In this document: positions 1 through 64,000 of the stretch, in pieces | Layout of the letters: each line of letters starts with the position of its first letter | Position numbering within the stretch: position 1 is the first letter of the stretch | The notes under the pieces: model-generated | The model's input: the letters and a program-made list of their open reading frames with translations, nothing else | The model's database searches: none | What the model was told of the DNA's origin: nothing | Program-made: the position numbers and the translations under genes | Source of the DNA: Verrucomicrobiota bacterium | GTDB lineage: Bacteria > Verrucomicrobiota > Verrucomicrobiia > Chthoniobacterales > UBA10450 | Assembly (NCBI GenBank): GCA_003218375.1 | Contig: QHNH01000021.1 | Coordinates: 1-64,000, forward strand | Direction of reading: 5' to 3' | DNA: 64,000 bases

Positions 1-331
1 GGAGAGCGGCATAGCTGTTAACCGAAGTGAAAAAGGTGGTGCTGCTCCCGAAATCACTAGTACCGGGCGTAGCGGTCACCATGATGTTGACGTTGATGGG
101 GTCGTTGTATCTATCGGTGAACTGCTTTGCCGCATACGAGCAGGCCGCTTTCATGTTGGCGATGTCCGTCGCGGTCAAACCCGCCGCCATGAATTTGGCA
201 TCCGTGTCGAAGGTCAAGTTAATGGTCAAAGCAGAGGCTGTTCTGCCGGCGGCCACCACCAGGGCAAGGATGGCGAGGAGCGCCACTCGGACGCGCGCCG
301 TATGCGCACGGAGTAGTCGGATTTCTTTCAT
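1..331 (-). CDS. Secreted metalloprotease-like protein, partial (C-terminus outside window)
   Basis: Reads leftward off the window edge; only the first 110 residues are present. It starts with MKEIRLLRAHTARVRVALL, a typical signal peptide (basic n-region, Leu/Ala/Val core, cleavage near GRTASA). The mature start is INLTFDTDAKFMAAG, then a segment on columns such as AACSYAAKQFTDRYNDPINV. This layout recalls the N-terminus of secreted metalloproteases of the NF038122 type, which begin with a short beta strand and a 'FTDPI-NV' stretch. No catalytic HExxH is visible because that part lies outside the window, so function is inferred. The start lies 6 bp after the stop of the gene at 338-787 on the same strand, so the two are probably cotranscribed. 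Confidence 0.6.
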   Translation of the reverse strand, partial: MKEIRLLRAHTARVRVALLAILALVVAAGRTASALTINLTFDTDAKFMAAGLTATDIANMKAACSYAAKQFTDRYNDPINVNIMVTATPGTSDFGSSTTFFTSVNSYAAL

Positions 332-337
332 GGTTTC

Positions 338-787
338 TTAACGAGTCCTGATTCTGCGAGTGACGGTCGGTCTGGCCGCGGAAATGAATCTTATGTCCGT
401 CCGGCCGGCCAGAGTTTCCAACTGCGCGAAGGGAACCCAGGCGCGGAAGGTCGTGGCCGTTCCCCATCCAATGACCAACTGCCCTCCAAGGCTTGCGATC
501 TGATCGGACAATTCCCTGGAGATCGAGCCCTCAATCTCGACCAGCACGCGCCCACCAAATTTGTATACGTCCGGTTGCACCGTTGTCGGTTTGTCGAACG
601 GAGGCTCTCCGCGACTTTGTTTCACGACCAGCACCAGATGGTTGTCGAGTTTGCTCAGGACAGACGCAGGCACTGATTTCGCATCGCCCGCGGTCAGCTG
701 TGCTGTCGAGAGAGCGAACGCCGCGACCGCGGCAAGGAGAGCACGCACGAGGTATAAATCCGGAAATGTTTTGAAGCGCGGTTTCAT
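338..787 (-). CDS. Secreted protein resembling a subtilase-type prodomain
   Basis: About 149 aa from the ATG at 787 (MKPRFKTFPDLYLVRALLA); an in-frame ATG at 802 would add five residues. The N-terminus is a signal peptide ending near STAQLTAG. The body contains GRVLVEIEGSISRELSDQIASLGG, shown here by its key parts (VLVEIEG, ELSDQI, LGG), then FAQLETLAGRTDIRFISAARP. The pattern 'VLV-I...L...I..LGG...V...QLE.LA....VRFI..A' is the arrangement found in the N-terminal prodomains of many secreted subtilases. No protease domain follows, so here it stands alone. Its neighbour six bases downstream starts a secreted metalloprotease-like protein. A stand-alone inhibitor or chaperone for that protein is possible but unproven. 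Confidence 0.6.
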   Translation of the reverse strand: MKPRFKTFPDLYLVRALLAAVAAFALSTAQLTAGDAKSVPASVLSKLDNHLVLVVKQSRGEPPFDKPTTVQPDVYKFGGRVLVEIEGSISRELSDQIASLGGQLVIGWGTATTFRAWVPFAQLETLAGRTDIRFISAARPTVTRRIRTR

Positions 788-885
788 AGTTCTCATCCTC
801 ATCTGCGCATCTCTAATGACGCCTTGTTGTGTTCTATCCGGAACGCGGAGATCACGCCAGCTTTTCTAGCTTTGAACCGAAGAAA

Positions 886-959
886 TTGGAGGGACGGACG
901 CTGTCCGTCCCATTTTTCCATCCACAGAATAGTGGGACGGACGGCGCCCGTCCCTCCAA
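886..959. repeat. Dispersed palindromic repeat, GGAGGGACG family
   Basis: The outer arms TTGGAGGGACG and CGTCCCTCCAA are inverted. Inside are a GGACGGACG/CGTCCGTCC hairpin and the string GAATAGTGGGAC. Related copies lie at 12027-12084 (sharing GAATAGTGGGAC and the same ends), 37336-37441 and, more divergent, 39670-39759. It sits directly after the 3' end of the propeller gene at 963-3776. Such elements can act as mRNA 3'-end hairpins, but no T-tract follows. Confidence 0.75.
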
Positions 960-962
960 CCG

Positions 963-3776
963 TCAGTTCAGCGCGTAAACTTCCACGACCGCGATCCCGG
1001 TCGAGCCGGCAAAGCCGCGAACGATGGCGGTGTAGCTCCCAACAGACAGCGTCCGCACAATAGCCGATTCCAATTCGTGGTTCGGCGGGATCCCGGTGTC
1101 GATGATCGCTTGCTTATTCGGGCTATCCACCCAGTTATCGTTCGCTTCCAGGAGCGCGCCATTACCATCGTGCAATTCCAGAGTGGGATCGGACATTCTT
1201 CCAGGGACGGGGACGGAGGGACCTAGCGCACGGATGATCACCTTTTGCGACGCCGCACCGGTTACGATGGTGCCCGCAAACAAAACGTTGTCTCCGGTCT
1301 GGACCAGACCCCGCGTGGAAATATTAGCCAGCTTCGAATCCACCGAGGTATCGAGATCATATACTTCTACTACTCCGATTCCCGTTCCACCATTCGCGCC
1401 CCGAACGATCGCGGTATATTGAGAGTTGTTCGCCGACAAGGTGGCGATGATGGCCGATTCCAGATTATTTGTAGGAGCTACGCCGCTATTGATGATGGCT
1501 TGCTTGTCGGCGCTATCGACCCAGTTGTCGTTCAAGGCGAGCAACGTGTTGCCTTGATAGAGCTCCAACGTTGGATTAGCCAGCTTGTCCGCCAAAGACA
1601 AGGACGGTCCGATGGCGCGCACGATGACCTTCTTGGGTTGGGTGCCTGTGACAATCAAGCCTCCGATCAGGACGTTATCGCCCGTCTCGACCCTTAGTCG
1701 GGTGGAGATGTTAGCCAGGTTATGCCCAAGACGATAGACGAAGGCTGCTCCGGCCCGAGCTGTGCCGACAGCTGTGGCGACGCGCGCGCCAATGATGGCA
1801 GTGTCGCCGCTGATCCCGACGCCGATCCCGAAATTGTCGCCGATGTTGTTATCGCCCACCACCGCCGCCCGCTCGGTCCAGAGCGTGCCAGCGCGAGTGA
1901 AGACATAAGCCTTGCCGTTGTCGTCGTTGATGTTGTTGGTTGGCTCCCAGCCATAGGCGCCTACGACAATTGTGTCGCCTTGGATCGCGATGTGTCCCGC
2001 GCCAAAGAAGTCGCCAGCGGTGAAGGCATCGCTGCCGACGAGCTTCTGCTGCTGACTGTAGGTTCCGTTGCTATTGCGCAAGAAAACATAGGCCGCGCCC
2101 GCATTGGCTCGGTTGTCGGGCGCGCCGACCACTACCGTGTTGCCACTGATGGCTACGCTTTGGCCGAATTGGTCGCCCGTTTGACCATCGCTGGGTTTTA
2201 CCGTGTCGGATCCATGAACGGATCCCGCTAAATCTAGAACAATGATCTGGATTGCTCCCGCTCCGATGCCCGGCATGCCGACAATGAAAGAGGCCAAGTT
2301 AGGATCCGTCGCGTCCTTCTCAACGGCGACGCTAGTCCCAATCTGGGCATCCGCGATATCCATGCCGTGAAATCCCAAAAACACAACGCTACCATCGGCA
2401 TTTATTTTGAACATAGTTGCCGCCCCGGCATTCTTCTCGGTCGCATAAGACGCTCCCGGCGAGCCGCCGATAATGAAGTTGCCGCTGATGGCGACACTGG
2501 CTCCGAATCGATCTCCTGGATCAACTCCGCCGATAATGCCGCTTGTGCCGATGTAATTACTTGGGCCGTTGCGCTGGTAGTAAGAGGCGCTACCCTTACC
2601 GCTATTATCACCCGGGCAGCCATACGCGATGCGGTTGCCGCTGATGGCGACGCTGTATCCGCATTGTTGCCCAACGCCGCCAATCGGGCCGAAGCGCTTC
2701 TCCAGACCCCACGACGAGTTCGGAAAGGTTCCCGTCCGAACAAAGACATACACCGCACCCACATCTGCATTAGCTCCCACATCTTCGCGCCATGCGCCGA
2801 CTACCGCCAGGTTACCGTCAATGGCCACCGCGGTGCCGAAGCGAGCGTCCGCCTGGGGAGTGTCACTCCTGAGCTTCTGCTCGAGCGCCGCGATGAGAGG
2901 ATCGATCACAATCGGATAACGCGCCCCCGCATCTTCCACGACCAGGGCGATCTCGCGTCCCTCCGCGCTTGCTTCCATTCGCGCCGCCAGCTTCTTCCCA
3001 TCCGCATCCAGCGCGACCAGCTTGTTGTAGCTCAGGATGCCTCTTCCGTTATCGTCAGCAAGCTCAATCCGGTTTCCGTCATCTATTACCCGGGCCCGAA
3101 GGTCGCCCGAGACCGCCAGTGACACGCGCAACGACTCGTTAGGCCTGGCCACGCTCCTTCGCGTCGGACGCTCGTTTAGGGTAAATCCCTGCTCGATTCC
3201 TTCGGCCCGGTTCTCATACCACTCCGTCAATTGCGGATTTCGGATTTCCTCCTTCGCCGAGGCTACGGCGGACAGGTCGGATTGCGGATTGAAAGAAGCA
3301 CGCCCATACTCGATCCGGTTTTCCTTTACCTTGCGCGAGATGATCGACGGGACGTCGGCCAGCTGTTTGCCATAGCCCCAGCGTTCTACATGCAATGCGC
3401 TTGTCCATCGCTGATCGCGTTTTTCTTCTGATAACGTCGGACGCACCGTCACGCCATCCTGGCCGAACCACACATTCAGGTTCTGCTCGTGACTCATGCC
3501 CAGGTATCCGCCGCCTGTCTTCTTGTCGCCCGGCGCCGATTCCTGCCACTCGAGACCAAACCGCGCCGCCGTGAGCGCCTGTGCCAACGATTTTCCGTCG
3601 CCGCCCTGTTCGAGATACACGCGCGCCCGTTCGCCGGAGAGCGGCACGGTCGCCGCTTGTGATTGGGGGCGCGTCGTCTTCATGGGGACTGGCGGCCGCG
3701 AAAGTAGAGCGGCGCCAAATAAACCCACAGCAGCGATGCTCAGGAGAACAACAACCAACCGCGGAAGCGTTTTCAT
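963..3776 (-). CDS. Secreted FG-GAP beta-propeller protein with two C-terminal NISTR domains
   Basis: 937 aa, exported: signal peptide MKTLPRLVVVLLSIAAVGLF. An N-terminal region (about 45-290) with motifs such as YNKLVALDADGK and PIVIDPLI precedes a seven-bladed-type propeller (about 300-680). The propeller repeats read like DRFGASVAISGNFIIGG and DQFGQSVAISGNTVVVGAP, which are FG-GAP/integrin-alpha type blades. Two consecutive domains of about 120 aa follow (about 690-816 and 817-937), both beginning NISTR and TGDNVL and ending with VRG...TGI.VVEVY. The same pair closes the protein at 5175-8753. The C-terminal pair is common in Verrucomicrobiota surface proteins; its job is unknown. A palindromic repeat appears to be inserted in frame around 3232-3292. 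A role in surface adhesion or matrix is inferred. Confidence 0.8.
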   Translation of the reverse strand: MKTLPRLVVVLLSIAAVGLFGAALLSRPPVPMKTTRPQSQAATVPLSGERARVYLEQGGDGKSLAQALTAARFGLEWQESAPGDKKTGGGYLGMSHEQNLNVWFGQDGVTVRPTLSEEKRDQRWTSALHVERWGYGKQLADVPSIISRKVKENRIEYGRASFNPQSDLSAVASAKEEIRNPQLTEWYENRAEGIEQGFTLNERPTRRSVARPNESLRVSLAVSGDLRARVIDDGNRIELADDNGRGILSYNKLVALDADGKKLAARMEASAEGREIALVVEDAGARYPIVIDPLIAALEQKLRSDTPQADARFGTAVAIDGNLAVVGAWREDVGANADVGAVYVFVRTGTFPNSSWGLEKRFGPIGGVGQQCGYSVAISGNRIAYGCPGDNSGKGSASYYQRNGPSNYIGTSGIIGGVDPGDRFGASVAISGNFIIGGSPGASYATEKNAGAATMFKINADGSVVFLGFHGMDIADAQIGTSVAVEKDATDPNLASFIVGMPGIGAGAIQIIVLDLAGSVHGSDTVKPSDGQTGDQFGQSVAISGNTVVVGAPDNRANAGAAYVFLRNSNGTYSQQQKLVGSDAFTAGDFFGAGHIAIQGDTIVVGAYGWEPTNNINDDNGKAYVFTRAGTLWTERAAVVGDNNIGDNFGIGVGISGDTAIIGARVATAVGTARAGAAFVYRLGHNLANISTRLRVETGDNVLIGGLIVTGTQPKKVIVRAIGPSLSLADKLANPTLELYQGNTLLALNDNWVDSADKQAIINSGVAPTNNLESAIIATLSANNSQYTAIVRGANGGTGIGVVEVYDLDTSVDSKLANISTRGLVQTGDNVLFAGTIVTGAASQKVIIRALGPSVPVPGRMSDPTLELHDGNGALLEANDNWVDSPNKQAIIDTGIPPNHELESAIVRTLSVGSYTAIVRGFAGSTGIAVVEVYALN

Positions 3777-3878
3777 AAGAGACCCGCTTGTCTAACACGT
3801 GCGGACCTTGCCGTCATTCTCAATCGACCGGCACGGGCATATTCGAAGCCATTCGACCGCGCCGGGACTGAAACGCCC

Positions 3879-5015
3879 CTACTTGAGATCGGTTGCGCTG
3901 ACCGGGATGGTCGGCGTTTCGTCGAGATACTTCACGGTCACGGACTGGCCATTGCGCGAGATCACCGGCAGCTTCAATCCGCGCGGCAGCACCATCTCGC
4001 CGTAGGCGATCTTGATTTTTACCGGCTGGATGAGGGTCACGAATTGCGGGACCGCCGCCTTTTTCCCGTCCTCGTTCCCAGGTTGCACTTGGGAACGGTT
4101 TGGTACGGGCGTCGTTTGCACATAGCTGCCGCCTAACGAGAAGTCGCACGTGACCGGGTAATGGTCGGATGCCTTCGACGGAGTGATCAGCGGTTTTGCG
4201 GGAACGAGGTTCGAACCGAAAAGGTAATCGAAGGTCGCGTCGGGGTAGGGGCCGCTGCCGGGATGGGTGATGCGCTGGACAGGTGCCGCGCCTTCCATGG
4301 AATTGCGAAAGCCGGCGGCGGTCAGCTTGGTGAGAGTCGTTTCCTGCCCAAAATCGGGCTGGTCCACGTTCGTATTGAAATCGCCGCCGACCACGAAGCT
4401 CTTCACCATCGGCATCGCCGGCGCGATCACGTCGCGGATGTGATTGAGGAGCTGGTCGATCGCCACCTCGCGTTTCCGGATGTTCTTGTGCGCTTCGACG
4501 GTCTTGTCGCTTTTCATGATCAGGTTGCTCTTCAGGTGGAGCGAATAAATGCCCACATCGGTCCCGCCGATTTTGAACCAGGCAAAGGCGAACCCGCGCG
4601 GCGGATCGACCCCATCCATCGCCTTCCACGATTCCGACCACGCTGCCTGGGCCGGAAGTTTCGCGAGAATCGCGACCTGCTGTTTGCCAACACCTGGCGT
4701 GAACGGTTCCCGGAACGCGGAACAAATGGCGACCTGATAAGTGCGCGGCGCGATCGCGTTCGCCAGGCGCGCGCAGACGTCGTAGTCGCGCACTTCCTGT
4801 AACAGGATGATGTCCGGGTTCAACGGCCGCAGGACATTGGCGGCGGCAGCGATGCGTTTGTCCTGTTCACTCGCCGGCAATTCTTTCGGCGACCCGTTCG
4901 GGAACCATTCCAGGTTCCAAGTCGTGACGCGGACAGTCGCCGCGGGCAGCGTCGGTGCGACCGACGCCAGCAAAACGGCAACCAGACTGAAAATAGTTCG
5001 CTGAAATCTGCGCAA
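3879..5015 (-). CDS. Secreted endonuclease/exonuclease/phosphatase (DNase I-fold) protein
   Basis: 378 aa with signal peptide MRRFQRTIFSLVAVLLASVA ending near TLPAA. The EEP fold is clear: VRVTTWNLEWFPNG at the start (metal-site Asn), IILLQEVRDYD (catalytic Glu), LHLKSN (His), GGDFNTNVDQ (Asp/Asn metal site) and SDHYPVTCDFS (final Asp-His). The C-terminal 80 residues are an extra basic, low-similarity tail. The family hydrolyses phosphodiester bonds in nucleic acids or other phosphoesters; export suggests extracellular nuclease or phosphate scavenging. A shorter paralogue with the same motifs lies at 39755-40636. No nearby operon partner; the upstream gap of 159 bp separates it from the sialidase-like gene. 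Confidence 0.85.
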   Translation of the reverse strand: MRRFQRTIFSLVAVLLASVAPTLPAATVRVTTWNLEWFPNGSPKELPASEQDKRIAAAANVLRPLNPDIILLQEVRDYDVCARLANAIAPRTYQVAICSAFREPFTPGVGKQQVAILAKLPAQAAWSESWKAMDGVDPPRGFAFAWFKIGGTDVGIYSLHLKSNLIMKSDKTVEAHKNIRKREVAIDQLLNHIRDVIAPAMPMVKSFVVGGDFNTNVDQPDFGQETTLTKLTAAGFRNSMEGAAPVQRITHPGSGPYPDATFDYLFGSNLVPAKPLITPSKASDHYPVTCDFSLGGSYVQTTPVPNRSQVQPGNEDGKKAAVPQFVTLIQPVKIKIAYGEMVLPRGLKLPVISRNGQSVTVKYLDETPTIPVSATDLK

Positions 5016-5174
5016 GGTATCCTCTCCGCCTGAAGGGGATCTGGAGAGGAGCTACCGCTCTGGAGGAGATGAGTATACCTGCACTTGACGTCTTAGCCAC
5101 TACGAGATTGCCAGCTTGTAAATTAGCCGCAGTGCGACTGGGCGGCACCGAAACGTTACCTTGTTCGGAACAAT

Positions 5175-8100
5175 CTATTGGAGGTTATATATCTCGATAA
5201 GCCCGACGCCGGTCGTGTTACCGACCCCGCGCGCCACCGCGGTGTAATTACCTGGTGTAGGGGTGGTAAAGATGGCGCTTTCGCGCGTGTCGCTTGGGGC
5301 GAGGCCATTGGCGACTACGAAGCTGGAGTTGGGATCAGTCGGCCAATCATCGTTCGTGTTGATCGTGGTGCCGCTGGCATCGTGTAACTCCAGGATAGGA
5401 TTCTGCAGCGCATTAGGCACCCCGGAGCTGGTCAGGCTAGGTCCGAGCGCCCGCACCACTATCCGAGGATTGCTTCGATCCACCGGTCCGATGATGAAGC
5501 CACCGATCATCACGTTGTCATTAACATCGACAAATCCGCGCGAGCTTATATTGCCGAGCAGCGAAAGGCTTGCCTGGCTCAGATCGTAGACCTCCACCAA
5601 CCCAATCCCCGTGCCACCGCCGACGCCGCGCACAACCGCCGTGTAATTGCCGGGGGCGAGCGTAGCCACGATGGCTGATTCCAAATCGTTTGTGGGAGCC
5701 ACGCCGCTGGCGATGATCTCGGCCTGTTGCGTGCTCTTCCAGTTATCGTTCGTGGTCGTGGTATTACCGGCGTGCAATTCCAGGATGGGATCGGCCAAAC
5801 GCCCGGCCACCGGAACGCCGTTGCTGGTGATCGACGGTCCGAGCGCGCGCACGATCACCTTTTTCGAAGCGGTGCCAGTGATAATAAATCCGCCGATGAG
5901 CACGTTGTCGCCGGTGAGGACGCGCGCGCGCGTGGAGATATTTTGTAACTGGGCAGGCGTCTTGGGCGGCGTTGGGGTGGGCGTGGGCGCTGTGCAGGCG
6001 GGGTTACCCACCACGCTATAGGTGGCTGGGGGATACGCGTTATCGGTCTGGGCCTTCACGAAGGTATGATCGATGAGCGCAGTCGAGCGTTCCAGAGTAA
6101 CGGTTTGCGGTGTATCGCCGGTAAAGGTCCTGCCGTTAAACCCGCCGAGTAAGTCTCCGGGCTGGGGATTGCCCACCGAAGCCTTGGCAATAAAGATCGT
6201 GATCGTGCCATCGACGTTGAAGTTGCTGGTAGGCAGAGGCACACCCTTTTTCGTTTCTGTCGGCACGCCTACAACCAAGCCTACGACAGCGGTGGCTACT
6301 TCGCCGTACTCGAAGGTAACGTTGCTAGTCGAATCGCTGTTCATGCCGACATAGAATTGCTGCCCTGCCGAAGCGTAAGAGTCCCAAACCATGCGCCAGC
6401 GGCTATTAGGCGGAATCGTGCTGAGATTGGTCACCTTCATCGTGAAAATGAAATTGGCCGTGGACGGCGGCTCACCTATAGCGACATAATCGATAGCCAG
6501 CTGAGGATTCGAATTGGCCGTGTTGCTTTCCGGATGGGTCGGCAGGTTTTGATGAATGATTATGCCCGTGCAGGTATCGCCCAGATAAGGCGCGGAGATT
6601 TCATTGTTAGTGCACGAGCCTCCGACCACATTCACCGCCACGACCTTATAGTAATAGGTCTTGCTCGAGTCGCTTGCGGTCGCGTCGTCGTAGGTGGTCT
6701 GGTTGCCGGGAACGGTAGTGAGCAAGGTCTCAGCATTGCTAACCGTGCTTCTCAGAATTTGATAATTCATAATTCCAGAATTGCCGGTGTCGCCTTCGGA
6801 CCAGGCAAGATGCACCACCGACCCGACGCGACGTTGGGTAATCGCCGGCGCACCCGGAGCTGATGTCGGGCTGGTCGGATCGAAAACGGCCAACATGCGA
6901 CGACCGCTTGACTGGCGGGCGATCGTAGCCGTGGCGCCGTAGCCATTGCCTGTGGCGGTGGCTGCCGCCTGAGCGCAACTGCCGCCAGAACAGCCGTTAA
7001 CGTATCCTACTTCGACACGCCCATGCTTGTCGATCGAGATATCGAAAAAGTCGAGCAGGTTGCGGCAGATGTTAGCGCCGCCGCCGGTCCAGATACAACC
7101 GCGCTGGATAGGCGCGCTCGGGGTGGCATCGGACACCGTCCAACTGGCGCCTCCGTCGAAGGTGTGCGCTACGTAAAGGTGCCAGACGCCGTTAAAAGTA
7201 GCGGCATTCGCGCTGCCGGCCGTAGTAGAGCCATAGAAAGCTACGGCGGCGCGGCCCGCGTCCCCCGCGACCGCGGCGGGATACCTGATGTTTTTCAAAC
7301 CGAGCGCCGAACTGAGATCGACAATATTGTTCCAAGTGCTGCCGCGGTCATCGGAGGTAGCTACCACGAGCGCGCTATCGGCATTAGCGATCGCAAAATA
7401 AACGCGGCCGTTGCTATCGATGCCGGCCGCTGGGTCGCTGTTACCGGCCACCGTGTCCACTGAGTTATTGCGCACGTGGCGAATGTGCCAGGTCACTCCG
7501 TTGTCTTCCGACACAACTACGGCGCCATCGCCACCGCAGTTATTGTTAGGCAGATAGACGGTGCCATCCTTGGGTGAAACTTTAACATGGCCGTGGAGTC
7601 CGCCGCACTCGGTCGTATAAGTCGCGACAATAGGTCCAAAATGCGCGCCGCCGTCATCGCTGCGCAAACAGAAAGCAGAAACCAGATCCTGCGAACAATA
7701 ATAGACCGCGTTTGGATAACCTGCGCCGGTGGAAAGCGGGGCGTGATAAGGACCGCCGCCGACCGTCTCGTGATCGATGCCCGACCCGAGCGGGCCGGAG
7801 CTGGGTATCCAGGTTTGCCCGTCATTGTCCGAAAACGAAATCTTGCACGTAGGTGATGTCGCCGTCAGCTCGGCGGCAAAGACGCGGCCGGTTTGCCGGT
7901 CGGTGAACCCGATCGGATCGGAATCGATCACCTGTGAAGTGGGCGCCGCGCGGTTGCTCCAGGTGGCGTTCACTCCGCCGGTCGGGCAAAGGCTGGCGAA
8001 GTTAATGAACAACGTTTCCAACTCCGATTGGAAGTTAGTCACCCCGCCGATAGCAGTGCTCGACGCGGAATTCCAATTTACCCCGATCGAAGGCTCGCCG

Positions 8101-8753
8101 GCGCCGCGCCCCATGAACTCAACCGTAGGACCAGTTGTAGTAGTAACAGGAGTAAGGATGCCGGGCGCTTCAAAATTCTCGTAGCCTGGCTTAGGACCAT
8201 TATCGACTGTAGCCGGCGGCGGCTGCGGGGGCGTAAGTGAAACCGCGTTGGCAGTCCCAGCGTATTGGTCGCTAGGGACCGTTGCAAAGTAGATAACATG
8301 GACGGTGAACACGCCCACGCCATCCGCGGCAGGATTAATGTGAGCGACTTCCGTGATGCCGGCGCCGTTCCCGGATGAATCTATTATTTTGCCGCTGTTG
8401 GTATCTTTGTGGATAACCAGATCGTAATCGTCCTGTGATGCCGGCGGCGTGATCTTCACCTCGATGCGCCTGCCCGCCGCGGCCCAGTCCGCTATTGTCC
8501 CGGTAACGGTGAGCGTAAAGGTATCGCAGGACACGCCCTCCACGCAGGTGCTTTCACCATTAGCGGCGCCGGTTCCCGTCGCGGTGCCGGTCCACGCCAA
8601 AGCCGGGCCCCCCGTTCCGATATTACCCGAGGCGGGATTGGCCGAATGCAATCGATTACTAAAAGTCGCCAGAACAATCAGGGCGACAGCGCTGATCAAA
8701 AACAGAGTGCCGGCGGTGATGCGGGCGACGGGAGAGATCGCTTTTTTTTTCAT
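5175..8753 (-). CDS. Large secreted sialidase-like/Fn3 protein with two C-terminal NISTR domains
   Basis: 1192 aa. The N-terminus MKKKAISPVARITAGTLFLI plus a hydrophobic core is a signal peptide or anchor. Residues about 45-175 form a beta domain with DYDLVIHKD, like pre-peptidase or CUB-type domains in secreted proteases. About 200-640 is a sialidase/BNR-type region: SFSDNDGQTW, RSDDGGAHFG, VSEDNGVTWH, ATSDDRGSTW, FDGGASWTV are Asp-box motifs. A fibronectin III-like segment (APGAPAITQRR...LAWSEGDTGNSG, about 650-730) and a jelly-roll-like region follow. A TPTPTP linker then leads to two NISTR domains (about 948-1070 and 1071-1192). BNR repeats occur in both glycosidases and non-enzymatic propellers. 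Catalytic sialidase residues were not identified, so activity is open. Confidence 0.8.
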   Translation of the reverse strand: MKKKAISPVARITAGTLFLISAVALIVLATFSNRLHSANPASGNIGTGGPALAWTGTATGTGAANGESTCVEGVSCDTFTLTVTGTIADWAAAGRRIEVKITPPASQDDYDLVIHKDTNSGKIIDSSGNGAGITEVAHINPAADGVGVFTVHVIYFATVPSDQYAGTANAVSLTPPQPPPATVDNGPKPGYENFEAPGILTPVTTTTGPTVEFMGRGAGEPSIGVNWNSASSTAIGGVTNFQSELETLFINFASLCPTGGVNATWSNRAAPTSQVIDSDPIGFTDRQTGRVFAAELTATSPTCKISFSDNDGQTWIPSSGPLGSGIDHETVGGGPYHAPLSTGAGYPNAVYYCSQDLVSAFCLRSDDGGAHFGPIVATYTTECGGLHGHVKVSPKDGTVYLPNNNCGGDGAVVVSEDNGVTWHIRHVRNNSVDTVAGNSDPAAGIDSNGRVYFAIANADSALVVATSDDRGSTWNNIVDLSSALGLKNIRYPAAVAGDAGRAAVAFYGSTTAGSANAATFNGVWHLYVAHTFDGGASWTVSDATPSAPIQRGCIWTGGGANICRNLLDFFDISIDKHGRVEVGYVNGCSGGSCAQAAATATGNGYGATATIARQSSGRRMLAVFDPTSPTSAPGAPAITQRRVGSVVHLAWSEGDTGNSGIMNYQILRSTVSNAETLLTTVPGNQTTYDDATASDSSKTYYYKVVAVNVVGGSCTNNEISAPYLGDTCTGIIIHQNLPTHPESNTANSNPQLAIDYVAIGEPPSTANFIFTMKVTNLSTIPPNSRWRMVWDSYASAGQQFYVGMNSDSTSNVTFEYGEVATAVVGLVVGVPTETKKGVPLPTSNFNVDGTITIFIAKASVGNPQPGDLLGGFNGRTFTGDTPQTVTLERSTALIDHTFVKAQTDNAYPPATYSVVGNPACTAPTPTPTPPKTPAQLQNISTRARVLTGDNVLIGGFIITGTASKKVIVRALGPSITSNGVPVAGRLADPILELHAGNTTTTNDNWKSTQQAEIIASGVAPTNDLESAIVATLAPGNYTAVVRGVGGGTGIGLVEVYDLSQASLSLLGNISSRGFVDVNDNVMIGGFIIGPVDRSNPRIVVRALGPSLTSSGVPNALQNPILELHDASGTTINTNDDWPTDPNSSFVVANGLAPSDTRESAIFTTPTPGNYTAVARGVGNTTGVGLIEIYNLQ

Positions 8754-9265
8754 AGGGACGCGAGGTGGATGTTGATGTTGGTCGCCGCAGCGTGGCGGAC
8801 ATCCAGGTCGCGGCGAAGGGAAGGGCTGAACGTGTGCTAATAAAGATTCGTCCCCCGTGGCGAAAACGGATGCCTCCGCCGGAGTCGCGAAGCAGCCAGC
8901 GCAGGTCGCGGCAAGCGGCCCTGCCCGAGTTGCTTACGAAAGGGTAACCGCTTTTCTTTTTTTTGACGCGGTTTCGTGGAAAGCCGGACGCTTCGGCGGC
9001 GCGCCCTCCTTCGCTGGAAAAATCCGAAAGCGAACTCCTCTTCTGGAGGTGGAGACTCTAAGCGCGATTACCTCATTTCGCCATCGCGAGGTCGCGCATC
9101 CAAACCACAACGATGTAGCGGCGGTCGCCGCGGCGACCGCAGAACGAATCGCGACTCGCCGTCGAACCGCGACCTGCTTTCAGATTGATCGCCCAAGCCA
9201 TCGTGTGATACTGGATGAGTCAATGCTTTCTCCCCTTCCGATCTCCATCCATTTCCTCAATCCCG
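8754..9265. other. Long intergenic region upstream of the sialidase-like gene
   Basis: About 510 bp with no convincing gene. It must hold the promoter of the minus-strand gene at 5175-8753. It contains a short G/C palindrome near 9118-9140 (GGCGGTCGCCGCGGCGACCGC) and a T-rich stretch near 8953-8965. A long open frame over 8857-9300 has no recognisable domain and looks like chance in high-GC DNA. The right end runs into an attC-like half site. Confidence 0.5.
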
Positions 9266-9302
9266 AGTTAGGCGAAACTTTTTCGTCTAATTCTCGTTAG
9301 GC
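9266..9302 (+). other. attC-like right half-site opening cassette cluster 1
   Basis: A 10-bp hairpin (TTAGGCGAAA / TTTCGTCTAA) is followed by AATTCTC and the core GTTAGGC at 9296-9302. The same hairpin-plus-core block recurs at 47884-47920 in the second cluster. The end of the cassette beginning here is GCCTAAC at 9560, the exact complement of its start, as expected for an integron cassette. Confidence 0.6.
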
Positions 9303-9334
9303 CTAAAATAACGCGCTGACTGATTCGCCACTAA

Positions 9335-9559
9335 ATGAGTCTGAAGACAGGTTTCTGCAGTCGATATGGTTTGCCCATTACGCTCACTTTCTGGGGGGTC
9401 GTTTGCCTCTATGCCAGTTGGCGCGCCGATTCCTCTGGCACCAAGATCATCTATTGGAACCGCGGCTCCCCGATCACATCGCAGCACCTGTATTTCGCGG
9501 CGGGTGGTCTTATAGTGGTCGGTCTGTTCTTACTTATCCGACGCCATGGACAGCGATAG
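9335..9559 (+). CDS. Small two-helix membrane protein on cassette
   Basis: 74 aa, not recognised. Two hydrophobic segments are visible: about 13-28 (LPITLTFWGVVCLYASW) and about 50-67 (YFAAGGLIVVGLFLLIR), joined by a short polar loop with YWNRGSPI and closed by a basic tail RRHGQR. That layout suggests an inner-membrane hairpin. It starts 33 bp after the GTTAGGC core and stops directly before the GCCTAAC of the next attC-like site, so it fills its cassette. No promoter of its own is obvious. Orientation agrees with all other genes in the cluster. Confidence 0.6.
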   Translation: MSLKTGFCSRYGLPITLTFWGVVCLYASWRADSSGTKIIYWNRGSPITSQHLYFAAGGLIVVGLFLLIRRHGQR

Positions 9560-9753
9560 GCCTAACCATGCGTATGCAGCGAACGGCTGCCCGCTGCGCG
9601 ACCATATTCCCAATGATTCATACACTTCCACTTCGGTTGGCGCTCGCTCCCGGTAGCCGTGGCTGATTTTATTGATGAACTCACGCGACTCGTTCAACCT
9701 CCGGTCTTGAAGTCTATGCCACGGCTTGCCAGTCCGTTTCATTCTCGTTAGGC
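9560..9753 (+). other. attC-like recombination site (divergent, 194 bp)
   Basis: Begins GCCTAACCATGCG (9560), continues AGCGAACGGCTGCCCGC and ends CATTCTCGTTAGGC (9747-9753). The left end matches the first 13 bases of the sites at 46406 and 49257 and, apart from the cassette-specific core, that at 45604. The right end shares TTCTCGTTAGGC with 45604-45726 and 46406-46598. The internal part is unlike the others, so stem pairing is weaker. Confidence 0.6.
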
Positions 9754-9756
9754 GAC

Positions 9757-10032
9757 ATGAACACCGTCCCTCGGCGACGCAGTCGGACAAGCGTGGCGGC
9801 GATGATCGTCGGCGGATTACTAGCGGTAGCACCTGTTTTCGGTCCGCTCGGGAAGACCTTGCATTATTTGGCCGACTTCATCGCGGAGCGGCCACAGTCC
9901 ATGCGAGGGCCGGATACCTCGTTTTTTGTTGAGCTGCTGGCTCTGATCGTTTGTCCTGTCGGGCTGCTCCTGTTTGCCATAGGGTTGATTTTATTTATCC
10001 GAAATGGCAGGGGAACCGCGCCGCGCCCATGA
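9757..10032 (+). CDS. Small two-helix membrane protein on cassette
   Basis: 91 aa, family not recognised. The start ATG lies three bases after the GTTAGGC core. A basic N-terminus (MNTVPRRRSRTS) precedes a first helix at about 13-32 (VAAMIVGGLLAVAPVFGPL). A polar loop (FIAERPQSMRGPD) and a second helix at about 55-80 (VELLALIVCPVGLLLFAIGL) follow, then a basic tail. The layout suggests both ends in the cytoplasm. The stop is followed after one base by GCCTAAT, a one-base variant of the expected cassette end. Function unknown. Confidence 0.6.
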   Translation: MNTVPRRRSRTSVAAMIVGGLLAVAPVFGPLGKTLHYLADFIAERPQSMRGPDTSFFVELLALIVCPVGLLLFAIGLILFIRNGRGTAPRP

Positions 10033-10033
10033 C

Positions 10034-10068
10034 GCCTAATATCGGTCCAAGCGCGGTCAAGGTTAGGA
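10034..10068 (+). other. Possible degenerate attC-like site
   Basis: GCCTAAT (10034-10040) and GTTAGGA (10062-10068) bracket 21 bases in the position where the cassette carrying the 91-aa membrane protein should end. Both cores differ by one base from the other sites and there is little stem, so it may be a decayed site. Confidence 0.35.
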
Positions 10069-10146
10069 GCCTGGAAAACGATGAACAATGAAATTGCAGC
10101 GAAATCGCCACCTCGCCAGCGGTCGCTGATGCTCGAGCCTGTTTAG

Positions 10147-10527
10147 ATGCTGCGCATTTTGATACTCATCACTCTCGTCACGGTTGGCGAATTAGCGGCG
10201 GAACAGATTCCGCTGTCCTCGGCGAAGAACTGGGAAGTTCGTGGCGCGGCCGGAAAGATCACGTGGGTCGAGCTTCATAATATTGATCCGTCCGATTCCG
10301 CCGTGATTCACGTCGAGGTACTCAGCCGTAAGAAGACTGACGATCCATCGGAGGTTAAGCATCTGCAGGCGCATGTTGCGATAACAGTTGAGGCTCTCCA
10401 GCGAAGCGTGGTTCGACCCCTTCGCGACAAACGGGGGGTCTATCCAGAATCATTCGACTATGGCTACAAACATTGGAAAGAAGAAGATGCCGCTGGGAAG
10501 CGCGTTGTCTGCACAACAAGAGAATGA
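10147..10527 (+). CDS. Secreted hypothetical protein on cassette
   Basis: 126 aa. MLRILILITLVTVGELAAEQ is a signal peptide, so the product is exported. The mature part is hydrophilic with a run of alternating strands (GKITWVELHNID, SAVIHVEVLSR) and a C-terminal YPESFDYGYKHWKEEDAAG segment. I do not recognise the family. It lies between the degenerate site at 10034-10068 and the GTTAGGC core at 10594, in the cluster's common orientation. The last residues after HWKEEDAAG could reflect a small frame change, but this cannot be judged without homologues. Confidence 0.55.
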   Translation: MLRILILITLVTVGELAAEQIPLSSAKNWEVRGAAGKITWVELHNIDPSDSAVIHVEVLSRKKTDDPSEVKHLQAHVAITVEALQRSVVRPLRDKRGVYPESFDYGYKHWKEEDAAGKRVVCTTRE

Positions 10528-10593
10528 GGGAGGAAGGATTAGAGATGAAAGGAAAGCGGAGATCGCTCGCACTGTTAAACCGATCGTGTTTTC

Positions 10594-10600
10594 GTTAGGC
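10594..10600 (+). other. GTTAGGC cassette core
   Basis: TTTTCGTTAGGC two bases before the start codon of the DUF5069 gene. The left half of a full site is not clear upstream. Confidence 0.45.
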
Positions 10601-10601
10601 T

Positions 10602-11045
10602 ATGACGCCGCTTGATCTTACCCATGGGCCTCCCCGATCTCCGAGAGAAGAGCTGTGCGAGGTGTGCATGTTGCCGCGGATGATCGACATCGCCCGCGCG
10701 AAACTTCCTGGAGGCGATGTGGGACAGTACCAGATCGGCCGGGGGATGAGCGGACTGGTTCTTAGCGCGTTCGGTTTGAGCGCGGAGCGCTTCGTCGAGA
10801 TGGTGCGGGATGCTGGCACCGACGCGGACGTGGCGATGGCGCTAGGACGGAGAGTTGCGGTGGCGCGGAGAGCGGTCGGCGCGCGGTTGGGCCGTGTTAC
10901 GGTGGCGGACGTGCCGGCGGATTTGAAGGAATCGTTTCAACAGTTCTATGGCGCCGACCTTCCTTCGGATCGACTTGTGTTTGATGTCCTGGAAGCCGAC
11001 GATCGGAAGATGTTTCCCGACCACAAAGCCAAAGAGGCGAGTTAA
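10602..11045 (+). CDS. DUF5069 domain protein
   Basis: 147 aa. The N-terminal motif LTHGPPRSPREELCEVCMLPRMIDIARAKLPGG (key parts PRSPRE, LPRMIDIARAKL) and GQYQ match DUF5069 proteins, a short family of unknown function common in Verrucomicrobiota and Planctomycetota. Length fits. The rest is helical, with FGLSAERFVEMVRDAGTDADV and a C-terminal KESFQQFYGADLPSDRLVF. The ATG follows the GTTAGGC core by a single base, and the stop is followed by GCCTGAACCATG, a version of the attC left end with one extra base. It therefore appears to be a cassette gene. Function unknown; cytosolic by sequence. Confidence 0.75.
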   Translation: MTPLDLTHGPPRSPREELCEVCMLPRMIDIARAKLPGGDVGQYQIGRGMSGLVLSAFGLSAERFVEMVRDAGTDADVAMALGRRVAVARRAVGARLGRVTVADVPADLKESFQQFYGADLPSDRLVFDVLEADDRKMFPDHKAKEAS

Positions 11046-11054
11046 GCCTGAACC

Positions 11055-11339
11055 ATGAGCTTCATCCGCTATTTCATCTCCATCGTGGCCGGCGCGCTGG
11101 CGGCATCGGCTCTCGGCGGAGTCTTTGCCTGCGTGGTGGCGCTGATCTCGCCGGAATTTGTCAGCACATTGTTTGGCCATGGCACGCAAGGGTCGCTGGT
11201 TCGTTATGCGGCGGGGGTCGGGATGATTTGGGGATTGTTCCTCGGGACGGCGGCGATGGGGTTTTGTTTGTTGTTGGTGACGCTGGTCCAGGTCGCGCGC
11301 ATCATCAGGAAGAAGAGCGACGCGCAAAATCCTTCCTGA
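11055..11339 (+). CDS. Small membrane protein
   Basis: 94 aa with three hydrophobic stretches: about 5-30 (YFISIVAGALAASALGGVFA), 28-45 (CVVALISPEFVSTLF) and 55-82 (VGMIWGLFLGTAAMGFCLLL). The tail is basic (IIRKKSDAQ). Not recognised. Its ATG lies inside the GCCTGAACCATG string that resembles an attC left end, and GTTAGGC at 11353-11359 follows the stop by 13 bases, so it may occupy the last cassette of the cluster. Beyond it the housekeeping gene coaE begins. Confidence 0.55.
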   Translation: MSFIRYFISIVAGALAASALGGVFACVVALISPEFVSTLFGHGTQGSLVRYAAGVGMIWGLFLGTAAMGFCLLLVTLVQVARIIRKKSDAQNPS

Positions 11340-11352
11340 TCCCTTCGGTGTC

Positions 11353-11359
11353 GTTAGGC
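11353..11359 (+). other. GTTAGGC core closing cassette cluster 1
   Basis: GGTGTCGTTAGGC after the last small gene of the cluster. No further attC-like sequence occurs before coaE at 11443. Confidence 0.4.
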
Positions 11360-11442
11360 CGGCGGATGTGCTCAGCTCGATAATTCGGATTGGTGTTTGG
11401 CAGACAAAGCGGAAGAGGTAGAGGAAGACGTGATCTGAATCA

Positions 11443-12054
11443 ATGCCAGCAATTGGGATAACGGGTGGGATTTCCACCGGGAAAACGAGCTTCATGGTCT
11501 GCTTGCGCCAACTGGTACAGGATGCGCGTTTTTTTGATGCGGACGTTACGGCCCGTGAGCTGGCGGACCGCGATCCGGAGGTGAGGGGACTTATCGAGAA
11601 GGAGTTCGGGCCGGAAGTTTATTCTGCGAGCGGGGACTTGAACCGGGAGGCAGTTCGCACCATAGTGTTCGCCGACGCGGAAAAGAAACGCGCGCTGGAG
11701 CAAATCCTGCATCCGCGCATCCGCCGTCAGTGGAGCCTCGAAGCCGAAAGCCATCGCAACTCCGCGGAACTTTTTTTTGCTGATATCCCACTTCTTTATG
11801 AAACCGGCGGTGAAACCCTGTGCGATCGGGTCGTGGTCGTGGCTTGTTCGCCCGGGCTGCAACTCGAGCGGCTCTTGGCGCGGACGGCGCTCGGAAAAGG
11901 GGAGGCGCAACAAATGATCGATGCCCAGATGCCGCTGACGCAGAAGATGAGCCGAGCCGACCACGTGGTTTGGAATAATGGCGGGCACGACGTGCTCAAG
12001 GAGCAGGCGCGGTTGCTGGTGGAATTTTGGAGGGATGGACGGCACGTCCCATGA
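11443..12054 (+). CDS. coaE: Dephospho-CoA kinase
   Basis: 203 aa, last step of coenzyme A synthesis: ATP-dependent phosphorylation of the ribose 3'-OH of dephospho-CoA, in the cytosol. The P-loop is GITGGISTGKTSF (residues 4-16), slightly unusual where many CoaE have GSGKS. DADVTARELADRDPEV (about 29-44) matches the substrate-site D-A-D segment, LEQILHPRIRRQW the conserved HP-R motif, ADIPLLYETGGE the 'P-L-L-E' motif and VVVACSPGLQLERL the core beta strand. Rho follows 42 bp downstream on the same strand, so they may share a transcript. The last residues (about WRDGRHVP) and the stop codon are encoded by a dispersed palindromic repeat at 12027-12084. Confidence 0.92.
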   Translation: MPAIGITGGISTGKTSFMVCLRQLVQDARFFDADVTARELADRDPEVRGLIEKEFGPEVYSASGDLNREAVRTIVFADAEKKRALEQILHPRIRRQWSLEAESHRNSAELFFADIPLLYETGGETLCDRVVVVACSPGLQLERLLARTALGKGEAQQMIDAQMPLTQKMSRADHVVWNNGGHDVLKEQARLLVEFWRDGRHVP

Positions 12055-12084
12055 ATAGTGGGACGCCCAGCGGGCGTCCCTCCA
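12027..12084. repeat. GGAGGGACG-family palindrome overlapping the coaE 3' end
   Basis: Outer arms TTGGAGGGATGGACG-like and CGTCCCTCCAA; internal GAATAGTGGGACG matches the copy at 886-959. The left half is translated as the coaE C-terminus. It separates coaE from rho and could form a hairpin in the transcript. Confidence 0.7.
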
Positions 12085-12096
12085 ATTTGAATTTCA

Positions 12097-13470
12097 ATGA
12101 ACGAAAGTGAATCAACGCCGGAAGCGGTGGAGCAAAATTCCGCGGCTGAGACAGCCGCCGCTATACCTGAGGCGACGACGGTCGTCGCCGAGAAGGGACC
12201 GTTGAATCTGCCGGCATCGCTCGACGTGAACGAGCTCCAGGCGCTGCCGCCGGAGAAAGTCGAGAAACTTTGCCGCGATTTTGAATTGCGCGTTTACCCG
12301 GGGCGCTCACGGCATCACCTGATTCTCGACCTGGTCCGCGCCGCGCTCGGCCGGAAAATTCCGGTCACGACGACCGGATTTTTCGATCCGGTAGCGGATA
12401 ACTTCGGCGTGTTGCGCTGGCCGCGGCTGAATTTTCTTCCGGTGCCGGAAGACGTGGGCGTACCCCGGGCGTTCATCCAGCAATTCAATCTCCGGCCCGC
12501 GCAAAAACTTCGCGGGACCCTGCGGCTCCCGCGCGACCGCGAAAAGGTGATCATGCTCGACGAAGTGCTCGAGATCGAAGGCGTACCCGTCGCGGAATGG
12601 ACGGCGCCGACGGAGTTCGACAACCTGACGCCGCTTTTCCCGCAGGGCCGGATCATGCTGGAAAATTCGAAGACCAATTCCATTAGCGCCCGCGCCGTCG
12701 ATTTGCTGACGCCGCTCGGACGCGGGCAACGCGGCCTGATCGTGGCGGCGCCGCGGGTGGGCAAAACGATTTTGCTGAAGGAAATCGCGAAAGCGATCCG
12801 GGTGAACCATCCGGAAATCCTCCTCATCATCCTGCTGGTGGACGAGCGGCCGGAAGAAGTGACGGATCTGCAGCGCGAAGTCGATTGCGACGTTTACAAT
12901 TCGACCTTCGACGAAAACTCGAAGCGCCACGTCGAAGTAGCGGAGCTGGTGCTCGAACGTGCGAAACGGCTGGTCGAACAAAACAAGGACGTCGTCGTGT
13001 TGCTCGACAGCATCACGCGGCTGGCGCGCGGTTACAATTCACTGCAGCCGGGCAAAGGCCGGACGATGTCGGGCGGCGTGGAGGCGAAGGCGCTCTTGAA
13101 GCCGAAGAAATTTTTCGGCGCGGCACGCAACTGCGAGGAAGGCGGCAGCCTCACAATCCTGGCGACGGCCCTGGTGGATACCGGCAGCAAGATGGACCAG
13201 GTGATTTTCGAGGAATTCAAGGGCACGGGGAACATGGAGCTGCATCTCGACCGCGCGCTGGTGGAGAAACGGCTTTATCCGGCGATCCATTGTTTGCAAT
13301 CGGCCACGCGGCGAGAGGATTTGCTTTATCACCCCGAGGAATGGGAGCGAGTGCAGTTGTTGCGCAAAGCCATGGCCGCGCTGCCGCCGATCGAGGCGAT
13401 GGAAAAGCTAATCGATAATTTGAACGCGACGAAGACGAACGCGGAGTTACTACTCAGCGGACTGAGATGA
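12097..13470 (+). CDS. rho: Transcription termination factor Rho
   Basis: 457 aa. Rho is the hexameric RNA helicase that ends transcription. After an acidic 40-residue N-terminal tail come the Rho-N helical segment ([17 protein letters not shown], about 43-60), the cold-shock RNA-binding domain (about 95-180) and the ATPase domain. Walker A is [11 protein letters not shown] (about 218-228, usual Rho has P-K-A-G-K-T), Walker B is [15 protein letters not shown] (about 300-314), and the R-loop region [21 protein letters not shown] plus [16 protein letters not shown] are all intact. Length is slightly above the E. coli enzyme because of the tail. Regulation is not visible; the preceding 42 bp are mostly the palindromic repeat. 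Confidence 0.97.
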
Positions 13471-13612
13471 ACGGAAAAGCTCCAAATCCCAAGCTCCAAG
13501 CACCAGAGAAGCTCCAAACATCAAGCTCCAATAATCGAACCGCGGCGATGGTTTGGTGTTTGGTGCTTGGAATTTCTCTGGAGCTTGGAGCTTGGTGCTT
13601 GGTGCTTAAGCA
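13471..13612. repeat. Inverted repeat of AGCTCCAA/TTGGAGCT units
   Basis: The left half is built from AAGCTCCAA, CAAGCTCCAAGCACCAGAG and the right half from TTTGGTGCTTGG and CTCTGGAGCTTGGAGCTTGG. The two halves are reverse complements of each other over about 45 bases around a GC-rich centre (AATCGAACCGCGGCGATGG). It fills the whole gap between rho and rnd and would form a strong hairpin. Units of this type recur between genes in related genomes (general knowledge). Confidence 0.75.
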
Positions 13613-14662
13613 ATGATTCAGACGGATTCACAACTCGCGGAACTGCTTCCGAAACTGGAGGCGGTGGATCGTGTCGCGGTCGACACGGAGGCGGACAGTC
13701 TGCATTGTTATTTCGAAAAGCTTTGCCTGATCCAGATCAGCGTGCCCGGCCACGATTACCTGGTCGATCCGCTGGCGAATGTTGACCTCGCCCCGCTCGC
13801 CGAGGGGCTGGCACGGAAGGAAATTGTGCTTCAAGGCGCGGACTTCGATTTGCGCCTGTTGCGCCGCAGCCTCGACTTCACGGCGACGCGGATTTTCGAC
13901 ACGGTGATCGCGGCACGGTTGTTGGGGATCCGATCGTTCAGCCTGGCGGCGCTGGTCGAGAAATTTTTCGGAGTCACGCTGGCGAAAGGATCGCAAAAGG
14001 CGAACTGGGCGCGGCGACCGTTGCCGCACCACATGGCGGAATACGCGATGAACGATACGCGTTACCTGCTGCCGCTGGCGGAGAAACTGGAGGCCGGTTT
14101 GCGCGAGCGAGGACGGCTCGAGTGGTTCCGGCAATCGTGTGAGCGGGCGCTGGAGCAGGCGGCCGTGCAGCGGACGCGCGACGACGAGGAAGCGTGGCGG
14201 ATTTCCGGCGCCGGTAAACTCGGTGGACGCGCCTGCGCCGTCCTGCGCGAGCTGTGGCAGTGGCGGGACAAGGAAGCGCAAGCGTCGGACCGGCCGTCGT
14301 TCCATGTTTTGCAAAACCATCTGCTCATCCACGCCGCGGAACAATTCGCCGCCGGTGAGGCGCCCGACTATCGCCATTTTTCCGCGCGCCGGCGACAGGG
14401 TTTCCGCGAAGCCGCCGAACGCGGTCTCAATTTGCCGGAGGCCGAATGGCCGGTGCGCCCAAGACGGCGGGGAACGCGGCCGTCGCGGGAAATGGAACGC
14501 GCCGCGGAAGAATTGCGGCGGCGCCGCGATGCGGTGGCGGATGCGCACGGGCTGGAGCCGTCGTTGATTGCGCCGCGGGGAGCGATCGATGCCCTGGTGG
14601 CGGATGAGAGCCAGAGCGACGCGCTCCTGGTGCCGTGGCAGCGGAGGTTGTTGGAATTGTAG
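13613..14662 (+). CDS. rnd: Ribonuclease D (3'-5' exoribonuclease with HRDC domain)
   Basis: 349 aa. It trims 3' ends of stable RNAs such as tRNA precursors. The DEDDy exonuclease motifs are present: VAVDTEADSLHCYF (Exo I, Asp/Glu, about 20-33), LQGADFDLRLLRR (Exo II, about 72-85), and HMAEYAMNDTRYLLPLA (Exo III, Asp and Tyr, about 140-157). RIFDTVIAARLLG and GSQKANWARRPL are further family signatures. The C-terminal HRDC helical domain (about 200-275, RELWQWRDKEAQASDRPSFHVLQ) is recognisable. It follows rho after a 142-bp palindromic spacer on the same strand and is slightly shorter than the E. coli protein. Confidence 0.92.
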   Translation: MIQTDSQLAELLPKLEAVDRVAVDTEADSLHCYFEKLCLIQISVPGHDYLVDPLANVDLAPLAEGLARKEIVLQGADFDLRLLRRSLDFTATRIFDTVIAARLLGIRSFSLAALVEKFFGVTLAKGSQKANWARRPLPHHMAEYAMNDTRYLLPLAEKLEAGLRERGRLEWFRQSCERALEQAAVQRTRDDEEAWRISGAGKLGGRACAVLRELWQWRDKEAQASDRPSFHVLQNHLLIHAAEQFAAGEAPDYRHFSARRRQGFREAAERGLNLPEAEWPVRPRRRGTRPSREMERAAEELRRRRDAVADAHGLEPSLIAPRGAIDALVADESQSDALLVPWQRRLLEL

Positions 14663-14742
14663 CGGAGCACAGGCGGGACGCCCCCGCCCCGGTTTCCTTG
14701 CTTGACGCGTGGAATCCTGAGCGTCACTACTAGACGCTTGCG

Positions 14743-15717
14743 ATGCCCGGCGTTTCTCATCCCGTTGTCCTCCGTTTCCGCCTCGCGGCCAGGCTGCTGA
14801 CGGCAGTGGCCGCGCTCGCGCCCTTCAGTGTCCTGAACGCTCAACAAGTTTCGGTCCAGGACCGGGCGCAATTGTTGCGCAGCTCGACCCCGCCTCCGAG
14901 CGATCCTTATTCTGAGGAAAATGGAGTGGATAACGGCCGGGCTGCGGAAAGCCCGAACGACGCCGATGTCGGCGAACAAGAAATCCTGAAACGGGTGGAG
15001 CGCTACGAACCGTTCACGGCGTCGGTCGCCATCCCGTTTTATTACACGTCGAACGTGGCCCTGGCCCGCAACGGCGAGCAATCCGATGTCCTGGTCGCGC
15101 CGACGGCGGGCGTGACTTATGCGCCGCGGTTTACCCGCACGCTCTACGGCTCGTTCACCGTGCAGCGACAGGAATTTTACTACGATAAATTCACCGCGCT
15201 CAATTTCGGCAGCTTCGATTTCCGGGCCGGGCTTTCTTACCTTCTGCCGAAAGCGCACAACCTCCTCCTGCGCGGCGAATACGATTACAATCGCCTGACG
15301 TTATCGAACAGCTTCAACGGCTTTTTCTCAAACCATTCGATTTTCCTCAGCGCCGAATTGCCGTTCCGGTTCGGGCGGGCGCAGCAGGTGTCGTTAGGCG
15401 CGGACACAAACGTGAGTCTGGGCGCGAACCCGTCCGCGCCGCAGCGCGACGAATTCGACTTCTACGTCGGTTACGCCGTCAGCCTCACCCGGTCGCTTTC
15501 GGTCGGCGCGGTGGGCCGGGTATTCGTGCGCGATTACCGGAGCATCAGCCGCACCGACGTGAGCGAAGTGTTCGCGCTCACGGCGAACTACCGGATCACG
15601 AAAAACTTTTCGGCGGGCGCGGCCACCACCCTCGCCTGGAGCAAGTCGAACAAGAGCGTCTTCGATTACGACGTGGCGAACATAGGAGGCGCTCTTTCCC
15701 TGAGTTTCAAATTCTAG
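14743..15717 (+). CDS. Outer-membrane beta-barrel protein
   Basis: 324 aa with signal peptide (LRFRLAARLLTAVAALAPFSVLNAQ; the N-terminal ATG may lie a few residues upstream of the true one). Residues 30-75 are a polar, Pro/Ser/Asp-rich plug. From about 85 the protein is an alternation of amphipathic strands with Tyr/Phe girdles (FTASVAIPFYYTSNVAL, LYGSFTVQRQEFYYD, LLLRGEYDYNRLTL). It ends in phenylalanine (SLSFKF), the signature of BAM-inserted barrels. The FecR/beta-helix gene begins 6 bp after its stop, so they form an operon. A role as secretion pore or anchor for that product is inferred from the pairing, not from a recognised POTRA domain, which I do not see. Confidence 0.8.
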   Translation: MPGVSHPVVLRFRLAARLLTAVAALAPFSVLNAQQVSVQDRAQLLRSSTPPPSDPYSEENGVDNGRAAESPNDADVGEQEILKRVERYEPFTASVAIPFYYTSNVALARNGEQSDVLVAPTAGVTYAPRFTRTLYGSFTVQRQEFYYDKFTALNFGSFDFRAGLSYLLPKAHNLLLRGEYDYNRLTLSNSFNGFFSNHSIFLSAELPFRFGRAQQVSLGADTNVSLGANPSAPQRDEFDFYVGYAVSLTRSLSVGAVGRVFVRDYRSISRTDVSEVFALTANYRITKNFSAGAATTLAWSKSNKSVFDYDVANIGGALSLSFKF

Positions 15718-15723
15718 CCTGAT

Positions 15724-18700
15724 ATGAAAAGACTTTTGCTATTCGCGGGCGGGGCACTGGGGTGCATGGCGCTGGATGTCGTTTCGGCCAGGGCGCAGGG
15801 CGGGACGGGTAACGTGCTGAAAGAAGCGCGCGTCACCCAGGTGGTGAAAGATGTAAAATTGCTTTCGGGTCAGGCCGAGCCGCGGCCGGCCACGCTGAGC
15901 GATACGGTGCGCGGCGACACCGCCGTCCGGACCGGGGCCGAGTCGCGCGCGGAATTGACCTTCGGCGATCTGACCATCGCGCGATTGGGCGCGAATACGA
16001 TTTTCAGTTTCAACCAGGGCTCGCGGACGGTAGACCTGCGCGACGGCGCGATCCTGTTGCGTGTCCCGAAAGGTTCAGGCGGCGCGAAGATCAACACGGC
16101 CGCCGTCACGGCCGCGATCACGGGCACCACCGTCATCGCGGAATATCATCCGAAATCGTACGCCAAGTATCTCGTCCTGGAGGGGACCATGCGGATCTAC
16201 CTCAAGGGCGTCCTGGGCGAATCGGTCCTGATGGGGCCGGGCCAGATGATGATCCTCAATCCGAATGCAACTCGCCTTTCCGAGCCCGTGGATTTCGATT
16301 TGGAACGGCTCTGGAAGACGTCGCTTTTCAATCTGGGTTTTGCCCGGCCACTCCAGAGCGAACCGTTATTGGCCGACGTCCAGCACGTGCAGCTGGAGAA
16401 AAAAACAGCGGGCGAACTAATCGACACCAACCTGGTGATCTTCGGGCGCGGCACCTTGGTCACGATGACCGACCCGCAATCGTCCGACGTGATCGATCGC
16501 AAAACCGCCGCGGTGACGTTGCCGACGCCCACCGCCACGCCTACGGCTACTCCAACGGCGACGCCCACCGCCACGCCAACCGCGACCCCCACCGCGACGC
16601 CGACGCCGAAACCCACGCCGAGTAAATTCGGCACGCCACCGCCAATCGTGACGTCGGTTCCGTATCCGATTGACAACGGCACCACGATCCAGACCGATCC
16701 CGCGATCACGCGCGGCGGCGTGACTGACTTCGGAAAAATCTATCGTGATGCGGCGCAGGACGGACCATTCTCGGCCTGGGCCTTCACCGCGACTTCACCG
16801 TTCGACAGCACAGCCGGTATCGACTCGCTTTATGGCGGAAACGTTCCTGTAGCAGCGTTCAAGTTCACGGCCCTCCAGCTTGTCGGCAATCCCACGATCT
16901 CCACGGCGAATGGTGGTGCGACTAATCTCGCGCTCATCTCAGTGGGCGCGATGACTTCAGCGCCGGCGGGGAACACGGTGTTCACTTTTGCCGGCATGCA
17001 AAGTGTGCTGCTCGCGACGCAAAATGGGACGATCAATTTGGGGGGGGGTTTTAGTTTTCGAGACATTCCGCTTCTCATCTTTTATGCACGCGGCGCCACC
17101 TCGAATCTCATTCTAGGGGCACCCATCGACGGTGTCTCATCGCTGCGGCTCATTTCGGAAACCGGCATGTTTCTTAACGCGGCGGAAACCGTATCGAATG
17201 GCTCCAACGGCGGCACAGTCCAAGGCATCGCCGGAGGGGAGCTCCATGTGAATGGTCCGATTGAAACGGTGACGCGCCTGGTGCCGGATTCGCCGCTAAC
17301 TTTCTCTGGAGCGGGAGGCCTTGTTTCGCTTTCCGCTCGGGGCGGAACCCTCACGGTCAATTCGCGCATTCAGGTCTCGTTCAATGATCCCGCGGCGGGA
17401 GCGCCCGCCCTGGTTCGCCGGAGTGCGAGCGGCGGCGTGATTGGCCTCGACAGCGGCTTGACGACAGGCACCGGCCTCACGTTAATTTCGACCGCGAGCT
17501 TACTCTCGCTGTTGAATGACGGCGCCCCAGGCCCTGGCGGCAGCATTAGCTTGACGACTCCCGGAAGCGACATCGTCACCAACGGCGCGACCATTCAAGC
17601 GGACCGCGGCACGATCACCATCCAGCAAAGCGCAGCGCCGCCTTCTGGCACCGCGCAGATCACCCTGAACGGCGGCGCGATTAGCAGCGAGACGCTGTTT
17701 GTTTCCTCGCGAGGCGATCTCACGATCGGGACGACTTTGCCGGTGAACCTTTCCGCTGTTACGCTTTCCTTGCTCGCGACGAGAAACCTATCGTGGAGCG
17801 GTGGAACGCTGGTATCAACCGCGAGCGCGTCTTCCGGGAATGCGACCTTGCGGGCCGGAAATGATATTTCGATCACGGGTCGGGTCGATATTGAGCGCTC
17901 AAACGGCGGGATTACCGACGGCCTGAATCTGGTGGTCGATGCCGGTCGCAATCTCCAGGCTAACGGGGTCGGATTTTTCCTCATCACGAACGGCAGCGGC
18001 CTGACCAGCGGAGGAAACATCACTCTCGCATCGGGCGGGACGATGACTCTGGCTGGGAATGCCAGACTTTTTACCGGTGTTTTCTCGGCAAACCAAACCA
18101 ATGGAAGCAACATCGCGATAAGTGCCGGCGGTCTGATCACGACCGAGAATTTGTGGGACCTGGTCCAGGTCTTCGGTCGGACCCTCGAGAATGGGGGGAA
18201 TATCACCATGACGGGTAACGGGTCGTATTTGGCGACTTTCGATGGACTTCAGCTCGATGTCTTTACTTCGGATTTCGCTGATCCAGCCGGCGCCATCACC
18301 ACCGGTGGAAACATCGCACTGACAATAAACGGAAGCCTCACTACCGCGTCGACGGGCACTTTTCAGCTGGCGGTACATAATTCAAACGGCGGCCGGATTC
18401 AAACTGGCGCAAATATCAACTCGACCATCGGCGGCAACGTGACCGCCAACGTGATCAATGTGCAGATCGATAACGCAGCCGGCGGCTTTATCGGCACCGG
18501 AGCGGGCGTGACCTTTACGGTTGCCGGTACGCTCACGACCAACAAAGACGTGGGCGATGCTAACTTTACGATTCTCAACAGCCGCTCCGGCACGTTCGGC
18601 GGCACGATCGGCTCGGATGCATTCATCAAGGTGACTTTGGCAGACACGAATATTGCACGCGATCTGAATGCTTTCATCGACAACGTCAACGGCACGATCG

Positions 18701-20004
18701 GCGGCAGCGGTGGAATGGTTACGCTTCAGATTAACGGCAAACTCGCGGTCACGAGGCGGGTTGATGTTTTCGGCACGCTTAACGTCACCGGCAGCATCAC
18801 GGCCGGCACGCTTTCGGCGACGAATGTGACCGCGCCTGGCATCGCCGTTGGCGCCGGCGGCATCACGCGCTTCTCGTTCCCCAATGAGATCACAGTGAAT
18901 CCACTGCATACGATCACGACAAACGCGCTCACTTCGACCGGCGGCATCAACTTCAACGGACCCGATGTCGATACGCAGCCGGGCTTTGGCCAGTTCAGCG
19001 GTGGTCAGCTCACGATCAACGTGCCGTCGCTGACCTTCGGGCTTTCGGCTGCCGACAACATCCAGGGCCCGGTGACATTTAACGGCGGCGCCACGCCGGA
19101 TACCCGCGCGCCCGGAGACGGCGGAACATTCACGGTGAATGCGACCGGCGCGATCACTGTCAGCTCACCCATCTCGGCGACGACGGGCCTCCAGCCGTCT
19201 GCTTCGGAACCGAACGGCGCGGGCGGCACGGTGAACCTGAATTCAACCGGCGGCACGATCTCGGTAAACTCGCCGATTACGGTTTCCTCGAGCGAACCTG
19301 CCACCGGGGTACCGCGGCGGCACAGCCGATCGGGCGGCAACATCAATCTGCAAAGCAACTCGACCGGTGTCGCCATCAACATCAGCAACACCGCCCAGCT
19401 TCTCTCATTGCTCGAGCCGGCCGCGGCCGGGCCCGGCGGCAAGATCACAATCCTGGCGACCGCCACCGGCAGCCGCATTAACGTGACCGGCGATCCCGGC
19501 TCGGCGGGCACGCCAGGCATCGACACGATTCGGGCGGACAAGGGTTCGGTCGATATCCGGAACACCGGCGCCAACGGCGCGATCCTCCTCAACACGGCCC
19601 AAATCTCTGCGGATACCGTTAAGATCGGAGCACTCGGAGCCAACGGCACTCTTTCCATCGGCGGCGGGCGAATCAATGCGGATACGATTTTGAAACTCTA
19701 CGCCGTCGGCTCCAACGGTTCGGTGACCTTTGTCAGTAACGTGCTCCTGAGTGGCAACAGCATGAAGATCATCGCGGGCAATTCGGTGACGGTTAACAAC
19801 AACGTCGTGGTCAGCGTGGCCAAGCAACCGGCGGACGTGTACGTGCTCGACCCGACCAAGGCCAACTACTCCAACTTCAACGGCGGGAATAATTCAACTA
19901 ACGGCCTGTTCATTATCGACGGCACGGCTGGCTCACCCGTCTCCGGAGCGAACACTCACCTCGGCGTTGCTCCGCCCGCCTTCGGACCGCCTGGCGGTCC
20001 GTAG
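15724..20004 (+). CDS. Secreted FecR-domain protein with beta-helix adhesin-like body
   Basis: 1426 aa, signal peptide MKRLLLFAGGALGCMALDVVSA ending at ARAQ. Residues about 35-190 form a FecR domain (VRTGAESRAELTFGDLTIARLGANTIF, shown by key parts RTGAESRAEL and ARLGANT; then DLRDGAILLRVP and AAITGTTVIAEY). A threonine-proline linker of TPTATP units spans about 267-299. From about 330 to the end the protein is a Gly/Asn/Thr-rich array (GGNITMTGNG, SGGNITLASGG, AGGTVNLNSTGG) typical of right-handed beta-helix adhesins such as filamentous haemagglutinin. There is no visible TPS signal domain and the C-terminus is PPAFGPPGGP without an anchor. Translation is probably coupled to the barrel gene. 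A surface-attachment role is inferred. Confidence 0.8.
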   Translation: MKRLLLFAGGALGCMALDVVSARAQGGTGNVLKEARVTQVVKDVKLLSGQAEPRPATLSDTVRGDTAVRTGAESRAELTFGDLTIARLGANTIFSFNQGSRTVDLRDGAILLRVPKGSGGAKINTAAVTAAITGTTVIAEYHPKSYAKYLVLEGTMRIYLKGVLGESVLMGPGQMMILNPNATRLSEPVDFDLERLWKTSLFNLGFARPLQSEPLLADVQHVQLEKKTAGELIDTNLVIFGRGTLVTMTDPQSSDVIDRKTAAVTLPTPTATPTATPTATPTATPTATPTATPTPKPTPSKFGTPPPIVTSVPYPIDNGTTIQTDPAITRGGVTDFGKIYRDAAQDGPFSAWAFTATSPFDSTAGIDSLYGGNVPVAAFKFTALQLVGNPTISTANGGATNLALISVGAMTSAPAGNTVFTFAGMQSVLLATQNGTINLGGGFSFRDIPLLIFYARGATSNLILGAPIDGVSSLRLISETGMFLNAAETVSNGSNGGTVQGIAGGELHVNGPIETVTRLVPDSPLTFSGAGGLVSLSARGGTLTVNSRIQVSFNDPAAGAPALVRRSASGGVIGLDSGLTTGTGLTLISTASLLSLLNDGAPGPGGSISLTTPGSDIVTNGATIQADRGTITIQQSAAPPSGTAQITLNGGAISSETLFVSSRGDLTIGTTLPVNLSAVTLSLLATRNLSWSGGTLVSTASASSGNATLRAGNDISITGRVDIERSNGGITDGLNLVVDAGRNLQANGVGFFLITNGSGLTSGGNITLASGGTMTLAGNARLFTGVFSANQTNGSNIAISAGGLITTENLWDLVQVFGRTLENGGNITMTGNGSYLATFDGLQLDVFTSDFADPAGAITTGGNIALTINGSLTTASTGTFQLAVHNSNGGRIQTGANINSTIGGNVTANVINVQIDNAAGGFIGTGAGVTFTVAGTLTTNKDVGDANFTILNSRSGTFGGTIGSDAFIKVTLADTNIARDLNAFIDNVNGTIGGSGGMVTLQINGKLAVTRRVDVFGTLNVTGSITAGTLSATNVTAPGIAVGAGGITRFSFPNEITVNPLHTITTNALTSTGGINFNGPDVDTQPGFGQFSGGQLTINVPSLTFGLSAADNIQGPVTFNGGATPDTRAPGDGGTFTVNATGAITVSSPISATTGLQPSASEPNGAGGTVNLNSTGGTISVNSPITVSSSEPATGVPRRHSRSGGNINLQSNSTGVAINISNTAQLLSLLEPAAAGPGGKITILATATGSRINVTGDPGSAGTPGIDTIRADKGSVDIRNTGANGAILLNTAQISADTVKIGALGANGTLSIGGGRINADTILKLYAVGSNGSVTFVSNVLLSGNSMKIIAGNSVTVNNNVVVSVAKQPADVYVLDPTKANYSNFNGGNNSTNGLFIIDGTAGSPVSGANTHLGVAPPAFGPPGGP

Positions 20005-20088
20005 TCTTCTGTAGCCGCCGCCCTGTGGGCGGCGTGAGGTGGAGCATTGTTCTCTCTCGCGCTTCGCACAGCGAAGCGACTACAGAAA
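20005..20088. repeat. CTGTAGCCGC-family palindromic repeat, copy 1
   Basis: Outer arms CTTCTGTAGCCGC / GCGACTACAGAA; inner hairpins CCGCCCTGTGGGCGG and GCTTCGCACAGCGAAGC. Further copies: 24700-24792, 29997-30096, 34301-34385, 40645-40736; a single arm at 27498-27517. All are intergenic. This copy lies between convergent genes. Confidence 0.85.
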
Positions 20089-20997
20089 TCACTTTCGTCG
20101 TTGCTCGTCGAGATAACCGGCGCCGAGCGCGATCCCGGCCAGGATGAGCGCCGCGGCCGTCGCGAACGGAACCGGATCGAACGGCGCGGGCGGTAGCGAG
20201 ATGATGCCGTGTTCGTCCGTGCGCGCCGAGCGGCGAACATAACGGCCGTGGCGCGGGGCGCGAAATTGCTCGGCGAAACGTTCCAGCCGCGCGGTCAACT
20301 CGGCGTCGCAGCGGGGAATCCCATGGCCGCACCCGACGACGTTCGGCCGCAAGTTCGCCAGTTCTTTTACCGAGAGGCGCGTCGCTTCCCAGTCGGTATT
20401 GAACGGCGCACCGGCGCGGGCCAGAGTTCGTCGTCCAGTCAGCAGGCCGCTCCACGAATCCATGTTCATCGTGGCGAAAGCATCGCCGGCCAGCAGCACC
20501 CGATCGGATGGGCGAAAAAGCGAGATGTGCCCGGGCGAATGACCCGGCGTGGCGAGCCATTCCCAACCCGGCGCTCCCGGCACTTCGCTCGGTTGCAGCT
20601 CGCGGATGCGCGCTGTGAGATTGCGCGCGCCGAAGGGCATGAAGCGGGAGAGAAATGCCATCGCGCCGCCCACGGTCGGATCGGGTGGGGGATAACCGGA
20701 TCTGCCCGTGAGGTAAGGCATCTCGAGCCGGTGCGCGTAAACCGGCACATCCCAATATTCCGCCAGGGGCAACGCCGAGCCGGCGTGCTCGAAATGTCCG
20801 TGCGTTAGCACGATCGCTTCCGGCGGGACGCCGGCGCCGAAGCGCGCTTCCGCGGCTTCAATGATTTGGTTCGCCCGGCCAGGAAGCCCCGCATCGACCA
20901 GCACCCAGGCGCCACCCGAACGCCCGAGGAAATAGACGTTCACGAAACTGACGGGCAGCCAGCCGACTTCGGGCGCTATGCGAGTGATCGTGGTCAT
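20089..20997 (-). CDS. MBL-fold metallo-hydrolase
   Basis: 302 aa. Metallo-beta-lactamase fold: VDAGLPG (about 35-41), the metal-binding signature THGHFEHAG (about 66-74), TPGHSPGH (about 149-156), LLAGDAFA (about 168-175) and VGCGHGIP (about 217-224). The usual HxHxDH has Glu in place of Asp. The family hydrolyses esters, thioesters or phosphodiesters; no substrate is evident. The C-terminus ends in a single hydrophobic helix (FATAAALILAGIALGAGYL) followed by DEQRRK, so the enzyme is probably tethered to the membrane. It is transcribed opposite to the adhesin gene and separated from it by a palindromic repeat. Confidence 0.85.
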   Translation of the reverse strand: MTTITRIAPEVGWLPVSFVNVYFLGRSGGAWVLVDAGLPGRANQIIEAAEARFGAGVPPEAIVLTHGHFEHAGSALPLAEYWDVPVYAHRLEMPYLTGRSGYPPPDPTVGGAMAFLSRFMPFGARNLTARIRELQPSEVPGAPGWEWLATPGHSPGHISLFRPSDRVLLAGDAFATMNMDSWSGLLTGRRTLARAGAPFNTDWEATRLSVKELANLRPNVVGCGHGIPRCDAELTARLERFAEQFRAPRHGRYVRRSARTDEHGIISLPPAPFDPVPFATAAALILAGIALGAGYLDEQRRK

Positions 20998-21000
20998 TGT

Positions 21001-21106
21001 GGGGACGTTAAAGCGTTGAAGCGTTACATCGTTAAATCGTAGAATCGTTACATCGAGGCCTTATCTGCGCGATACGATTCACGATTCTCAATTCACGAAT
21101 CACGCT
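21001..21106. repeat. Short AATCGTT/ATTCACG repeat cluster
   Basis: GCGTTACATCGTTAAATCGTAGAATCGTTACATCG contains ATCGTTA-like units every 8-18 bases; then CGATTCACGATTCTCAATTCACGAATCACG contains ATTCACG/GAATCACG units in both orientations. No ORF. It lies between two minus-strand genes and may form a hairpin. Confidence 0.5.
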
Positions 21107-21787
21107 TCAAGGAATCGTCAGCGTCATCCCGGGTTTCAATTTCGCCGGATCGTCGATGACGCTCTTGTTTGCATCGCGAATTTTCTTCCAGCGGCCGGAG
21201 GACTTGTAGAATTTGCGGGAAATAGACGCCAGGGTGTCGCTTTCGCGAACGACGTAGGTGCGTGGCGTCGCTCCGGATTTCTTGTCGGTTGTTTTCGTCT
21301 CAGTAATGGCCTTGTCGCTCGACCGATGCGCGCGCAGATCCTCGAGTTCCTTGCGCAAAGCGAGGTTCTCGTTTTTCAAGCGCGCCGCCTCCGCCCGGCT
21401 CACGACCGAATCGCCGGAGAGCGTGGTGCCCAATTCCAGCTCGTCCTTCTTCATGAAGCTCTTCACTTCGTTCGCATGCGGACCCGAGGGCGCCAGGGTG
21501 AGGTAGCGCTTGAAATGATGCAATGCGTGGAGCGGATCGTGCATCTTGTCGTCGTAAAGCAGCGCCAGCCGGTAATGGACATCGGCCGTGCGGGGCGAAT
21601 CGTCGAGCGCGCTCTCGTAAAGCGTGATCGCGCGCAGGTAATTACCGTCCGCCGTCTTGTTCTCGGCGTCCTTGATGATCTGGGCGCTGCGCGGAGTGAT
21701 CATCCGGTCGCAACCGGCGCTCCCCAGGGCAAGGCCGAGGGCCAGGCCAGCCGCGAACTTCTTCCGAAAATATTTGGTGATCATCAA
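21107..21787 (-). CDS. LysM-domain lipoprotein with TPR-like repeats
   Basis: 226 aa. The signal ends in the lipobox LGSAGC (Cys at about 26), so the product is a lipoprotein. Residues about 40-105 look like one or two tetratricopeptide repeats (GNYLRAITLYESALDDSPRTA, DVHYRLALLYDDKMHDPLHAL, parts LYESALDD and YRLALLYDD). A coiled-coil-like Arg/Glu/Leu segment (about 135-155) follows. The C-terminus (about 178-226, TYVVRESDTLASISRKFYKSS and PGMTLTIP) is a LysM peptidoglycan-binding domain. It probably docks on the cell wall in the periplasm. The next gene upstream (21803) is divergent, starting only 15 bp away. Confidence 0.85.
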   Translation of the reverse strand: MMITKYFRKKFAAGLALGLALGSAGCDRMITPRSAQIIKDAENKTADGNYLRAITLYESALDDSPRTADVHYRLALLYDDKMHDPLHALHHFKRYLTLAPSGPHANEVKSFMKKDELELGTTLSGDSVVSRAEAARLKNENLALRKELEDLRAHRSSDKAITETKTTDKKSGATPRTYVVRESDTLASISRKFYKSSGRWKKIRDANKSVIDDPAKLKPGMTLTIP

Positions 21788-21802
21788 CTTCTAACTATTC
21801 GC

Positions 21803-22381
21803 ATGAACCGTCACGATTTCAGAACGCGCTGCCAATATCTTTTCCTCGCTCTGGCGTTGACCGCGATTTCGGCCGGCGCCGTCCAGCTGCGTGTCGGCAA
21901 TAATTATCCGCTCACGTTTACGGATGTCGATCGCCACAATTTCTCGACGGCCGACGGCCACGTTACCATCATTTCGGTTGTGGCTCGCCGGGATGAGGCG
22001 AAAGCGCAAAGCGTGGGTGACCGGGTGTCGCAAATATCTTTCGGCGACCCGAAAATCCGGCTCATCACGCTGGTGAACTTCCAGCAAAACATCATCCTTC
22101 CTTTTCGCGGGATGGTTTCCGCCGTGATCCAGCACCGGCTCGATCTCGAAGCGAAGGAAGTGCAAAAATCGTACGCCGAGCGGCACATTAACCGCAACGC
22201 CAGGGACGATATTTTTGTCGTGGCCGATTTCGACGGCAAAGCGGTCTCTCAACTCGGAATCAATCCGACTTCGGCGGAGTTCGCCGTTTTCATTTTCGAC
22301 GGCTACGGGCGTTTGGTCCGGCGCTGGAGCGACGTGCCAAGCCAGGAAGCGCTGGCGCAGGCAATCAAGGAAGCGCGGTGA
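21803..22381 (+). CDS. Secreted thioredoxin-fold-like hypothetical protein
   Basis: 192 aa; the ATG at 21803 is chosen because it gives a clean signal peptide (CQYLFLALALTAISAGAVQ) whereas the open frame further upstream has none. Mature motifs: LTFTDVDRHNFSTADGHVTIISVVARRDEAKAQ, HVTIISVVARRDEA being the beta-strand after a redox-like loop, and a C-terminal FAVFIFDGYGRLVRRWSDVPSQEALAQAIKEA that ends like many thioredoxin-fold proteins. No CxxC is visible, so redox activity is doubtful. The promoter must lie in the 15-bp gap and the start of the divergent LysM gene. Function unknown. Confidence 0.6.
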   Translation: MNRHDFRTRCQYLFLALALTAISAGAVQLRVGNNYPLTFTDVDRHNFSTADGHVTIISVVARRDEAKAQSVGDRVSQISFGDPKIRLITLVNFQQNIILPFRGMVSAVIQHRLDLEAKEVQKSYAERHINRNARDDIFVVADFDGKAVSQLGINPTSAEFAVFIFDGYGRLVRRWSDVPSQEALAQAIKEAR

Positions 22382-22437
22382 TCAACCTGGAGACTGCCTG
22401 CCCTCAGGCCGTTGAGGGAAAGCATGGCTTCATCCCT

Positions 22438-22457
22438 CCGGCACGAGGGCGTGCCGG
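22438..22457. terminator. Hairpin between convergent genes
   Basis: CCGGCACGAGGGCGTGCCGG is a perfect 8-bp stem with a 4-base loop, placed between the ends of the thioredoxin-like gene (plus) and the moeB-like gene (minus). No T-tract follows on either strand, so action as a terminator is only a suggestion. Confidence 0.4.
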
Positions 22458-22463
22458 CTCCAT

Positions 22464-23648
22464 CTAATATCGCGGCACCGCCGGATCGACTTCCACAGAC
22501 CACGCATCGATTCCGCCTTCGAGATTCATCGCATTTTCGAATCCAGCCTCCTGCAAGATCCGAACCGCGTGTTCGCTCCGCCCGCCGCTGTGACATTGCA
22601 TAACGAGCGTCCCAGTTCGCGGCAGCTCGTTCACGTGGGTATCGAGTTCGCCGAGCGGAATCAGACGTGAGCCGTGGATGCGCGCGATCTCATATTCGTA
22701 GGGCTCGCGCACGTCGATGAGCGTAAGCGCTTCCTTGTTATCCATCTTCGTCTTCAGTTCTCGTACTGAAATCGTCGGGACGCCTTCCGGCGCGGCGAAC
22801 CAATCGGCGGCCGGCGGCCCGGCGCAAAATTGTTCGTAATCGATCGGCTCGAAAATAGTCGGGGCATCGCCGCAGACGGGGCAGGTCGAATCGCGGCGGA
22901 GTTGGAACTCGCGGAATTTCATTTTCAGCGCGTCGAAGTGGAGAAGGCGGCCGGCCAGGGTTTCGCCCGCGCCGAGGATCAGTTTCAGCGCCTCGGTCGC
23001 CTGGATGAGTCCGATGATGCCGGGCAAAACGCCCAGGACGCCGGCTTCCGCGCAGCTCGGGGCCGCTCCCGGCGGTGGCGGTTCCGGGAAAAGGCAGCGG
23101 TAACAGGGCCCGCCCAGATGCGGCGCGAACACACTCGCCTGTCCTTCGAAGCGGAAAACGGAGCCGTAGATATTTGGCTTCCGCGCGAAAACACAAACGT
23201 CGTTCGAGAGATAACGGGTCGGAAAATTATCCGACCCGTCGATCACCAGGTCGTAGGGCGCGATGATCTCGGTCGCGTTGGCGCTCGTCAGGCGCGCGTC
23301 GTGCCGGACGATTTCCATATTCGGATTTATCTCGCGCAAACGCGATTGCGCCGTTTCCAGTTTCGGTTTTCCGATGTCGTCGGTCCCGTAAAGAATCTGT
23401 CGTTGCAGATTCGAGGCGTCGACTCGATCGGCATCGACGAGTCCGAGCGTGCCGATTCCCGCCGCCGCCAGATAGAGCGCGGCCGGCGATCCCAGCCCGC
23501 CCGCGCCGATGCATAACACTCGCGCTGCCTTGATCCGGCGCTGGCCGTCGGCGTTCACTTCCGGCAAGATCAGGTGACGCGAGTAGCGAGCCAGGTCTTC
23601 GCGGGTCAGCGCGATTTCCTTCAGCCGCTCGGGGTCGATGATGCTCAC
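22464..23648 (-). CDS. moeB: MoeB/ThiF-type adenylyltransferase with C-terminal rhodanese domain
   Basis: 394 aa. It activates the C-terminal Gly-Gly of a ubiquitin-like sulfur carrier (MoaD or ThiS) by adenylation. The E1-like domain (about 10-260) shows the nucleotide loop CIGAGGLGSPAALYL, the Mg2+ and adenylate residues in VDADRVDASNLQRQILY, the DGSDNFPTRYL signature, and four zinc cysteines as CYRC (about 178-181) and CPVC (about 250-253). The C-terminal rhodanese domain (about 290-394) has TLIDVREPYEYEIA and the catalytic loop MQCHSGGRS with Cys. The fusion corresponds to MoeZ/MoeBR-type enzymes, in which the rhodanese carries the sulfur. The small gene at 23652-23939 lies four bases upstream and is probably cotranscribed. 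Confidence 0.93.
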   Translation of the reverse strand: MSIIDPERLKEIALTREDLARYSRHLILPEVNADGQRRIKAARVLCIGAGGLGSPAALYLAAAGIGTLGLVDADRVDASNLQRQILYGTDDIGKPKLETAQSRLREINPNMEIVRHDARLTSANATEIIAPYDLVIDGSDNFPTRYLSNDVCVFARKPNIYGSVFRFEGQASVFAPHLGGPCYRCLFPEPPPPGAAPSCAEAGVLGVLPGIIGLIQATEALKLILGAGETLAGRLLHFDALKMKFREFQLRRDSTCPVCGDAPTIFEPIDYEQFCAGPPAADWFAAPEGVPTISVRELKTKMDNKEALTLIDVREPYEYEIARIHGSRLIPLGELDTHVNELPRTGTLVMQCHSGGRSEHAVRILQEAGFENAMNLEGGIDAWSVEVDPAVPRY

Positions 23649-23651
23649 GCT

Positions 23652-23939
23652 CTAAGATTGCACGAGCGCCCAATCGATGCCCACGATTCGCTCGCCCTCG
23701 AAGCGTTTCAGAGATTTCGGAAACGCCAGGAACCGCGCGCCTTGTTTCTGGTGGAAGCCGACTTCGCCGAAATCCGTTCCGCTCTCCGTCGGCCGGACGG
23801 TCATGAGGCGATTATTTTTCAGGAGCGATTGGAAATGGCGGTCCGTTTTCGGTTTCTGCCACAAAGTGTAAACCTCGGGCTGGCCACATTTCTCCACGAC
23901 GACCGCGAACCGCGCGGTCTTGACCTTGAGCAATTTCAT
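23652..23939 (-). CDS. Conserved small hypothetical protein upstream of moeB
   Basis: 95 aa from the ATG at 23939 (MKLLKVKTARFAVVVEKCGQ); the frame is open further but those residues fall into low-complexity repeats. The sequence is basic, with PEVYTLWQKPKTDRHFQSLLKNNRLMTV and a C-terminal KRFEGERIVGIDWALVQ. I do not recognise it. The tight 4-bp spacing to moeB suggests a shared transcript and perhaps a link to sulfur-carrier metabolism, but this is only context. Confidence 0.6.
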   Translation of the reverse strand: MKLLKVKTARFAVVVEKCGQPEVYTLWQKPKTDRHFQSLLKNNRLMTVRPTESGTDFGEVGFHQKQGARFLAFPKSLKRFEGERIVGIDWALVQS

Positions 23940-24030
23940 TGAGTTGAGTGGTTGAGATGTTGAGGGGTTGAGAGGACGCGAGGCGGCGCTGCAAAATCCT
24001 CTCAACCACTCAACTCCTCAACCTCTCAAC
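23940..24030. repeat. Inverted repeat of GAGTTGAGTGGTTGAG units
   Basis: The left half (GAGTTGAGTGGTTGAGATGTTGAGG...) is the reverse complement of the right half (CTCTCAACCACTCAACTCCTCAACCTCTCAACC). It is a strong hairpin between the SRP RNA terminator and the small gene at 23652. Confidence 0.7.
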
Positions 24031-24041
24031 CAAAAAAAAGT
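24031..24041 (-). terminator. T-run of the SRP RNA gene
   Basis: Eight T residues on the minus strand directly after the closing stem of the SRP RNA (CTCTGGCGGAC then TTTTTTTT). The RNA's own terminal stem serves as the terminator hairpin. Confidence 0.7.
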
Positions 24042-24135
24042 CCGCCAGAGAACTACGGCAAGGAGGATCAGACTACCGTTGCTGCATTCCTGCTCTGGCG
24101 GGGTTCGTAAGTCCTCAGTCCATAGCCCCTGACGG
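24041..24135 (-). ncRNA. ffs: Signal recognition particle RNA, small bacterial type (4.5S-like)
   Basis: On the minus strand the RNA begins CCGTCAGGGG and ends CTCTGGCGGAC; these ends pair over nine bases. The apical domain is CCAGAGCAGGAATGCAGCA, that is a GCA-GGAA-TGC tetraloop hairpin flanked by the asymmetric CAG/AGCA internal loop that binds Ffh, followed by ACGGTAG. Length of about 95 nt and a T8 run immediately downstream (24032-24039) agree with a complete gene. The protein Ffh is not in the window. It lies upstream of the small gene and moeB on the same strand. Confidence 0.85.
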
Positions 24136-24202
24136 AAAGAGACTGTTCGCGAAAGATCGCTCCTACGCAATCGGCTTCTTTTAAGGGTGGAGCGGATACC
24201 TA

Positions 24203-24407
24203 TTGAATCGCGCCTTCAGCGCTGCGCGTCTTGATCCCGATCGTATCCTGGGGCATTGCCCCAGGCTCGAATTGAGTTGCGCCTTTGGCGCTACCGGAAC
24301 AGAGGTTTCCGTTCAGCGCCAAAGGCCGCGGTTTCATTGTAGCCCAGGGCAGCGCCCTGGGATTCCTAGGTTTTGAGAAAAACCGCAGCGCTGAAGGCGC
24401 GATTCAA
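24203..24407. repeat. Nested long palindrome, copy 1
   Basis: The ends TTGAATCGCGCCTTCAGCG... and ...CGCTGAAGGCGCGATTCAA are a perfect 24-base inverted repeat. Inside lie the hairpin CCTGGGGCATTGCCCCAGG and the inverted pair TTGCGCCTTTGGCGCT / AGCGCCAAAGGC. A related element is at 27520-27765. It sits between the SRP RNA and rpmI, both minus-strand. Confidence 0.85.
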
Positions 24408-24425
24408 TGGTTTCGCGGCAATCGC

Positions 24426-24635
24426 CTACGCGAACGGTAGGTTCGCCTTGATGCGGGCGGTGTCGGTCTTATGGACTTCGGCGGACTTCGCCATGTGGCG
24501 TTTGCGCTTGGCGCTTTTCGAGGAAAGCAGGTGACGCCGGGAGGCGTGTTGTCGCCTCACTTTTCCCGTCCCGGTGATTTTGAATCGCTTCGAAACGGAC
24601 TTCCGGGTTTTGCTGCGCGCAATCGGCTTTGGCAT
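24426..24635 (-). CDS. rpmI: 50S ribosomal protein L35
   Basis: 69 aa, highly basic. MPKPIARSKTRKSVSKRF, TGTGKVRRQHASRRHLL and SSKSAKRKRHMAKS match the L35 family at expected length. It is part of the large subunit near 23S rRNA. In most bacteria rpmI is followed by rplT; here what follows (24203-24407 and the SRP RNA) is not rplT, so the pair has been separated. No upstream infC is visible either. The product should be an ordinary ribosomal protein; only the location is odd. Confidence 0.92.
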   Translation of the reverse strand: MPKPIARSKTRKSVSKRFKITGTGKVRRQHASRRHLLSSKSAKRKRHMAKSAEVHKTDTARIKANLPFA

Positions 24636-24699
24636 AAGGCGCGGAAGATAGCGCAGTCAGCGCGCGTGACAACTCGTTTTGCTGGTCCTGTATCGCCGT

Positions 24700-24792
24700 C
24701 TCTTCTGTAGCCGCTTCGCTGTGCGAAGCGTGAGAGCGACCGAGATGCAGAGTCATCCTTCACGCCGCCCACAGGGCGGCGGCTACAGAAGA
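24700..24792. repeat. CTGTAGCCGC-family palindromic repeat, copy 2
   Basis: TTCTGTAGCCGCTTCGCTG and its mirror GGCGGCGGCTACAGAAG bracket the hairpins CGCTTCGCTGTGCGAAGCG and CCGCCCACAGGGCGGC. It lies between divergent rpmI and the NADH dehydrogenase gene. Confidence 0.85.
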
Positions 24793-24859
24793 GCCGCTCC
24801 AGAAGAAGCCGCAAGAGAAAATATTCGCTTCCGATTCTCAACCGCGGAGATTTGCGCCG

Positions 24860-26140
24860 ATGGAAAACAAGCCTGCGCGCAAACCGCACGTCGTGATCGT
24901 CGGCGCCGGCTTTGGCGGGTTGGAGGCGGCGAAGCTGCTCATTGACGAGCCCGTGCGGATGACGGTGATCGATCGCACGAATCATCATTTGTTTCAGCCG
25001 CTGCTTTATCAGATCGCTACGGCGGCACTTTCACCCGCGGACATCGCCGCGCCCATTCGCGGTATTCTCGGCCGGTGCAAAAATACGGAGGTGATCCTGG
25101 CCGAGGTGAAATCGGTCAACGTCGAGGCGCGCACCGTGAGCATCGGCGAGCGCGAGATTGCATACGACTACCTGATCCTGGCCACTGGCTCGCGCCACTC
25201 CTACTTCGGGCACGACGAATGGGAAAAACTGGCGCCGGGATTGAAGAGCCTGGAGGACGCCATCGAAATCCGGCGGCGCTTGCTGCTCGCTTTCGAGTAC
25301 GCGGAAAAGATCACGGACGACGCGGCGAAAAAAGCGGCGATGACTTTCGTGATTATCGGCGGGGGGCCGACCGGGGTCGAAATGGCGGGAGCGATCGCCG
25401 AGATCGCGCGTTACACTTTGGACAAGGATTTCAAGCACATCGATCCCTCGAGCGCTCGCGTGGTTTTAGTCGAGGGCGATCAGCGCGTGCTCTCGGCGTT
25501 TCCCGAAGACCTTTCCCTCAAGGCGATGGAGCAGTTGAAAGAACTCGGCGTCGAAGTGCACACCGGCATTCATGCAAAAAACCTGACGGAAGAGGGACTC
25601 CAGGTCGGCGACGAGTTCATTCCGTGCCGCGTGAAAATCTGGGCGGCGGGGAACACGGCGTCGTTCGTCGGAAAAACAACAGGTGCTCCTGTCGACAAAG
25701 TCGGCCGCGTCCTGGTCAACGAAGACCTCACCATTCCCGGCCATCCCGAAGTGCAGGTGATCGGCGACCTGGCGAATTTCAGTTACCGGGATGGCAAGCC
25801 GCTGCCGGGGGTTTCGCCGGTGGCGATGCAACAGGGCCGGCACGCCGCGCGCAACATTTGCGCGATGATGGACGAGCGGAAGCCGCAGCGCTTTCGTTAC
25901 TGGGACAAAGGCAGCATGGCCACGATCGGGCGGAACCGGGCCGTGGCCGATCTGCACATCGTCCACTTCAGTGGGCTGCTCGCCTGGATGGCGTGGCTTT
26001 TCGTTCACATCATTTTCCTGGTCGGCTTCCGCAGCCGCATTGCCGTCCTCATGCAATGGGCCTGGGCCTACTTCACGTTCAACAAAGGGGCACGGTTGAT
26101 CACGCGGAATTTCCAGGCGGAATCGCGGCCGCTGACGTGA
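24860..26140 (+). CDS. ndh: Type II NADH dehydrogenase (NAD(P)/FAD-dependent oxidoreductase)
   Basis: 426 aa. It passes electrons from NADH to quinone without proton pumping, at the inner membrane. FAD-binding VIVGAGFGGLEAAK (about 12-25) and a second dinucleotide motif VIIGGGPTGVEMAG (about 166-179) are intact. Between them lie LATGSRHSYFGHDEW and later VIGDLANF (FAD pyrophosphate) with GVSPVAMQQGRHAA. The C-terminus has a hydrophobic segment (LLAWMAWLFVHIIFLVGF, about 374-391) and an amphipathic tail, as in membrane-bound NDH-2. Its stop overlaps the GTG start of ybeY by four bases (GTGA), so the two are cotranslated. The upstream gap holds a palindromic repeat. Confidence 0.92.
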   Translation: MENKPARKPHVVIVGAGFGGLEAAKLLIDEPVRMTVIDRTNHHLFQPLLYQIATAALSPADIAAPIRGILGRCKNTEVILAEVKSVNVEARTVSIGEREIAYDYLILATGSRHSYFGHDEWEKLAPGLKSLEDAIEIRRRLLLAFEYAEKITDDAAKKAAMTFVIIGGGPTGVEMAGAIAEIARYTLDKDFKHIDPSSARVVLVEGDQRVLSAFPEDLSLKAMEQLKELGVEVHTGIHAKNLTEEGLQVGDEFIPCRVKIWAAGNTASFVGKTTGAPVDKVGRVLVNEDLTIPGHPEVQVIGDLANFSYRDGKPLPGVSPVAMQQGRHAARNICAMMDERKPQRFRYWDKGSMATIGRNRAVADLHIVHFSGLLAWMAWLFVHIIFLVGFRSRIAVLMQWAWAYFTFNKGARLITRNFQAESRPLT

Positions 26141-26592
26141 CTGGAAAGCTAAAACCGCGCATCACCGTGTCCAATCGACAGCGGTTGCTTCGCGTCGACT
26201 TACCAGCGCTGGGTGAATTCGCGGAGCGCGCCTTGACGGATTGTTTGAGTCTGACGGCGGGAGAATCGAGTGTGCTCGCCAGGCTTTCGGAAGTGAACGT
26301 TGTGTTACTTTCAGACAGGCGGATGGCGGCGATCCATCGACGGTTTCTCAACGAAAGCGGTCCCACCGACGTCATCACGTTTCAGCACGGAGAAATATTC
26401 GTCAGCACCGAGACCGCGAAACGTCAGGCTCGCCGTTTCGGTACGTCTCTGGACCGGGAGCTGCGTCTCTACATCGCCCACGGTCTCCTTCACCTGCGTG
26501 GCTACGATGACAAGACGCCCGCCGGCGCCGCGGAAATGAAACGCGTCCAGGAAGCGCTCGTCGCGAAGGCGGAGCGCGCGATCCACCGTTGA
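26137..26592 (+). CDS. ybeY: Endoribonuclease YbeY (rRNA maturation)
   Basis: 151 aa. It processes 16S rRNA 3' ends with a catalytic metal. The GTG at 26137 is chosen as start because it overlaps the ndh stop (GTGA) and places VTGKLKPRITVSNRQRLLRV at the expected N-terminus. Features: LSEVNVVLLSDRRMAAIHRRFLNESGPTDVITF, shown by parts NVVLLSD, FLNESGPTDVITF (conserved in the family), and the metal motif HGLLHLRGYDD. The usual third ligand of HxxxHxxxxxH is Asp here, as in some YbeY lineages. Length is normal. clpS follows 106 bp downstream. Confidence 0.88.
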   Translation: MTGKLKPRITVSNRQRLLRVDLPALGEFAERALTDCLSLTAGESSVLARLSEVNVVLLSDRRMAAIHRRFLNESGPTDVITFQHGEIFVSTETAKRQARRFGTSLDRELRLYIAHGLLHLRGYDDKTPAGAAEMKRVQEALVAKAERAIHR

Positions 26593-26698
26593 ACCGCACT
26601 TACTCTGTGATAGCCTTATTTTCATGAGTGGGCAGCCACGCGGGGGTTGGCGAGGGTGGCGCCAGACGTCTGACTGAAGCCGCAACCGATTCGCCCCG

Positions 26699-27004
26699 AT
26701 GCAGAGTTCCTTCGGATCGTCCGTCGAAAATCCAGTCGTCGAGCAGGAAACTCGCGCCGCAGAAGAGCTCGATCTTCCCTGGCAGGTCATCGTTCATAAC
26801 GATCCGGTCAACCTGATGAGCTACGTGACCATGGTCTTTCAAAAAGTCTTCGGCCTAACGAAAGAAAAAGCCGAGAAGCACATGCTCGAAGTTCACCAGC
26901 TCGGCCGTTCCATTCTCTGGAGCGGGATGCGAGAACGCGCCGAGCTCTATGTCCAGCAGCTTCACGGCTATTTGCTCCTCGCCACCCTGGAGCGAACCAA
27001 CTGA
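26699..27004 (+). CDS. clpS: ATP-dependent Clp protease adaptor ClpS
   Basis: 101 aa. ClpS delivers N-end-rule substrates to ClpAP. The family core is present: WQVIVHNDPVNLMSYVTMVF (about 28-47, with the substrate-binding Asp and Met region), the FGLTKEKAEKHMLEVHQLGRS helix and the C-terminal ERAELYVQQLHGYLLLATLE strand-helix that binds ClpA's N-domain. The first 25 residues are a flexible acidic tail. DUF2017 follows after five bases, a gene pair seen also in other phyla. No regulatory signal noted. Confidence 0.92.
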   Translation: MQSSFGSSVENPVVEQETRAAEELDLPWQVIVHNDPVNLMSYVTMVFQKVFGLTKEKAEKHMLEVHQLGRSILWSGMRERAELYVQQLHGYLLLATLERTN

Positions 27005-27009
27005 CTCCG

Positions 27010-27501
27010 ATGGAATTTCGCCGCCAGAAAGATTGCCTTGAAATTTCCGAGCTCGATCCTTTTCTGGCGGAGCTGCTGCGGCAAATTCCTGAGAGTTGCA
27101 ACGTCGAGGGCGTCGAAGGGGCCCAGGAACGGATCTTCAGTGCGCCCGCGGCCACTTCGGAGAGCGAGATCTGCGCCGAGTGGAAGGTTTATGTCGAACC
27201 GGAGTTGCGCCGGTTATTTCGCTCCGCCACGGAGACGGTCACCGCGGATTTGGCGCAGCTCAATGGCTGCACCAAGCCGTTTGCGAATTGCACCCTGCGC
27301 ATCCCGGCGGAGAACGCCGAGGCGTGGCTCAATGCGCTGAACCAGGCCCGGCTCGCCATCGCCGCGAAGTACAATTTCACCGATGGCGAACTCTGCGACC
27401 ATTACCGTTCGCCGATCGGCTCTCGGCGCGATCTCGGTTTGTTCCAAGTAAACTTCTACGGATTTCTCCAGGAGTTCATCCTGCAGGAGATGACCCTGTA
27501 G
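27010..27501 (+). CDS. DUF2017 family protein, ClpS partner gene
   Basis: 163 aa. It matches the DUF2017 pattern (an acidic helical protein next to clpS): helical segments LDPFLAELLRQIPESC (about 15-30) and NALNQARLAIAAKYNFTDGEL (about 106-125), then DLGLFQVNFYGFLQEFIL (about 140-157). Start codon is six bases after the clpS stop, so it is in the same operon. Its biochemical function is unknown; the location suggests it acts with the ClpS-ClpAP system. Confidence 0.8.
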   Translation: MEFRRQKDCLEISELDPFLAELLRQIPESCNVEGVEGAQERIFSAPAATSESEICAEWKVYVEPELRRLFRSATETVTADLAQLNGCTKPFANCTLRIPAENAEAWLNALNQARLAIAAKYNFTDGELCDHYRSPIGSRRDLGLFQVNFYGFLQEFILQEMTL

Positions 27502-27788
27502 CCGCTTCGCTGCGGAGATAGGTTTCTAGCGCCAACGGCGCGACCTTCATTAGCAGCCTGGGGCAACGCCCCAGGAGTTCATGGAACGCCAAATAGCAAG
27601 CGCTGAAAGCGCGATTCATTTTGCCCAAATTTGTATTGGCCGTAGGAGGGCGAACCGATGCGTTGAATCGCGCTTTCAGCGCTTGTTTATCATACCTGTC
27701 GAGGTTCCCTGGGGCGACGCCCCAGGTTTTAATGAGTTCGCGCCTGTGGCGCTTAGGACCAGGGGGAAGAGGCTCAGGGAAGAGATCC
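27498..27788. repeat. Nested long palindrome, copy 2, plus a CTGTAGCCGC arm
   Basis: CTGTAGCCGCTTCGCTGCGG (27498-27517) is a single arm of the CTGTAGCCGC family. Then come outer arms TAGCGCCAACGGCGCGACC and GCGCCTGTGGCGCTTAGG, middle hairpins CCTGGGGCAACGCCCCAGG and CCTGGGGCGACGCCCCAGG, and an inner perfect pair AAGCGCTGAAAGCGCGATTC / GAATCGCGCTTTCAGCGCTT. Built like the element at 24203-24407. It separates the plus-strand DUF2017 gene from the convergent anti-sigma gene. Confidence 0.8.
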
Positions 27789-28025
27789 CTACGTCTTCTG
27801 CCGGTTTCGAACCATCGACATCAGCCGGTCTTTGAGCGCGTCAGATGATTTGGCCGGGCGCAGGCTGAGGGCGAACGCCTCATGCATCGAGTAGCACTCG
27901 CCGATAAAATCTTCTGCTTTTTGCCCAAAATCTCTTCGGGCCTGCTCAAACGCTTCCAGTTCTTCCGGTTCCAACGCTCCGATCACGTAAAGCCGTGATT
28001 GGTTCTGGAATTCGTCAAAGCTCAT
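27789..28025 (-). CDS. Short anti-sigma-factor-like protein
   Basis: 78 aa from the ATG at 28025 (MSFDEFQNQSRLYVIGALEP); an earlier ATG at 28049 is possible. The N-terminal YVIGALEPEELEAFEQARRD resembles the N-terminal region of RskA/ChrR-type anti-sigma factors, where the segment 'Y-V-L-G-A-L-(x)-P-E-E' recurs. No zinc His/Cys cluster and no transmembrane segment are seen, so if it is an anti-sigma factor it is a cytosolic, minimal form. It overlaps the 3' end of the sigma gene by 11 bases on the same strand, consistent with a regulator/target pair. Confidence 0.7.
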   Translation of the reverse strand: MSFDEFQNQSRLYVIGALEPEELEAFEQARRDFGQKAEDFIGECYSMHEAFALSLRPAKSSDALKDRLMSMVRNRQKT

Positions 28026-28680
28026 CTCGTAGTTCCTTAAGGCCGTCATAAATTTTTTTCAGGCCTAGTTCGAGTCTGGTTTTCACCGTGCCCAAGGGTG
28101 TATTCGTTTTTGCCGCGATTTCGCGCTGACTCATTCCGCGAAAAAATGCAAAATTTATGGCCTCCTGCTGGGCGACCGGCAAAGTGTTGATCACCCGGCG
28201 CACGAGAACGCGCGTATCGCTGAAGCTGATCTCTTCTTCCGTCGCATTGTGGACCCAGGCATCGGGCTGCTGTTCGGTTTCGGTTTGCAGGCGCTCACCC
28301 GCGCGCGCATAAGCCTGCTTTTTGCGCAAGCCGTCGATCGCCCGCCGGCGCGCCAGCGTCACCATCCAACCGAGCGGCTTTCCCTTTTGGGCGGAGAAAT
28401 TTTTCGCCTGGTTCCAGATCTCCATGAATATTTCCTGCAATAAGTCGTCGGCCTCGGCCTCGTTGTGGATGACGCGAAGAATCAGCGCCTTGATGATGCC
28501 ATTGTAGCGATCGTAAAGGGCGGAGAGCGCTTCGGGATCTTCCGCCTGGACGCCATGCATCAACTCGAGATCGGTCGGCGCGCCCGGCTCGAGAACGGGC
28601 GCCGCGGCCGGCAGACGGACGTTGCGCGTCTCGCCCGCTTCGTCCGGCGCGCCCGTCGCCGCGGAAAAATCTATCGCCAT
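28015..28680 (-). CDS. ECF RNA polymerase sigma factor
   Basis: 221 aa from the ATG at 28680 (MAIDFSAATGAPDEAG; an open frame runs 15 codons further upstream). Region 2 is LSALYDRYNGIIKALILRVIHNEAEADDLLQEIFMEIWNQA (parts LYDRYNGIIKAL, EADDLLQEIFMEIW), and region 4 is LPVAQQEAINFAFFRGMSQREIAAKTNTPLGTVKTRLELGL (parts MSQREIA, PLGTVKTRL). The 35-residue N-terminal tail is unstructured. The anti-sigma-like gene overlaps the 3' end. It should direct a stress or envelope regulon; the target promoters are not identified here. Confidence 0.92.
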   Translation of the reverse strand: MAIDFSAATGAPDEAGETRNVRLPAAAPVLEPGAPTDLELMHGVQAEDPEALSALYDRYNGIIKALILRVIHNEAEADDLLQEIFMEIWNQAKNFSAQKGKPLGWMVTLARRRAIDGLRKKQAYARAGERLQTETEQQPDAWVHNATEEEISFSDTRVLVRRVINTLPVAQQEAINFAFFRGMSQREIAAKTNTPLGTVKTRLELGLKKIYDGLKELRDEL

Positions 28681-28725
28681 GAAGAAAGGAGATTTAGCGG
28701 CAACTACCGGCGTCGTCCAACGCAT

Positions 28726-28888
28726 TTGCTAACAAAGGAGCGGCGATTTCCAAATCGCCGTCGTCGGTCTCAGACCGCGTTCTTTCTGTTTGTGGACGTT
28801 TCCACAGCAAAAGGTATTGCTCTTGACCCCGCGGACGCGCGCACGCTAGCGTCGAGTGGAAGAAATTTTTCCAGGAGAATCCACCTAC
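28726..28888. other. Divergent promoter region with a palindrome
   Basis: A 163-bp gap between the ECF sigma gene (minus) and the Thr-Pro-rich protein (plus). CGGCGATTTCCAAATCGCCG at 28741-28760 is a 9-bp-arm inverted repeat. The Shine-Dalgarno GGAG for the plus gene lies at 28875-28878. Candidate promoters are not clear enough to name. Confidence 0.45.
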
Positions 28889-29992
28889 ATGCGCTCATTT
28901 GTTCTCGCGATTATGCTGCTGGCCACTGCGGCGTTGGTTCGGGCGCAGGACGCTGCTTCGACCCCTTTCCAGGCCAGGACGCCAGCCGTTTCCGAAGAGA
29001 CCCCGACGCCAACGACAAAATCGAAGCCCACGCCGACCGCGACCGCGAAACCTTCTCCAAGTGCAATAGTCAAACCGCTCGCCAGCGTCACGCCGGAGCC
29101 GGTCGCGACCGCAACGCCTTCAGCCGCGCCTACCGAAACCGAGACCCTGACCCTGGCCCCTTCGCCTCTTGAAGCGGTCACGCCGATGATCATTGCGTCG
29201 CCAATCCCAACGCCGCGGGTGGTCCCGACCGCGACCGCCACCGCGACCGCGAAACCGCCAATCACTTTTCCGACTGTTAAACCACTGGCTACTTCAACCG
29301 CGAAACCGATGGCCACCTCGACCGCCCGCCCGGGGGCGACCTTAACGCCGAGACCGATCCCAAGTCCGTCCGCGACCTTCACCCCGAAACCAACCGCGAC
29401 TGCTACTGCAACGGCCAATCCTTCGCCGAGCCCGACGCCGAAACCCCGTCCAACTCCGTCGCCCAAGCCAACTCCGACGCCGAAACCGAGTCCAACTCCG
29501 TCGCCCAGACCAACTCCGACACCGACCCCTAAGCCAACCCCAACGCCGACTCCGAAGCCGTCACCAACCCCGAAGCCCACACCCACTCCCGCCCAATCCT
29601 CGGCCCCGGATGATTCAATGACGACGAATATCAAGGAGCTGGAATCCCGCTGGGAAGCTTCGCTCTTGAGTCACGATACTTCGGCGATCGAGAAAATCGT
29701 CGCCGAGGACTTCATTGGCACTTCCTCGAGCGGCAAGACCGGCGACAAAACGACGTTGCTGGCCGAAGCGAAACGGGACACCAACACCTACACGTCCGCC
29801 GTTTCGAGCGACATGACGGTGCGGATGTTCGGGCCGAGCGTCGCCGTCGTCACCGGTATCGCTAAGGAGACCGGGAAAACGAAAGCCGGCAAGACATTCA
29901 CGCACAGCTATCGGTTCACCGACACCTGGGTGGAGCGGAACGGCGAATGGCAGTGCGTCGCCGCGCACGCCATGGCGTTGCCGAAGAAGTAG
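28889..29992 (+). CDS. Secreted NTF2-like protein with long Thr-Pro-rich linker
   Basis: 367 aa. ATG 28889 is preceded by GGAG at a good distance and gives a signal peptide MRSFVLAIMLLATAALVRAQ; an upstream in-frame ATG at 28856 does not. The middle (about 35-245) is a low-complexity region of Thr, Pro, Ala, Lys, Ser, with TPTPKPTPTP units, likely a surface spacer. The C-terminal 120 residues (about 247-367) are an NTF2/DUF4440-like cone: LESRWEASLLSHDTSAIEKIVAEDFIGTS and HSYRFTDTWVERNGEWQCVAAHAM (shown by parts ELESRWEAS and DTWVERNGEWQCV). DUF4440 domains often bind small molecules, but no ligand is visible. Opposite-strand frames here are mirror artefacts of the linker. Confidence 0.75.
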   Translation: MRSFVLAIMLLATAALVRAQDAASTPFQARTPAVSEETPTPTTKSKPTPTATAKPSPSAIVKPLASVTPEPVATATPSAAPTETETLTLAPSPLEAVTPMIIASPIPTPRVVPTATATATAKPPITFPTVKPLATSTAKPMATSTARPGATLTPRPIPSPSATFTPKPTATATATANPSPSPTPKPRPTPSPKPTPTPKPSPTPSPRPTPTPTPKPTPTPTPKPSPTPKPTPTPAQSSAPDDSMTTNIKELESRWEASLLSHDTSAIEKIVAEDFIGTSSSGKTGDKTTLLAEAKRDTNTYTSAVSSDMTVRMFGPSVAVVTGIAKETGKTKAGKTFTHSYRFTDTWVERNGEWQCVAAHAMALPKK

Positions 29993-29996
29993 CGCT

Positions 29997-30096
29997 TCTT
30001 CTGTAGCCGTTCTTCTGTAGCCGCTTCGCTATGCGAAGCGTGAGCTGATGCGATGTCGAACGCCGAGCGGCCCACAGGGCCGCTGCTACAGAAGAA
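29997..30096. repeat. CTGTAGCCGC-family palindromic repeat, copy 3
   Basis: CTTCTTCTGTAGCCGTTCTTCTGTAGCCGC (the arm is partly duplicated), then GCTTCGCTATGCGAAGC, GCGGCCCACAGGGCCGC and GCTACAGAAGAAGC. It follows the Thr-Pro protein and precedes TreS. Confidence 0.85.
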
Positions 30097-30146
30097 GCAA
30101 TCGTCCGATTGCGCCGCCGTGATTGTTGCGCCAACTGTGTAGCCTC

Positions 30147-33100
30147 ATGTCGAACGCGACGCAGGATCCGGCCGTGGACGCGCTTTGGTACAAAGACGCG
30201 GTCATCTACGAGCTGCATGTCAAAACGTTTCACGACAGCGACGGCGACGGCATCGGCGATTTCCGCGGCCTGATCGAGAAGCTCGATTACCTCCAGGAAC
30301 TCGGCGTTACCGCTCTCTGGCTCCTGCCGTTTTATCCATCACCCATGCGCGATGACGGCTACGACATTGCCGATTATTACGACGTGAATCCGAACTTCGG
30401 GACGCTCGATGATTTCAGCGCCTTTCTCGCCGCCGCCCACGAGCGCGGGCTGCGCGTCATCACCGAGCTGGTGATTAATCACACGTCGGACCAAAACCCG
30501 TGGTTCCAGAAATCGCGCCGGGCCGCGCCCGGTTCGCGCGAGCGGGAGATGTATGTCTGGAGCGATACGCCGGAGAAATACAAGGACGCGCGCATCATCT
30601 TCAAAGACTTCGAGACTTCGAACTGGTCGTGGGACCCGGTCGCGAAAGCGTATTACTGGCACCGTTTTTATTCACACCAGCCCGACTTGAATTTCGATAA
30701 CCCGGAGGTGCACGAAGCCGTCGAGAAAGTGCTCGATTTCTGGCTGAGCATGGGCGTCGACGGGCTCCGGCTCGACGCGGTCCCGTACTTATATGAGCGG
30801 GAAGGAACGAGCTCCGAAAATTTGCGCGAGACCCACGAATACCTGGTGAAGTTGCGCGCGCACGTGGACGACAAATTCAGCGGCCGCATGTTGCTCGCGG
30901 AAGCGAACCAATGGCCCGAGGACGCGGTCGCCTATTTCGGCAAGGGCGACGAGTCGCACATGAATTTCCATTTTCCGCTCATGCCGCGGATGTTCATGTC
31001 GCTCCAGATGGAGGACCGCTTCCCGATCATCGATATCCTGGAACAGACGCCGCCGATTCCCGAGACCTGCCAATGGGCGATGTTCCTGCGCAACCACGAC
31101 GAGCTGACGCTCGAGATGGTGACCGATGAAGAGCGCGATTACATGTGGCGCGTTTACGCGAACGATCCCACCGCTCGCATCAACCTCGGCATTCGTCGCC
31201 GCCTCGCGCCGCTCCTCGCGAACAGCCGCCGCAAAATCGAGCTGCTCAACATCCTCCTCTTCTCCATGCCGGGCACGCCGGTCCTCTATTACGGCGACGA
31301 GATCGGGATGGGCGACAATTTCTATCTCGGCGATCGCAACGGCTGCCGAACCCCGATGCAATGGAGCCCCGACCGCAACGCGGGCTTCTCCAAGGCGAAT
31401 CCGCAGCAGCTCTACCTGCCGATCACGATCGACCCCGAGTATCACTACGAAGCGATCAACGTCGAGAACCAGCAGAAGAACCTTTCGTCGTTGCTTTGGT
31501 GGACCCGCCGCGTCATCGCGATGCGGAAAAATTTCCGTGCCTTCTCCCGCGGCTCGCTCGAATTCCTTTTCCCGGAAAACAACAAGGTTCTCGCGTTTCT
31601 GCGCCAGCACGAGGACGAGACGATCCTCGTCGTTGTCAATCTGTCGCGGTTCTCCCAGGCGGCCGAGCTGGACCTGTCCCGCTTCGCCGGTTGCGCACTG
31701 ATGGAGGTTTTCAGTCAGAATTATTTTCCGCCGATCAGGAAATCGTCGCCTTACGTCATCACGCTCGGTCCGCACTCCCATTACTGGTTTGTCCTCCGCT
31801 CGGAAACGGCCGCGTCGGTCGCGTCGAAGGAACGCAAGATCCCGATGTTGGGTTCCGCGCCGACCGTGGCCGCGCTGCTGGACAATGGCCAGCGGGGGCG
31901 GATCGAGCGCGAAGTATTGCCGCCGTACATTCGCAATTGCCGCTGGTTCGGCGCCAAGGCGCGAACGTTGCGCGAGATGCGGATCGCGGAGGAGATTCCG
32001 GTCTCGGAGAAGAAGGGCGCCGCCCAAATCTGGTTCGTAGAAATCAGTTACCTCGACGGACCCACGGAGACCTACGCGGTTCCGGTGCAGATCGCACGAG
32101 ACGATGCCGCCCGCGCAATCGAACGCTCCGCGCCGCATGCCGTGATCGCTCGGCTGCATAGTGACGGCGATGCCATTTTGCATGACGCCGTCTACGACGA
32201 AGCATTTCGCAAGGAACTCTTCACCCTGATGACGGCCGGCCAGACCGCGCGCGGGCAGAAAGGTAATATCGTCGGCCTAACGAGCAGCGCTTTTAAGAAA
32301 ACGCGAGGCCTGCCCGCTTCCCAGGTGCTCAGCGCCGAGCAAAGCAATTCGTCGATGCTCTTCAACAACAAATTTTTCCTGAAACTTTTTCGAAAACTCG
32401 AAGACGGCGTGAACCCGGATGTTGAAGTCACGCGTTTTTTGACCGAGCGCGCGCAGTTCCCGAACGTTCCCGCGTTTCTTGGCGCGATCGAATATCGCCG
32501 CACCAAGACCGAGCCCACGGTCGTCTGTCTGCTCCAGAGCGCTGTCGCCAATGAAGGCGACGCCTGGACGCTGACGCTCGACGCCGTCGGCCGGTATTAC
32601 GAACGCGTCCTCACCCGCAAAGCCGATCTGCAAAACCAGACCACGCCGCCCGGCCCGCTCCTCGAAGAACTGATCGGTGGCGTTTATCGTGAGAAAGCGA
32701 AATTGCTCGGTCGCCGCACCGGCGAGTTGCATCGCGCTCTTGCTGTCAGTTCCGACGACCACGCTTTCGCGCCTGAGCAATTCAACGCCATGGCGCAACG
32801 CTCCGTTTACCAAAATATGCGCGCCTCCTTGCGGCGCGCGTTTGCCCTGCTCGAAAAGAAATTACCCGCGCTGCCGGACGCTTTTCGCGACGAGGCCGCG
32901 CAGGTCCTCGCCTCGGAAAAGAAAATTCTGGCGCAGGAACAGCGTATTCTCGATCGCCGGTCGAACGCGACCAAGATCCGGATTCACGGCGATTATCATC
33001 TCGGCCAGGTCCTCTATACCGGAAAAGATTTCGTCATCCTCGATTTCGAAGGCGAACCGGCCCGCGCCCTGGGTGAACGAAAGCTGAAGCGCTCCGCCTT

Positions 33101-33428
33101 ACGCGACGTCGCCGGCATGATGCGCTCGTTCCAGTACGCTGCCTACAGCGCCCTCTGGCAACCCGCGATGCGCGCCGAAGATGTGCCCTTCCTCGAACGC
33201 TGGGCCGATCTCTGGTATCGCCACATGAGCAGCGTCTTCTTGCAAAGTTATCTCGAAGCCACCGACGGCGCGCCGTTCGTTCCCTCCGACGAAGGCGATT
33301 TCGAAATCCTCCTCGAAGCGTATCTCCTCGACAAAGCCGTCTACGAAGTCGGCTACGAACTGAACAATCGCCCGGATTGGGTCGTCATTCCCATCCGCGG
33401 CATCAAACACATTCTGGGCGCGATGTAA
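30147..33428 (+). CDS. treS: Trehalose synthase (maltose alpha-D-glucosyltransferase) fused to maltokinase
   Basis: 1093 aa. It interconverts maltose and trehalose and phosphorylates maltose. The GH13 part (about 1-560) has ELHVKTFHDSDGDGIGDFRGLIEKLDYLQ at the front, and its catalytic residues lie in LRLDAVPYLYEREG (Asp), LLAEANQWPED (Glu) and FLRNHDELTLEM (Asp), with the distinctive VDGLRLDAV motif. Domain C (about 500-555) follows. The C-terminal 520 residues are a maltokinase of the aminoglycoside phosphotransferase-like fold with IHGDYHLGQVLYTGKDFVILDFEGEPA (catalytic Asp-His-Asn region; parts IHGDYHLGQVL and VILDFEGEP). Start is the ATG at 30147 rather than one eight codons upstream, since MSNATQDPAVDALWYKDAVIYE matches the family N-terminus. 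This fusion feeds the GlgE/trehalose pathway. Confidence 0.95.
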   Translation: MSNATQDPAVDALWYKDAVIYELHVKTFHDSDGDGIGDFRGLIEKLDYLQELGVTALWLLPFYPSPMRDDGYDIADYYDVNPNFGTLDDFSAFLAAAHERGLRVITELVINHTSDQNPWFQKSRRAAPGSREREMYVWSDTPEKYKDARIIFKDFETSNWSWDPVAKAYYWHRFYSHQPDLNFDNPEVHEAVEKVLDFWLSMGVDGLRLDAVPYLYEREGTSSENLRETHEYLVKLRAHVDDKFSGRMLLAEANQWPEDAVAYFGKGDESHMNFHFPLMPRMFMSLQMEDRFPIIDILEQTPPIPETCQWAMFLRNHDELTLEMVTDEERDYMWRVYANDPTARINLGIRRRLAPLLANSRRKIELLNILLFSMPGTPVLYYGDEIGMGDNFYLGDRNGCRTPMQWSPDRNAGFSKANPQQLYLPITIDPEYHYEAINVENQQKNLSSLLWWTRRVIAMRKNFRAFSRGSLEFLFPENNKVLAFLRQHEDETILVVVNLSRFSQAAELDLSRFAGCALMEVFSQNYFPPIRKSSPYVITLGPHSHYWFVLRSETAASVASKERKIPMLGSAPTVAALLDNGQRGRIEREVLPPYIRNCRWFGAKARTLREMRIAEEIPVSEKKGAAQIWFVEISYLDGPTETYAVPVQIARDDAARAIERSAPHAVIARLHSDGDAILHDAVYDEAFRKELFTLMTAGQTARGQKGNIVGLTSSAFKKTRGLPASQVLSAEQSNSSMLFNNKFFLKLFRKLEDGVNPDVEVTRFLTERAQFPNVPAFLGAIEYRRTKTEPTVVCLLQSAVANEGDAWTLTLDAVGRYYERVLTRKADLQNQTTPPGPLLEELIGGVYREKAKLLGRRTGELHRALAVSSDDHAFAPEQFNAMAQRSVYQNMRASLRRAFALLEKKLPALPDAFRDEAAQVLASEKKILAQEQRILDRRSNATKIRIHGDYHLGQVLYTGKDFVILDFEGEPARALGERKLKRSALRDVAGMMRSFQYAAYSALWQPAMRAEDVPFLERWADLWYRHMSSVFLQSYLEATDGAPFVPSDEGDFEILLEAYLLDKAVYEVGYELNNRPDWVVIPIRGIKHILGAM

Positions 33429-33438
33429 TTACCACGCT

Positions 33439-33545
33439 CGGAACATAGGCCTCTGGCCTGTGCGCCCAGCGGACATGCTGTCCGCTGTTTATTTTTCAGC
33501 GGAGTGAAACTCCGCTGGGCGCACAGACTGAAAGTCTATGTTCCG
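33439..33545. repeat. Four-stem cruciform repeat
   Basis: Outer arms CGGAACATAG / CTATGTTCCG, then TGTGCGCCCAGCGGA / TCCGCTGGGCGCACA, with two inner hairpins CAGCGGACATGCTGTCCGCTG and CAGCGGAGTGAAACTCCGCTG. The whole 107-bp element is a nested palindrome between treS and the CADD gene. Confidence 0.8.
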
Positions 33546-33615
33546 GTCCGCTCAAAAAAAGTTCGCGCTTCCTCGCCGGCACCGTTAATACCAAATCATC
33601 CGGAGACCCAATCAC

Positions 33616-34287
33616 ATGAACCAACATCTCGACTCCATCGACCGCCAAATCGCCGCGAAGCATCTCCTCACTCATCCCTTCTATCTCGCCTGGACTCGCG
33701 GCGAATTGAGCAAGGCCGCGCTCGCCGATTACGCCCGGCAATATTACCACCACGTCGCTGCGTTCCCGACCTATCTCTCCGCCGTTCACGCCGGCTCCGA
33801 TGATCAACCGACGCGCCGCCAACTTCTAGACAATCTCATCGACGAAGAAGCCGGCTGCCCGAACCATCCCGAACTCTGGCTCCAGTTCGCCGAAGCCCTC
33901 GGCGTTTCGAAAGAAGAGGTCGAATTCTCCGGGGAGTGGACCGAGACCTCGAATCTGATCGGCACTTTCCGCTCCGTCTGCTCCGAAGGCACCACGGCGG
34001 AAGGCCTCGCCGCCCTCTACGCTTACGAAAGCCAAATCCCCGCCGTCTGCGACTCGAAGATCAAAGGCTTGGTGGAGAACTACAACATGACCGAGCCGCG
34101 CGACTACGAGTATTTCACCGTCCACGTCGAAGCTGACCGCGAGCACGCTGCTGCTGAACGCGAGATGCTTTCTCGGCACGTCAACGACGACAACGCTTCG
34201 TCCGCTTCCACCGCCCTCAACCGCGTCCTCGACGCGTTGTGGGAAATGCTCTCCGGCGTCTGCCGTCGCCACGCCATCGCCTGCTGA
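33616..34287 (+). CDS. CADD-family protein (PqqC/TenA-fold, folate-related)
   Basis: 223 aa. Matches the CADD family (Chlamydia protein associating with death domains), now known to make p-aminobenzoate from its own side chain in Chlamydia. Features: a heme-oxygenase-like helical bundle; LDSIDRQIAAKHLLTHPFYLAWTRGELS, with LLTHPFYLAWTRG as the clear part; DEEAGCPNHPELWLQFAEAL; TAEGLAALYAYESQIPAVCDSKI and FTVHVEADREHA (metal-site Glu/His pattern). Alone in its transcript but close to treS. No pABA gene (pabA/pabB) is in the window, so a pABA role is a reasonable inference only. Confidence 0.85.
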   Translation: MNQHLDSIDRQIAAKHLLTHPFYLAWTRGELSKAALADYARQYYHHVAAFPTYLSAVHAGSDDQPTRRQLLDNLIDEEAGCPNHPELWLQFAEALGVSKEEVEFSGEWTETSNLIGTFRSVCSEGTTAEGLAALYAYESQIPAVCDSKIKGLVENYNMTEPRDYEYFTVHVEADREHAAAEREMLSRHVNDDNASSASTALNRVLDALWEMLSGVCRRHAIAC

Positions 34288-34300
34288 TCTTGTGCCGCTT

Positions 34301-34385
34301 TTCTGTAGCCGTCGCCCTGTGGGCGACGCGGGATTGTGCCGACGTCTGCTCTCACGCTTCGCATAGCGAAGCGGCTACAGAAGAG
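34301..34385. repeat. CTGTAGCCGC-family palindromic repeat, copy 4
   Basis: TTCTGTAGCCGTCGCCCTGTG, GCTTCGCATAGCGAAGC and CGGCTACAGAAGAG form the same nested palindrome as at 20005 and 40645. It ends just after the CADD gene. Confidence 0.85.
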
Positions 34386-34442
34386 TCGTATCAAATAGGT
34401 CTCGACGCACCTCATCTCGATCGCTAATACTCGGCGACACCG

Positions 34443-35804
34443 ATGAAGTTTCCCCTTGGTTCGCTTGTTGTCGCAGTCGTGCTTTGCGGTTGCGAGCATC
34501 TCAACCCGGTTTATCAAAACACCAGCGCGAACCCGAACAAGTCGGTGGTCGCGAAGACCGGATACGACCTGGCCTTCATTGAATTCGGCGAGCAGGGATC
34601 TTATCAGGATCCGACTCAGTTGCAGAATGCGCTCGACCTGATCAAGCGCACGCCGCGGCCGCTCGTCATCACCTACGTCCACGGCTGGCACCATGGCGCC
34701 GCCTCGAGGGATGTGGACAGTTTCTCCGGTTGGTTATCGGAGATCAGCAAGACACAACTCATTCGCGACAGCGGCCTGCATCCCATCGGCGTTTATCTTG
34801 GCTGGCGGGGCGAGAGCACCACGATTCCAGTCGTTAGGCAATTTACATTCTTCAGCCGGAAAGCCGCGGCGGAACGGCTCGCGAGTAATTTCGATTGCTA
34901 TGACGCGATCGCGGCCGTTTCCCAGGCGGCGCGTGAATCGCACGGACCGGGCGGGCAATACACGGTTCTGATCGGCCATTCCTTCGGCGGCCTGGTGGTC
35001 GAGCGTTCCGTTGCTCACGCGATCAATGCCGAAATGCATGGACACGCCGCCGCTGACCGCAGCCTGCCCGCGGATCTGATCCTCATGGTGAATCCGGCCT
35101 CCGATTCCATCCTCACCCGGCAAATGATCGCCGCTCTCTCTTCACGGCACACCGAGAACTCGCGTCCGTTTCTCGTCTCGCTCACGTCCACCGCCGACGC
35201 GGCGACGGGGACCGCGTTTCCGATCAGCACCTCGCTCGCAGCCACGACGAAAGTTTTTAACGAGGTCCAGGTTCCGGGAATGGAACAGCGCGAAAGCGAA
35301 CGCCGTTTCTATACCGCCACCCCCGGGCACAACGCGTTTCTGATCAACCATGAAACCGTAAAACTGGACAAGACCATCCAGGCGCCCGGTGGACTGAGCG
35401 CGCTCCAAACCAACCTTTCGCACAACCTGACCGGCGAAGTTTTTACCACCGACGGCGCGAATGGCACTTTGGATTTATGGCACATCAAGCAGACCGGAAA
35501 CGTGGACGTTCCCTATTGGGATGTGAAAGTCGATCCGAGCATCATCAAGAATCACGGCGACATCTGGAATCCCAAGGCCCAGGCCATGATGGCCGCCGTT
35601 TTCCGAATGACCAACCCGCTCATCAATCGCGAACACAAAGTGAAGCCCCGCGCCAATCTCAATAAAGAGCCGACCCGCCCCGCGCTTGTCCCCGGCCCAG
35701 ATCAATCCCACCCAAAACTGAAAAGCGAATCGGCCCTCAAGCCTTCGCCTTCGAAGCCCTCCCCGAAGCCGCGATCAGAGGTACCGCTCGAGAGAACGAG
35801 ATAA
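34443..35804 (+). CDS. Lipoprotein alpha/beta-hydrolase
   Basis: 453 aa. The signal peptide MKFPLGSLVVAVVLCGC ends in a lipobox with Cys at about 17, so it should be anchored in the outer membrane or periplasm. The hydrolase core has LVITYVHGWHHGA (oxyanion, HG-like, about 79-91), GVYLGWRGES, the nucleophile elbow LIGHSFGGLVV (Ser, about 180-190) and a later PGHNAFLINHETV region with a His. The C-terminus (about 415-453) is Pro/Ser/Lys-rich (KPSPSKPSPKPRSEVP). Such secreted esterases act on lipids or polymers; no substrate can be named. It is independent of its neighbours; the end of the M20 gene on the other strand lies 16 bp away. Confidence 0.8.
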   Translation: MKFPLGSLVVAVVLCGCEHLNPVYQNTSANPNKSVVAKTGYDLAFIEFGEQGSYQDPTQLQNALDLIKRTPRPLVITYVHGWHHGAASRDVDSFSGWLSEISKTQLIRDSGLHPIGVYLGWRGESTTIPVVRQFTFFSRKAAAERLASNFDCYDAIAAVSQAARESHGPGGQYTVLIGHSFGGLVVERSVAHAINAEMHGHAAADRSLPADLILMVNPASDSILTRQMIAALSSRHTENSRPFLVSLTSTADAATGTAFPISTSLAATTKVFNEVQVPGMEQRESERRFYTATPGHNAFLINHETVKLDKTIQAPGGLSALQTNLSHNLTGEVFTTDGANGTLDLWHIKQTGNVDVPYWDVKVDPSIIKNHGDIWNPKAQAMMAAVFRMTNPLINREHKVKPRANLNKEPTRPALVPGPDQSHPKLKSESALKPSPSKPSPKPRSEVPLERTR

Positions 35805-35819
35805 TCGAGCCAAGGTTGA

Positions 35820-37334
35820 TTAGTTTTTTGCGGCGTCCAGGCCGCTGAAAAAAGCGGCGAAGACTTCGAGGCCGTCCCAGAGATTTTGGAGGCGGAGGTT
35901 TTCGTTGGCGGCGTGCTGGTTGTCGTCGTGGTTCGCGATGGGGAAGGCGATGACGGGAACGTTGTTGCCCTGCTGGAAAAGATCCATCGGGAGGCTGCCG
36001 CCGGCGGTGGGCAGAAGAACGGGTTCGTGACCGGTCGCGGTCATGATGCCGGCGAGTTCGCGCGAGAAGGGGAGATCGAGCGGAGTGCGCGATGCGGGAT
36101 AGCCGGAGCCCCATTCGACTTTGATGATCTTTGCGGTCGCGAGGCGCGCGGCAGCGTCAGGGGTTTGGCGAACGATTGAGTATCCTCTCGCTACAATGTG
36201 CCGTTCCACCAGGGGCTTGATCGATTCCGGCGTTTCATTTGGGACGAGACGAAAATCGATCGAGGCGCGTGCTTCGGTCGGGATGGTGTTTGAAGCTTGC
36301 GCGCCGACGTGGCCCGACTCGATCCCGCGCAGATTGAGGCCGGGAAGCATTAGCAGTTGGTTGAGCGATTTTCCTTTTCCTTCGGTGGAACCGATCTGAA
36401 ATTCGCGGAGCAGGTTTCCTTCAACGTTCGGGATTTTCGCCAGTGCTTCCTTTTCACCGGCAGTCGGTTCGCGGACATCTGCGTAAAAGTCTTTGATCAA
36501 AATTCGCCCGCTCTCATTCCGCATCGAATCGATGAGATGAGTGAGGCGAACGATGGGGTTCGGCACCCAGTTTCCGTACTGGCCGTCGTGCAAACCTTTG
36601 ATCGGACCGTAAACGGTGAGGTCGAGACCGAGGGTGCCGCGGGCGCCGAAGACGAGTTCCATTCGCCGGCTTTGATGAACGGGGCCGTCGCAAAAGAGCC
36701 AGGCATCGGCGCGCAGGTCGTCACGAAATTTTTTCAGGTAATCGGCGAGATGCGGCGAGCCGGCTTCTTCTTCGCCCTCGAAAAAGAAACGAAGATTCAC
36801 GGATGGCTTCACGCCGGCGTCACGCATGGCATCGAGCGCGGCGAGCATGGCGATGATCGGCGCCTTGTCGTCGCCGGAGGAACGGGCGAATAAGCGCCAC
36901 TCGGGGTCGATTGCTTTTGCATTGCGCCAGTCGACGTCGTTCCCGGCCTGGTCGCGCATCACTGGCTTCCACGGCTCGCTTTTCCACTGCGAGACATCGA
37001 CCGGTTGGCCATCGTAATGGGCGTAGAACGCGATCGTGCGTTTCGCATTCGGCGCGGCGAGTTCCGCGACGACAACTGGCGGCGCTCCTTCCAACGACAG
37101 GAGTTTCGCGGCGAGGCCGCGCTTCTCACACATCGCTCGGATCGCGTCGGCGTTGCGGTGAATGTTCGGCGTGTCGCTCGCGAGGTTGGGGATGGAAAGG
37201 AGGTCAGCGAATTCGGCCAGGATTTCGCGTTCGTGGTTCGCGCGCCAGGTTCGCGTTTGCTTGGCGATATCAGCGGGGCCGGCCCGCAGCACAGGATTAA
37301 CCAGCAATAGAAACAGAAGGAGCGCGTATTTCAT
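35820..37334 (-). CDS. Exported M20-family metallopeptidase
   Basis: 504 aa from the ATG at 37334 (MKYALLLFLLLVNPVLRAG, signal peptide); an open frame further upstream encodes palindromic repeat. Motifs: FYAHYDGQPVD (His/Asp, first metal site), SSGDDKAPI (bridging Asp), FEGEEEAGSPH (two Glu), CDGPVHQ, and a C-terminal SLPMDLFQQGNN / NHDDNQHAANENLR (His plus HAANE). These match the dipeptidase/ArgE/CNDP group. Exported M20 enzymes cleave peptides in the periplasm. Both the dimerisation insert (about 250-370) and the catalytic domain are complete. A palindromic repeat of the GGAGGGACG family lies at its 5' side. Confidence 0.9.
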   Translation of the reverse strand: MKYALLLFLLLVNPVLRAGPADIAKQTRTWRANHEREILAEFADLLSIPNLASDTPNIHRNADAIRAMCEKRGLAAKLLSLEGAPPVVVAELAAPNAKRTIAFYAHYDGQPVDVSQWKSEPWKPVMRDQAGNDVDWRNAKAIDPEWRLFARSSGDDKAPIIAMLAALDAMRDAGVKPSVNLRFFFEGEEEAGSPHLADYLKKFRDDLRADAWLFCDGPVHQSRRMELVFGARGTLGLDLTVYGPIKGLHDGQYGNWVPNPIVRLTHLIDSMRNESGRILIKDFYADVREPTAGEKEALAKIPNVEGNLLREFQIGSTEGKGKSLNQLLMLPGLNLRGIESGHVGAQASNTIPTEARASIDFRLVPNETPESIKPLVERHIVARGYSIVRQTPDAAARLATAKIIKVEWGSGYPASRTPLDLPFSRELAGIMTATGHEPVLLPTAGGSLPMDLFQQGNNVPVIAFPIANHDDNQHAANENLRLQNLWDGLEVFAAFFSGLDAAKN

Positions 37335-37335
37335 T

Positions 37336-37441
37336 CCTCGGAGGGACATGCTTCTGCATGTCCGACTTTTCAGACGCATAATGTCGAACGACCTCGACGG
37401 TTGAACAAGAAGTTTGGGACGTGCGGAAGCGCGTCCCTCCG
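37336..37441. repeat. GGAGGGACG-family palindrome, copy 3
   Basis: CTCGGAGGGACATGC/TTCTGCATGTCC and GGGACGTGCGGAAGCGCGTCCCTCCGAG are the arms. It fills the gap between the M20 gene (minus) and fabI (plus), so any promoter for either must lie within or beside it. Confidence 0.7.
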
Positions 37442-37482
37442 AGATTTTGCGCGCGAGGAAAGGCTGGTATGGTGACGGCGTT

Positions 37483-38259
37483 ATGGCGGAGCAGATTCTG
37501 GCGGGAAAAGTCGGCCTGGTTTTTGGGGTGGCGAACAAGCGGAGCATCGCGTGGGCGATCGCCAAAGCGTGGGCGGCGGCGGGCGCGAAGTTGATTTTCA
37601 ATTACCAGGGCGAACGGCTGAAGGAGAACGTCGAGGAGCTGGTCGGCGAGTTCGGCGAAGGGACGCCGCTCTGGCCGTGCGATGTTTCGAACGACGCGGA
37701 CATCACCGAGTTTTTCGGCAAGGTTCGCGGCGAAACGGACCGCGTCGACTTGATGCTGCACTCGGTGGCGTTCGCGCCCAAGGAAGCGCTCGAAGGCGAT
37801 TTCGTCAGCACGACGCGGGAAGCATTTCGCACCGCGCACGATATCAGCGCCTATTCGCTGGTGGCGCTGGCGCGGGAAGCCGCGCCGATGATGACGAACG
37901 GCGGCAGCATCGTGGCGATGACCTATTACGGCGCGGAGAAAGTGGTGCCGCACTACAACGTGATGGGCGTGGCGAAGGCGAGCCTGGAAGCTTCGACGCG
38001 TTATCTCGCCTACGATCTTGGCGCGAAAAAGATCCGCGTGAATTGCATCTCGGCGGGACCGGTGAACACGCTCGCGGCGCGGGGCATCAGCGGATTCAGC
38101 GCGATGCTGAAGCATTATCAGGAACACGCGCCGTTAAAGCGCAGCTGCGAGCCGGCGGAGCTGGGCGCGATGGGAGTTTTCCTGGCGAGCGACGGCGCGG
38201 CGTCGATCACCGGGCAGGTGATCTACGTCGATGGCGGCTATCAGATCATGGGAATGTAG
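37483..38259 (+). CDS. fabI: Enoyl-[acyl-carrier-protein] reductase (NADH)
   Basis: 258 aa from the ATG at 37483 (MAEQILAGKVGLVFGVANKRSI); the open frame upstream is repeat sequence. It reduces the enoyl-ACP double bond in fatty-acid elongation. NAD-binding GVANKRSIAW (about 14-23), LMLHSVAFAP (about 85-94), the catalytic Tyr-x6-Lys within YNVMGVAKASLEASTRYLA, and the C-terminal VNCISAGPVNTLAARGISGF and ITGQVIYVDGGYQIMGM are typical FabI. Single-copy in this window. The FAD oxidase gene follows 42 bp later on the same strand, with simple-repeat DNA (GATTTTCGATT) between them. Confidence 0.95.
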   Translation: MAEQILAGKVGLVFGVANKRSIAWAIAKAWAAAGAKLIFNYQGERLKENVEELVGEFGEGTPLWPCDVSNDADITEFFGKVRGETDRVDLMLHSVAFAPKEALEGDFVSTTREAFRTAHDISAYSLVALAREAAPMMTNGGSIVAMTYYGAEKVVPHYNVMGVAKASLEASTRYLAYDLGAKKIRVNCISAGPVNTLAARGISGFSAMLKHYQEHAPLKRSCEPAELGAMGVFLASDGAASITGQVIYVDGGYQIMGM

Positions 38260-38301
38260 GCATTTTCGATTTTGGATTTTCGATTTTCGATTGGGTAGGC
38301 C

Positions 38302-39672
38302 GTGGACCTGAAACAAAAGCTCGTTGAGCTGCTGGGAGCTGACGCGGTGTCGAGCGAGCCCGCGGATTTAGAAATCCACGCCGGGGACAAATGGTTCGCG
38401 AGCAATCCACCGGAAGTTGTCGTCTTTGCGCAATCGACGGAACAGGTGAGTAAGCTGCTCAGGTTCGCGTCGGCAAGCAAGATCCCGGTGACGGCGCGCG
38501 GCGCGGGATTCGGCTACGTGGGTGGCTGCGTGCCGGTGCGCGGTGGGATCGCGCTGTCGCTGGCGCGGATGAATCGGATCAAGGAAATCAATTTCGCGGA
38601 CGCGATCGCGATCGTGGAGCCGGGAGTAATCACGGCCGAACTCCAGGCGCGAGCGCGCGAGCAGAAACTTTTTTATCCGCCGGATCCGGCGAGCAAGAGG
38701 GATTGCAGCATCGGCGGAAACGTGGCGACGAATGCGGGCGGGCCGCGCTGTTTGAAGTACGGGGTGACGCGCAACTACGTAGCCGGGCTGGAGGTCGTTC
38801 TCGCGAGCGGCGAAGTGTTGCGCACCGGCGGACGGGTGCACAAGAACAAGACCGGCTTCGACTTGATCGGATTGTTCGTCGGCTCGGAGGGAATGCTGGG
38901 TGTCGTCACGGAGGTCACGCTGAAATTGCTCCCGATGCCGCCGGCGCGCGCGACGTTGTCGGCATCGTTTGCGAGCATGAGTGGAGCGGCCGCGACCGTG
39001 CAGAGAATTTTCGCGACCGGGTTTTTGCCGTCCTCGGTCGAGCTGGCAGATTCGTTTACCCTGGAAGCGGCGCGGCGCGATTCGGGCGCGGCGGATGTGC
39101 CGGATGGCAACGCGCATTTGCTCGTCGAGCTGGACGGACAGCCGGAGACCATCCAGGTAGAGATGGAAAAATTGCGGGCCCTGGTTGGCGGTTGCAGTCC
39201 GGTTACCCTGCAAGTGGCGACGACGGAGGCGGAATGCGAACGGTTCTGGGCACTCCGGCGCGCCTTCAGCAATTCGCTGCGCGCAACTGGCCTGACAAAA
39301 CTGAACCAGGACATCGTGGTGCCGCGAAGCCGGCTCGTCGATCTGGTGGAATTTGCGGAAGCGCTCTCGAAACGCTCGGGATTTCCGATCGCCTGTTTCG
39401 GTCACGCCGGCGACGGCAACATGCACGTTAACATCATGGCCGACCGGTACAATCGCGAAGCCGCGGTGCGGGAGCAAGCAGAGCACGCCCTGGATGAGTT
39501 ATTCGCGCAAGTGCTGGCGTTCGGCGGCGTGATCACGGGCGAACATGGGATCGGGCTGGCGAAGAAACGCTGGTGGCCGCAGGCGACGAGCGAGGTTTCG
39601 CGCGAGGTGCATCGCGCGATCAAGGACGCGCTCGATCCCGGGGGGATTTTGAATCCCGGAAAGTTTTTGTAG
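38302..39672 (+). CDS. FAD-linked oxidase, GlcD/lactate dehydrogenase type
   Basis: 456 aa starting at GTG 38302. The N-terminal PCMH-type FAD-binding domain has PVTARGAGFGYVGGCVPVRGGIALSLARMNRI (key parts RGAGFGYVGG, GGIALSLARM), CSIGGNVATNAGGPRCLKYG and GFDLIGLFVGSEGMLGVVTEVTLKLLP. The C-terminal oxidase domain shows CFGHAGDGNMHVNIM and TGEHGIGLAKKRWW (substrate and FAD-isoalloxazine residues). It oxidises a 2-hydroxy acid such as glycolate or D-lactate; glcE/glcF partners are not nearby, so it may act alone. The symbol glcD is avoided because specificity cannot be read. Confidence 0.85.
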   Translation: MDLKQKLVELLGADAVSSEPADLEIHAGDKWFASNPPEVVVFAQSTEQVSKLLRFASASKIPVTARGAGFGYVGGCVPVRGGIALSLARMNRIKEINFADAIAIVEPGVITAELQARAREQKLFYPPDPASKRDCSIGGNVATNAGGPRCLKYGVTRNYVAGLEVVLASGEVLRTGGRVHKNKTGFDLIGLFVGSEGMLGVVTEVTLKLLPMPPARATLSASFASMSGAAATVQRIFATGFLPSSVELADSFTLEAARRDSGAADVPDGNAHLLVELDGQPETIQVEMEKLRALVGGCSPVTLQVATTEAECERFWALRRAFSNSLRATGLTKLNQDIVVPRSRLVDLVEFAEALSKRSGFPIACFGHAGDGNMHVNIMADRYNREAAVREQAEHALDELFAQVLAFGGVITGEHGIGLAKKRWWPQATSEVSREVHRAIKDALDPGGILNPGKFL

Positions 39673-39759
39673 GTAGGGACGCGTTTCCGACGCGTCCGAC
39701 TATTCTTTCGTTGACGCGATTGTTTTTAAAGTCGGACGTTTCGGAAAAACTTCCCTACC
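39670..39759. repeat. GGAGGGACG-like palindrome, copy 4
   Basis: GTAGGGACGCGTTTCCGACGCGTCCGAC and GTCGGACGTTTCGGAAAAACTTCCCTAC are inverted. It overlaps the 3' ends of both the plus-strand oxidase and the minus-strand nuclease genes. Confidence 0.65.
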
Positions 39760-40636
39760 TGAGAGAGAAGATCGTATTCACAGCGCGATGATCGCTGGAC
39801 TGCGGCGATGTGTTCGCGACCCACGCTTTCACCAGCGTCGCGCCGCGAAAAAAGATGTGGTCAAAGCAAGCGGCGGGATAACGCAAGTCGGCGGGAACGG
39901 TGATGCGCGAGGTGAACGGAATTCCTTCCCAGCCCCAGCGGAAACCGGCGGCGCGCAGGCTCGGCACAGTCTTCTCGCCGGCGAAACGCGGCTCGTCGGG
40001 CGCGGTGTTGAAATCGCCGCCCACGATCCAGCTCAGCGCACCGAGTTTGCCGTAGGCGTTTCCCATCGCCTTCATGTGGGCGACGAGTTGTTGCATCGAT
40101 TCTTCGCGGATGCGGATGTCTTCGCGGATTTCGCCGCGATTGCTTTTGAGATGCAACGCGTAAACGAGGAGGAGCTGGCGCGGCGCGAGTTGATAAGCCG
40201 CGAAGGAGAAACCGCGCGGCGGCACGATGGCGCCGGACGGTTTCCACAATTCCGACCAGGCGCTGAGCGGCTGGAGCCGGCTGGTGATGGCGACCTGCTG
40301 CGCTTCGTTCTGTCCTTCGCGGGGAGGGAAGTTCGAGCAGACGTCGACTTTGAAACCGGCGAGCGGTTGCACCGCGAGCGCGGCATGCGCGTAATCGCGG
40401 ACTTCTTCGAGTGCGACGATGTCGGAATTGAGTTGGGCGAGATCAGTGTGGACGGCGCGGATCTGACGGTTCTCTTCGCCGCGCGACGCATTCGGGCGGC
40501 GGCCCGGGAACCATTGCACGTTCCAGAAGGTGGCGGTGATGGTGACCGGCGAAGGCGCAGTAGAGGAATTTTGCGCGGCGAGCGTCGTGGCGAAGAAGAT
40601 CGCGGCGAAAAAGGCGGTGATAATTCTGGGAGACAT
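39755..40636 (-). CDS. Secreted endonuclease/exonuclease/phosphatase protein, paralogue 2
   Basis: 293 aa with signal peptide MSPRIITAFFAAIFFATTLAAQ. EEP motifs: ITATFWNVQWFPGRRP (metal Asn), DIVALEEVRDYA (Glu), YALHLKSNRG (His), IVGGDFNTAPDEP (Asp-x-Asn) and SPQSSDHRAV (final Asp-His). It matches the protein at 3879-5015 in the core but lacks the 80-residue C-terminal extension. Role as for that protein: extracellular phosphodiesterase, perhaps for DNA degradation. A palindromic repeat lies 9 bp upstream of the start, so the promoter must be in or beyond it. Confidence 0.85.
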   Translation of the reverse strand: MSPRIITAFFAAIFFATTLAAQNSSTAPSPVTITATFWNVQWFPGRRPNASRGEENRQIRAVHTDLAQLNSDIVALEEVRDYAHAALAVQPLAGFKVDVCSNFPPREGQNEAQQVAITSRLQPLSAWSELWKPSGAIVPPRGFSFAAYQLAPRQLLLVYALHLKSNRGEIREDIRIREESMQQLVAHMKAMGNAYGKLGALSWIVGGDFNTAPDEPRFAGEKTVPSLRAAGFRWGWEGIPFTSRITVPADLRYPAACFDHIFFRGATLVKAWVANTSPQSSDHRAVNTIFSLR

Positions 40637-40644
40637 GCGCTAGG

Positions 40645-40736
40645 ACTGTAGCCGCCGCCCTGCGGGCGGCGCGAGTGCGAATTTCGACGCGAAGGCAACT
40701 CTCGCGCTTCGCATAGCGAAGCGGCTACAGAAGAAG
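40645..40736. repeat. CTGTAGCCGC-family palindromic repeat, copy 5
   Basis: ACTGTAGCCGCCGCCCTGCGGGCGG and GCTTCGCATAGCGAAGCGGCTACAGAAG. It lies between the second nuclease gene and the exosortase gene, both minus-strand. Confidence 0.85.
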
Positions 40737-40750
40737 CGCTATAGCGCCGA

Positions 40751-42304
40751 CTATCCAGGCCGGATGATCTGGCGCAGTTGCTCGAGTGCGGCTTGCTCGG
40801 CTTTCGCGGCATCGTCGTAACCCCAGGCGACGATCTCCAACATCTGCGTGCCGACATCGCGCTTGCCGCGTTTGACGGCATCGAGGCGGCCGGACGCCGT
40901 CCAGTTTTCCTGGTCGAGCATCCCGGCTTCGGGTGGCGTGCCATCCCAATAGCAATAAAAGACGCGCAGCATTCGCCCGGCATTTTCGAAAACGTAGGAG
41001 CGCATCGGAAGCGGCACGCCGTTCACGGTCAGCAATTTATTTTGGACGCCGCCGCGCTGGGTCATGCCGCTCGCGGGAAGGCAAATGTCGGGCCGATGAT
41101 TCTTAATGAAGAGCCCGGCGGTGCGGCCCGGGAGCCATTTGAAAAAATACATGCTCCAATTATGACCGTCGGCGACCCAATCGCCGCCGCCGCCTTCGTT
41201 GTAACGGAGAAGTCCCTGGGAAGCTTCGTCCACCGGCACTTCTTTCCAGTTCGTGGCCTGCGTTGGCCAGGCAATCGTCCATGGCGACAATTGCGCTGTG
41301 CGCAATTCGTGGACGCCATACCAAATCTGGGTGCCGGCTTCCGCGGCGAGCGTCACGACGAGCAGGATCGCGAGAACCAGACGCGGAATGCGGTAAGGAG
41401 CGGAAAGCTTTCTTGGTTCGAGCGCCGCCTTATCTTTTCGCGAAAGCAGCATGCTCAAGCCCCACAGGCCTAACAAACAGGTGGTCAGGATCGTGTAGCC
41501 CGCCGGGTCGTGCCAGTTCTTGATCGATTGGAAGCCGTGCTCCGCGCCGAGATAAACGAGGAGGAAGGTGCGGATGAGATTACAGAAAAACGCGAGGAAC
41601 GCGCCGGCCGCCACGAGGATCACGCGCCGCCCAAGCGCGAACCCGTAGAACTCGCCCAGGAAAAGTGAGACCATGAACGTGGCCTGCAACGAGCGAATCC
41701 CGGTGCACGCTTCGTCGATGCCGACATAGCCGGAACCGACTTCGATGACGTTGCCCATCTGCACGGCCGGAATCCCGATCGCGGTCAGGAACTCGACGTT
41801 GATGAGCGCGTCGATCCGCATCAATCCCTGGATCACGATTTGCTCGAGGCTCGTCGGCCACGGCACCGCGACGAGAAAGAAAAGAATCGGGAACGCAAAG
41901 TGACGCAGCCAGCGGGCGCCGCCCGCGAGATAAATTCCGCCGGCTGAAATGGCCACCGCGCAAAGCGCCATCGCCCAGCTCAACAACCGCCAATCCGGAT
42001 TCGCTTCCTGAATCAGCCGGACGGGAACAAGCACCAACGCGCCGATAACAATCAGCGCCGCCCAAAAAACATTCGCTCGCGGCGCGGCCGGCGCCGGCGC
42101 GTTTTGCCAGCGTCGCCAGAAAATGTAGGCGGCCAGGACCGGGACCGCCCAGCCGTAACCGTACTGCGGATTGATTGACCACTCGAACCGGAGCCGCGAA
42201 ATCACTTCGAGCCAGACCAGCGCGAAAACGGTCACGGGAAACCACGCGATCGCGGGCGCTTGGTTCTCGATTTTCGGCGGAGGTGCCGTGGCGACAGCAT
42301 TCAT
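40751..42304 (-). CDS. xrt: Exosortase fused to an EpsI-type C-terminal domain
   Basis: 517 aa from the ATG at 42304 (MNAVATAPPPKIENQAPAIA); the longer open frame above it is antisense to the TPR gene. The membrane part (about 25-300) has eight or more hydrophobic helices with the exosortase triad: Cys in IDEACTGIRSLQATFM, Arg in FFCNLIRTFLLV and His in WHDPAGYTILT. The EpsI/DUF3485 domain (about 300-517) has NHRPDICLPASGM and ENAGRMLRVFYCYWDG. Exosortases cut and anchor PEP-CTERM-type proteins at the membrane and work with exopolysaccharide export. A candidate substrate is the protein at 55977-56405. Not assigned to a numbered Xrt type. The divergent TPR gene is 201 bp away. Confidence 0.9.
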   Translation of the reverse strand: MNAVATAPPPKIENQAPAIAWFPVTVFALVWLEVISRLRFEWSINPQYGYGWAVPVLAAYIFWRRWQNAPAPAAPRANVFWAALIVIGALVLVPVRLIQEANPDWRLLSWAMALCAVAISAGGIYLAGGARWLRHFAFPILFFLVAVPWPTSLEQIVIQGLMRIDALINVEFLTAIGIPAVQMGNVIEVGSGYVGIDEACTGIRSLQATFMVSLFLGEFYGFALGRRVILVAAGAFLAFFCNLIRTFLLVYLGAEHGFQSIKNWHDPAGYTILTTCLLGLWGLSMLLSRKDKAALEPRKLSAPYRIPRLVLAILLVVTLAAEAGTQIWYGVHELRTAQLSPWTIAWPTQATNWKEVPVDEASQGLLRYNEGGGGDWVADGHNWSMYFFKWLPGRTAGLFIKNHRPDICLPASGMTQRGGVQNKLLTVNGVPLPMRSYVFENAGRMLRVFYCYWDGTPPEAGMLDQENWTASGRLDAVKRGKRDVGTQMLEIVAWGYDDAAKAEQAALEQLRQIIRPG

Positions 42305-42505
42305 GCGTGGGTTCGGCGGGAATTGAGCAGGATACGAGCCGGAAGGGAAGCGGCGCCGGCGCTGGCTCGCGGGCTGCTCCCTGCCGAATGGTTCGTTCGC
42401 TTCATGGGCGCGGCGGTAGATTGACTTTGAAGCGGGACATAGAAGCTTCATCCCAACTTGGAACATCCTCACAATAAAATCGAGCGCTCGATCCTGAAGG
42501 TCATC

Positions 42506-44164
42506 ATGTGGACCATCGGGTTGATCCTGCTGTTCTCGATCGGCGGGGTGGTTGGTTACAAACAATTTCGCGCCTGGCAGCAGCGCCGTCTCATCGCGGA
42601 AGCCAACGCGCTCGTCACCCAGGGCGATTACCGCCGCGCCAGCCTCGATGCCCGACGCCTGTTGCAGATCAACCCGGAAAGCGCCGAGGCCTGCCGGATC
42701 ATGGCGCGACTTTCCGAAAAAGCGGGATCGCGCGGTGCGCTCGATTGGCGCCGGCGAGTGATGGAGCTGGGTGTGGCCACGCCTAACGACTTGATTCTGC
42801 TGGCGCGCGCGGCGGTCCGTTTCGACGATCGCGCGACCGCGGATGTCGCCATGAGCAAATTGCCGGAGAGCGCGAAGACCTCGGCGGAATATCACGCCCT
42901 CCTGGCGGACATCGCCTTCGTGCAACACAACGGCGTCGAGATGGAGCGCCAGTTGAGCGAAGCCGCGCGCCTGGAGCCGGCGAACAAGGATTACACCATG
43001 CGGCTGGCGGCGTTGCGCCTCGGCGCGAACGACCCCGACATCCGCGCCAAAGGAAAACAAACGCTGTTGGAAATGCAGAATGATCCGGTCCTGCGCCGCG
43101 ACGCCACGCGTTACCTGGCCGAGGATGCGCTGCGCCAGAAAACCACTTTGGCCGCGCTCGAACTGGCCCGGCAGCTGGATAGTTTTCCGAACAAGACCTT
43201 TAGCGATCGCATCCTTCTCCTCTCCGCGCTCGACGCCGCCATCGACAAAGGCTTCGCCGCTTTCCTCGAGGAAATGAAAACAGATTCCGCCGACGACCCG
43301 GAAAAGGCGGCCGCGCTCTTGACGTGGCTCAACATGCACAAACGAGCGACGGACGCGATCGCCTGGAGCGCGAAATTGCAGCCGGGCGTCATAGGCCAGA
43401 AGCTCGTCCAGATCGCGCTCTCCGATGCGTTCGTCGGCGCGAAGGACTGGACGGGGTTGCAGCGCCTCGTGAACTCCGGGAACTGGGGCACCGTCGATTT
43501 CCTCCGCAACGCGCTCCACGCCCGCGCCCTGCGCGAATTGGGGAATGAAGCCGATTTCGCCGCCCAGTGGAACGAAGCCCTGAAAAAAGTCGCGGCCGAT
43601 CCGCGCCAGGTCCTGACCCTTGCCGAGACGGTGGAGAAATGGGGCTGGCGCGCGGAAGCTATCGAGCTGCTCTGGGTTGCGGCGAAAGATCCGGTGAAGG
43701 GCGAGGACGCCTTGCGCGCGCTCTATGGCTACTTCGCGAAGAACGGTGACACCCAGAATCTTTATCGCGTTCTGCTCCATCAGCTCGAGTTGCACCCCGA
43801 CGACCGCAACGTGCAGAATAATTTCGCGCAGCTCTCCTTGCTCGTGAATTTGAATGCCGACCGCGGCCAGAAACTCGCGCGCGAAGTTTACGAAAAGGAG
43901 CCGAAGAATCCCGCGTATGCTTCCACATACGCGTTTGCGTTGCATGTCCAGGGCGACACGAAAAAAGCGCTGAAAGTTTTGGAGACGCTTACTCCCGGGG
44001 AGCTGCACAAGCCGGAGGTCGCGGCCTACTACGGCATCATGCTCGCGGCGGCCGGCGATCAAACCCGGGCCGGTGAGTATCTCGATCTCGGCGAGAAAGC
44101 CACCCTGTTGCCCGAAGAAAAAGCGCTCATCGAAAAAGCGCGTCGCTCTCTGGCGCAACGCTGA
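42506..44164 (+). CDS. TPR-repeat membrane protein
   Basis: 552 aa from the ATG at 42506 (MWTIGLILLFSIGGVVGYK), preceded by AAGG; a TTG at 42458 would add 16 residues. A single N-terminal transmembrane helix is followed by TPR-like pairs throughout: ALVTQGDYRRASLDARRLLQ (about 37-56), AACRI-like EACRIMARLSEKA, and C-terminal KNPAYASTYAFALHVQGDTKKALKVLETL and GDQTRAGEYLDLGEKA. Tandem TPRs bind proteins; its place beside exosortase suggests a scaffold for envelope biogenesis, as with PEP-CTERM/EPS clusters, but no glycosyltransferase or Wzx is near. Divergent from the exosortase gene with 201 bp between. Confidence 0.75.
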   Translation: MWTIGLILLFSIGGVVGYKQFRAWQQRRLIAEANALVTQGDYRRASLDARRLLQINPESAEACRIMARLSEKAGSRGALDWRRRVMELGVATPNDLILLARAAVRFDDRATADVAMSKLPESAKTSAEYHALLADIAFVQHNGVEMERQLSEAARLEPANKDYTMRLAALRLGANDPDIRAKGKQTLLEMQNDPVLRRDATRYLAEDALRQKTTLAALELARQLDSFPNKTFSDRILLLSALDAAIDKGFAAFLEEMKTDSADDPEKAAALLTWLNMHKRATDAIAWSAKLQPGVIGQKLVQIALSDAFVGAKDWTGLQRLVNSGNWGTVDFLRNALHARALRELGNEADFAAQWNEALKKVAADPRQVLTLAETVEKWGWRAEAIELLWVAAKDPVKGEDALRALYGYFAKNGDTQNLYRVLLHQLELHPDDRNVQNNFAQLSLLVNLNADRGQKLAREVYEKEPKNPAYASTYAFALHVQGDTKKALKVLETLTPGELHKPEVAAYYGIMLAAAGDQTRAGEYLDLGEKATLLPEEKALIEKARRSLAQR

Positions 44165-44249
44165 TTCCTGGGCGAGATTACCGCCGGATTGGTCTCACAG
44201 GCCGATTCTTTATTAGACCGTTTCATCCCGGCTGCTGCCGGGTTCGTTT

Positions 44250-45119
44250 ATGAAACCAGGATTTTTCACTCACACCATCGCGGTCCTCGTTTCGTCCGTC
44301 ACGGCGTTCTTCACCCACGCCGCGCCCGGCGCCGTGCCGCCTTCGAAAATCAAGCTGAGCAAGAAATCGAATGCGCCCAAGGACGACAGCTTGTTGAAGC
44401 TCGATCCGATCTCTTACTCGCCCGCACCGAACAGCGCTCCGCCGTTCAACCAGGTGGCCGAGCGTTACCCGTGGAAAAAAGAAATCGTCACCACGGTTTT
44501 CTGGATTGGCGAGAAACCGAGCGCGAACAATCCCGTGCCGAACCGCTCCAGCTCCTGGGACGCAAACTGGACCAGGAACTACGGCGGCTTCGACGATCCC
44601 GCGAAATCGCACCGGCACGATTTCATCCCGGCCAAGTTCACGCCGAAGCAGAACCCGTTTTATTGTGCGCTGCCTTATAACGACAAGTCGGCGAACGGCC
44701 ACCGGCCCGAAGCGCCGCGGGTGGTGCCTTGGTTCAAGGAAGCGTATCAAGGCCCCGGCGTCTCCACTTGCAAAGGACGCTGGATCGCGATCCGGAAAGG
44801 GAACAAGGTCGCCTACGCCCAATGGGAAGACGCCGGCCCCTTCCGGACCGATCACTGGCAGTACGTCTTCGGCAACGAACGCCCGAAACCGAACCTGAAC
44901 AAGGGCGCCGGCCTCGATGTTTCACCGGCGGTGCGCGATTTCCTCGGCATCAACGAGACCGACGTGACCGACTGGAAATTCGTCGACTTCAGCGAAGTCC
45001 CGCCCGGCCCCTGGTCGAAGCTCGGTGACAACAACACCTTCGTCATCAACGCCAAGAAAGCCGAGAAGACCCTCGTCGAAGGCCCCAAGCCCGGCGGCAC
45101 CGTCACCGTTCTGCCTTAG
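44250..45119 (+). CDS. Secreted double-psi-barrel-like protein
   Basis: 289 aa. Signal peptide MKPGFFTHTIAVLVSSVTAFFTHAAPG. The mature protein is basic and includes a Cys pair region: FYCALPYNDKS ... GVSTCKGRWIAIRKGN, and then VAYAQWEDAGPFRTDHWQYVFGNERPKPNLNKGAGLDVSPAVRDFLGI, shown by parts AQWEDAGPFRTD and GLDVSPAVRDFL. The 'W-x-D-x-GPF...D...GLD-x-SPA' layout recalls double-psi beta-barrels of RlpA/expansin-like proteins, which often bind cell-wall glycans. I am not sure of the family; the two cysteines probably form a disulfide. No operon. Confidence 0.55.
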   Translation: MKPGFFTHTIAVLVSSVTAFFTHAAPGAVPPSKIKLSKKSNAPKDDSLLKLDPISYSPAPNSAPPFNQVAERYPWKKEIVTTVFWIGEKPSANNPVPNRSSSWDANWTRNYGGFDDPAKSHRHDFIPAKFTPKQNPFYCALPYNDKSANGHRPEAPRVVPWFKEAYQGPGVSTCKGRWIAIRKGNKVAYAQWEDAGPFRTDHWQYVFGNERPKPNLNKGAGLDVSPAVRDFLGINETDVTDWKFVDFSEVPPGPWSKLGDNNTFVINAKKAEKTLVEGPKPGGTVTVLP

Positions 45120-45170
45120 CGTGGTTCAAGTTCTCCCCCATGATTGCGCCCTTCTTCAACCGTGATAGAT

Positions 45171-45222
45171 GGAAAAATCCCGCCTTTAAATGCGGAATTT
45201 TCCGGTCTACTTCTCGTTAGAT
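45171..45222 (+). other. attC-like right half opening cassette cluster 2
   Basis: Hairpin GGAAAAATCCCGC / GCGGAATTTTCC with one extra base in the left arm, then CTTCTCGTTAGAT (core 45216-45222). GTTAGAT is matched at the other end of the cassette by ATCTAAC (45604-45610). Confidence 0.6.
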
Positions 45223-45224
45223 CT

Positions 45225-45596
45225 ATGCGTGTGGCAGTCCTTCTCGCGTTGCTCACGTTGTCGGCGACAGCTGCTGCGTCCGATTCACCATTCGAGCCTC
45301 CGATCTCCAAAGCTGACACCGCCGAAATCAAGCGTGTTCTAGGCGCCGTCACTCGGAAGCCGATTCTTCTTATCATGGCCGCCACCCGCGAGAAGCCCTT
45401 CGCCGGGGCCGTCATCCGATACGAATATCTACTGAATGTAGAGACCGGCAAGCAGACGCCTGTACCGCAGTATCTTCGCCGCGATCTCGTCTACGTTTAC
45501 ATGCACTACACGGATCGATCGCATGTGGATGTTTACACCGTTCGCAAGGTGCGCGGTCGTTGGAAGGTCGAAGAGAAAAAAGATTGGTTCATATGA
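45225..45596 (+). CDS. Secreted hypothetical protein, cassette gene
   Basis: 123 aa from the ATG at 45225, two bases after the GTTAGAT core; upstream open frame ignored because it precedes the cassette. MRVAVLLALLTLSATAAA is a signal peptide. The mature protein has DTAEIKRVLGAVTRKPILLIMAATREKPF, showing ILLIMAATREKPF, and YVYMHYTDRSHVDVYTVRKVRGRWKVEEKKDWF, a strand-rich C-terminus ending in basic and aromatic residues. Family not recognised. Stop codon falls eight bases before the attC-like ATCTAAC, which is typical of cassette ORFs. Location in the periplasm or outside is inferred. Confidence 0.65.
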   Translation: MRVAVLLALLTLSATAAASDSPFEPPISKADTAEIKRVLGAVTRKPILLIMAATREKPFAGAVIRYEYLLNVETGKQTPVPQYLRRDLVYVYMHYTDRSHVDVYTVRKVRGRWKVEEKKDWFI

Positions 45597-45603
45597 TTCA
45601 AAG

Positions 45604-45726
45604 ATCTAACCATGCGATGGAGCGAACGGCGGACCGCTGCGCGTTCACATTTGAGATGACTTCCAACCCTTCATTCCGAGCGACGCACGGTCTCGTCCGC
45701 CGTCGCTCATCTTATTCTCGTTAGGC
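45604..45726 (+). other. attC-like recombination site A (123 bp)
   Basis: ATCTAAC (45604) at the left, GTTAGGC (45720-45726) at the right. Internal arms GAGCGAACGGCGGAC and GTCCGCCGTCGCTC pair except for one unpaired A in the left arm, i.e. an extrahelical base as in integron attC sites. Then ATCTTATTCTC before the right core. Same length as site C. Confidence 0.7.
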
Positions 45727-45736
45727 CTACACCACT

Positions 45737-45931
45737 ATGAACGATGAAGATATACGAGAGGCTATTCGCCTGATAAACGAAGTCTTTGCAATGCTCGATA
45801 TTCTCGCAGCACGTCGCACGGCGACAGATGAGTTCCAGCACGCTGCGAGGCGCTTTTCTGAAATTCGCGCACAGCTCGCGGTGCTGTCAGCCCGCGGCAG
45901 CGCCAACACACGCTCAACTCCAGCCATTTAG
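45737..45931 (+). CDS. Small helical hypothetical protein, cassette gene
   Basis: 64 aa, not recognised. It starts 10 bases after the GTTAGGC core. Entirely helical and amphipathic: MNDEDIREAIRLINEVFAML then DILAARRTATDEFQHAARRFSEIRAQL. Charged and without a signal, so cytosolic. The next gene begins six bases later, so the two form a small operon inside one cassette. Confidence 0.55.
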   Translation: MNDEDIREAIRLINEVFAMLDILAARRTATDEFQHAARRFSEIRAQLAVLSARGSANTRSTPAI

Positions 45932-45937
45932 CCTCGC

Positions 45938-46405
45938 ATGAAACGATGTCTCATCACCGCTGTGGCTGGTCTTGCCGTTTTTGCGAGTTTCGCTCAGCCC
46001 GCCTTTGCCCAGGCGGCACAGACTGTGATGCGGATGCTCAGCAAGGAAGTGGCACGCGCACTGTCAGATCGGAGCGAGTCAATCGATAAGGCCTTGGTCG
46101 ACGCATCAGCGAAGATGAATGCCCATCTGCCGATGCAGCTGGACAAAGACACTCGTCTAGACACGACTCTTGCTGGGCCAGGAAACCGGCTGACGTATTC
46201 GTACACGCTCATAAACCTGTCGGCCGAGGACGGAGACGGAGACATCGTGAGTAGGGTAATGCGTCCGATTATTCTCAACGGCTACAAGACCGATCCGCAG
46301 TTTGCCGTGTTTCGCGAGCACCGAACAGAGATGCATCTTGTCTACCGCGATAAGGACGGCAAATTTGTTACTCGTATCATAATTTCACCGAACGATCTCC
46401 AATAG
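45938..46405 (+). CDS. Secreted hypothetical protein, cassette gene
   Basis: 155 aa. Signal peptide MKRCLITAVAGLAVFASFAQPAFAQA. The mature part has helices ending in RALSDRSESIDKALVDASAKM, then KDTRLDTTLAGPGNRLTYSYTLIN and VFREHRTEMHLVYRDKDGKFVTRI (beta hairpin near the C-terminus). I do not recognise the family. The stop TAG is immediately followed by GCCTAAC of site B. A periplasmic location is inferred from the signal. Confidence 0.65.
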   Translation: MKRCLITAVAGLAVFASFAQPAFAQAAQTVMRMLSKEVARALSDRSESIDKALVDASAKMNAHLPMQLDKDTRLDTTLAGPGNRLTYSYTLINLSAEDGDGDIVSRVMRPIILNGYKTDPQFAVFREHRTEMHLVYRDKDGKFVTRIIISPNDLQ

Positions 46406-46598
46406 GCCTAACCATGCGATGGAGCGAACGGCGGACCGCCGTACGCTCCACTTTTGAGATGACTTCCACACTTCGATTCCGAGCGACGCGCGTTGATTCG
46501 CATTGCCCAATGCTCACCCTGCGGGCTAGGGTCCATGTCGCGCCGCTTTCCGCGAGCTCCATTCTCGTCCGCCGTCGCTCATCTTATTCTCGTTAGGC
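46406..46598 (+). other. attC-like recombination site B (193 bp)
   Basis: GCCTAAC (46406) with the same left arm GAGCGAACGGCGGACCGC and right arm GTCCGCCGTCGCTC as site A, ending TTATTCTCGTTAGGC (46592-46598). Compared with sites A and C it has about 70 extra bases in the loop, including GCATTGCCCAATGC and CCTGCGGGCTAGGG. Confidence 0.65.
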
Positions 46599-46705
46599 GT
46601 TAAGGAGCCAAGAGGGTCGGTCTTTAAATCTCGGCATTCGCTGAAGATTTTTTCGAACTTCGGGCCGGCAAACGCCGTAGTATCTTAGTGAAGGGCTGAT
46701 ATTTT

Positions 46706-47020
46706 CAAGCCAAGTCCCCGCCAAACCAAGCCGAGTCCCTCCAAGACCAAGCCAAAATGCCCCCAGAACAAGCCAGGAGTTTCCCGTTTCAGGCCAAGAG
46801 TGCGCCAGGTTCACTGAGTTCCGCGCCGTTCTGGGCAAGTCGCGGGCGAGTTGACCAGGTTTTGAGGCGAGTTGGCCAAGTCGCGACGCGCTTTGGCCAG
46901 GAAATCGGCGATCCCGGCCGAGCCGGGCGATTTTTCACCGAAATTTTAACGGTTCCGGGCAGGTTTTCGATCCTCCAAGCCAGGTTTGCTGATTTCCCGG
47001 CCAGAAAAATCAATCCTCAC
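46706..47020 (+). repeat. Phased array of fifteen 21-bp degenerate units (array 1)
   Basis: Fifteen units of exactly 21 bases without a single indel, e.g. CAAGCCAAGTCCCCGCCAAAC, CAAGCCGAGTCCCTCCAAGAC, GGCCAAGTCGCGACGCGCTTT, GCCAGGTTTGCTGATTTCCCG. Only the first half of each unit is conserved (C-A/G-A-G-C-C-A/G-A-G-T like); the second half is nearly free. Both strands stay open as seven-residue repeats, but no codon-like constraint is seen. The array ends 90 bp before the GTG of the Fn3 gene. Not a tandem repeat of identical copies, and no known family fits. Confidence 0.8.
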
Positions 47021-47110
47021 CCGGCGAACACCGCGCTCCCGCCCTCTTCCGCGGCTGCCCGAACCCCCCTTTAACCCGATGCAGTTAACCCCAAAGAAAG
47101 GCAGAACAAA

Positions 47111-47722
47111 GTGAAGCTAAAAACAGGCTATTCCGACTTGACCCCAACCGAGGGGGTGGACCTGGGCAACACGGTCAAACTTAATATGACCGGCAAACCA
47201 ATTTGGAGCGGGCTCGCCTCGCTCCTTACGCAGTTGCCTCTCGACATAGCGGCAGTGACCACAGCCATGTCCGCAACCGGACCGGGCGCGGCGGCGCAGT
47301 TAGCCGCGGCCGACGACGCGCTCTCGATCACCCTCGGCAATCTCGCCGATGGCGCGAACAAGACCGCGAACGTGACCGATGCCGACCTCGCCGGCACCGG
47401 TTTCCCACAGGTAAAACAACGCGTCCAGCTGACCGAGCCGCCGCCGGCCCCGCAGAACCTGCGGTTGCGCCACGGGCAAATGCCCGGAAGCGTCGACGGC
47501 GCCGTCGATCCGATCCCGGGGGGCAACATCCGCAGTTACGAAGGCCAATGGGCGCTGGATGCCAACAGCGGTCCCTGGAGCGACACCCTCACGTTCCCTA
47601 ACTCGCGTGCGTTGAGGTTCACCGATCTCGCCCGCGGGAAAGACACCTGGTTCCGGATCCGCGCCCGGAACACGATCGGCGCCGGCCCGTGGAGCGATCC
47701 GGCCACGATCATGGTGACGTAA
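47111..47722 (+). CDS. Fibronectin type III-like hypothetical protein
   Basis: 203 aa starting at GTG 47111. N-terminal part (1-100) is helical and Ala/Thr-rich with LTQLPLDIAAVTTAMSATG and AQLAAADDALSITLGNLADGANKTANV. C-terminal part (about 112-203) is an Fn3 domain: PPPAPQNLRLRHGQMPGSVDGAVDP, then RSYEGQWALDANSGPWSDTLTF and ARGKDTWFRIRARNTIGAGPWSDPATI (the G-x-G-P-W-S-x-P ending is typical). No signal peptide. A 21-bp repeat array precedes it and a GC-rich hairpin follows. Proteins of this plan occur in several Bacteroidota and Verrucomicrobiota without known function. Confidence 0.7.
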   Translation: MKLKTGYSDLTPTEGVDLGNTVKLNMTGKPIWSGLASLLTQLPLDIAAVTTAMSATGPGAAAQLAAADDALSITLGNLADGANKTANVTDADLAGTGFPQVKQRVQLTEPPPAPQNLRLRHGQMPGSVDGAVDPIPGGNIRSYEGQWALDANSGPWSDTLTFPNSRALRFTDLARGKDTWFRIRARNTIGAGPWSDPATIMVT

Positions 47723-47738
47723 TTTCTGTTCAGCAAAG

Positions 47739-47777
47739 CCCGGCGGCGCGCCGTCCCGCGCTGGAAGCGCCGCCGGG
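47739..47777. terminator. GC hairpin after the Fn3 gene
   Basis: CCCGGCGGCGC (47739-47749) and GCGCCGCCGGG (47767-47777), an 11-bp perfect stem with a 17-base loop, 17 bp after the stop codon. No T-tract, so a terminator or an mRNA stabiliser. Confidence 0.5.
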
Positions 47778-47883
47778 TGAGCTGGCCATTCCGGCTTGTG
47801 ATTGCGAGGTGTCTGAGCCAGGATCATGGGGATGTTTCCCCATTTGTCGTCTTTTCCAGCCGCTTCCCAGGAGCACAGCCGAA

Positions 47884-47920
47884 ATAGGCGAAACTTCGTT
47901 TCGTCTAATTGTAGTTCGGC
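47884..47920 (+). other. attC-like right half-site with GTTCGGC core
   Basis: TAGGCGAAAC/GTTTCGTCTA hairpin as at 9266, then AATTGTAGTTCGGC (core 47914-47920). Its cassette ends with GCCGAAC at 48781, the exact complement. Confidence 0.6.
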
Positions 47921-48029
47921 CGCAACAAACAGCTGGAGCGGATGGCTTGCTTTGCGGCTGAAAAAGTAGTGCAATCGGAGCCCGAGGGTAGGAGCCGGCC
48001 GTGAACGACCCACTTCCGGATTTCACGAT

Positions 48030-48722
48030 ATGAGTCTCATCTCCGTAATCAGCACACTCGTGTGCATGGTGATCTGCATGCGATGCGCAACTACCTTTCT
48101 CTTGCACAACGCGGCGCTTTTCACCGCGCTCGCACTATTTGCGCTTACCTGGGGGTTGGTGCTGACGTATTACACCTCAGCCACGCCAGCGCCGGAGTGG
48201 CTTTCGGCGTTTGGAGCCTTTCTCACTGTGTATTCCGCTGCCATAGTCGTTCGCAGCGTCAAGGGGACGAACGCGAAGGTGAGCGCCGTCGAGTGGTGCT
48301 CGTTATGGCTTCTCGGGTTGGTCATTACAGGTCTGTCGGTTCCTTTCTTGCACATACCACCTGAGAGGACATCAGTTCTTGTAGCAACGTGTCTTTACGC
48401 CATCGGCGATATCGCCATCGCCTGGGCAATTTACCGAATCGCCCGCCGATGGGTCTTCTATTCAATCGTACCACTGTTTCTGCTCTACTTTGGATTCGAG
48501 ATCCAGTACGCGTATCGCTACTGGACACTCGGAGCGCACCAGGCAATGACACCGACGATGCCGTTGGCATTCGGCGTATGCAAGATTCTCGTGACAATTG
48601 GCTACGTGACTCCCGTTGTGGTGAGTGGACTGTCGTCTAGCGATAGCGAACTGAGGTGGTGGCAATTGATCCTCGTCTTCGCGGGATTCCCGCGGGAGAC
48701 GGTGAAGCATGCGTCAGAGTAG
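48030..48722 (+). CDS. Multi-pass membrane protein, cassette gene
   Basis: 230 aa, not recognised. Six or seven hydrophobic helices: about 1-20, 28-48 (LFTALALFALTWGLVLTYY), 58-72, 90-105, 118-135, 143-160 and 175-195, with few charged loops. It fills the cassette between the GTTCGGC core at 47914 and the GCCGAAC of site C at 48781, in the common orientation. The C-terminus (RETVKHASE) is polar. No catalytic motif seen. Confidence 0.65.
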   Translation: MSLISVISTLVCMVICMRCATTFLLHNAALFTALALFALTWGLVLTYYTSATPAPEWLSAFGAFLTVYSAAIVVRSVKGTNAKVSAVEWCSLWLLGLVITGLSVPFLHIPPERTSVLVATCLYAIGDIAIAWAIYRIARRWVFYSIVPLFLLYFGFEIQYAYRYWTLGAHQAMTPTMPLAFGVCKILVTIGYVTPVVVSGLSSSDSELRWWQLILVFAGFPRETVKHASE

Positions 48723-48780
48723 GGCCGGGCGGGCATGCGAAGGGGCGGATTTCCGTGGAGGACAATTTGCGTAGTGGCGC

Positions 48781-48903
48781 GCCGAACAATGCGATGGAGC
48801 GAACGGCGGACGGCTGTGCGTCCACATTCGAGATGACTTCCACACTGCCACTCCGAGTCAAGCGCGGTCTCGTCCGCCGTCGCTCATCTTATCCTCGTTA
48901 GGC
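48781..48903 (+). other. attC-like recombination site C (123 bp)
   Basis: GCCGAACAATGCGATGG at the left; arm GAGCGAACGGCGGAC with the same extra A, matched by GTCCGCCGTCGCTC; right end TTATCCTCGTTAGGC (48897-48903). Exactly as long as site A; apart from the cores the two differ at a modest number of positions. Confidence 0.7.
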
Positions 48904-48929
48904 GTCATGCCGCCCCGCTGGCAACGACC

Positions 48930-49262
48930 ATGAGTCCTTCAGTAACAGCCGTCGACACCGCAATCAATATAGCCGCCAACACGCTGACGGTGATTGTCTC
49001 AGCTATCGTGCTCTGGAGACTCGTCGTTCGCCTTCGCCGGAAGAGGCAGGGCCGAGCAGCGCGTCCAAAGCCGAGACCACGGTCAGGCGGTGGGATCGCT
49101 ACGCTACGGAGGGCATTGGACAGCATTATCGTCGCTTCGCTAGCGGCCCTCGGCGCTCTTAGTGCTCCCTCATCACGCGCACCTTGGATCGGTTACATCG
49201 TCATTCCGGTTGTGTTGTTCTTATATGTATGGATCATCGTCTCACGTGCCAATGACGCCTAA
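48930..49262 (+). CDS. Small membrane protein, cassette gene
   Basis: 110 aa. A helix at about 8-29 (VDTAINIAANTLTVIVSAIVLW), a basic linker RLVVRLRRKRQGRAARPKPRP, and helices at about 64-80 and 85-105 (IIVASLAALGALS, WIGYIVIPVVLFLYVWIIV). Not recognised. Its stop codon TAA is part of the GCCTAAC at 49257-49263 that ends the cassette. Confidence 0.6.
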   Translation: MSPSVTAVDTAINIAANTLTVIVSAIVLWRLVVRLRRKRQGRAARPKPRPRSGGGIATLRRALDSIIVASLAALGALSAPSSRAPWIGYIVIPVVLFLYVWIIVSRANDA

Positions 49263-49280
49263 CCATGCGATGGCGACATC
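49257..49280 (+). other. Truncated attC-like left end
   Basis: GCCTAACCATGCGATGG is the left end of a site of the A-C type but the rest is missing; the cassette cluster stops here. Confidence 0.5.
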
Positions 49281-49410
49281 CATAAACCACGAGTAGACCC
49301 GCCGATTTCCAAAGAAGAATGCCTTGTCCTGGTTCCGGTCACATTCTAAATCGAACAAAGCAGCGCTCCAGCACGTTACAAAACAGGACGACCAGCGGCG
49401 TCTGATCTGT

Positions 49411-49530
49411 TGTCATCCCGAGTGAAATCGAGGGATCTCTAATTTTCGCGAGCCTTAGCGAGAAAGTGGGTGCAAGAAAAAGGCAAAGTAAGAGGTTCTT
49501 CGACTCCGCTGCGCTCCGCTCAGAATGACA
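49411..49530. repeat. TGTCATCCCGAG inverted repeat
   Basis: TGTCATCCCGAGTGAAATCG ... CCGCTCAGAATGACA. The pattern 'TGTCATCCCGAGCG...CTCAGAATGACA' is a dispersed palindrome common in several phyla. The rest of the gap 49264-49548 holds nothing else I can support. Confidence 0.6.
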
Positions 49531-49548
49531 GGAACGACTGGCGCGGGT

Positions 49549-51108
49549 TCAGAACAATTCGGGATGATCGTCGGTGACGGGCTGGGGGCCGATGATGGAG
49601 CGGATCTTGGCGAGGAGATCGTTGAAGTCGTAGGGCTTTTGGATGGTATCGATGACGCCGGCCTTCAACATTTCGGAGCGAATGGCGGGTTCGAGGTAGC
49701 CGCTCGCGACGATGGCCCGGACGCCGGGTTTGCTCTCTTTCATTTTTAGGAAAGCTTCGCGGCCGCCTAACCGCGGCAGGCCGAGATCGCACACGACCAG
49801 GCCGATCTCGTCGCTGTGCGATTCAAAGAGCGCGACTGCTTCGACGCCGTCTTTCGCGGCGAGGACGCGGAAGCCTTCGCTTTGCAACATGGAAACGCCG
49901 AGCTCGCGCAGCATCTCTTCGTCTTCGACGAGCAGGATCGTTTGGGGGATGTCCTGCCGCGGCGCGCCGGTCCGATCCCCGCCGAGCTGTTCAGCGGCGA
50001 GGTGTTTGACCGGCAAATAAATAATGAAGCTCGTGCCGGCGCCGGGCTCGCTCTCGACCTGGACGAAACCGCGATGGTTGTTGACGACGCCGTAAACAAC
50101 CGAGAGCCCGAGACCAGTTCCCTTGCTTCGTTCCTTCGTAGTGAAGAACGGCTCGAAGATATGGGACTTCACCTGTCGGGTCATGCCGATGCCGGTGTCA
50201 CGCACCCGAATGCAGGCGTAACTATCCGCGGTCACGCCGCTGAACATCTCGGTGAGGTCCGGGCCCGGGGTGATGGAAGTGGCGAGGGTGAGGGTGCCGC
50301 CGGCGGGCATGGCGTCGCGCGCGTTCACGCAAAGGTTCAGGAGCACCTGGTGGATCTGACTTTTGTCCGCGGTAATGAGCGGCAGGTCGGGCGCGAGCTC
50401 GAGGTGGAAGCTGATCGTCTTGGGAAAAGTCGCCTGCAACATGCTCTCCAGCTCGCGCACGAGTGCGTTGAGATCGACCGAGGAAAAGCGCGCCTCGGTC
50501 TGGCGCGCGGAGGTGAGCAGTTGCTGGACGAGCGCCGCGCCGCGCTCGACGGCTTCCTTGATGACTTTGATCGCCCCCGGGAACTCGTTCGGTTTCGAGT
50601 GGGAACTCTCGAGCTTGTTCGTGTAGCCGAGAATGATCGCGAGGATGTTGTTGAAGTCGTGCGCGATGCCGCCGGCCAGCGTTCCGAGCCCTTCCATCTT
50701 CTGCGCCTGGACAAGCTGCTGCTCGAGGCGTTTCCGTTTCGTGTCGTTGAAAAGATAAACGTGCAGCTCGGTCAGCTCGCCGTTCGCGAAATTCCCGATA
50801 AGGCGCGTGACTACATAAACCGGATCGCCATTTCGCTGTGTCATCTCGAGTTCGTGCCGGTCGACCATCCCGTGCTGGCGCACGGTCTCGAGCAATTCGA
50901 TGCCGTCCTGCCGGTTGCGGAGAAAGGCGAAGAAATTCGCGGACATCGCTTCTTCGACTGAATCAAAACCAAAGATGCCGGCGACGGCGGGATTGCAGGT
51001 GACGATCTGGCCGTCCGTGCGCATCACGAGCATGCCCGTGAAATCCTCGGTGACGAAGCGCCGGTAACGCTCGTCCGTTTCGCCCAGCGGGTTCGGTCGA
51101 TCTTCCAT
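49549..51108 (-). CDS. Hybrid histidine kinase (PAS, HisKA, HATPase, C-terminal receiver)
   Basis: 519 aa from the ATG at 51108 (MEDRPNPLGETDERYRRFVT), which overlaps the stop of the preceding small gene by one base. PAS (about 12-125, FTGMLVMRTDGQIVTCNPAV), kinase core with His in GGIAHDFNNILAII (about 155-168), ATP-binding NARDAMPAGG and DTGIGM, FFTTKERSKGTGLGLSVVYG, then a receiver (about 395-510) with DDE-type start LLVEDEEMLREL and Asp in VVCDLGLPRLGG. No membrane helix and no HTH output, so it works as a phosphorelay member in the cytosol. It is cotranscribed with the 90-aa membrane protein upstream. Confidence 0.9.
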   Translation of the reverse strand: MEDRPNPLGETDERYRRFVTEDFTGMLVMRTDGQIVTCNPAVAGIFGFDSVEEAMSANFFAFLRNRQDGIELLETVRQHGMVDRHELEMTQRNGDPVYVVTRLIGNFANGELTELHVYLFNDTKRKRLEQQLVQAQKMEGLGTLAGGIAHDFNNILAIILGYTNKLESSHSKPNEFPGAIKVIKEAVERGAALVQQLLTSARQTEARFSSVDLNALVRELESMLQATFPKTISFHLELAPDLPLITADKSQIHQVLLNLCVNARDAMPAGGTLTLATSITPGPDLTEMFSGVTADSYACIRVRDTGIGMTRQVKSHIFEPFFTTKERSKGTGLGLSVVYGVVNNHRGFVQVESEPGAGTSFIIYLPVKHLAAEQLGGDRTGAPRQDIPQTILLVEDEEMLRELGVSMLQSEGFRVLAAKDGVEAVALFESHSDEIGLVVCDLGLPRLGGREAFLKMKESKPGVRAIVASGYLEPAIRSEMLKAGVIDTIQKPYDFNDLLAKIRSIIGPQPVTDDHPELF

Positions 51109-51380
51109 CAGGGCGCGCGCGAAACAGGTGTGGCGGTCGGTCGCGGCTCGTTCCGGGAGCGGAATTCGTCGAGCCCGCCGGAGTAGAAAACGTAATAGAA
51201 CGCGAGGACGGCGCCGATGAGGACGGCGAAGAGGAAGATGAAACTCGCCAGGCGAAAGGCGCGGTAAGGAGAACGGGCCCGGAGGCGCGCGGCGCGTTGT
51301 TGCGCCAGCTCCAGCTCGACGAGGCGCAGGAGCTGTTCCGGATCGGACGGTTCGTTCTTGCCGTTGCCGTGGGGATTCAT
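51108..51380 (-). CDS. Small single-helix membrane protein
   Basis: 90 aa. A charged helix (about 15-40, EQLLRLVELELAQQRAARLRA) is followed by one transmembrane helix (about 45-68, LASFIFLFAVLIGAVLAFYYV) and a short polar tail. Its stop (TGA) overlaps the ATG of the hybrid kinase by one base, a clear sign of translational coupling. The kinase it precedes has no membrane helix of its own, so this protein may anchor or sense for it. Family not recognised. Confidence 0.65.
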   Translation of the reverse strand: MNPHGNGKNEPSDPEQLLRLVELELAQQRAARLRARSPYRAFRLASFIFLFAVLIGAVLAFYYVFYSGGLDEFRSRNEPRPTATPVSRAP

Positions 51381-51415
51381 CGAGAAAGAATCTTAACCAA
51401 TCGACCGAAACACAA

Positions 51416-52108
51416 ATGGATTCTGAATCTACGACGCCGACGCTAAGAAAGCTCGTTGCTTTCACGCTGCCGATGGCGGTATTCCTGACGCTGTTGGGCC
51501 TGGCGGGTGTGGTGCGAAAACCGGGAGCCGGTCCCTGGCTCGAGTCGCCGGAGTATTGGATTTATCCGGCGCAAACGTTGATCTGCGGCGCGCTCGTTAT
51601 TTGGTTCCGGCGTGAATACGAACTGCGCGCGCCGCGGAAAGTCTGGTTTGCGATCGTCGTCGGCACTGTGGTCTTCGTGGTCTGGATCGCGCCGCAACAA
51701 TTCCTCGGTTTCGCACCGAGGCTGACTGGTTTTGACCCGGATGTATTCAGTGGCAGGCCGGCAGTGTATTGGGGAACGGTAGCATTGCGTTTCGCGCGGC
51801 TGGTTGTTGTCGTGCCGTTGGTGGAGGAGATTTTCTGGCGCGGCTTTCTCCTGCGCTACCTGATCAACGAGCGGTTCACCACGATCGCCACCGGCACGTT
51901 CTCCTGGGTTTCGTTCGCGCTTGTCACGTTCGGCTTCGGGTTTGCCCATTCGCGGGCCGACTGGATTCCGGCTTTGATCTGCGGCGCGCTCTATAATCTC
52001 GTCGCTTATCGGACCCGCAGCCTTGCCTCCTGCGTCGTTGCCCATGCGCTCACGAATCTCCTGCTTGGCCTCTGGATCATGCAGACCCGGCAATGGGGAT
52101 TTTGGTGA
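51416..52108 (+). CDS. CPBP-family intramembrane protease (CAAX-type)
   Basis: 230 aa, seven or so membrane helices. CPBP/Abi signatures: VVVPLVEEIFWRGFLLRYLI (EExxxR, about 133-152), FGFGFAHSRADW (FxxxH, about 174-185), and C-terminal VVAHALTNLLLGLW (HxxxN, about 207-220). Similar proteins are called CAAX prenyl protease-related and are found with exosortase in PEP-CTERM organisms. No prenyl substrates are expected in bacteria. Starts 36 bp away from the divergent 90-aa membrane gene, with a shared promoter region. Confidence 0.85.
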   Translation: MDSESTTPTLRKLVAFTLPMAVFLTLLGLAGVVRKPGAGPWLESPEYWIYPAQTLICGALVIWFRREYELRAPRKVWFAIVVGTVVFVVWIAPQQFLGFAPRLTGFDPDVFSGRPAVYWGTVALRFARLVVVVPLVEEIFWRGFLLRYLINERFTTIATGTFSWVSFALVTFGFGFAHSRADWIPALICGALYNLVAYRTRSLASCVVAHALTNLLLGLWIMQTRQWGFW

Positions 52109-52144
52109 GAAAGGAGGCACCGCTTCTGCTTCGTAGAAGGGGCC

Positions 52145-52309
52145 ATGCACGCCACCTTTTTCCAGAAAGTCATCATCTGCGCGATCGCGGGATTTCTCGC
52201 GGCCGCCCTCCTGGAATGGGGCAAGATGTTCGTGACCGGCGCCGATGACGCCCTGAACAAGGGCTACAAGCACACGGCGCCCGGGGTGAGTCTGAAGTCC
52301 AAGCCGTAA
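52145..52309 (+). CDS. 54-aa single-helix membrane protein
   Basis: MHATFFQKVIICAIAGFLAA starts the protein, a hydrophobic helix (about 8-24), then LEWGKMFVTGADDALNKGYKHT and a basic end VSLKSKP. It lies 36 bp after the CPBP gene and 77 bp before nadE on the same strand; an ATG with a purine-rich lead (GAAGGGGCC). Small and unrecognised; codon use looks coding. Confidence 0.5.
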   Translation: MHATFFQKVIICAIAGFLAAALLEWGKMFVTGADDALNKGYKHTAPGVSLKSKP

Positions 52310-52386
52310 CGGCCGAGATCATCGATCCCGGCTACAGGAAGCGCGAAAGCGATTGCCGGTATCCGGCCTGCACATAGTTTCCGGTT

Positions 52387-54036
52387 GTGAAGATCGGTTT
52401 CGCTCAAATCAATCCGACCGTGGGCGATTTGAGCGGCAATTATGAGAAAATCCTGGGCGCCTACGAGCGGCTCACGGAGGCCGGCGCGGAATTGGTGCTA
52501 ACGCCTGAGCTGGCGATCACCGGTTATCCGCCGCAGGACCTCGTCTTCAAATCGCGGTTCGTGCCGCAAAACCTGGAAGTGCTCGATAAACTCCAGGCGC
52601 GGCTGCGCGGCGCGGCGCTGCTGGTCGGTTACGTGGAGCGGAACCAGGGCCGCGGGAAGCCATTCCATAATGCCGCCGCGCTGCTCCAATCCGGCGCGCC
52701 GATTTCGAAAACGTTCAAGTCGCTATTGCCGACTTACGACGTCTTCGACGAGGATCGTTACTTTGAACCGGGCTGCAACTCCGCGCCGCTCATCCTGGGC
52801 AAGAAGAAAATCGGCGTCACGATTTGCGAGGATATCTGGACGGAACATTATCTGCCGCGGCCGTTCTACGACGTCGAACCGGTGCGGGCGCTGGTGGAGC
52901 AGGGGGCTGAAATCATTTTGAATCTGAGCGCCTCTCCGTTCAGCCTGAACAAACCGGCGATCCGGCGCGAGATGGTTTCCGCGCTGGCCCAGGCGCATAA
53001 GCGTCCGATCTTTTACTGCAACGCCGTGGGCGGGAACGATCAGCTTGTGTTCGATGGCAACTCGATCGCGGTGAACGCCAGCGGCGAGCTGATCGCGCAG
53101 CTGCCCGGATTTCAGACAGCGGAACAGATTATCGATTCCAGCTCGGCGCGGCCCATCCAGTTTAAGGAACCGGAGCGGAGCGCCGATCTTTTCGCTGCGC
53201 TCTCAATAGGCGTGCGCGATTACCTGGCGAAGTGCGGATTCAAATCGGCGGTACTCGGGTTAAGCGGCGGGATCGATTCGGCGGTGGTCGCAGCGATCGC
53301 CGTGGACGCGCTCGGCGCCGAGAACGTGATCGGCGTTTCGATGCCGAGTCCGTATTCGTCGCGCGGCAGCATCGACGACGCGCTCGCGCTCGCGAAAAAT
53401 CTGGGAATAAAATGCCTCGAGATCCCGATCGCGAATGCATTCGGCGCATTCAAGGCGCAGTTCGCGGAAATTTTCGCCGGCCTGCCGGAAGACACCACAG
53501 AAGAGAACATGCAGGCCCGCTTACGTGGCATGATCCTGATGTCGCTCTCGAACAAATTCGGCCACATCGTGCTTTCCACCGGCAACAAGAGCGAGCTCGC
53601 GGTCGGTTATTGCACACTCTATGGCGACATGGCCGGCGGCCTCGCCGTGATCAGCGACGTGCCGAAAACAATGGTCTACGAGCTGGCGCGTTGGATGAAC
53701 TCCGATAAATCGCGAGTGGGCCGGGAGCGGGAAATCATTCCGCGCTCGACGATCGAGAAACCGCCCAGCGCGGAATTGAAGCCGGGCCAGACCGACCAGG
53801 ACACGCTGCCGCCGTACGATGTACTCGACGAAATCCTGCGCCTTTACGTCGAGGAAAACCTGAGCGCGCGCGATATCATCGGGCACGGGTTCGAGGAGAA
53901 AACCGTGCGCTGGGTGCAGCGCCGGGTGGACGTCAACGAATACAAACGCGAGCAGGCCGCGCCGGGAATCAAGGTCACGAGCCGCGCTTTCGGCGTCGGC
54001 CGCCGGATGCCGATCGCGCAGCGTTACATCGATTAA
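52387..54036 (+). CDS. nadE: Glutamine-dependent NAD+ synthetase
   Basis: 549 aa starting at GTG 52387. It makes NAD+ from nicotinate adenine dinucleotide, with ammonia from glutamine. N-terminal nitrilase-type amidase (about 1-260): catalytic Glu in LVLTPELAITGYPP, Lys in FKSLLPTYDVFDE, Cys in VTICEDIWTEHY. C-terminal synthetase: PP-loop LGLSGGIDSAVVAA (about 292-305), TGNKSELAVGYCTLYGD, SDVPKTMVYELARWMN and the motif PPSAELKPGQTDQDTLPPYDVLD (key parts PSAELKPGQ, PYDVLDEIL). Both halves are complete, so it is a full two-domain enzyme. Single gene, followed by tRNA-Lys on the other strand. Confidence 0.95.
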   Translation: MKIGFAQINPTVGDLSGNYEKILGAYERLTEAGAELVLTPELAITGYPPQDLVFKSRFVPQNLEVLDKLQARLRGAALLVGYVERNQGRGKPFHNAAALLQSGAPISKTFKSLLPTYDVFDEDRYFEPGCNSAPLILGKKKIGVTICEDIWTEHYLPRPFYDVEPVRALVEQGAEIILNLSASPFSLNKPAIRREMVSALAQAHKRPIFYCNAVGGNDQLVFDGNSIAVNASGELIAQLPGFQTAEQIIDSSSARPIQFKEPERSADLFAALSIGVRDYLAKCGFKSAVLGLSGGIDSAVVAAIAVDALGAENVIGVSMPSPYSSRGSIDDALALAKNLGIKCLEIPIANAFGAFKAQFAEIFAGLPEDTTEENMQARLRGMILMSLSNKFGHIVLSTGNKSELAVGYCTLYGDMAGGLAVISDVPKTMVYELARWMNSDKSRVGREREIIPRSTIEKPPSAELKPGQTDQDTLPPYDVLDEILRLYVEENLSARDIIGHGFEEKTVRWVQRRVDVNEYKREQAAPGIKVTSRAFGVGRRMPIAQRYID

Positions 54037-54049
54037 GATCGCGAAAAAC

Positions 54050-54122
54050 TGCACCGCGTTGGAATCGAACCAACAACCCAGTGATTAAGAGTCACTTGCT
54101 CTGCCAATTGAGCTAGCGGTGC
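54050..54122 (-). tRNA. tRNA-Lys (CTT anticodon)
   Basis: 73 nt on the minus strand: acceptor GCACCGC/GCGGTGC, D-arm GCTCAATTGGCAGAGC, anticodon stem-loop AGTGA-CTCTTAA-TCACT with anticodon CTT, T-arm GGTTCGATTCC. Position 73 is A; the CCA end is not encoded. Confidence 0.95.
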
Positions 54123-54200
54123 ATTGCGCTTCGGGGAAGAGCGCTAGTTTGCCGCAGTTTTTCCGGGAATCAACCGCAGGAGATTCCGCCGGTGATCGCG

Positions 54201-55463
54201 TCAGGCGGCTTCGGCGCGGGGGACGATGGCGAGGACGTTTCCCGATGGCGTCGCAACGCCCTGCGCGCAGGCGGGCAGTTGAATTCGGAACGTCGCACCT
54301 TTGCCAGGCTCGCTTTCGATTTCGAGCGCGCCTTGATGGCGTTTGATAATGCCGAAGACCATCGCAAGTCCCAGGCCCGTCCCCTGATCGCCTTTCGTGG
54401 TGAAGAAAGGCTCGAGGCAACGCTCTCGCACTTCCGCGCTCATCCCGGCGCCGGTGTCGGTGACCTCGACAATCGCGCTGCCGCGCTGCGTGAAAGTCCG
54501 CAGGGTGATGATCCCGGCGCCCGGGATCGCGTCCAAGGCATTGAAAATCAAATTTGTGAGGACTTCGCGAAGTTCGGCGCCGATGCCCGCGGCCATGACC
54601 TCGCCTTTGAAATCGGTGCGGAACGAGACTGTTTTTTCTCGCTCGCGCTTGGCGCCACGGGGCTTGGCCAGCGCGATTGATTGCGTGACGATCTCATTCA
54701 AGTCGAGAGGCTCGAGCAAATCCGCGGCGCCGCGCGGCCGGTAGAAATCGCGTAACCGGCTGACGACGTGGGCGCCATCGCGACCGGCGGTGTTGATGAT
54801 GCGCAGGTATTCGAGCGCGGTCGCTTCGTCGGCGCGCGCCTTCGCATTGGTTATCAGCATCTCGCTGTAACCGATGATCGACATCAAACTGTTGCTGAAA
54901 TCGTGAACCACGCCGCCGGCCATTTCGCCGAACGCACTCAGGCGCTCCTGCTGAAGCAACTGTCGTTGCGTGGCGCGCAAATTCTCGAGCGCGCCTTCCA
55001 GTTCGCGGGTCCTTTCACGCACCCGATCTTCGAGAACACGATTCTGCTCCTGAATTTCGAGCCGGAGAAAGTGCGCCTGGAGAAGATTCCGGATCCGCAT
55101 GCTGACTTCCGAGGTGTCGAACGGCTTCACCAGCAGGTCGGTCGCGCCAGCCGCCAAGGCGCGGCGTTTGTTCTTCGCCGAGTCGTCGCCCGTCAGAACC
55201 AGCACCGGAATTTGGTTTTCGCCCTGTCGATCCGCCCGCAATGCTTCCAGGACTTGAAAGCCGCTAATGTTTGGCATCGCCAAGTCGAGCAGAATCAAAT
55301 CGGGGGCGAAGGCTTCGATGGCTTCGAAGGTGTGCGTCGAATCGTTGATGCTTCGGAGCTGACCATAGCCAATGCGATGGAGAAAATTCGTCATCAGACA
55401 CGTGCTGTTGACGTCGTCATCCACCATGAGGATGCGCGCTTCTTTTAAGGTCGCTTCGTTCAT
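54201..55463 (-). CDS. Response regulator-histidine kinase hybrid (N-terminal receiver)
   Basis: 420 aa, no membrane helix. N-terminal receiver (about 8-130): ILMVDDDVNSTCLMTNFL, phospho-Asp in LILLDLAMPNISGF, LVLTGDDSAKN and LLVKPFDTSEV. A coiled-coil linker (about 130-175, EIQEQNRVLEDRVRERTRELEGAL). Kinase core: His in GGVVHDFSNSLMSII (about 183-197), ATP-binding NALDAIPGAG, DTGAGMSAEV, FFTTKGDQGTGLGLAMVFG. Reads the state of another receiver or senses in the cytosol. The single receiver at 55495-55884 lies 31 bp upstream on the same strand and may be its partner. Confidence 0.9.
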   Translation of the reverse strand: MNEATLKEARILMVDDDVNSTCLMTNFLHRIGYGQLRSINDSTHTFEAIEAFAPDLILLDLAMPNISGFQVLEALRADRQGENQIPVLVLTGDDSAKNKRRALAAGATDLLVKPFDTSEVSMRIRNLLQAHFLRLEIQEQNRVLEDRVRERTRELEGALENLRATQRQLLQQERLSAFGEMAGGVVHDFSNSLMSIIGYSEMLITNAKARADEATALEYLRIINTAGRDGAHVVSRLRDFYRPRGAADLLEPLDLNEIVTQSIALAKPRGAKREREKTVSFRTDFKGEVMAAGIGAELREVLTNLIFNALDAIPGAGIITLRTFTQRGSAIVEVTDTGAGMSAEVRERCLEPFFTTKGDQGTGLGLAMVFGIIKRHQGALEIESEPGKGATFRIQLPACAQGVATPSGNVLAIVPRAEAA

Positions 55464-55494
55464 TGGGAGAATCGGTCGCGCGCCTTCGCCCGCG

Positions 55495-55884
55495 TCAGGC
55501 TGCGAGGCGGTTAGAGACGAGACGGTCGACCTCGGCCAGGAGCACTGCGGGTTCCACCGGTTTGGCCAGAAATTTCATTCCACCACTTTCCAACGGAGCG
55601 TTTCCCGCTTCGTGGTGGCTGACGAGACCGGTGAGAAAAAGAATCGGTATATCGCGCAAACGCGAATCGGCGGCGGCTTCGCGGGCCAACTCGCCCCCAT
55701 CCTTTCCCGGCATATCGACGTCCAGCAACATGAGATCGGGCCGAAACTGGACCGCCGCCGACAAAGCGCGCGCGGACTCATGCACGAGCAACACTTCATA
55801 TCTAGCCGAGCTCTCGAGGATCATGCCCGCGAGCCGTGAAAGATTAACGTCGTCATCAACCACTAACACCCGTGCCTTGCTCAT
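55495..55884 (-). CDS. Single-domain response regulator
   Basis: 129 aa from the ATG at 55884 (MSKARVLVVDDDVNLSRLAG). Receiver only: acidic triad DDD at 10-12, phospho-Asp in LMLLDVDMPGKDG (about 56), Thr in ILFLTGLVSHH, Lys in KFLAKPVEP. No output domain, so it is a stand-alone phosphoacceptor, probably acting on the kinase that follows 31 bp downstream. Upstream lies the PEP-CTERM-like gene. Confidence 0.88.
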   Translation of the reverse strand: MSKARVLVVDDDVNLSRLAGMILESSARYEVLLVHESARALSAAVQFRPDLMLLDVDMPGKDGGELAREAAADSRLRDIPILFLTGLVSHHEAGNAPLESGGMKFLAKPVEPAVLLAEVDRLVSNRLAA

Positions 55885-55976
55885 CCTTATTTTCGAGCAA
55901 GGAGTATGCGGGTGGAAGGTGCGGCAACTACGGAGAAAAAACCTGACCGGATTAAGGCAATGGCGGCGTGGTCTTG

Positions 55977-56405
55977 TTACCGAATTGCGCGCAAGATCCG
56001 GACGCCGAATTTCTTTTGCAACGCGCGCAAGACTGCCAGCGCTCCGAGAAATGCTGCGACCCAAGTGGAGGTTTCCGGGACGGGCGCCATCGGTTCACCA
56101 CCCGCGTATTCCGGGGAATCCATCGATTGGAGGATGCTCGCGAAGTCTGGCGAGCTGGATCGGCCACTAAACTGAAAGATCGGTTGTTCGTTGTAGTTTG
56201 GCAGCACCTGCTGCTCGGTCCCACAAACCATTTCCATCACGACCGAATTCGGCAGGCTATCAGCCAATGCCGACGTGGACGACGGCTCGAGCGTGACCGC
56301 GCCGAGCGGCGTCGCGCCCGAACCCCGAACCACTGCCGGGCCGTTTAAGATCAATGCGACTACCAGGACCTGCCCAAATAACTGCGCGCTGATACTCTTT
56401 TGCAC
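55977..56405 (-). CDS. PEP-CTERM-like exosortase substrate
   Basis: 142 aa if translation begins at GTG 56405 (VQKSISAQLFGQVLVVALIL, a signal peptide); the frame is open to 56543 and the start is uncertain. C-terminal tail: VPETSTWVAAFLGALAVLRAL then QKKFGVRILRAIR, i.e. a V-P-E-T-S-T-W motif, one hydrophobic helix and a basic end, matching the VPxxxTW-type of PEP-CTERM signal. The body is short and Ser/Val-rich (GAVTLEPSSTSALADSLPNSV). It would be sorted by the exosortase at 40751-42304. No glycan or enzymatic motif seen. Confidence 0.75.
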   Translation of the reverse strand: MQKSISAQLFGQVLVVALILNGPAVVRGSGATPLGAVTLEPSSTSALADSLPNSVVMEMVCGTEQQVLPNYNEQPIFQFSGRSSSPDFASILQSMDSPEYAGGEPMAPVPETSTWVAAFLGALAVLRALQKKFGVRILRAIR

Positions 56406-56449
56406 GCCCCTGCAAGGAGCATGACGCAGGCAGAAACTCCTTGCGGGAA

Positions 56450-56622
56450 CTACCGAAGAAATCTCTCGTCCCCGGTCTTCCGCACGGTCGCTTCCTCGGG
56501 AAGCTTTTTGCCGGGAATGATTTTTTTGTAGATCGCTGTCCACGTATCGGTGCCAGGTCTTCCATCGGCACCGAGGCCCAACGCAGGTTGAACCGCGCGA
56601 GAATGATCGGATCGAGATTCAT
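56450..56622 (-). pseudogene. Small protein gene with a frameshift
   Basis: Begins MNLDPIILARFNLRW at ATG 56622 with a good Shine-Dalgarno (CTAGGAGATAG) nine bases before it, directly after the gene at 56634-57344. In that frame the rest looks random. In the -1 frame the sequence continues GLGADGRPGTDTWTAIYKKI then IPGKKLPEEATVRKTGDERF and LR followed by a stop at 56450, which looks coding. The switch is near 56578. This suggests one frameshift in a 57-aa protein, or a sequencing error. Family unknown. Confidence 0.6.
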
Positions 56623-56633
56623 TGGTCTATCTC

Positions 56634-57344
56634 CTAGGGATGCCCGGCTGGCGGAGGCGGCGGCGGAGGAGGAGTTGCTGTTGTCGGTGGGCGTGTCGCC
56701 GCGCGATCGATAATTACCCGCGCCGAGATATAGCCTGCGTAGAATTCCGGATTCGCTCGGCGGAACGGCGTCATCAGTTTGTCGAGCTGATTGCGGAAGA
56801 GGCTGCGCGTCGTTCCAATCAGGCTGGCCACCGTCGTCGTTAAACCGCTCCGCGTCGCTTTCGCGGTGCGCGGCCCGGTTTTCATCCCGGAAAAAGCGGT
56901 GATCGCCGCCCTGAGCGCCGTAATATCGCCGGCCGTTATGCCGTAGGGAGCGAGCGCGGCGACGTTCGTGTTCGCGGCATCGCGCACGCGTTCCGATATC
57001 TGTACGAGATCGTCATCCTGCGCCTGATCGAGACCTGAACGGGTAAGCTGGACCCGATGCGCCAGCGCGAGGTTCGACGTTTTCTCTGCCAGCGCCGCCA
57101 CCGGATCGGCGATTTCCAGCGTCAAATCTTCCAGATCGTCCCGGGCTTGCGCCTTTTCATCGGTGATGCCGCTGGTTGGCGACTCCTGGCCGGCGACCGC
57201 GCCGCGGATCGTGGCGACGCCATTCTTGGCATCGGTCACGGCAGCGGCGAACGCGGGCATGGCGCTCCAGAGCGCATTGTTGGTATCAAGAAACGCAATC
57301 GTCGTCTCGAACATGGAAGTAACGTTTTCCTGTTCTTGTGTCAT
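56634..57344 (-). CDS. Hypothetical helical protein with proline-rich C-terminus
   Basis: 236 aa, no signal peptide. N-terminal helical half: MFETTIAFLDTNNALWSAMP, AAVTDAKNGVATIRGAVAG, RDDLEDLTLEIADPVAALAEK. C-terminal half: DITALRAAITAFSGMKTGPRTAKATRS then SLFRNQLDKLMTPFRRANPEFYAGYISARV, with parts LFRNQLDKLMTPF and NPEFYAGYISAR. A PPTTATPPPPPPPPAGHP tail ends it. Not recognised; helical length and regularity suggest a structural or binding protein. The 21-bp array 2 lies 197 bp upstream of its ATG. The frameshifted small gene follows 12 bp after its stop. Confidence 0.65.
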   Translation of the reverse strand: MTQEQENVTSMFETTIAFLDTNNALWSAMPAFAAAVTDAKNGVATIRGAVAGQESPTSGITDEKAQARDDLEDLTLEIADPVAALAEKTSNLALAHRVQLTRSGLDQAQDDDLVQISERVRDAANTNVAALAPYGITAGDITALRAAITAFSGMKTGPRTAKATRSGLTTTVASLIGTTRSLFRNQLDKLMTPFRRANPEFYAGYISARVIIDRAATRPPTTATPPPPPPPPAGHP

Positions 57345-57540
57345 ATGGGTTATCGGTTGGGGTTCAAAAAGGGGACAAAAAGGGGGAGAGGGGTTCTACC
57401 TGTTACTACGGTTTTTTTGGGACGAAGTCCGAAACAAAATGCGTTTTGCCGCGAGTATGCTTCGCCATGCTGGTGCAGCAGCGCGTGTCACCACCCGCGG
57501 GAGGCGCTTCAATCTTTCAGCTCGGCCGAACCACGAAGCT

Positions 57541-57813
57541 CGGTTCCCATTTGGCGCTGAGATGCCGCCCGTCTGAGCCCAGCCGGCGTTTGACCGCGCT
57601 GAGTGTGAGTCTTGCCTAGCCGAGCCGCGATCTAGCCGAGCCGAGCGACGATCCAGCGACCTCAAGCGTTCGTTTAACTGAACCGAGCGGCAATCTAATG
57701 GTGCCGAGACTCCATCCAGCGCCGCCATGACGGATCCAAACCGCTCGGAGCCGGTTCTTAATCGAACCGAGTCTGGATTTAAGGGCGCCTAGACAGAGGA
57801 CGGCCGGACTCAA
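57541..57813 (+). repeat. Phased array of thirteen 21-bp degenerate units (array 2)
   Basis: Thirteen units of exactly 21 bases, e.g. CCGGCGTTTGACCGCGCTGAG, CCGCGATCTAGCCGAGCCGAG, CGTTCGTTTAACTGAACCGAG, CGGCAATCTAATGGTGCCGAG. The last six bases (CCGAG or near) are conserved in most units; the middle is A/T-rich ATCTA/TTTAA in many. On the minus strand this reads as a seven-residue repeat (LGALKSR, LGSIKNR). It lies between divergent genes: ATG of the 236-aa protein at 57344 and the multi-PAS kinase at 57894. Confidence 0.8.
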
Positions 57814-57893
57814 ACCAAGCCGTGGAGCAACCCATTTCCCGCATCCTATACGCGTTCTTGTTCAGTCATGGGCAGAAGGTATATGATCGACTC

Positions 57894-59549
57894 ATGGTGA
57901 CGCCAGTGGAGCCAGAGACGGAAGATTTTCTTCGCCTCGTGATCGATAGGATTCCCACGATGGTCTGGAGTCTTACGCCTGGGGGAGTCCTCGATTTCGT
58001 TAATCAGCCCTGGATAGACTACACGGGCATTTCTTTCGGGGAAGCAATGCGGGAACCAAACAGCATTGTTCATCCCGACGACCTTTCGAGGGTCGTGGAG
58101 AAGTGGCTTAAGGACATGCGCGCCGGGGAATCGTCCGAGGATGAGATGCGTTTGCGCCGCGCGGACGGAGAATATCGCTGGTTCCTGGTCCGGACGGTGC
58201 CGCTCTTCGACGAGCAGAGGCAGGTCGTCAAGTGGTACGGAACGAGTACCGATATCGAGGACCGCATGCGCACGGAAAAGGGGTGGCAGGTGCTGATCGA
58301 TGCGATCCCGCAGCAGATCTGGAGCGGCCCGCCTGACGGCACCCTTGACTATTGCAACGCGCGTTGGCGCTCCTATATGGGAATAGGACTGAAAGACCTG
58401 CAAGGCGAGGGCTGGCAGACGATGCTTCATCCCAACGATCGAGGTCGGGTGCTTAAGGCCTGGCACGAGTCGGTGGTAAATGGAACGTCTTACGGACAAG
58501 AAGAACGCCACCGGGGCGCCGACGGGACGTACCGCTGGTTCCTCGCCCGTGGCGTCCCGCGGCGCGACGCGGAAGGCCGCATCGTAAGGTGGTACGGGAC
58601 GAACACCGATATCGAAGATCGCAAGCAGGCCGAGAAGGCCTTGAACGCGCACGCTCGTCGTTACAAGACGCTGATGGAGACTTCCACGGATTCGATTTAC
58701 GTCCTGGACAAAAACGGTGACCTGCAAGAAGCGAACGCGGCCTTTCTTCGCCGGCGCGGTTACACGGCGGCGGAGGTGAAAGGTTCAAGCGTCGCGGATT
58801 GGGACGCGCAATGGAGCCGCGAGGAACTGCAGGAACGATTGCGAATGCTGGTTGGTAGCAGCGCAATGTTCGAAACGCGGCACCGTTGCAAAGACGGGTC
58901 CGTCTTCGATGTCGAAGTTTGCGCGACGAGCGTCCGGATCGGCGGAGAACAATTGTTCTTTTGTGTGACGCGCGACATTACCGAGCGCAAGCAGGCGGAG
59001 CAGGCTTTGCGGGAAAGCGAGCAACGTTTTCGCGAGCTGGCGGAGAACATTAATGAAGTTTTCTGGCTGAGCGATGATCAAAATACCCGGATGCACTATA
59101 TCAGCCCCACCTACGAAAAAGTTTGGGGACGCAGCTGCGAGAGCCTGTATGCCGCGCCACGATCGTGGATGGATGCAGTTCACCCGGAGGACAAGAAACA
59201 GGTTCTCGCGACCGTAGCGAAGCGGTCGCTCAACGAAGCGTATCAAAACACGTATCGCATCGTGCGGCCAGATGGATCGATTCGCTGGATCCGCGATCGG
59301 GGTTTTCCGGTGCGGGACGAGAGCGGAGAAGCAGTGCGATTTGCCGGCATTGCCGAAGACATTACCGAGAGTAAAACAAGCGCAGAGGCGCTGGAACGGG
59401 CGGAGAAACAATACCATTCGATCTTCCACGACGCCGGGGACGGAATCTTTCGAACCTCGCCGGATGGGAAGTTTCTGGTCGCAAACCCGGCCGCGGCCCG
59501 CATTTTCGGGTTCGCTTCTCCGGACGGCGAGAGGAATTCAAACGCCTGA
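57894..59549 (+). CDS. Multi-PAS sensor kinase, N-terminal part (disrupted)
   Basis: 551 aa from the ATG at 57894 (MVTPVEPETEDFLRL); GTG 57822 is another choice. Four PAS domains with PAC ends: about 15-130 (FVNQPWIDYTGISFGEA), 140-258, 270-390 (ITERKQAEQALRESEQRF) and 400-525, then the start of a fifth (YHSIFHDAGDGIFRTSPDGKFL, ANPAAARIFGF). It stops early at SPDGERNSNA. The next frame continues as REEFKRLIQDQG, the downstream part of the same PAS domain. The two halves therefore look like one kinase broken by a small deletion plus frameshift around 59520-59535. As it stands this product is a kinase-less PAS array. Confidence 0.8.
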   Translation: MVTPVEPETEDFLRLVIDRIPTMVWSLTPGGVLDFVNQPWIDYTGISFGEAMREPNSIVHPDDLSRVVEKWLKDMRAGESSEDEMRLRRADGEYRWFLVRTVPLFDEQRQVVKWYGTSTDIEDRMRTEKGWQVLIDAIPQQIWSGPPDGTLDYCNARWRSYMGIGLKDLQGEGWQTMLHPNDRGRVLKAWHESVVNGTSYGQEERHRGADGTYRWFLARGVPRRDAEGRIVRWYGTNTDIEDRKQAEKALNAHARRYKTLMETSTDSIYVLDKNGDLQEANAAFLRRRGYTAAEVKGSSVADWDAQWSREELQERLRMLVGSSAMFETRHRCKDGSVFDVEVCATSVRIGGEQLFFCVTRDITERKQAEQALRESEQRFRELAENINEVFWLSDDQNTRMHYISPTYEKVWGRSCESLYAAPRSWMDAVHPEDKKQVLATVAKRSLNEAYQNTYRIVRPDGSIRWIRDRGFPVRDESGEAVRFAGIAEDITESKTSAEALERAEKQYHSIFHDAGDGIFRTSPDGKFLVANPAAARIFGFASPDGERNSNA

Positions 59550-59566
59550 TTCAAGACCAAGGTGTC

Positions 59567-61945
59567 GTGAATGGCTTCGAATATGAAGCTTACCGCAAAG
59601 ATGGGAGCCGGGTCTGGATTTCGGAAAACACTCGCGCGGTCCACTCGCCGAACGGCGAGATCCTCTATTTCGAAGGAATTTTTGAAGACATTACCGACCG
59701 CAAGCGGGCCGAGGAGGCGCTGCGGGAGAGCGAGGAGCGCTTCCGCACGATCTTCGAACAGGCGCCGCTGGGCATCTCCGAAGGTGAGATCGCCACCGCC
59801 CGCTTTATCAACGCGAATCAGCGCTACATCGACATTCTTGGCTATACCATTGACGAACTGCGGAAGTTGACCTTCCGGGATTACACCCATCCCGATGACC
59901 TGCAAAAGGATCTGGTTGAGTTTCAAAAACTCGCTGCCGGTGAGATTCGGACCTACGCGATGGAGAAGCGCTACATCCGCAAGGACGGCGCGATCATCTG
60001 GGTAAACCTGACGGTTACAGGCTTGGCGTACCCGGGGGAAAAGCCCCTCAACTGCATCGCGGTCATAGAGGACATCACGGACCGGATCCAGGCGGAGGAG
60101 AGGCTGCGGCGGAGCGAGGAAAAATTCAAAGCCCTTTTCGATCTCGCGCCAGTCGGGATCGCGTTTTTGGATTCGCGACTGAACATAGTGGACTGCAATC
60201 CGGCGCTGGAACGAATGAGCCGCCTTTCGAGGGAGGAATTGCTGGGCGCAGCCTGGCAGCGGCGTACCTTCCTGAATGCAGACGGAAGCCCGCGGCTGCG
60301 CGGCGAAAGGGTGAGCGAGCGGGCCGTGAGTGAAAAGCGGCTCGTCAACGGTGTGGAAACCGGCGCCCTCATGGAAAGCGGCGATGTTGTCTGGGCTGAG
60401 GTCAGCGTCGCCCCGCTCGCAGTGCCGGATGCGAGGGCCGTGGTGATCATGCAGGATATCACGGAGCGCAAACAGACGGAGCAGGCTCAGGAACGCGGGC
60501 TTTCATTAATGCTGGCCACGCTGGAATCGACCGCCGACGGCATTCTCGTGGTGAACACAGAGGGGAAAATCGTGACGTTCAACCGCCTCTTTGCCCAGAT
60601 GTGGCGCCTCTCGGAGGAAGTGCTCGCGTCCAAGGAGGACGCCCGTGCCCTGGAATGCGTGCTCGACCAACTCATGGAACCGGAAAAATTCCTGGAGAAG
60701 GTTCACTACCTCTATCGGCATCCCGAGGAAAAGAGTTTCGACCGGCTCGTCTTCAAGGACGGCCGTGTTTTCGAGCGCTATTCGCGGCCGCAGCTAATCG
60801 GCGGCAAAGTAGCCGGAAGGGTATGGAGTTTTCGGGACGTCACAGAGCGCAAGCGGGCGCAGGCGGCACTGCGAGAAAGCGAGGAACGTTTTCGGTTGTT
60901 GGCCGAGGTGACGAACGATGCCATCTGGGACTGGGACTTAACCACAAACGACCTGTGGTGGAACGAAGGTTTCGAAACGCTTTTCGGCTATAGCCGCGCC
61001 GAGATCGAGAAAACGATCGACTCCTGGTACAATCGCGTTCATCCGGCCGAACGGAATCGGGTCATTTCTGGAATTCACCGGACCATTGATGAAGGGGGAA
61101 CGATGTGGTCGGACGAATATCGGTTTCTTTGCAAGGATGGCAGTTATGCCTACGTCCTGGACCGTGGGCACGTTATCCGGGATGCCGAAGGCAAGGCGGT
61201 GCGGATGGTGGGTGGAATGAGGGATCTCACCGAGCGAAACAAGGCAGAAGAGGCGGCCCAAGCGTTCCCGACGGAATTGTTAAGAGCCCAGGACGAGGAG
61301 CGGCGGCGGATTGCCCGGGAGATACATGATTCAACAGCGCAGGAGCTCGCGGTTGTGGCCATGAATCTCGGTCGACTCGAGGAATGGATAGAAGGTCGTG
61401 ACCCCTGGGCCGAGAATCTCCTGGCCGATAGTCTCGCGATCTTGACGCAGGGCAATCGCGATCTGCGCACCCTCGCCCATCTTCTCCATCCACCGATGCT
61501 AGAGGAGCTTGGTTTGATCGGAGCGATCCGGGATTACGTCGAAGGTTTTTCCGCCCGCAGTGGCATCGAGGTCGAACTGGAATTCAGCGAAGATTTCGAA
61601 CGATGCCCGAGCGAAACCGAGACGGCGCTTTTTCGCGTCGTGCAAGAGAGCCTTTCCAACGTGCATCGCCATTCTGAAAGCAAATTCGCCTTGGTGAAAC
61701 TCACACGCATCGACGACATCATCGAACTAACCATTGCCGATCGCGGTCGCGGCCTGCCCGCCGGCCTCCTCACCGGTACGGCCGAGGACGCGCGGATCGG
61801 CGTCGGTATTTCTGGGATGCGGCAGCGCATAGTTCAATTGCAAGGCCGGCTTGACATAACCTCGAACAAAGAGGGGACAACCGTGCGTGCCGTTCTGCCT
61901 TGTAGTCAGAAAGGTGTTCGCGCCCAGAATGAATCGGAAAAATGA
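59567..61945 (+). CDS. Multi-PAS histidine kinase (NarL type), C-terminal part
   Basis: 792 aa from GTG 59567, more likely the continuation of the upstream PAS gene than a gene with its own start. It begins in mid-PAS (NGFEYEAYRKDGSRVWISEN), then has PAS domains at about 55-165, 185-300, 305-420 and 440-560, each with a PAC end such as VIEDITDRIQAEERLRRSEE. HisKA_3 follows (about 575-645) with the phospho-His in RRRIAREIHDSTAQELAV, then HATPase (about 690-775) with ADRGRGLP and GVGISGMRQRIVQLQG. No membrane helix is seen. The LuxR-type regulator overlaps the stop by four bases (ATGA), so they form a two-component pair. Confidence 0.88.
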   Translation: MNGFEYEAYRKDGSRVWISENTRAVHSPNGEILYFEGIFEDITDRKRAEEALRESEERFRTIFEQAPLGISEGEIATARFINANQRYIDILGYTIDELRKLTFRDYTHPDDLQKDLVEFQKLAAGEIRTYAMEKRYIRKDGAIIWVNLTVTGLAYPGEKPLNCIAVIEDITDRIQAEERLRRSEEKFKALFDLAPVGIAFLDSRLNIVDCNPALERMSRLSREELLGAAWQRRTFLNADGSPRLRGERVSERAVSEKRLVNGVETGALMESGDVVWAEVSVAPLAVPDARAVVIMQDITERKQTEQAQERGLSLMLATLESTADGILVVNTEGKIVTFNRLFAQMWRLSEEVLASKEDARALECVLDQLMEPEKFLEKVHYLYRHPEEKSFDRLVFKDGRVFERYSRPQLIGGKVAGRVWSFRDVTERKRAQAALRESEERFRLLAEVTNDAIWDWDLTTNDLWWNEGFETLFGYSRAEIEKTIDSWYNRVHPAERNRVISGIHRTIDEGGTMWSDEYRFLCKDGSYAYVLDRGHVIRDAEGKAVRMVGGMRDLTERNKAEEAAQAFPTELLRAQDEERRRIAREIHDSTAQELAVVAMNLGRLEEWIEGRDPWAENLLADSLAILTQGNRDLRTLAHLLHPPMLEELGLIGAIRDYVEGFSARSGIEVELEFSEDFERCPSETETALFRVVQESLSNVHRHSESKFALVKLTRIDDIIELTIADRGRGLPAGLLTGTAEDARIGVGISGMRQRIVQLQGRLDITSNKEGTTVRAVLPCSQKGVRAQNESEK

Positions 61946-62580
61946 AAAAGCTTCGAATCCTGATCGCGGACGACCATCCCCTGGTCCGGCAGGGTTTGCG
62001 CTCCGTCCTTGAAGCGCAGCCAGGATGGACGGTTTGCGCGGAGGCAGAGGACGGCCGCAGCGCGGTCAAGCTGGGTCTGGAACTGAAGCCGGACGTTTTT
62101 CTAATCGATGTCACGATGCCGGTCTTGAATGGACTCGACGCGACGCGGCAGATTCGCCGGGAACGTCCGAATGTCGCGATTCTAATCCTCACCATGCACG
62201 AATCGGATCAGCTTTCCGAGGACTTGATTCGAGCCGGAGCGCGCGGATGTATCTTGAAAAGCGATAGTCCCCGACAATTGCTCGCCGCGGTTGAAGCCGT
62301 CGCAAGCGGGAACCAATATTTTACCCGTCTTGCTCCTCATCGCGCCCAGGCTGAAGAGACAGCGACCGCTTCGCGCACGCCCGCACGACTAAGTGCGCGG
62401 GAACGCGAAATCGTGCAGCTTCTGGCGGAAGGGCGAACTAACAAGGACATCGCGACCTTGCTTAGTATCTCCTATAAGACCGTGGACGCGCATCGCGCCA
62501 ACATCATGAAGCGCCTGGCCATCCATTCGGTGGCGGAACTGGTTCGTTACGCGGTTCGCGAACGGATCATTCAAGCGTAA
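61942..62580 (+). CDS. LuxR/NarL-type response regulator
   Basis: 212 aa. Receiver: ILIADDHPLVRQGLRSVLEA, phospho-Asp in DVFLIDVTMPVLNGLDA, LTMHESDQLSED and GARGCILKSDS. C-terminal HTH: LSAREREIVQLLAEGRTNKDIATLLSISYKTVDAHRANIMKRLAI (key parts LSAREREIVQLLAEG, SYKTVDAHRANIMKRL). It is translated in overlap with the kinase gene, so the kinase is the obvious partner. A direct repeat CTAGGGTWAWTCC just after its stop may be an operator. Confidence 0.92.
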   Translation: MKKLRILIADDHPLVRQGLRSVLEAQPGWTVCAEAEDGRSAVKLGLELKPDVFLIDVTMPVLNGLDATRQIRRERPNVAILILTMHESDQLSEDLIRAGARGCILKSDSPRQLLAAVEAVASGNQYFTRLAPHRAQAEETATASRTPARLSAREREIVQLLAEGRTNKDIATLLSISYKTVDAHRANIMKRLAIHSVAELVRYAVRERIIQA

Positions 62581-62596
62581 CGAACGCTCCCTCCCG

Positions 62597-62623
62597 CTAG
62601 GGTTATTCCCCTAGGGTAAATCC
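62597..62623. promoter_or_regulatory. Direct repeat, possible operator
   Basis: CTAGGGTTATTCC (62597-62609) and CTAGGGTAAATCC (62611-62623) are spaced 14 bp start to start, between the response regulator and the following sensor gene. LuxR-type regulators often bind such pairs. No footprint evidence. Confidence 0.35.
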
Positions 62624-62797
62624 TCCTGGCAAATAGGGAGGACGGCATCGGCGAGACGCACGATGAGTTAATAGTCATCTTGAAATACAAGCCGCGCCGA
62701 ATGTGGAATTTAGCGGCCGAGCCTGCTTCGAGAGGTTTAGAAAGGTTATGCACAAGTAGGTTTTAAAAATGATGAAACTTGCGGCTCGGCCTTGCAA

Positions 62798-64000
62798 ATG
62801 CGGTTGAGTGATACGAATCTAGTTCGTCCCCCTCGTTCAATGCGTGGAAGTCCTGTTTTCCCCCAAGGTGCTGGCATAGCCGCAGCGCTTATGAGTGGCG
62901 GCGCTCTCCTTGGCTGGTGGCTGAACAACGAAGGCCTCAAGAGCATTGTCTCCGGCTCGAGTCCGCTGAAGCCGAATATCGCCGCCGGAATACTACTTTG
63001 CGGCGCAGCGCTGGCGTTCCTCTCGCTGACCAGATCGTCCAAACCGGCCCGGATCTGCTCGGCTCTCAGCGGAATCATTGTCCTTGCTCTGGGGGGACTG
63101 ACGCTCGCCGAACATTTTTTTGGCTGGAACCTCGGAATTGATCAATGGCTGATCCGGCCGCGGGGAAACGAAACTACTCAAACGCTGCGAATGGTACCCG
63201 CGACCGCGATATGTTTTGTTCTCATGGGGATCGGTTTTGTCGCGCAATCTCAGTTGGTATCACCGCGATTGAGTCTCCCGCTTGCGGCAGGGTTGAGCGT
63301 GACGCTGGTGTTTATTGGGGCGCTGGCGCTCATTGGGTTCTTCCTGGAAACACTCTTCGGTCCTCGATGGAATCTTCTAGGGATGAAGGTTTCAGAGCTG
63401 ACGGCTGCCGTGGGGTTTTTGTTGTTAGGCAGTGGCATGCTGGCGCTATTGCTCAGCAAGCATGGGTTAGTCTGGTCGTTGAATACTTTGACCACTGCGG
63501 GATTCGTTCTCGGCATTCTGCTCATGGTCGCCGCCGCCGCCATTGCCTTCAATCACACCAGGCGAATGTTGGAAACGACTAGCTCGTTAAGTCAGCGGCA
63601 GGAAGTCCTCCAGAAAGTCCAGGAAGTATTGACTGATACAACCGACCTGCTTAGCCACGAGCGCCTTTACGTTATTTTAGGCGATGAAAGATTCCTAAGT
63701 GAGCGCGAAGAAACACGGCTCGAAGTCACTAAGGATCTGCTCGCTGTTCGCAAGCTGACTGCGGACAATTCCAATCAACAGCGCCGGCTGGATCAACTCG
63801 AGCCCTTGATAGCGGAACGAATCGACTGGGAAGAAAAAATAATGGCGGCCCGGCGGGAGCAAGGTTTTCCCGCCGCTTCCGAAATGATCGGCACGGGTCC
63901 GGGAGTGAGACTATCCGACGACACCTTTCGCTTGATCCAGGGCATGAAAGACGAAGAGCAGGCTTTGCTGGGTCGGGATCGGAAGCAGGCGGAAGCGGCA
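62798..64000 (+). CDS. Membrane sensor protein with CHASE3 domain, partial (runs off window)
   Basis: 401 aa visible from ATG 62798 (MRLSDTNLVRPPRS); the C-terminus lies outside the window. Residues about 25-255 contain about seven or eight membrane helices (AALMSGGALLGWWL, AGILLCGAALAFLSL, SGIIVLALGGLTLAEHFF, ATAICFVLMGIGFVA, LSVTLVFIGALALIGFFL, VGFLLLGSGMLALLL, AGFVLGILLMVAAAAIAF). From about 265 follows a helical, charged CHASE3-type sensor with SSLSQRQEVLQKVQEVLTDT, ERLYVILGDERFLSERE and RRLDQLEPLIAERIDWEEK. A kinase or diguanylate cyclase domain is expected beyond the edge. It follows the NarL-type pair and may sense the same cue. Confidence 0.75.
   Translation, partial: MRLSDTNLVRPPRSMRGSPVFPQGAGIAAALMSGGALLGWWLNNEGLKSIVSGSSPLKPNIAAGILLCGAALAFLSLTRSSKPARICSALSGIIVLALGGLTLAEHFFGWNLGIDQWLIRPRGNETTQTLRMVPATAICFVLMGIGFVAQSQLVSPRLSLPLAAGLSVTLVFIGALALIGFFLETLFGPRWNLLGMKVSELTAAVGFLLLGSGMLALLLSKHGLVWSLNTLTTAGFVLGILLMVAAAAIAFNHTRRMLETTSSLSQRQEVLQKVQEVLTDTTDLLSHERLYVILGDERFLSEREETRLEVTKDLLAVRKLTADNSNQQRRLDQLEPLIAERIDWEEKIMAARREQGFPAASEMIGTGPGVRLSDDTFRLIQGMKDEEQALLGRDRKQAEAA

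Follow-up and report, generated by a model that had tools for sequence, protein, structure and literature searches.

Barrel and FecR/beta-helix gene pairs of soil Verrucomicrobia as candidate outer parts of CHASE2-type signalling enzymes

CHASE2 cyclases and kinases occur widely, and the route by which they receive signals from outside the cell is poorly known. The main worked example, in the sections of the published accounts used here, is NsrA of S. meliloti. Could a gene pair for an outer-membrane barrel and a long FecR/beta-helix protein be another such route, or is it a device for export? The question is raised by a window of 64,000 nt (GCA_003218375.1, contig QHNH01000021.1; the genome is labelled G000). 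If barrel-FecR pairs are the outer halves of CHASE2 enzymes, signal reception becomes a testable question in several phyla, and the large surface-type proteins of soil Verrucomicrobia acquire a function.

The first-pass annotation described the locus as a barrel and, 6 bp on, a protein of 1426 aa made up of a FecR domain, a Thr-Pro linker and a beta-helix body, and this build is confirmed (Table 1). The neighbours examined encode an RNase D-like nuclease, a metallo-hydrolase, a LysM/TPR protein and a ThiF/rhodanese protein. A scan for promoters and terminators gave a signal close to shuffle level.

Table 1. Features of the barrel-FecR/helix pair, in window positions.
Feature	Position	Strand	Basis
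Outer-membrane beta-barrel ORF P0001, 324 aa, BBP2_2-like, C-terminal Phe	14743..15717	+	Profile match and AF2 model
P0001 signal-peptide-like N-terminus	14743..14844	+	Sequence, cleavage site inferred by eye; helix 7-24 in model
P0001 pre-barrel motif D-x-G-x-Q-x-I-L-K, residues 75-83	14965..14991	+	Short helix preceding strand 1
P0001 12 predicted transmembrane strands, residues 91-323	15013..15711	+	AF2 model
FecR/Thr-Pro linker/beta-helix protein P0002, 1426 aa	15724..20004	+	Pfam and structure prediction
P0002 signal-peptide-like N-terminus, residues 1-25	15724..15798	+	Sequence, inferred by eye
P0002 FecR domain PF04773, residues 68-155	15925..16188	+	Pfam E 6e-10
P0002 Thr-Pro low-complexity linker, residues 260-301	16501..16626	+	Sequence composition
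P0002 TPS-secretion-domain-like predicted fold, residues 313-710	16660..17853	+	Structure match, without sequence support
P0002 internal repeat copy 1, residues 503-717	17230..17874	+	Local self-alignment
P0002 internal repeat copy 2, residues 1140-1357	19141..19794	+	Local self-alignment
P0002 motif LLSLLxxAAxGPGGK, residues 1226-1240	19399..19443	+	About 190 residues ahead of C-terminus

A structure prediction for the barrel, as suggested at first pass, gives 12 strands (mean pLDDT 71, with low confidence in the N-terminus) and an autotransporter-like fold: the top structural matches are the translocators AaaA (Z 21.4) and NalP (Z 20.6), and FapF likewise scores high among solved structures. 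P0001 matches BBP2_2 (PF10082, a putative beta-barrel porin family) at 23.9 bits, for a curated cut-off of 23.7, and 26 of the 36 barrel rows in our alignment A2 (36 of the 39 rows listed) match this family at E up to 1. All 36 rows share the pre-barrel residues D75, G77, Q79, I81, L82 and K83, and the motif is still discernible in most divergent and class-level barrels. The barrel had been described as lacking POTRA, and indeed the domain search found no POTRA or ShlB match in P0001, nor among the 12 families listed for the 36 rows. Searches by sequence against solved structures returned nothing useful for either protein, and neither the barrel nor the FecR segment had a match in tblastn of plasmids.

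In P0002, the beta-helix is predicted confidently from about residue 300. The FecR part is modelled with low confidence; it matches the fold of the PupR signalling domain (Z 10.9), and FecR is present in all 22 aligned sequences (alignment A3, 22 of 23 sequences). The linker varies in length among relatives, with pLDDT mostly around 50 or lower. The two repeat copies align locally with a score of 266, against 109 for the best of 300 shuffles, and a motif resembling LLSLLxxAAxGPGGK is shared by 22 of the 36 helix proteins or fragments. The helix protein varies in length from 679 to 2197 aa, and in 7/7 relatives compared the helix body is conserved less than FecR and the barrel, which fits an exposed helix. 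The remark that a FecR domain at the head of a large adhesin makes an unusual build holds only locally: the build recurs throughout the bacterial family.

The first-pass annotation had tied its idea to conservation of the pair in relatives, and the pair is conserved. A same-strand FecR or helix gene lies near the barrel in 43 of 45 named relatives, so the pairing is not due to chance; the other two loci are located at contig ends. At many loci where FecR is directly 3′ of the barrel, the spacing is 2-8 bp. A first scan of genome contigs with P0002 gave no confirmed relatives. P0001 has a match in 51 and P0002 in 68 of the 83 family genomes. The co-occurrence check also proposed at first pass gives a clear result: a P0002/FecR match is found in 51/51 barrel-bearing genomes versus 17/32 barrel-less ones (Fisher 5e-8). 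The barrel and the FecR/helix protein are inherited together as a pair in soil Verrucomicrobia. In many family members, the partner of the barrel is a short, helix-less FecR protein.

Does P0002 carry a two-partner secretion (TPS) domain? By sequence it does not, as the first-pass annotation had said. PF05860 is found neither in P0002, nor in the 22 aligned sequences, nor in G000. Comparing the post-linker region with 25 verrucomicrobial TPS domains (a profile built from 25 of the loci returned by a TPS-domain search), hhalign in local, global and permissive modes gives a probability of 0.3% or less. In both directions hmmsearch reaches at most 15.9 bits, versus 8.0 for reversed and 8.6 for shuffled sequences, while body windows reach 10.0. 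The displayed HMMER alignments span generic helix repeats alone. These hhalign and hmmsearch results give no support for sequence kinship with true TPS domains, and any TPS likeness is claimed from the fold alone. By predicted fold the statement may not stand: among the solved structures listed, the region behind the linker best resembles TPS secretion domains, with HMW1 at Z 27.2 (280 aligned, 2.5 A), EtpA at Z 26.8 and HxuA at Z 19.7, while the best non-TPS helix among the matches listed has Z 19.2. G000 has no ShlB/TpsB (PF03865), which 5 of the 83 family genomes do have, and it shows a single sub-cut-off POTRA_2 match, inside an 822-aa frame.

The evidence for signalling comes from gene neighbourhoods. 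For divergent barrel matches in the family, 15/20 have a CHASE2 match no more than 2.5 kb away (chance about 0.4% per locus), a count from which the CHASE2 matches of genomes without a barrel are mostly left out, and to which the trios L185-L187, chosen after their barrel and CHASE2 matches were known, are not added. Class-level relatives have barrel-FecR-CHASE2 trios. At the strong loci outside the family, CHASE2 is found by the barrel-FecR genes in 5/7, and a Ser/Thr kinase gene in the other 2/7. Presence and absence of CHASE2 and barrel across genomes are weakly linked (p 0.011; 0.13 at completeness of 85% or more), too weakly for us to keep them as evidence.

No CHASE2 cyclase or kinase adjoins the window pair itself. 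The window-type module adjoins a CHASE2 cyclase in 3 of the 46 genomes with a window-type barrel, lying on opposite sides of the cyclase gene at two loci (L084 vs. L180). Of the cyclase loci examined, 21/26 are near PheS, MurC or CarA and have no barrel; L178 and L195, CHASE2 loci outside that neighbourhood, are counted among the 26. In the barrel tree (where each locus appears once and barrels shorter than 270 aa are omitted), the cyclase-adjacent window-type barrels are nested within the window-type clade, and therefore it is the module that moved to the cyclase. G000 keeps an orthologous CHASE2 cyclase elsewhere, outside the window (G000:C27, about 29465-31600), in the same cyclase clade as those beside window-type modules. 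We infer that this cyclase is probably the partner of the window pair.

We give a slightly better than even chance to the reading that the pair is a split barrel plus FecR-helix receptor, forming the outer part for a CHASE2-type signalling enzyme. The P0001 barrel would sit in the outer membrane, and the FecR domain of P0002 would remain periplasmic. The likeliest path by which the Thr-Pro linker would take the beta-helix outward is through the barrel or alongside it; the helix is probably outside the cell, where it could reach out as a long arm for contact or ligand binding. An external binding event might then alter the barrel/FecR unit through a putative FecR-barrel contact, and an inner-membrane CHASE2 adenylate cyclase, presumably touching FecR, would read that change and make cAMP, if the signal runs inward. 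The receptor would also be a case of a TPS-like helix handled without TpsB. Points against the receptor reading are the absence of a CHASE2 gene next to the window pair and its rarity beside window-type barrels, the weak presence/absence link, the smc02177 result and the much larger alphaproteobacterial barrels described below, and the low model confidence in the FecR part and the barrel's N-terminus. The fuller proposal, that a POTRA-less 12-strand barrel moves a TPS-fold helix across the outer membrane without TpsB, and that the helix, held by a periplasmic FecR domain, signals contact from outside to the inner-membrane CHASE2 cyclase, all as one secretion-signalling device, is one we hold to be rather doubtful.

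Alternatively, the barrel may be a dedicated exporter of the beta-helix, TPS-like but 12-stranded and POTRA-less, with FecR as a periplasmic stop or tether and no signalling at all. The TPS-like predicted fold behind the linker speaks for this, as does a barrel that is nearest to autotransporter translocators, with FapF also high; on the other side, a match to autotransporter barrels is to be expected of many barrels with 12 strands. Because G000 lacks ShlB, another exporter would be needed. Also in favour, FecR fragments match the LapA retention module weakly (6/10, E 0.002-0.08, all far below cut-off). But the TPS likeness lacks sequence support, CHASE2 or kinase genes adjoin related pairs, and the barrel also has helix-less FecR partners, so we regard export with no signalling as unlikely. 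The idea of an export module gains from the two predicted folds, but it is probably not the whole story, given the CHASE2 neighbours, the helix-less partners and the fusions of FecR to barrels by CHASE2 cyclases described below. It is probable that the two proteins work as a sensor at the cell surface, and not only as an export device.

FecR domains are periplasmic in known systems, and the signal peptides here look ordinary; if the helix, whose export is putative, stayed inside, P0002 would be a long periplasmic rod and the barrel an ordinary porin or anchor, in the operon by chance. This is improbable given the co-inheritance of barrel and FecR, the TPS-like predicted fold, and a helix protein that diverges strongly in sequence and length while FecR and barrel are conserved. 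Classical FecI-FecR-FecA iron signalling, with an anti-sigma factor and a TonB-dependent receptor, is suggested by FecR (PF04773) beside an outer-membrane barrel and by the PupR fold match. However, the Pfam search finds no TonB-receptor plug or signalling domain in P0001, there is no sigma factor among the neighbours examined, and P0002 has no cytoplasmic anti-sigma domain since its FecR follows a signal peptide. We dropped this very improbable reading on the position of FecR and the missing sigma factor next door.

How does the pair compare with known systems? As in two-partner secretion (type Vb), a barrel and a long beta-helix protein are encoded together and the post-linker fold is predicted to be TPS-like. 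A type Vb TpsB has a ShlB barrel and POTRA, whereas P0001 has neither; the type Vb TPS domain matches PF05860 and directly follows the signal peptide, whereas P0002 has no such match and places FecR and the linker first. In autotransporters (type Va), passenger and barrel are one polypeptide, and here they are two ORFs with the barrel first; the likeness is the predicted 12-stranded P0001, an unspecific one, as other 12-strand barrels match too.

The receptor reading has closer relatives. In S. meliloti, according to the parts of the accounts used here, the outer-membrane barrel NsrA is required for the CHASE2 cyclases CyaK/CyaD1/D2 to respond to an outside protein (PMC7529298, PMC13001267), and a FecR gene numbered next to cyaD1, smc02177, is unneeded for perceiving the signal tested (PMC5498481). 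We observe FecR-TPR-barrel fusions as single proteins beside CHASE2 cyclases in Methylocystis, Rhizobium and S. meliloti; the last agrees with NsrA in its length and in where its barrel lies and, by this analogy, is probably NsrA. The NsrA-CyaK system thus resembles our proposal in joining an outer-membrane barrel to inner-membrane CHASE2 cyclases, with FecR near the N-terminus of the S. meliloti protein. The NsrA kind is one protein with TPR repeats, a barrel part of about 600 residues and an adjacent CHASE2 gene, whereas the window pair is two proteins with no TPR, a 12-strand barrel, a long beta-helix and a CHASE2 gene that is not adjacent. P0001 is far smaller than the alphaproteobacterial barrels, which we liken to it by build, not by barrel sequence.

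FecR-CHASE2 gene clusters of Campylobacterota and Burkholderia also encode a FecR envelope protein, together with a cyclase or histidine kinase of the CHASE2 type; a small separate barrel or a beta-helix extension is absent from the portions of their descriptions used here (PMC9239204, PMC5192318). Paracoccus and Shinella operons encode a TPR plus barrel-like protein, a FecR-linker-TbpB/FHbp-like protein and a CHASE2 cyclase. In them, as in the window pair, FecR is followed by a low-complexity linker and a surface-type domain, and an envelope protein is encoded alongside, together with a CHASE2 cyclase in the operons; that domain is small and barrel-like (on weak sub-cut-off Pfam matches), whereas in P0002 it is a beta-helix. 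FecR and an outer-membrane barrel recur as a unit, as two adjacent genes here and as one fused protein in Alphaproteobacteria.

The first-pass annotation described a barrel ORF followed after 6 bp by a 1426-aa protein with a FecR domain, a Thr-Pro linker and a beta-helix, and that anatomy is borne out by the ORFs, the PF04773 match, the linker and a confidently predicted helix. Protein 2 has a signal-peptide-like N-terminus and an internal repeat (residues 503-717 vs. 1140-1357) that scores 266, when the best of 300 shuffles scores 109.

Features of the barrel/FecR-helix gene pair
Feature	Position	Strand	Basis
Protein 1 (324 aa)	window 14743-15717	+	ORF
Protein 2 (1426 aa)	window 15724-20004	+	ORF, 6 bp from protein 1 ORF
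FecR domain (PF04773) of protein 2	residues 68-155		profile match
Thr-Pro linker of protein 2	residues 260-301		

Matches to protein 2 occur in 68 of the 83 family genomes compared, and matches to protein 1 in 51. All 51 barrel genomes have a protein 2/FecR match vs. 17 of the 32 barrel-less ones (Fisher 5e-8), and for genomes at least 85% complete the counts are 31/31 vs. 11/18 (p 4e-4). Judged by its named relatives, the window genome is that of a soil verrucomicrobium of the Chthoniobacterales type. Run against named genomes, the barrel alignment picked out 45 loci, 43 of which have a same-strand FecR, post-linker or helix gene close to the barrel; in the other two (L116, L141) the barrel is located at a contig end. 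Thus, the pair is real, and the two families whose co-occurrence the annotation proposed to test are found together across relatives. One subgroup, which includes Candidatus Udaeobacter (L122), has the reversed order, with FecR and FecR-helix genes 5′ of the barrel. Many loci carry short FecR proteins (about 250-390 aa), either in addition to the helix protein or replacing it, and complete helix proteins range from 679 to 2197 aa; therefore, the helix is an optional and variable component of the module.

Helix proteins (window 19399-20004 and relatives) end in one of two ways: a tail rich in Gly/Asn/Pro (NYSGFGGNNSTTG...PPGGP), or the motif LLSLLDGAxPGPDGK and then a short basic tail. Two Acidobacteria-labelled contigs (L113, L146) with FecR genes and barrels of the window type are likely misbinned verrucomicrobial contigs. 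Window 5178-8753 encodes a 1192-aa secreted-type protein with a Pro-Thr-rich stretch and a BNR_2 match below cut-off. A further FecR protein of the genome (L102:7582-9222, G000:C22; 546 aa, FecR domain in the second half) has neither a barrel nor a CHASE2 match near its gene.

Protein 1 matches the BBP2_2 profile barely over the cut-off, and a profile search of it finds no POTRA or TonB-receptor match, in agreement with the barrel having been annotated as lacking POTRA. Its predicted structure, which the annotation called for, is a 12-stranded barrel (mean pLDDT 71; below 50 for N-terminal residues 22-80) with a short helix at residues 76-82 ahead of strand 1. The motif DxGxQxILK at this helix has six positions invariant in 36/36 aligned barrel rows, and it is discernible in most divergent barrels. 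The top structural matches are autotransporter barrels (AaaA Z 21.4, EspP 21.3, NalP 20.6), and COG4313 (Z 20.2) and FapF (Z 18.2) also score high. For a predicted model, this ranking is expected of many 12-stranded barrels, and we draw no functional inference from it.

The model of protein 2 covers residues 21-720. Its FecR part resembles PupR at Z 10.9 and, at Z 10.4, a putative anti-sigma factor. Model residues 293-690 come closest to TPS secretion domains, namely those of HMW1 (Z 27.2, 280 aligned, 2.5 A), EtpA (26.8) and HxuA (19.7); phage tailspike and other helices rank below (Z 19.2 or lower, rmsd 3.6 A or more). The statement that the passenger has no TPS domain is right by sequence comparison, which gives no support for TPS membership; any TPS likeness is one of predicted fold. 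Neither ShlB nor TPS PF05860 is found in the window genome. In 7/7 relatives compared, conservation of the helix body is lower than that of both FecR and barrel, and in 6/7 this also holds for the post-linker region, a divergence that fits exposure.

Barrel matches occur in 15/288 genomes phylum-wide, the window genome included. Cross-tabulating separate barrel and CHASE2 searches (same contig, within 2.5 kb), we find a CHASE2 hit near 15/20 divergent barrels (21-36% identity) and near 3/46 window-type barrels (44% identity or more), where chance predicts about 0.4% per locus. Seven loci (L171-L177) are strong hits from outside the family; all of them have barrel-FecR, adjoined by a CHASE2 gene in five and, in L174:8691-15991 and L176:8704-13056, by Ser/Thr protein kinase genes, which suggests that the signalling output is exchangeable. 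CHASE2 outputs also differ: L099, L171, L175 and others have cyclases, whereas L095 has a histidine kinase.

Two CHASE2 cyclase genes are present in the window genome. One (L179) adjoins PheS-PheT-CarA, a neighbourhood that its orthologue shares throughout the family; the other (L178:2746-8116) adjoins a gene for a 1082-aa CHAT-TPR protein. Among 26 cyclase loci examined, with PheS, PheT, CarA and MurC named by eye from sequence, 21 are near PheS, MurC or CarA without a barrel, two combine PheS with the barrel module (L084, L180), one is a short contig that carries the cyclase together with a barrel (L083), and two are sited elsewhere (L178, L195). The cyclase stands between PheS and module in L084, and the module between PheS and cyclase in L180. 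In the cyclase tree, L179 falls within the PheS-locus clade and the L180 cyclase groups with others of its genus. In the barrel tree, cyclase-adjacent barrels are nested deep in the window-type clade, in a five-row group (100/100) with L127, a barrel locus that adjoins a PNPase gene. This nesting and the opposite sides in L084 and L180 are most simply explained by a move of the barrel-FecR module to the cyclase's side, perhaps more than once. The pattern, drawn from three draft genomes, is good evidence that module and cyclase work jointly.

We class the module as a probable CHASE2-linked receptor that is split into barrel and FecR proteins and has gained the TPS-fold helix as an outer arm. 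FecR would probably lie in the periplasm, the barrel in the outer membrane, the helix at the cell exterior and the CHASE2 cyclase in the inner membrane, with putative contacts between them; in such a model the linker could be routed through the barrel. An export-only function is possible, and it has most of its anatomy in common with the receptor. Against a receptor counts smc02177, a FecR gene numbered beside cyaD1, which was dispensable for the signal tested, according to PMC5498481.

Can a receptor of this sort be recognized elsewhere? The limited collection of papers searched contains no description of a verrucomicrobial barrel-FecR-helix module. FecR-CHASE2 clusters are on record in Campylobacterota and Burkholderia (PMC9239204, PMC5192318). 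Paracoccus and Shinella have operons (L245:2353-7998, L246:1090-7260) in the order TPR/barrel-like protein, FecR-linker protein with weak C-terminal TbpB/FHbp-like matches, and CHASE2 cyclase, possibly a case of a Slam-like exporter within the same signalling plan. Ruegeria and Ensifer plasmid loci have FecR with a CHASE2 cyclase and no barrel seen, an Azospirillum brasilense plasmid locus has a cyclase-domain gene and no FecR close by, and a further plasmid locus has FecR and no cyclase among the matches listed.

Plasmids of Methylocystis, Rhizobium and S. meliloti encode, next to a CHASE2 cyclase, one protein of some 1190-1230 aa that combines FecR with TPR repeats and a C-terminal part resembling an outer-membrane barrel, with Phe at the end. 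Replicon labels look wrong for the S. meliloti strain of L254 (CP090105.1) and L247 (CP090106.1): its 1.66 Mb record named pSymA matches another strain's pSymB, and the record named pSymB has 3.72 Mb. The S. meliloti protein fits as a candidate NsrA, an identification of ours; the sources give the NsrA barrel part as residues 600-1200 (PMC7529298) and CyaK as SMb20776 (PMC5498481), and state that the response to an outside protein requires both outer-membrane NsrA and inner-membrane CHASE2 cyclases (PMC7529298, PMC13001267). In these plasmid loci, FecR, TPR and the barrel-like part are fused in one protein beside the CHASE2 cyclase, whereas the window has two proteins.

Follow-up and report, generated by a model that had tools for sequence, protein, structure and literature searches.

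The integron integrase IntI acts on attC sites in the form of their folded bottom strand, which it recombines with attI; where IntI is missing, cassettes are frozen in place. Integrons have already been described in Verrucomicrobiota, as have three routes that lead to clusters of attC sites lacking integrase (CALINs) (PMC8618304). In Treponema phagedenis, attC sites are retained at a syntenic locus without intI, and a layout with co-directional intI is also known from Treponema (PMC3607928). In the open-access literature, we found nothing on integrons in Udaeobacter, Chthoniobacter or Spartobacteria.

We analyzed a stretch of 64,000 nucleotides (the window) from a 97.8% complete metagenome-assembled genome (MAG) of the Chthoniobacterales. 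A locus between two convergent genes is well supported as a CALIN: as originally predicted, it has at least two attC sites and no neighbouring intI. It probably derives from a chromosomal integron whose intI was lost, an already known kind of element. With the Xanthomonas CALINs (PMC12444791), it shares the presence of at least two attC sites without nearby intI, a conserved chromosomal position and the inactivation of platforms in sister species, but here attI-like heads are kept, the genome has at least 16 such heads and about 40 attC sites, and the phylum is Verrucomicrobiota. As in the T. phagedenis remnant (PMC3607928), an attC array has lost its intI at a locus that is syntenic with the intact integron of relatives. 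In Treponema there is a single type of integron, whose intI is co-directional (PMC3607928), whereas the family studied here has both co-directional (in one clade) and divergent intI. Sedentary chromosomal integrons are similar in attC structure, in the IntI family (TIGR02249), in the attI beside intI (here in relatives) and in cassette genes mostly without known function, but they form one long array rather than many small arrays across the genome. The locus documents how integrons are gained, spread and decay in a soil lineage that is abundant and for the most part uncultured.

The original prediction had placed three sites with common arms, site A at 45604-45726, site B at 46406-46598 and site C at 48781-48903, and these coordinates proved exact to the base; all three lie on the plus strand. 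They share an identical L'' arm of 23 nt. This 23-mer (ATGCGATGGAGCGAACGGCGGAC) occurs exactly 3 times in the window, whereas 100 dinucleotide-shuffled versions contain no copy even when 3 mismatches are allowed. The RYYYAAC (R'') and GTTRRRY (R') ends fit in A and B; site C has the variant R'' GCCGAAC, paired with the start core GTTCGGC of the same cassette. Site B contains about 70 nt extra, placed in the variable terminal part. When 33 sites from the host genome and its relatives were aligned end to end, 96.3% of the cells in the R''-R' plus L''-L' stem were paired, with double-sided changes in 12 of 24 pairs. The covariation score was 0.377, compared with 0.131 ± 0.012 for shuffled data, and slid controls collapsed. 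The invariant A23 in L'' faces no base in the 33 sites, as expected for an extrahelical base.

A search with a home-made covariance model, the kind of check that had been proposed, recovered A (127 bits, model R1; stems covary), B (108 bits) and C (115 bits) together with a fourth site in the window (9560-9680, plus strand; 64.8 bits, E 1.1e-17), which belongs to another cassette run and has a degraded R' end. Genome-wide, the host has 40 matches, 16 of which were included in the training set. Because the model was partly trained on these sites, the scores of A and C are not independent; those of the site at 9560, outside the training set, and of some others are. An Rfam scan of the window at the gathering threshold returned tRNA and SRP RNA only, and no attC match. 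A truncated attC on the plus strand (49258-49275; family D4) consists of the start only (GCCTAACCATGCGATGG...) and ends after about 18 nt. To judge from their sequence, A, B and C are attC sites of the integron type and would be recombined by IntI.

Start and end cores of cassettes agreed in 31 of 36 cases from the host genome and its relatives, compared with a permutation mean of 9.4 and a maximum of 20 in 10,000. A simple cause was apparent for two of the five exceptions, namely the window's third pair, with an attI-like head in between, and 16989-17801 of a relative's locus (L131), with an intervening attC that has the core GTCAGGC. All three core pairs predicted for the window are present (GTTAGAT 45216 and ATCTAAC 45604; GTTAGGC 45720 and GCCTAAC 46406; GTTCGGC 47914 and GCCGAAC 48781), but the third pair holds only from the start at 47914 and not from the end of site B. 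We found a fourth pair (GTTAGGC 48897 and GCCTAAC 49258), which ends in the truncated attC. GTTAGGC is over-represented in the window, so that the worry voiced with the prediction, that the end matches could be due to chance, was fair; the wider test resolves it, as the observed 31 agreements lie above every permutation.

About 40 scattered stem-loop copies could also be expected from MITE- or REP-like repeats without any relation to integrons. Such repeats would not account for the core rule of cassettes, for the extrahelical base and the diverse ORFs between copies, or for the arrays directly beside IntI in relatives. The probability of this explanation is negligible, and it is refuted in practice by the core rule together with an array beside IntI in the relative palsa_1414.

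The window's two cassette runs comprise four cassettes on the plus strand. Cassette 1 (45217-45720) has an ORF in frame at 45225-45596, and cassette 2 (45721-46592, core pair 2) has ORFs at 45737-45931 and 45938-46405. In the second run, cassette 3 (47915-48897) contains the ORF 48030-48722 and cassette 4 (48898-49264) the ORF 48930-49262. The proteins had no convincing Pfam or NCBIfam assignment: no match was found for cassettes 1, 3 and 4, and one weak match to a cassette gene was judged spurious. Environmental cassettes usually lack family assignments. The segment between the two runs (46599-47876), which consists of a degenerate C/A-rich stretch and an FN3-like ORF (47111-47722), is not bounded as a cassette, and the third cassette therefore starts at 47914. 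The FN3-like ORF has two weak paralogs on another contig (C42).

Both cassette runs open with an attI-like hairpin that the original prediction had missed. Head 1 (45158-45222, plus strand) ends in the core GTTAGAT (45216-45222), and head 2 (47877-47920, plus strand), a short form, ends in the core GTTCGGC (47914-47920). The hairpin has the form TTAGACGAAAA...TTTTCGTCTAATTCTCGTTAGRY. In relatives, the same element, with a core of the GTTRRRY type, sits between an intact intI and the first cassette; the heads of the window directly precede the first cassette and have no intI beside them. Positions 45157-45227, around head 1, align over 71 nt with the attI of a relative (G022) at 84.5% identity, and that attI adjoins an intact, divergent intI. 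Head 2 scored 14.9 bits (E 0.022) against model R2, and its positions 47879-47920 align locally to 9263-9302 with a score of 48, whereas 200 shuffled versions of the region reached 24 at most. The latter positions belong to the short-form head of another cassette run in the window (9259-9302, plus strand), and since head 2 copies this head, the cassette start at 47914 is independently supported. A head model built from 20 sequences, 11 of them from the host genome, matched 16 places in this genome after removal of mirror hits, 5 of them outside the training set; in the genus, each of the seven further genomes yielded 4-14 matches.

The heads bear on the question of how the cassettes came to lie without an integrase. 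A distant IntI could have placed them off target at non-attI sites (attG type), which is a known route to CALINs (PMC8618304, route i) and would agree with the many contigs that carry cassette runs. However, insertion at an attG site would not bring an attI-like hairpin, and such a hairpin opens both runs of the window, which makes off-target insertion very improbable. More generally, arrays without intI can retain attI, and this helps to separate intI loss from off-target insertion.

A TIGR02249 profile search of the host genome found nothing above the cut-off of 265. The search for IntI elsewhere in the genome, as had been advised, returned only a relic on contig C32 and two recombinases on C3 and C40 that are Xer-like, judged from sequence. 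The relic matches 44 N-terminal positions of TIGR02249 with 42.9 bits; it covers the first ~45 IntI residues (C32:2337-2468; L006:2204-2470, G000:C32) and ends before rlmN. It is divergent from the adjoining attI-like head and cassettes, which form a second integrase-less array of the host genome. At the CALIN in the window, we detected no remnant of intI. An intact intI beside attI, the mark of a complete integron, is absent from the host assembly and present in palsa_1414. As the MAG is 97.8% complete and arrays reach contig ends, intI could be absent from the assembly only.

Of 83 genomes of the family, 33 carry an IntI above the cut-off. Integrases that are co-directional with the cassettes group in a single clade (support 100/99), separate from the divergent ones. 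Examples of the two layouts are L051, L052, L057 and L061 (co-directional, with attI at the 3' end of intI) against L039, L041, L048 and L049 (divergent). In one further locus (L060, G009:C84:402-1475), intI has an attI-like core in the same direction about 140 nt upstream, as if intI occupied the position expected for the first cassette.

The flanks of the window locus allow its history to be compared between relatives. The left gene (44250-45119, plus strand) encodes a conserved protein of undefined function, and the right gene (49549-51465, minus strand; convergent with the left one) a histidine kinase/response regulator. In eight relatives (L132, L133, L134, L136, L139, L160, L182 and L183) they are direct neighbours, about 20-230 bp apart, which means that about 4.4 kb were inserted in the window genome. 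The closest named relative, palsa_1414 (L131), shares the left gene, but there it precedes an intact IntI (10398-11456, 352 aa; 466 bits for TIGR02249), attI and a long attC array, so that the window represents the integrase-less state of this site. Empty, intact and integrase-less states have thus been seen for one locus. The palsa_1414 array also contains an IS1595-type transposase (L131:13879-14835), right after an attC start that breaks off.

The palsa_1414 attI differs in type from head 1 of the window, and its intI is co-directional; the best match of head 1 belongs to a divergent intI. The window array and the palsa_1414 integron may not be the same integron, and because of the difference in attI type we infer loss of intI without claiming descent from one integron. 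The retained heads, the complete integron that a sister species has at this locus and the many arrays in the genome together argue for intI loss rather than off-target insertion. By this reasoning, an ancestor would have had intI at the exact locus of the window and lost it by deletion. Through attC x attI recombination, IntI would once have put circular cassettes into the attI-like heads; its cut in the GTTRRRY core, after the G and before the TT, would give cassettes with matching cores. The intI between the gene 44250-45119 and the head would later have been deleted. The cassettes would now be static, unless IntI is supplied in trans or sits in the unassembled few percent of the genome.

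Alternatively, the genus might keep many attI platforms dispersed around the chromosome, two of them in the window, all filled in trans by one or two IntI, which in the host genome were lost or are unassembled. In the genus, each of the 8 genomes has 4-21 matches to the attI model but only 0-3 strong intI hits; in two of them (G024 and G026) heads are present and a strong intI hit is absent, and a head on contig C21 of the host (C21:56283) is nearly identical to the C32 attI. Nevertheless, attI lies beside intI in intact loci, and decayed intI pieces adjoin heads in relatives (G023 C54 and C43; G022 C4), as many decaying integrons would predict. We consider platforms served in trans unlikely, and prefer loss of a local intI.

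The core of the attC and attI sites, the 9-mer TCGTTAGGC, is of interest beyond the CALIN itself, as is the history of the locus. In 1.07 Mb of related DNA it was the top over-represented 9-mer (133 seen, 4.0 expected from a third-order Markov model), and it also ranked first in the window, which has 14 copies, with 0.3 expected. Single-base variants were near background. Copy numbers per genome range from background level up to 4605 in 4.3 Mb (G042), with equal strands; the host genome has 459 copies, compared with 82 for the reversed word. In loci rich in TCGTTAGGC, 104 perfect and 62 one-off copies were counted, versus 0-1 and 17-47 for control words. Hundreds to thousands of copies, strand balance and an excess of perfect over one-off copies are the marks of the DNA-uptake sequences known from Pasteurellaceae and Neisseriaceae (PMC1626085), and by these marks TCGTTAGGC looks like a putative DNA-uptake word. 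The open literature yielded no uptake sequence for Verrucomicrobia. A Chi- or KOPS-like role is unlikely, as both strands are used equally within single loci.

A sample of 126 genomes drawn from 12 further families of the order contained none that was enriched in TCGTTAGGC, and strong IntI hits were found in seven of these families. The word is therefore not explained as an integron by-product, particularly as the cores GTTAGAC and GTTAGAT are not enriched. All seven TCGTTAGGC-rich genomes have an intact intI, but five of them belong to one genus and the association with intI is therefore weak. Among the matches listed, the few attC sites concerned (L041, L043 and L062) had no preference for a GGC core. 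An enrichment of TCTCGTTAGRY (82 against 8) was considered as a trace of scattered attI/attC remnants and rejected: most of the solitary sites lie in long ORFs, have no flank similarity and belong to the genome-wide 9-mer.

A random 9-mer would contain CGTTAGGC with a chance near 1e-4; identity of TCGTTAGGC with the integron core is in that sense unlikely to be coincidence a priori, although this is argued after the fact. On the other hand, integrons of these genomes also use GTTAGAC and GTTAGAT, neither of which is enriched, and GTTAGGT, which is enriched only slightly. If functional, the match would link transformation to cassette capture. It is conceivable, if rather doubtful, that the core TCG|TTAGGC doubles as a putative DNA-uptake word in the family, either with transformation favouring cassettes or with the word recruited from the core, while an unrelated word, TGTCGATCT, might fill the role in sister genera. 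This second word is enriched there, with up to 4941 copies in 2.9 Mb. It is found in genomes such as G037, G044-G047 and G001-G005, and G037 has both TCGTTAGGC and TGTCGATCT.

Follow-up and report, generated by a model that had tools for sequence, protein, structure and literature searches.

Among described systems, the binding sites of BvgA, a Bordetella regulator of the NarL/FixJ class, come closest to the DNA arrays reported here. BvgA dimers sit on a single DNA face with their centres 22 bp apart, at sites without strong sequence features; the longest promoter studied carries six dimers, the last of which abuts the −35, and one regulator serves many promoters (PMC7250471). The window analysed in this study, a stretch of 64,000 nucleotides from a Verrucomicrobiota bacterium (GenBank GCA_003218375.1, contig QHNH01000021.1), contains tandem arrays that can be compared with these sites. 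Consecutive two-turn sites are common to both, and in our set periods of 21, 22 and 41–44 bp only were found, in 32 of 39 gene leaders. BvgA sites are weak and degenerate and belong to a regulator with a GerE-type HTH; the arrays are degenerate as well, with GerE genes beside several of them only. Unlike the sites occupied by BvgA-P, they have 10–20 units and a sequence private to each locus, and they are candidate operators. Both the geometry and the sequence freedom of the BvgA sites fit the arrays.

Plasmid iterons are direct repeats of about 20–22 bp that stand in helical phase and have a replicon-specific sequence. In contrast, the arrays described here are chromosomal, occur several times per genome, precede small helical or Fn3 genes and consist of far more degenerate units. 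No Rep family was among the Pfam and NCBIfam matches of the neighbouring genes tested. A palindromic core in some array units is reminiscent of REP/BIME elements, but REP sequences occur as many copies scattered over a genome, whereas a genome-wide comparison matched the focal array to its own locus alone. Minisatellites (VNTR) are likewise tandem, with units of about 21 bp and higher-order units; the arrays, however, keep a fixed period across unrelated sequences and consistently lie ahead of particular gene families. The array comparison drew on one genome per species.

The focal array (46703–47020, plus strand) was delimited by autocorrelation, shuffling and segmentation. It comprises 14 units, or 15 if the weak last one is counted, with the loose consensus ..tc.agccaagt.....cc., and together with an array at 57501–57850 it represents the strongest non-coding periodicity in the window. 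At a lag of 21 bp, 135 of 294 positions in 46706–47020 are identical, compared to a mean of 74.7 in dinucleotide shuffles (sd 7.6, maximum 101). None of 2000 shuffles matched this value, and at any lag from 5 to 79 every shuffle likewise remained below it. The degenerate period-21 array that the initial annotation had placed in the leader of the Fn3 gene is thus borne out, also against shuffled sequences of the same composition, which had been named there as a check. The phasing, described there as perfect and free of indels, is less exact. Segmentation resulted in ten steps of 21 bp and three of 20 bp (mean 20.77 bp), and the GCCAAGT-like core slips by −1 three times, near 46813, 46854 and 46937, which raises the autocorrelation at lags 41, 62 and 83. 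The mean step of 20.8 bp is close to twice 10.4–10.5 bp. The further claim that only one half of each unit is conserved is weak for the focal copy, since each column has between 3 and 9 mismatches in 14 and the columns are not significantly uneven (χ2 20.7, p 0.41). Taken alone, the focal array is not distinguishable from neutral, uniform decay. Tandem Repeats Finder reports just its first 2.4 units. A spacer (47021–47110, plus strand) of about 90 bp, in accordance with the initial annotation, separates the array from the GTG at 47111. It contains GATGCAGTTAACCCCAAAGAAAGG, and a similar stretch, CGCAGTTCCAACCC, precedes the start in the 231-aa protein family.

The gene behind the focal array (47111–47722, plus strand) encodes a protein of 203 aa that we confidently predict, on the basis of Pfam, AlphaFold2 and PDB comparisons, to consist of a three-helix bundle (residues 12–94) and a C-terminal Fn3 domain. 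The AlphaFold2 model has a pLDDT of 95.9, and the predicted fold has counterparts among Fn3 domains in the PDB (E 3e-7); the Pfam fn3 match (E 0.0005) has a score under the Pfam cut-off. A PHROGs tail-protein match lies mainly over the Fn3 part, and searches for a phage, plasmid or defence origin gave no informative match. With a pI of 5.8 (N-domain 4.2) the protein belongs to a mostly acidic family with few basic exceptions. It was rejected as a binder of its own array DNA because most family members are acidic. Many relatives carry [WY]D..GL.[WY]D repeats in an N-terminal in-frame extension or leader peptide (L094 at 2954–3050, L095, L116, L119 and L127); this extension was not seen in the window gene.

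Three integron attC-like sites were observed in the window at 45607–45726, 46409–46598 and 48784–48903 (TAACCATGCGATGgAGCGaACGGCGGAC ... GTCCGCCGTCGCTCATC..GTTAGGC, with extrahelical bases), compared to none expected by chance. One attC-like cassette interval encloses the array together with the Fn3 gene and an ORF for a 230-aa membrane protein, and 3′ arms resembling the window sites occur at C2:88514 and C32:1292. A dispersed GTCAGTCTGTGAATCTCGGCA element is found in the window at 46601–46682, at L183 (5723 and 5794), L060 (9234), L159 (1194) and L182 (6291), sometimes near arrays. Its 80-bp window copy, which is common to C51, was rejected as part of the array because repeats of this type also occur away from arrays.

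To describe the leaders of related genes, 39 intact Fn3 relatives were picked by protein similarity alone, from Verrucomicrobiota only; many of the related genomes are drafts. The 1.1 kb on either side of each gene was scanned, and an array was called at a z above 6. The same period upstream of homologues, as the initial annotation had proposed to look for, was strongly evident: arrays lie upstream in 32 of the 39 relatives and downstream in none of 38. The best period of the 32 upstream arrays is 21 bp in 17 cases, 42 bp in ten and 44 bp in two, with 22, 41 and 43 bp making up the remainder. The arrays contain 10–20 units (median 14) and in many loci end 0–200 nt ahead of the start codon. Two Fn3 paralogues of the same genome (L005 and L006) have period-21 leaders whose sequences differ from the focal one, and inside one gene family unrelated unit types of the GGCTAGCCG, ATCCGATGAAGG, ACCGCTAGCGG and GTGCTAGCAC kind occur. 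Preservation of the arrays varies between near perfect and heavily decayed, and some have higher-order units of 42 bp. A scan of named genomes returned one relative, from a Spartobacteria MAG. In genome G286, two recently duplicated Fn3 genes (L096 and L097) both have downstream repeats with a 10-bp period; no array was detected upstream of L097, and L096 is too near the contig end to judge.

The second array of the window (57501–57850, minus strand, at least 11 units) lies upstream of a minus-strand gene (56634–57344) for an all-helical protein of 236 aa, for which no structural analogue was found in the PDB. This array sits between the 236-aa gene and a plus-strand set of PAS sensor and NarL-type regulator. 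The PAS-rich sensor gene appears as two ORFs (57822–59549 and 59567–61945), possibly owing to a frameshift or as two genes; they start beside the array and are followed by a GerE (LuxR/NarL) response regulator gene (61942–62580, plus strand). With fragments included, arrays were found at 18 of 30 loci of the 236-aa family and at about 12 of 30 loci of the 231-aa family (L050).

In 1.5 Mb of the window's own genome ten such arrays were detected, eight of them before these small-protein families. Four are of the Fn3 type, before genes or remnants (at 46.7 kb, twice in C42 and in C47), and one each precedes a member of the 236-aa family, the 231-aa family, a frameshifted 255-aa gene and a fourth helical family (L183). 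L172 and L177 are arrays without a small-protein family gene behind them. Other strong periods in this genome (12, 18, 24 and 30 bp) were mostly read as coding linkers. An unbiased sample of 397 kb from G286 yielded three arrays, two of which precede Fn3-family genes. A near-perfect 21-bp array in G286 (L261, 8201–8800, C3) reads IPIGRRA in one frame and is located near a superoxide dismutase gene, away from the array families.

At L213 and L214 a stand-alone LuxR/NarL-type HTH gene lies directly upstream of the array. A profile built from four such genes revealed further array neighbours, and their GerE domains were confirmed by Pfam. In L213, L214, L050 and L220 the GerE gene lies upstream of the array on the same strand; in L059, L064, L095 and L222 it is oriented divergently, with the array in between, and in L020 it follows the Fn3 gene. 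The window's genome contains eight GerE domains in total. Four of the corresponding genes are located within about 1.5 kb of an array or family locus; those in C8, C17 and C42, which encode proteins of 124, 79 and 247 aa, directly adjoin arrays, and the one in C19 adjoins a decayed Fn3 copy at which no array was detected. A fifth is the NarL-type gene at 61942–62580, the last of the set that faces the second array. According to our own calculation, the chance of at least four of eight GerE genes lying near 14 array or family loci (1.5 kb on each side, about 1% of the genome) is near 1e-6, the real probability being less extreme because the hypothesis came from inspecting the data. The focal array and most others have no GerE gene beside them, most loci being covered with flanks of 1.5 kb. 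XRE-type genes occur between the array and the Fn3 gene in L139 and L098 and upstream in L227. As a general regulator the XRE gene was rejected, since it was seen in these three loci only.

Paralogues illustrate the turnover of the arrays. The genes of L118 and L141, which share one genome, are 81.6% identical in DNA over 635 bp, and their arrays are unrelated. Three loci of the 231-aa family (L213, L214 and L236) show identities of 54–73% before the array, 45–48% within it and 52–67% in the 60 bp immediately preceding the start. Between L214 and L236 the flank-to-flank distance is almost equal though the intervening sequence cannot be aligned. Segmentation of the arrays gave 20 off-period steps in 504, compared to 2964 mismatches to the consensus, a low indel count that is biased because the segmentation penalises spacing changes.

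A satellite with fast turnover, in which tandem duplication biased towards two turns is followed by functionless decay and the genes merely sit at permissive places, would account for the range from near-perfect to heavily decayed arrays, for 42-bp higher-order units, for the unrelated sequences of paralogues, for a focal array that fits uniform decay and for the G286 array away from these families. The distribution of 32 of 39 upstream versus 0 of 38 downstream, the restriction to periods of 21–22 bp, the nearly equal flank distance in L214 and L236 despite unalignable sequence and the occurrence before at least three gene families point in another direction, and we regard the satellite as rather unlikely. 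Kept period, free sequence and few indels would also agree with a sequence-independent architectural element, the two-turn repeats of which sum to a planar bend for wrapping by a nucleoid protein or for looping. Such an element does not predict GerE neighbours, however, and A-tracts are equally enriched in the flanks, for which reason phased A-tract bending was rejected; this explanation appears improbable to us. Far weaker is the case for coding heptads, that is repeats of 7 aa per 21 bp in a lost or small leader protein. The period is divisible by three in most loci, and one open sense frame exists in 28–29 of 39 arrays, but column permutation already leads one to expect 22.8 of 39, and ten of the 39 have no open sense frame at all. 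Periods of 22, 43 and 44 bp occur in several loci and the focal array has three 20-bp steps; with steps of 20, 22, 43 and 44 bp among the arrays, the indels are not in threes. Coding heptads are refuted for loci with period 22 or 44 and for loci without an open frame, and for the arrays in general we give them hardly any credence. The doubt about a coding repeat voiced in the initial annotation was justified in that steps of 20, 22 and 44 bp and closed frames exclude coding for many arrays.

The position of many arrays, 0–200 nt before the start codon, would suit a transcribed leader RNA, a repetitive 5′ UTR to which a protein could bind or which could modulate how the downstream gene is translated. 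In L213, L214 and L236 the conserved block upstream of the array is promoter-like, with TTTACA-17-CATRMT-like hexamers in two of the three loci. These hexamers hint at transcription through the array, which would then lie inside the transcript, unlike BvgA sites. Consensus sigma-70 promoters were not consistently found on either side of the arrays (mean z 0.21 upstream and −0.01 downstream). Folding beats that of column-permuted arrays in the Fn3 and 231-aa families, but this excess is absent in the 236-aa family and in the focal array. The arrays, with a mean z of −1.8 against column-permuted copies (−1.69 when set beside their flanks), deviate similarly to the upstream (−1.17) and downstream flanks (−0.70). 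Hairpins as a common array feature were rejected, as flanking DNA folds nearly as well. Sense and antisense of the arrays fold about equally, and a purine content of 0.488 and a GC skew of −0.04 (SE 0.03) indicate no strand asymmetry, as is expected for a double-stranded element. No Rfam match was obtained at the array in any of the eight loci scanned. Altogether we consider a leader RNA quite unlikely.

The explanation we prefer is that the arrays form a phylum-wide cis-acting class of helically phased operators, bound by dimeric and partly GerE-type regulators; we hold it to be plausible, if not quite probable. Out of the two possibilities named in the initial annotation, a protein-binding array is the best reading because spacing of 21–22 (or 41–44) bp is kept in all 32 detected arrays while the sequence changes completely, and the leader RNA is less supported. 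According to this proposal, 10–20 tandem sites of two helical turns each would lie in the leaders of small accessory genes. A dimeric regulator, at part of the loci the LuxR/NarL-type (GerE) product of an adjacent gene, would occupy successive units along the same DNA face, with cooperative binding and weak sequence specificity. The resulting row of regulators may control the gene behind the array or a divergent pair. The sequence of the array would change fast and be private to its locus. Period and length would be retained, since the geometry of the row of bound proteins depends on them. Palindromic cores of 8–14 bp would suit a dimer. The mean palindrome z over 39 arrays is 1.2, with strong values in L127, L130, L138, L222 and L226, and such a core is absent in the focal array and in the 236-aa family. 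As judged from these sequences, the cores appear to be real in part of the arrays and not general.

More tentatively, the arrays may represent an undescribed phylum-wide cis class in which period and total length are conserved, the sequence is free and each array co-diverges with its own, often LuxR/NarL-type, regulator before several unrelated small-protein families; we consider this possible, though doubtful. No description of such arrays was found in the literature searched. If true, this would be a prokaryotic parallel to satellites selected for period and not for sequence. Standard motif searches and phylogenetic footprinting would miss a regulatory element that can be found by period and not by sequence conservation. 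Tens of natural arrays, several of them beside small stand-alone GerE proteins, would allow the co-evolution of weak phased sites and their regulators to be tested. For Verrucomicrobiota, the arrays would provide a first handle on their abundant, functionally unassigned small helical and Fn3 proteins.
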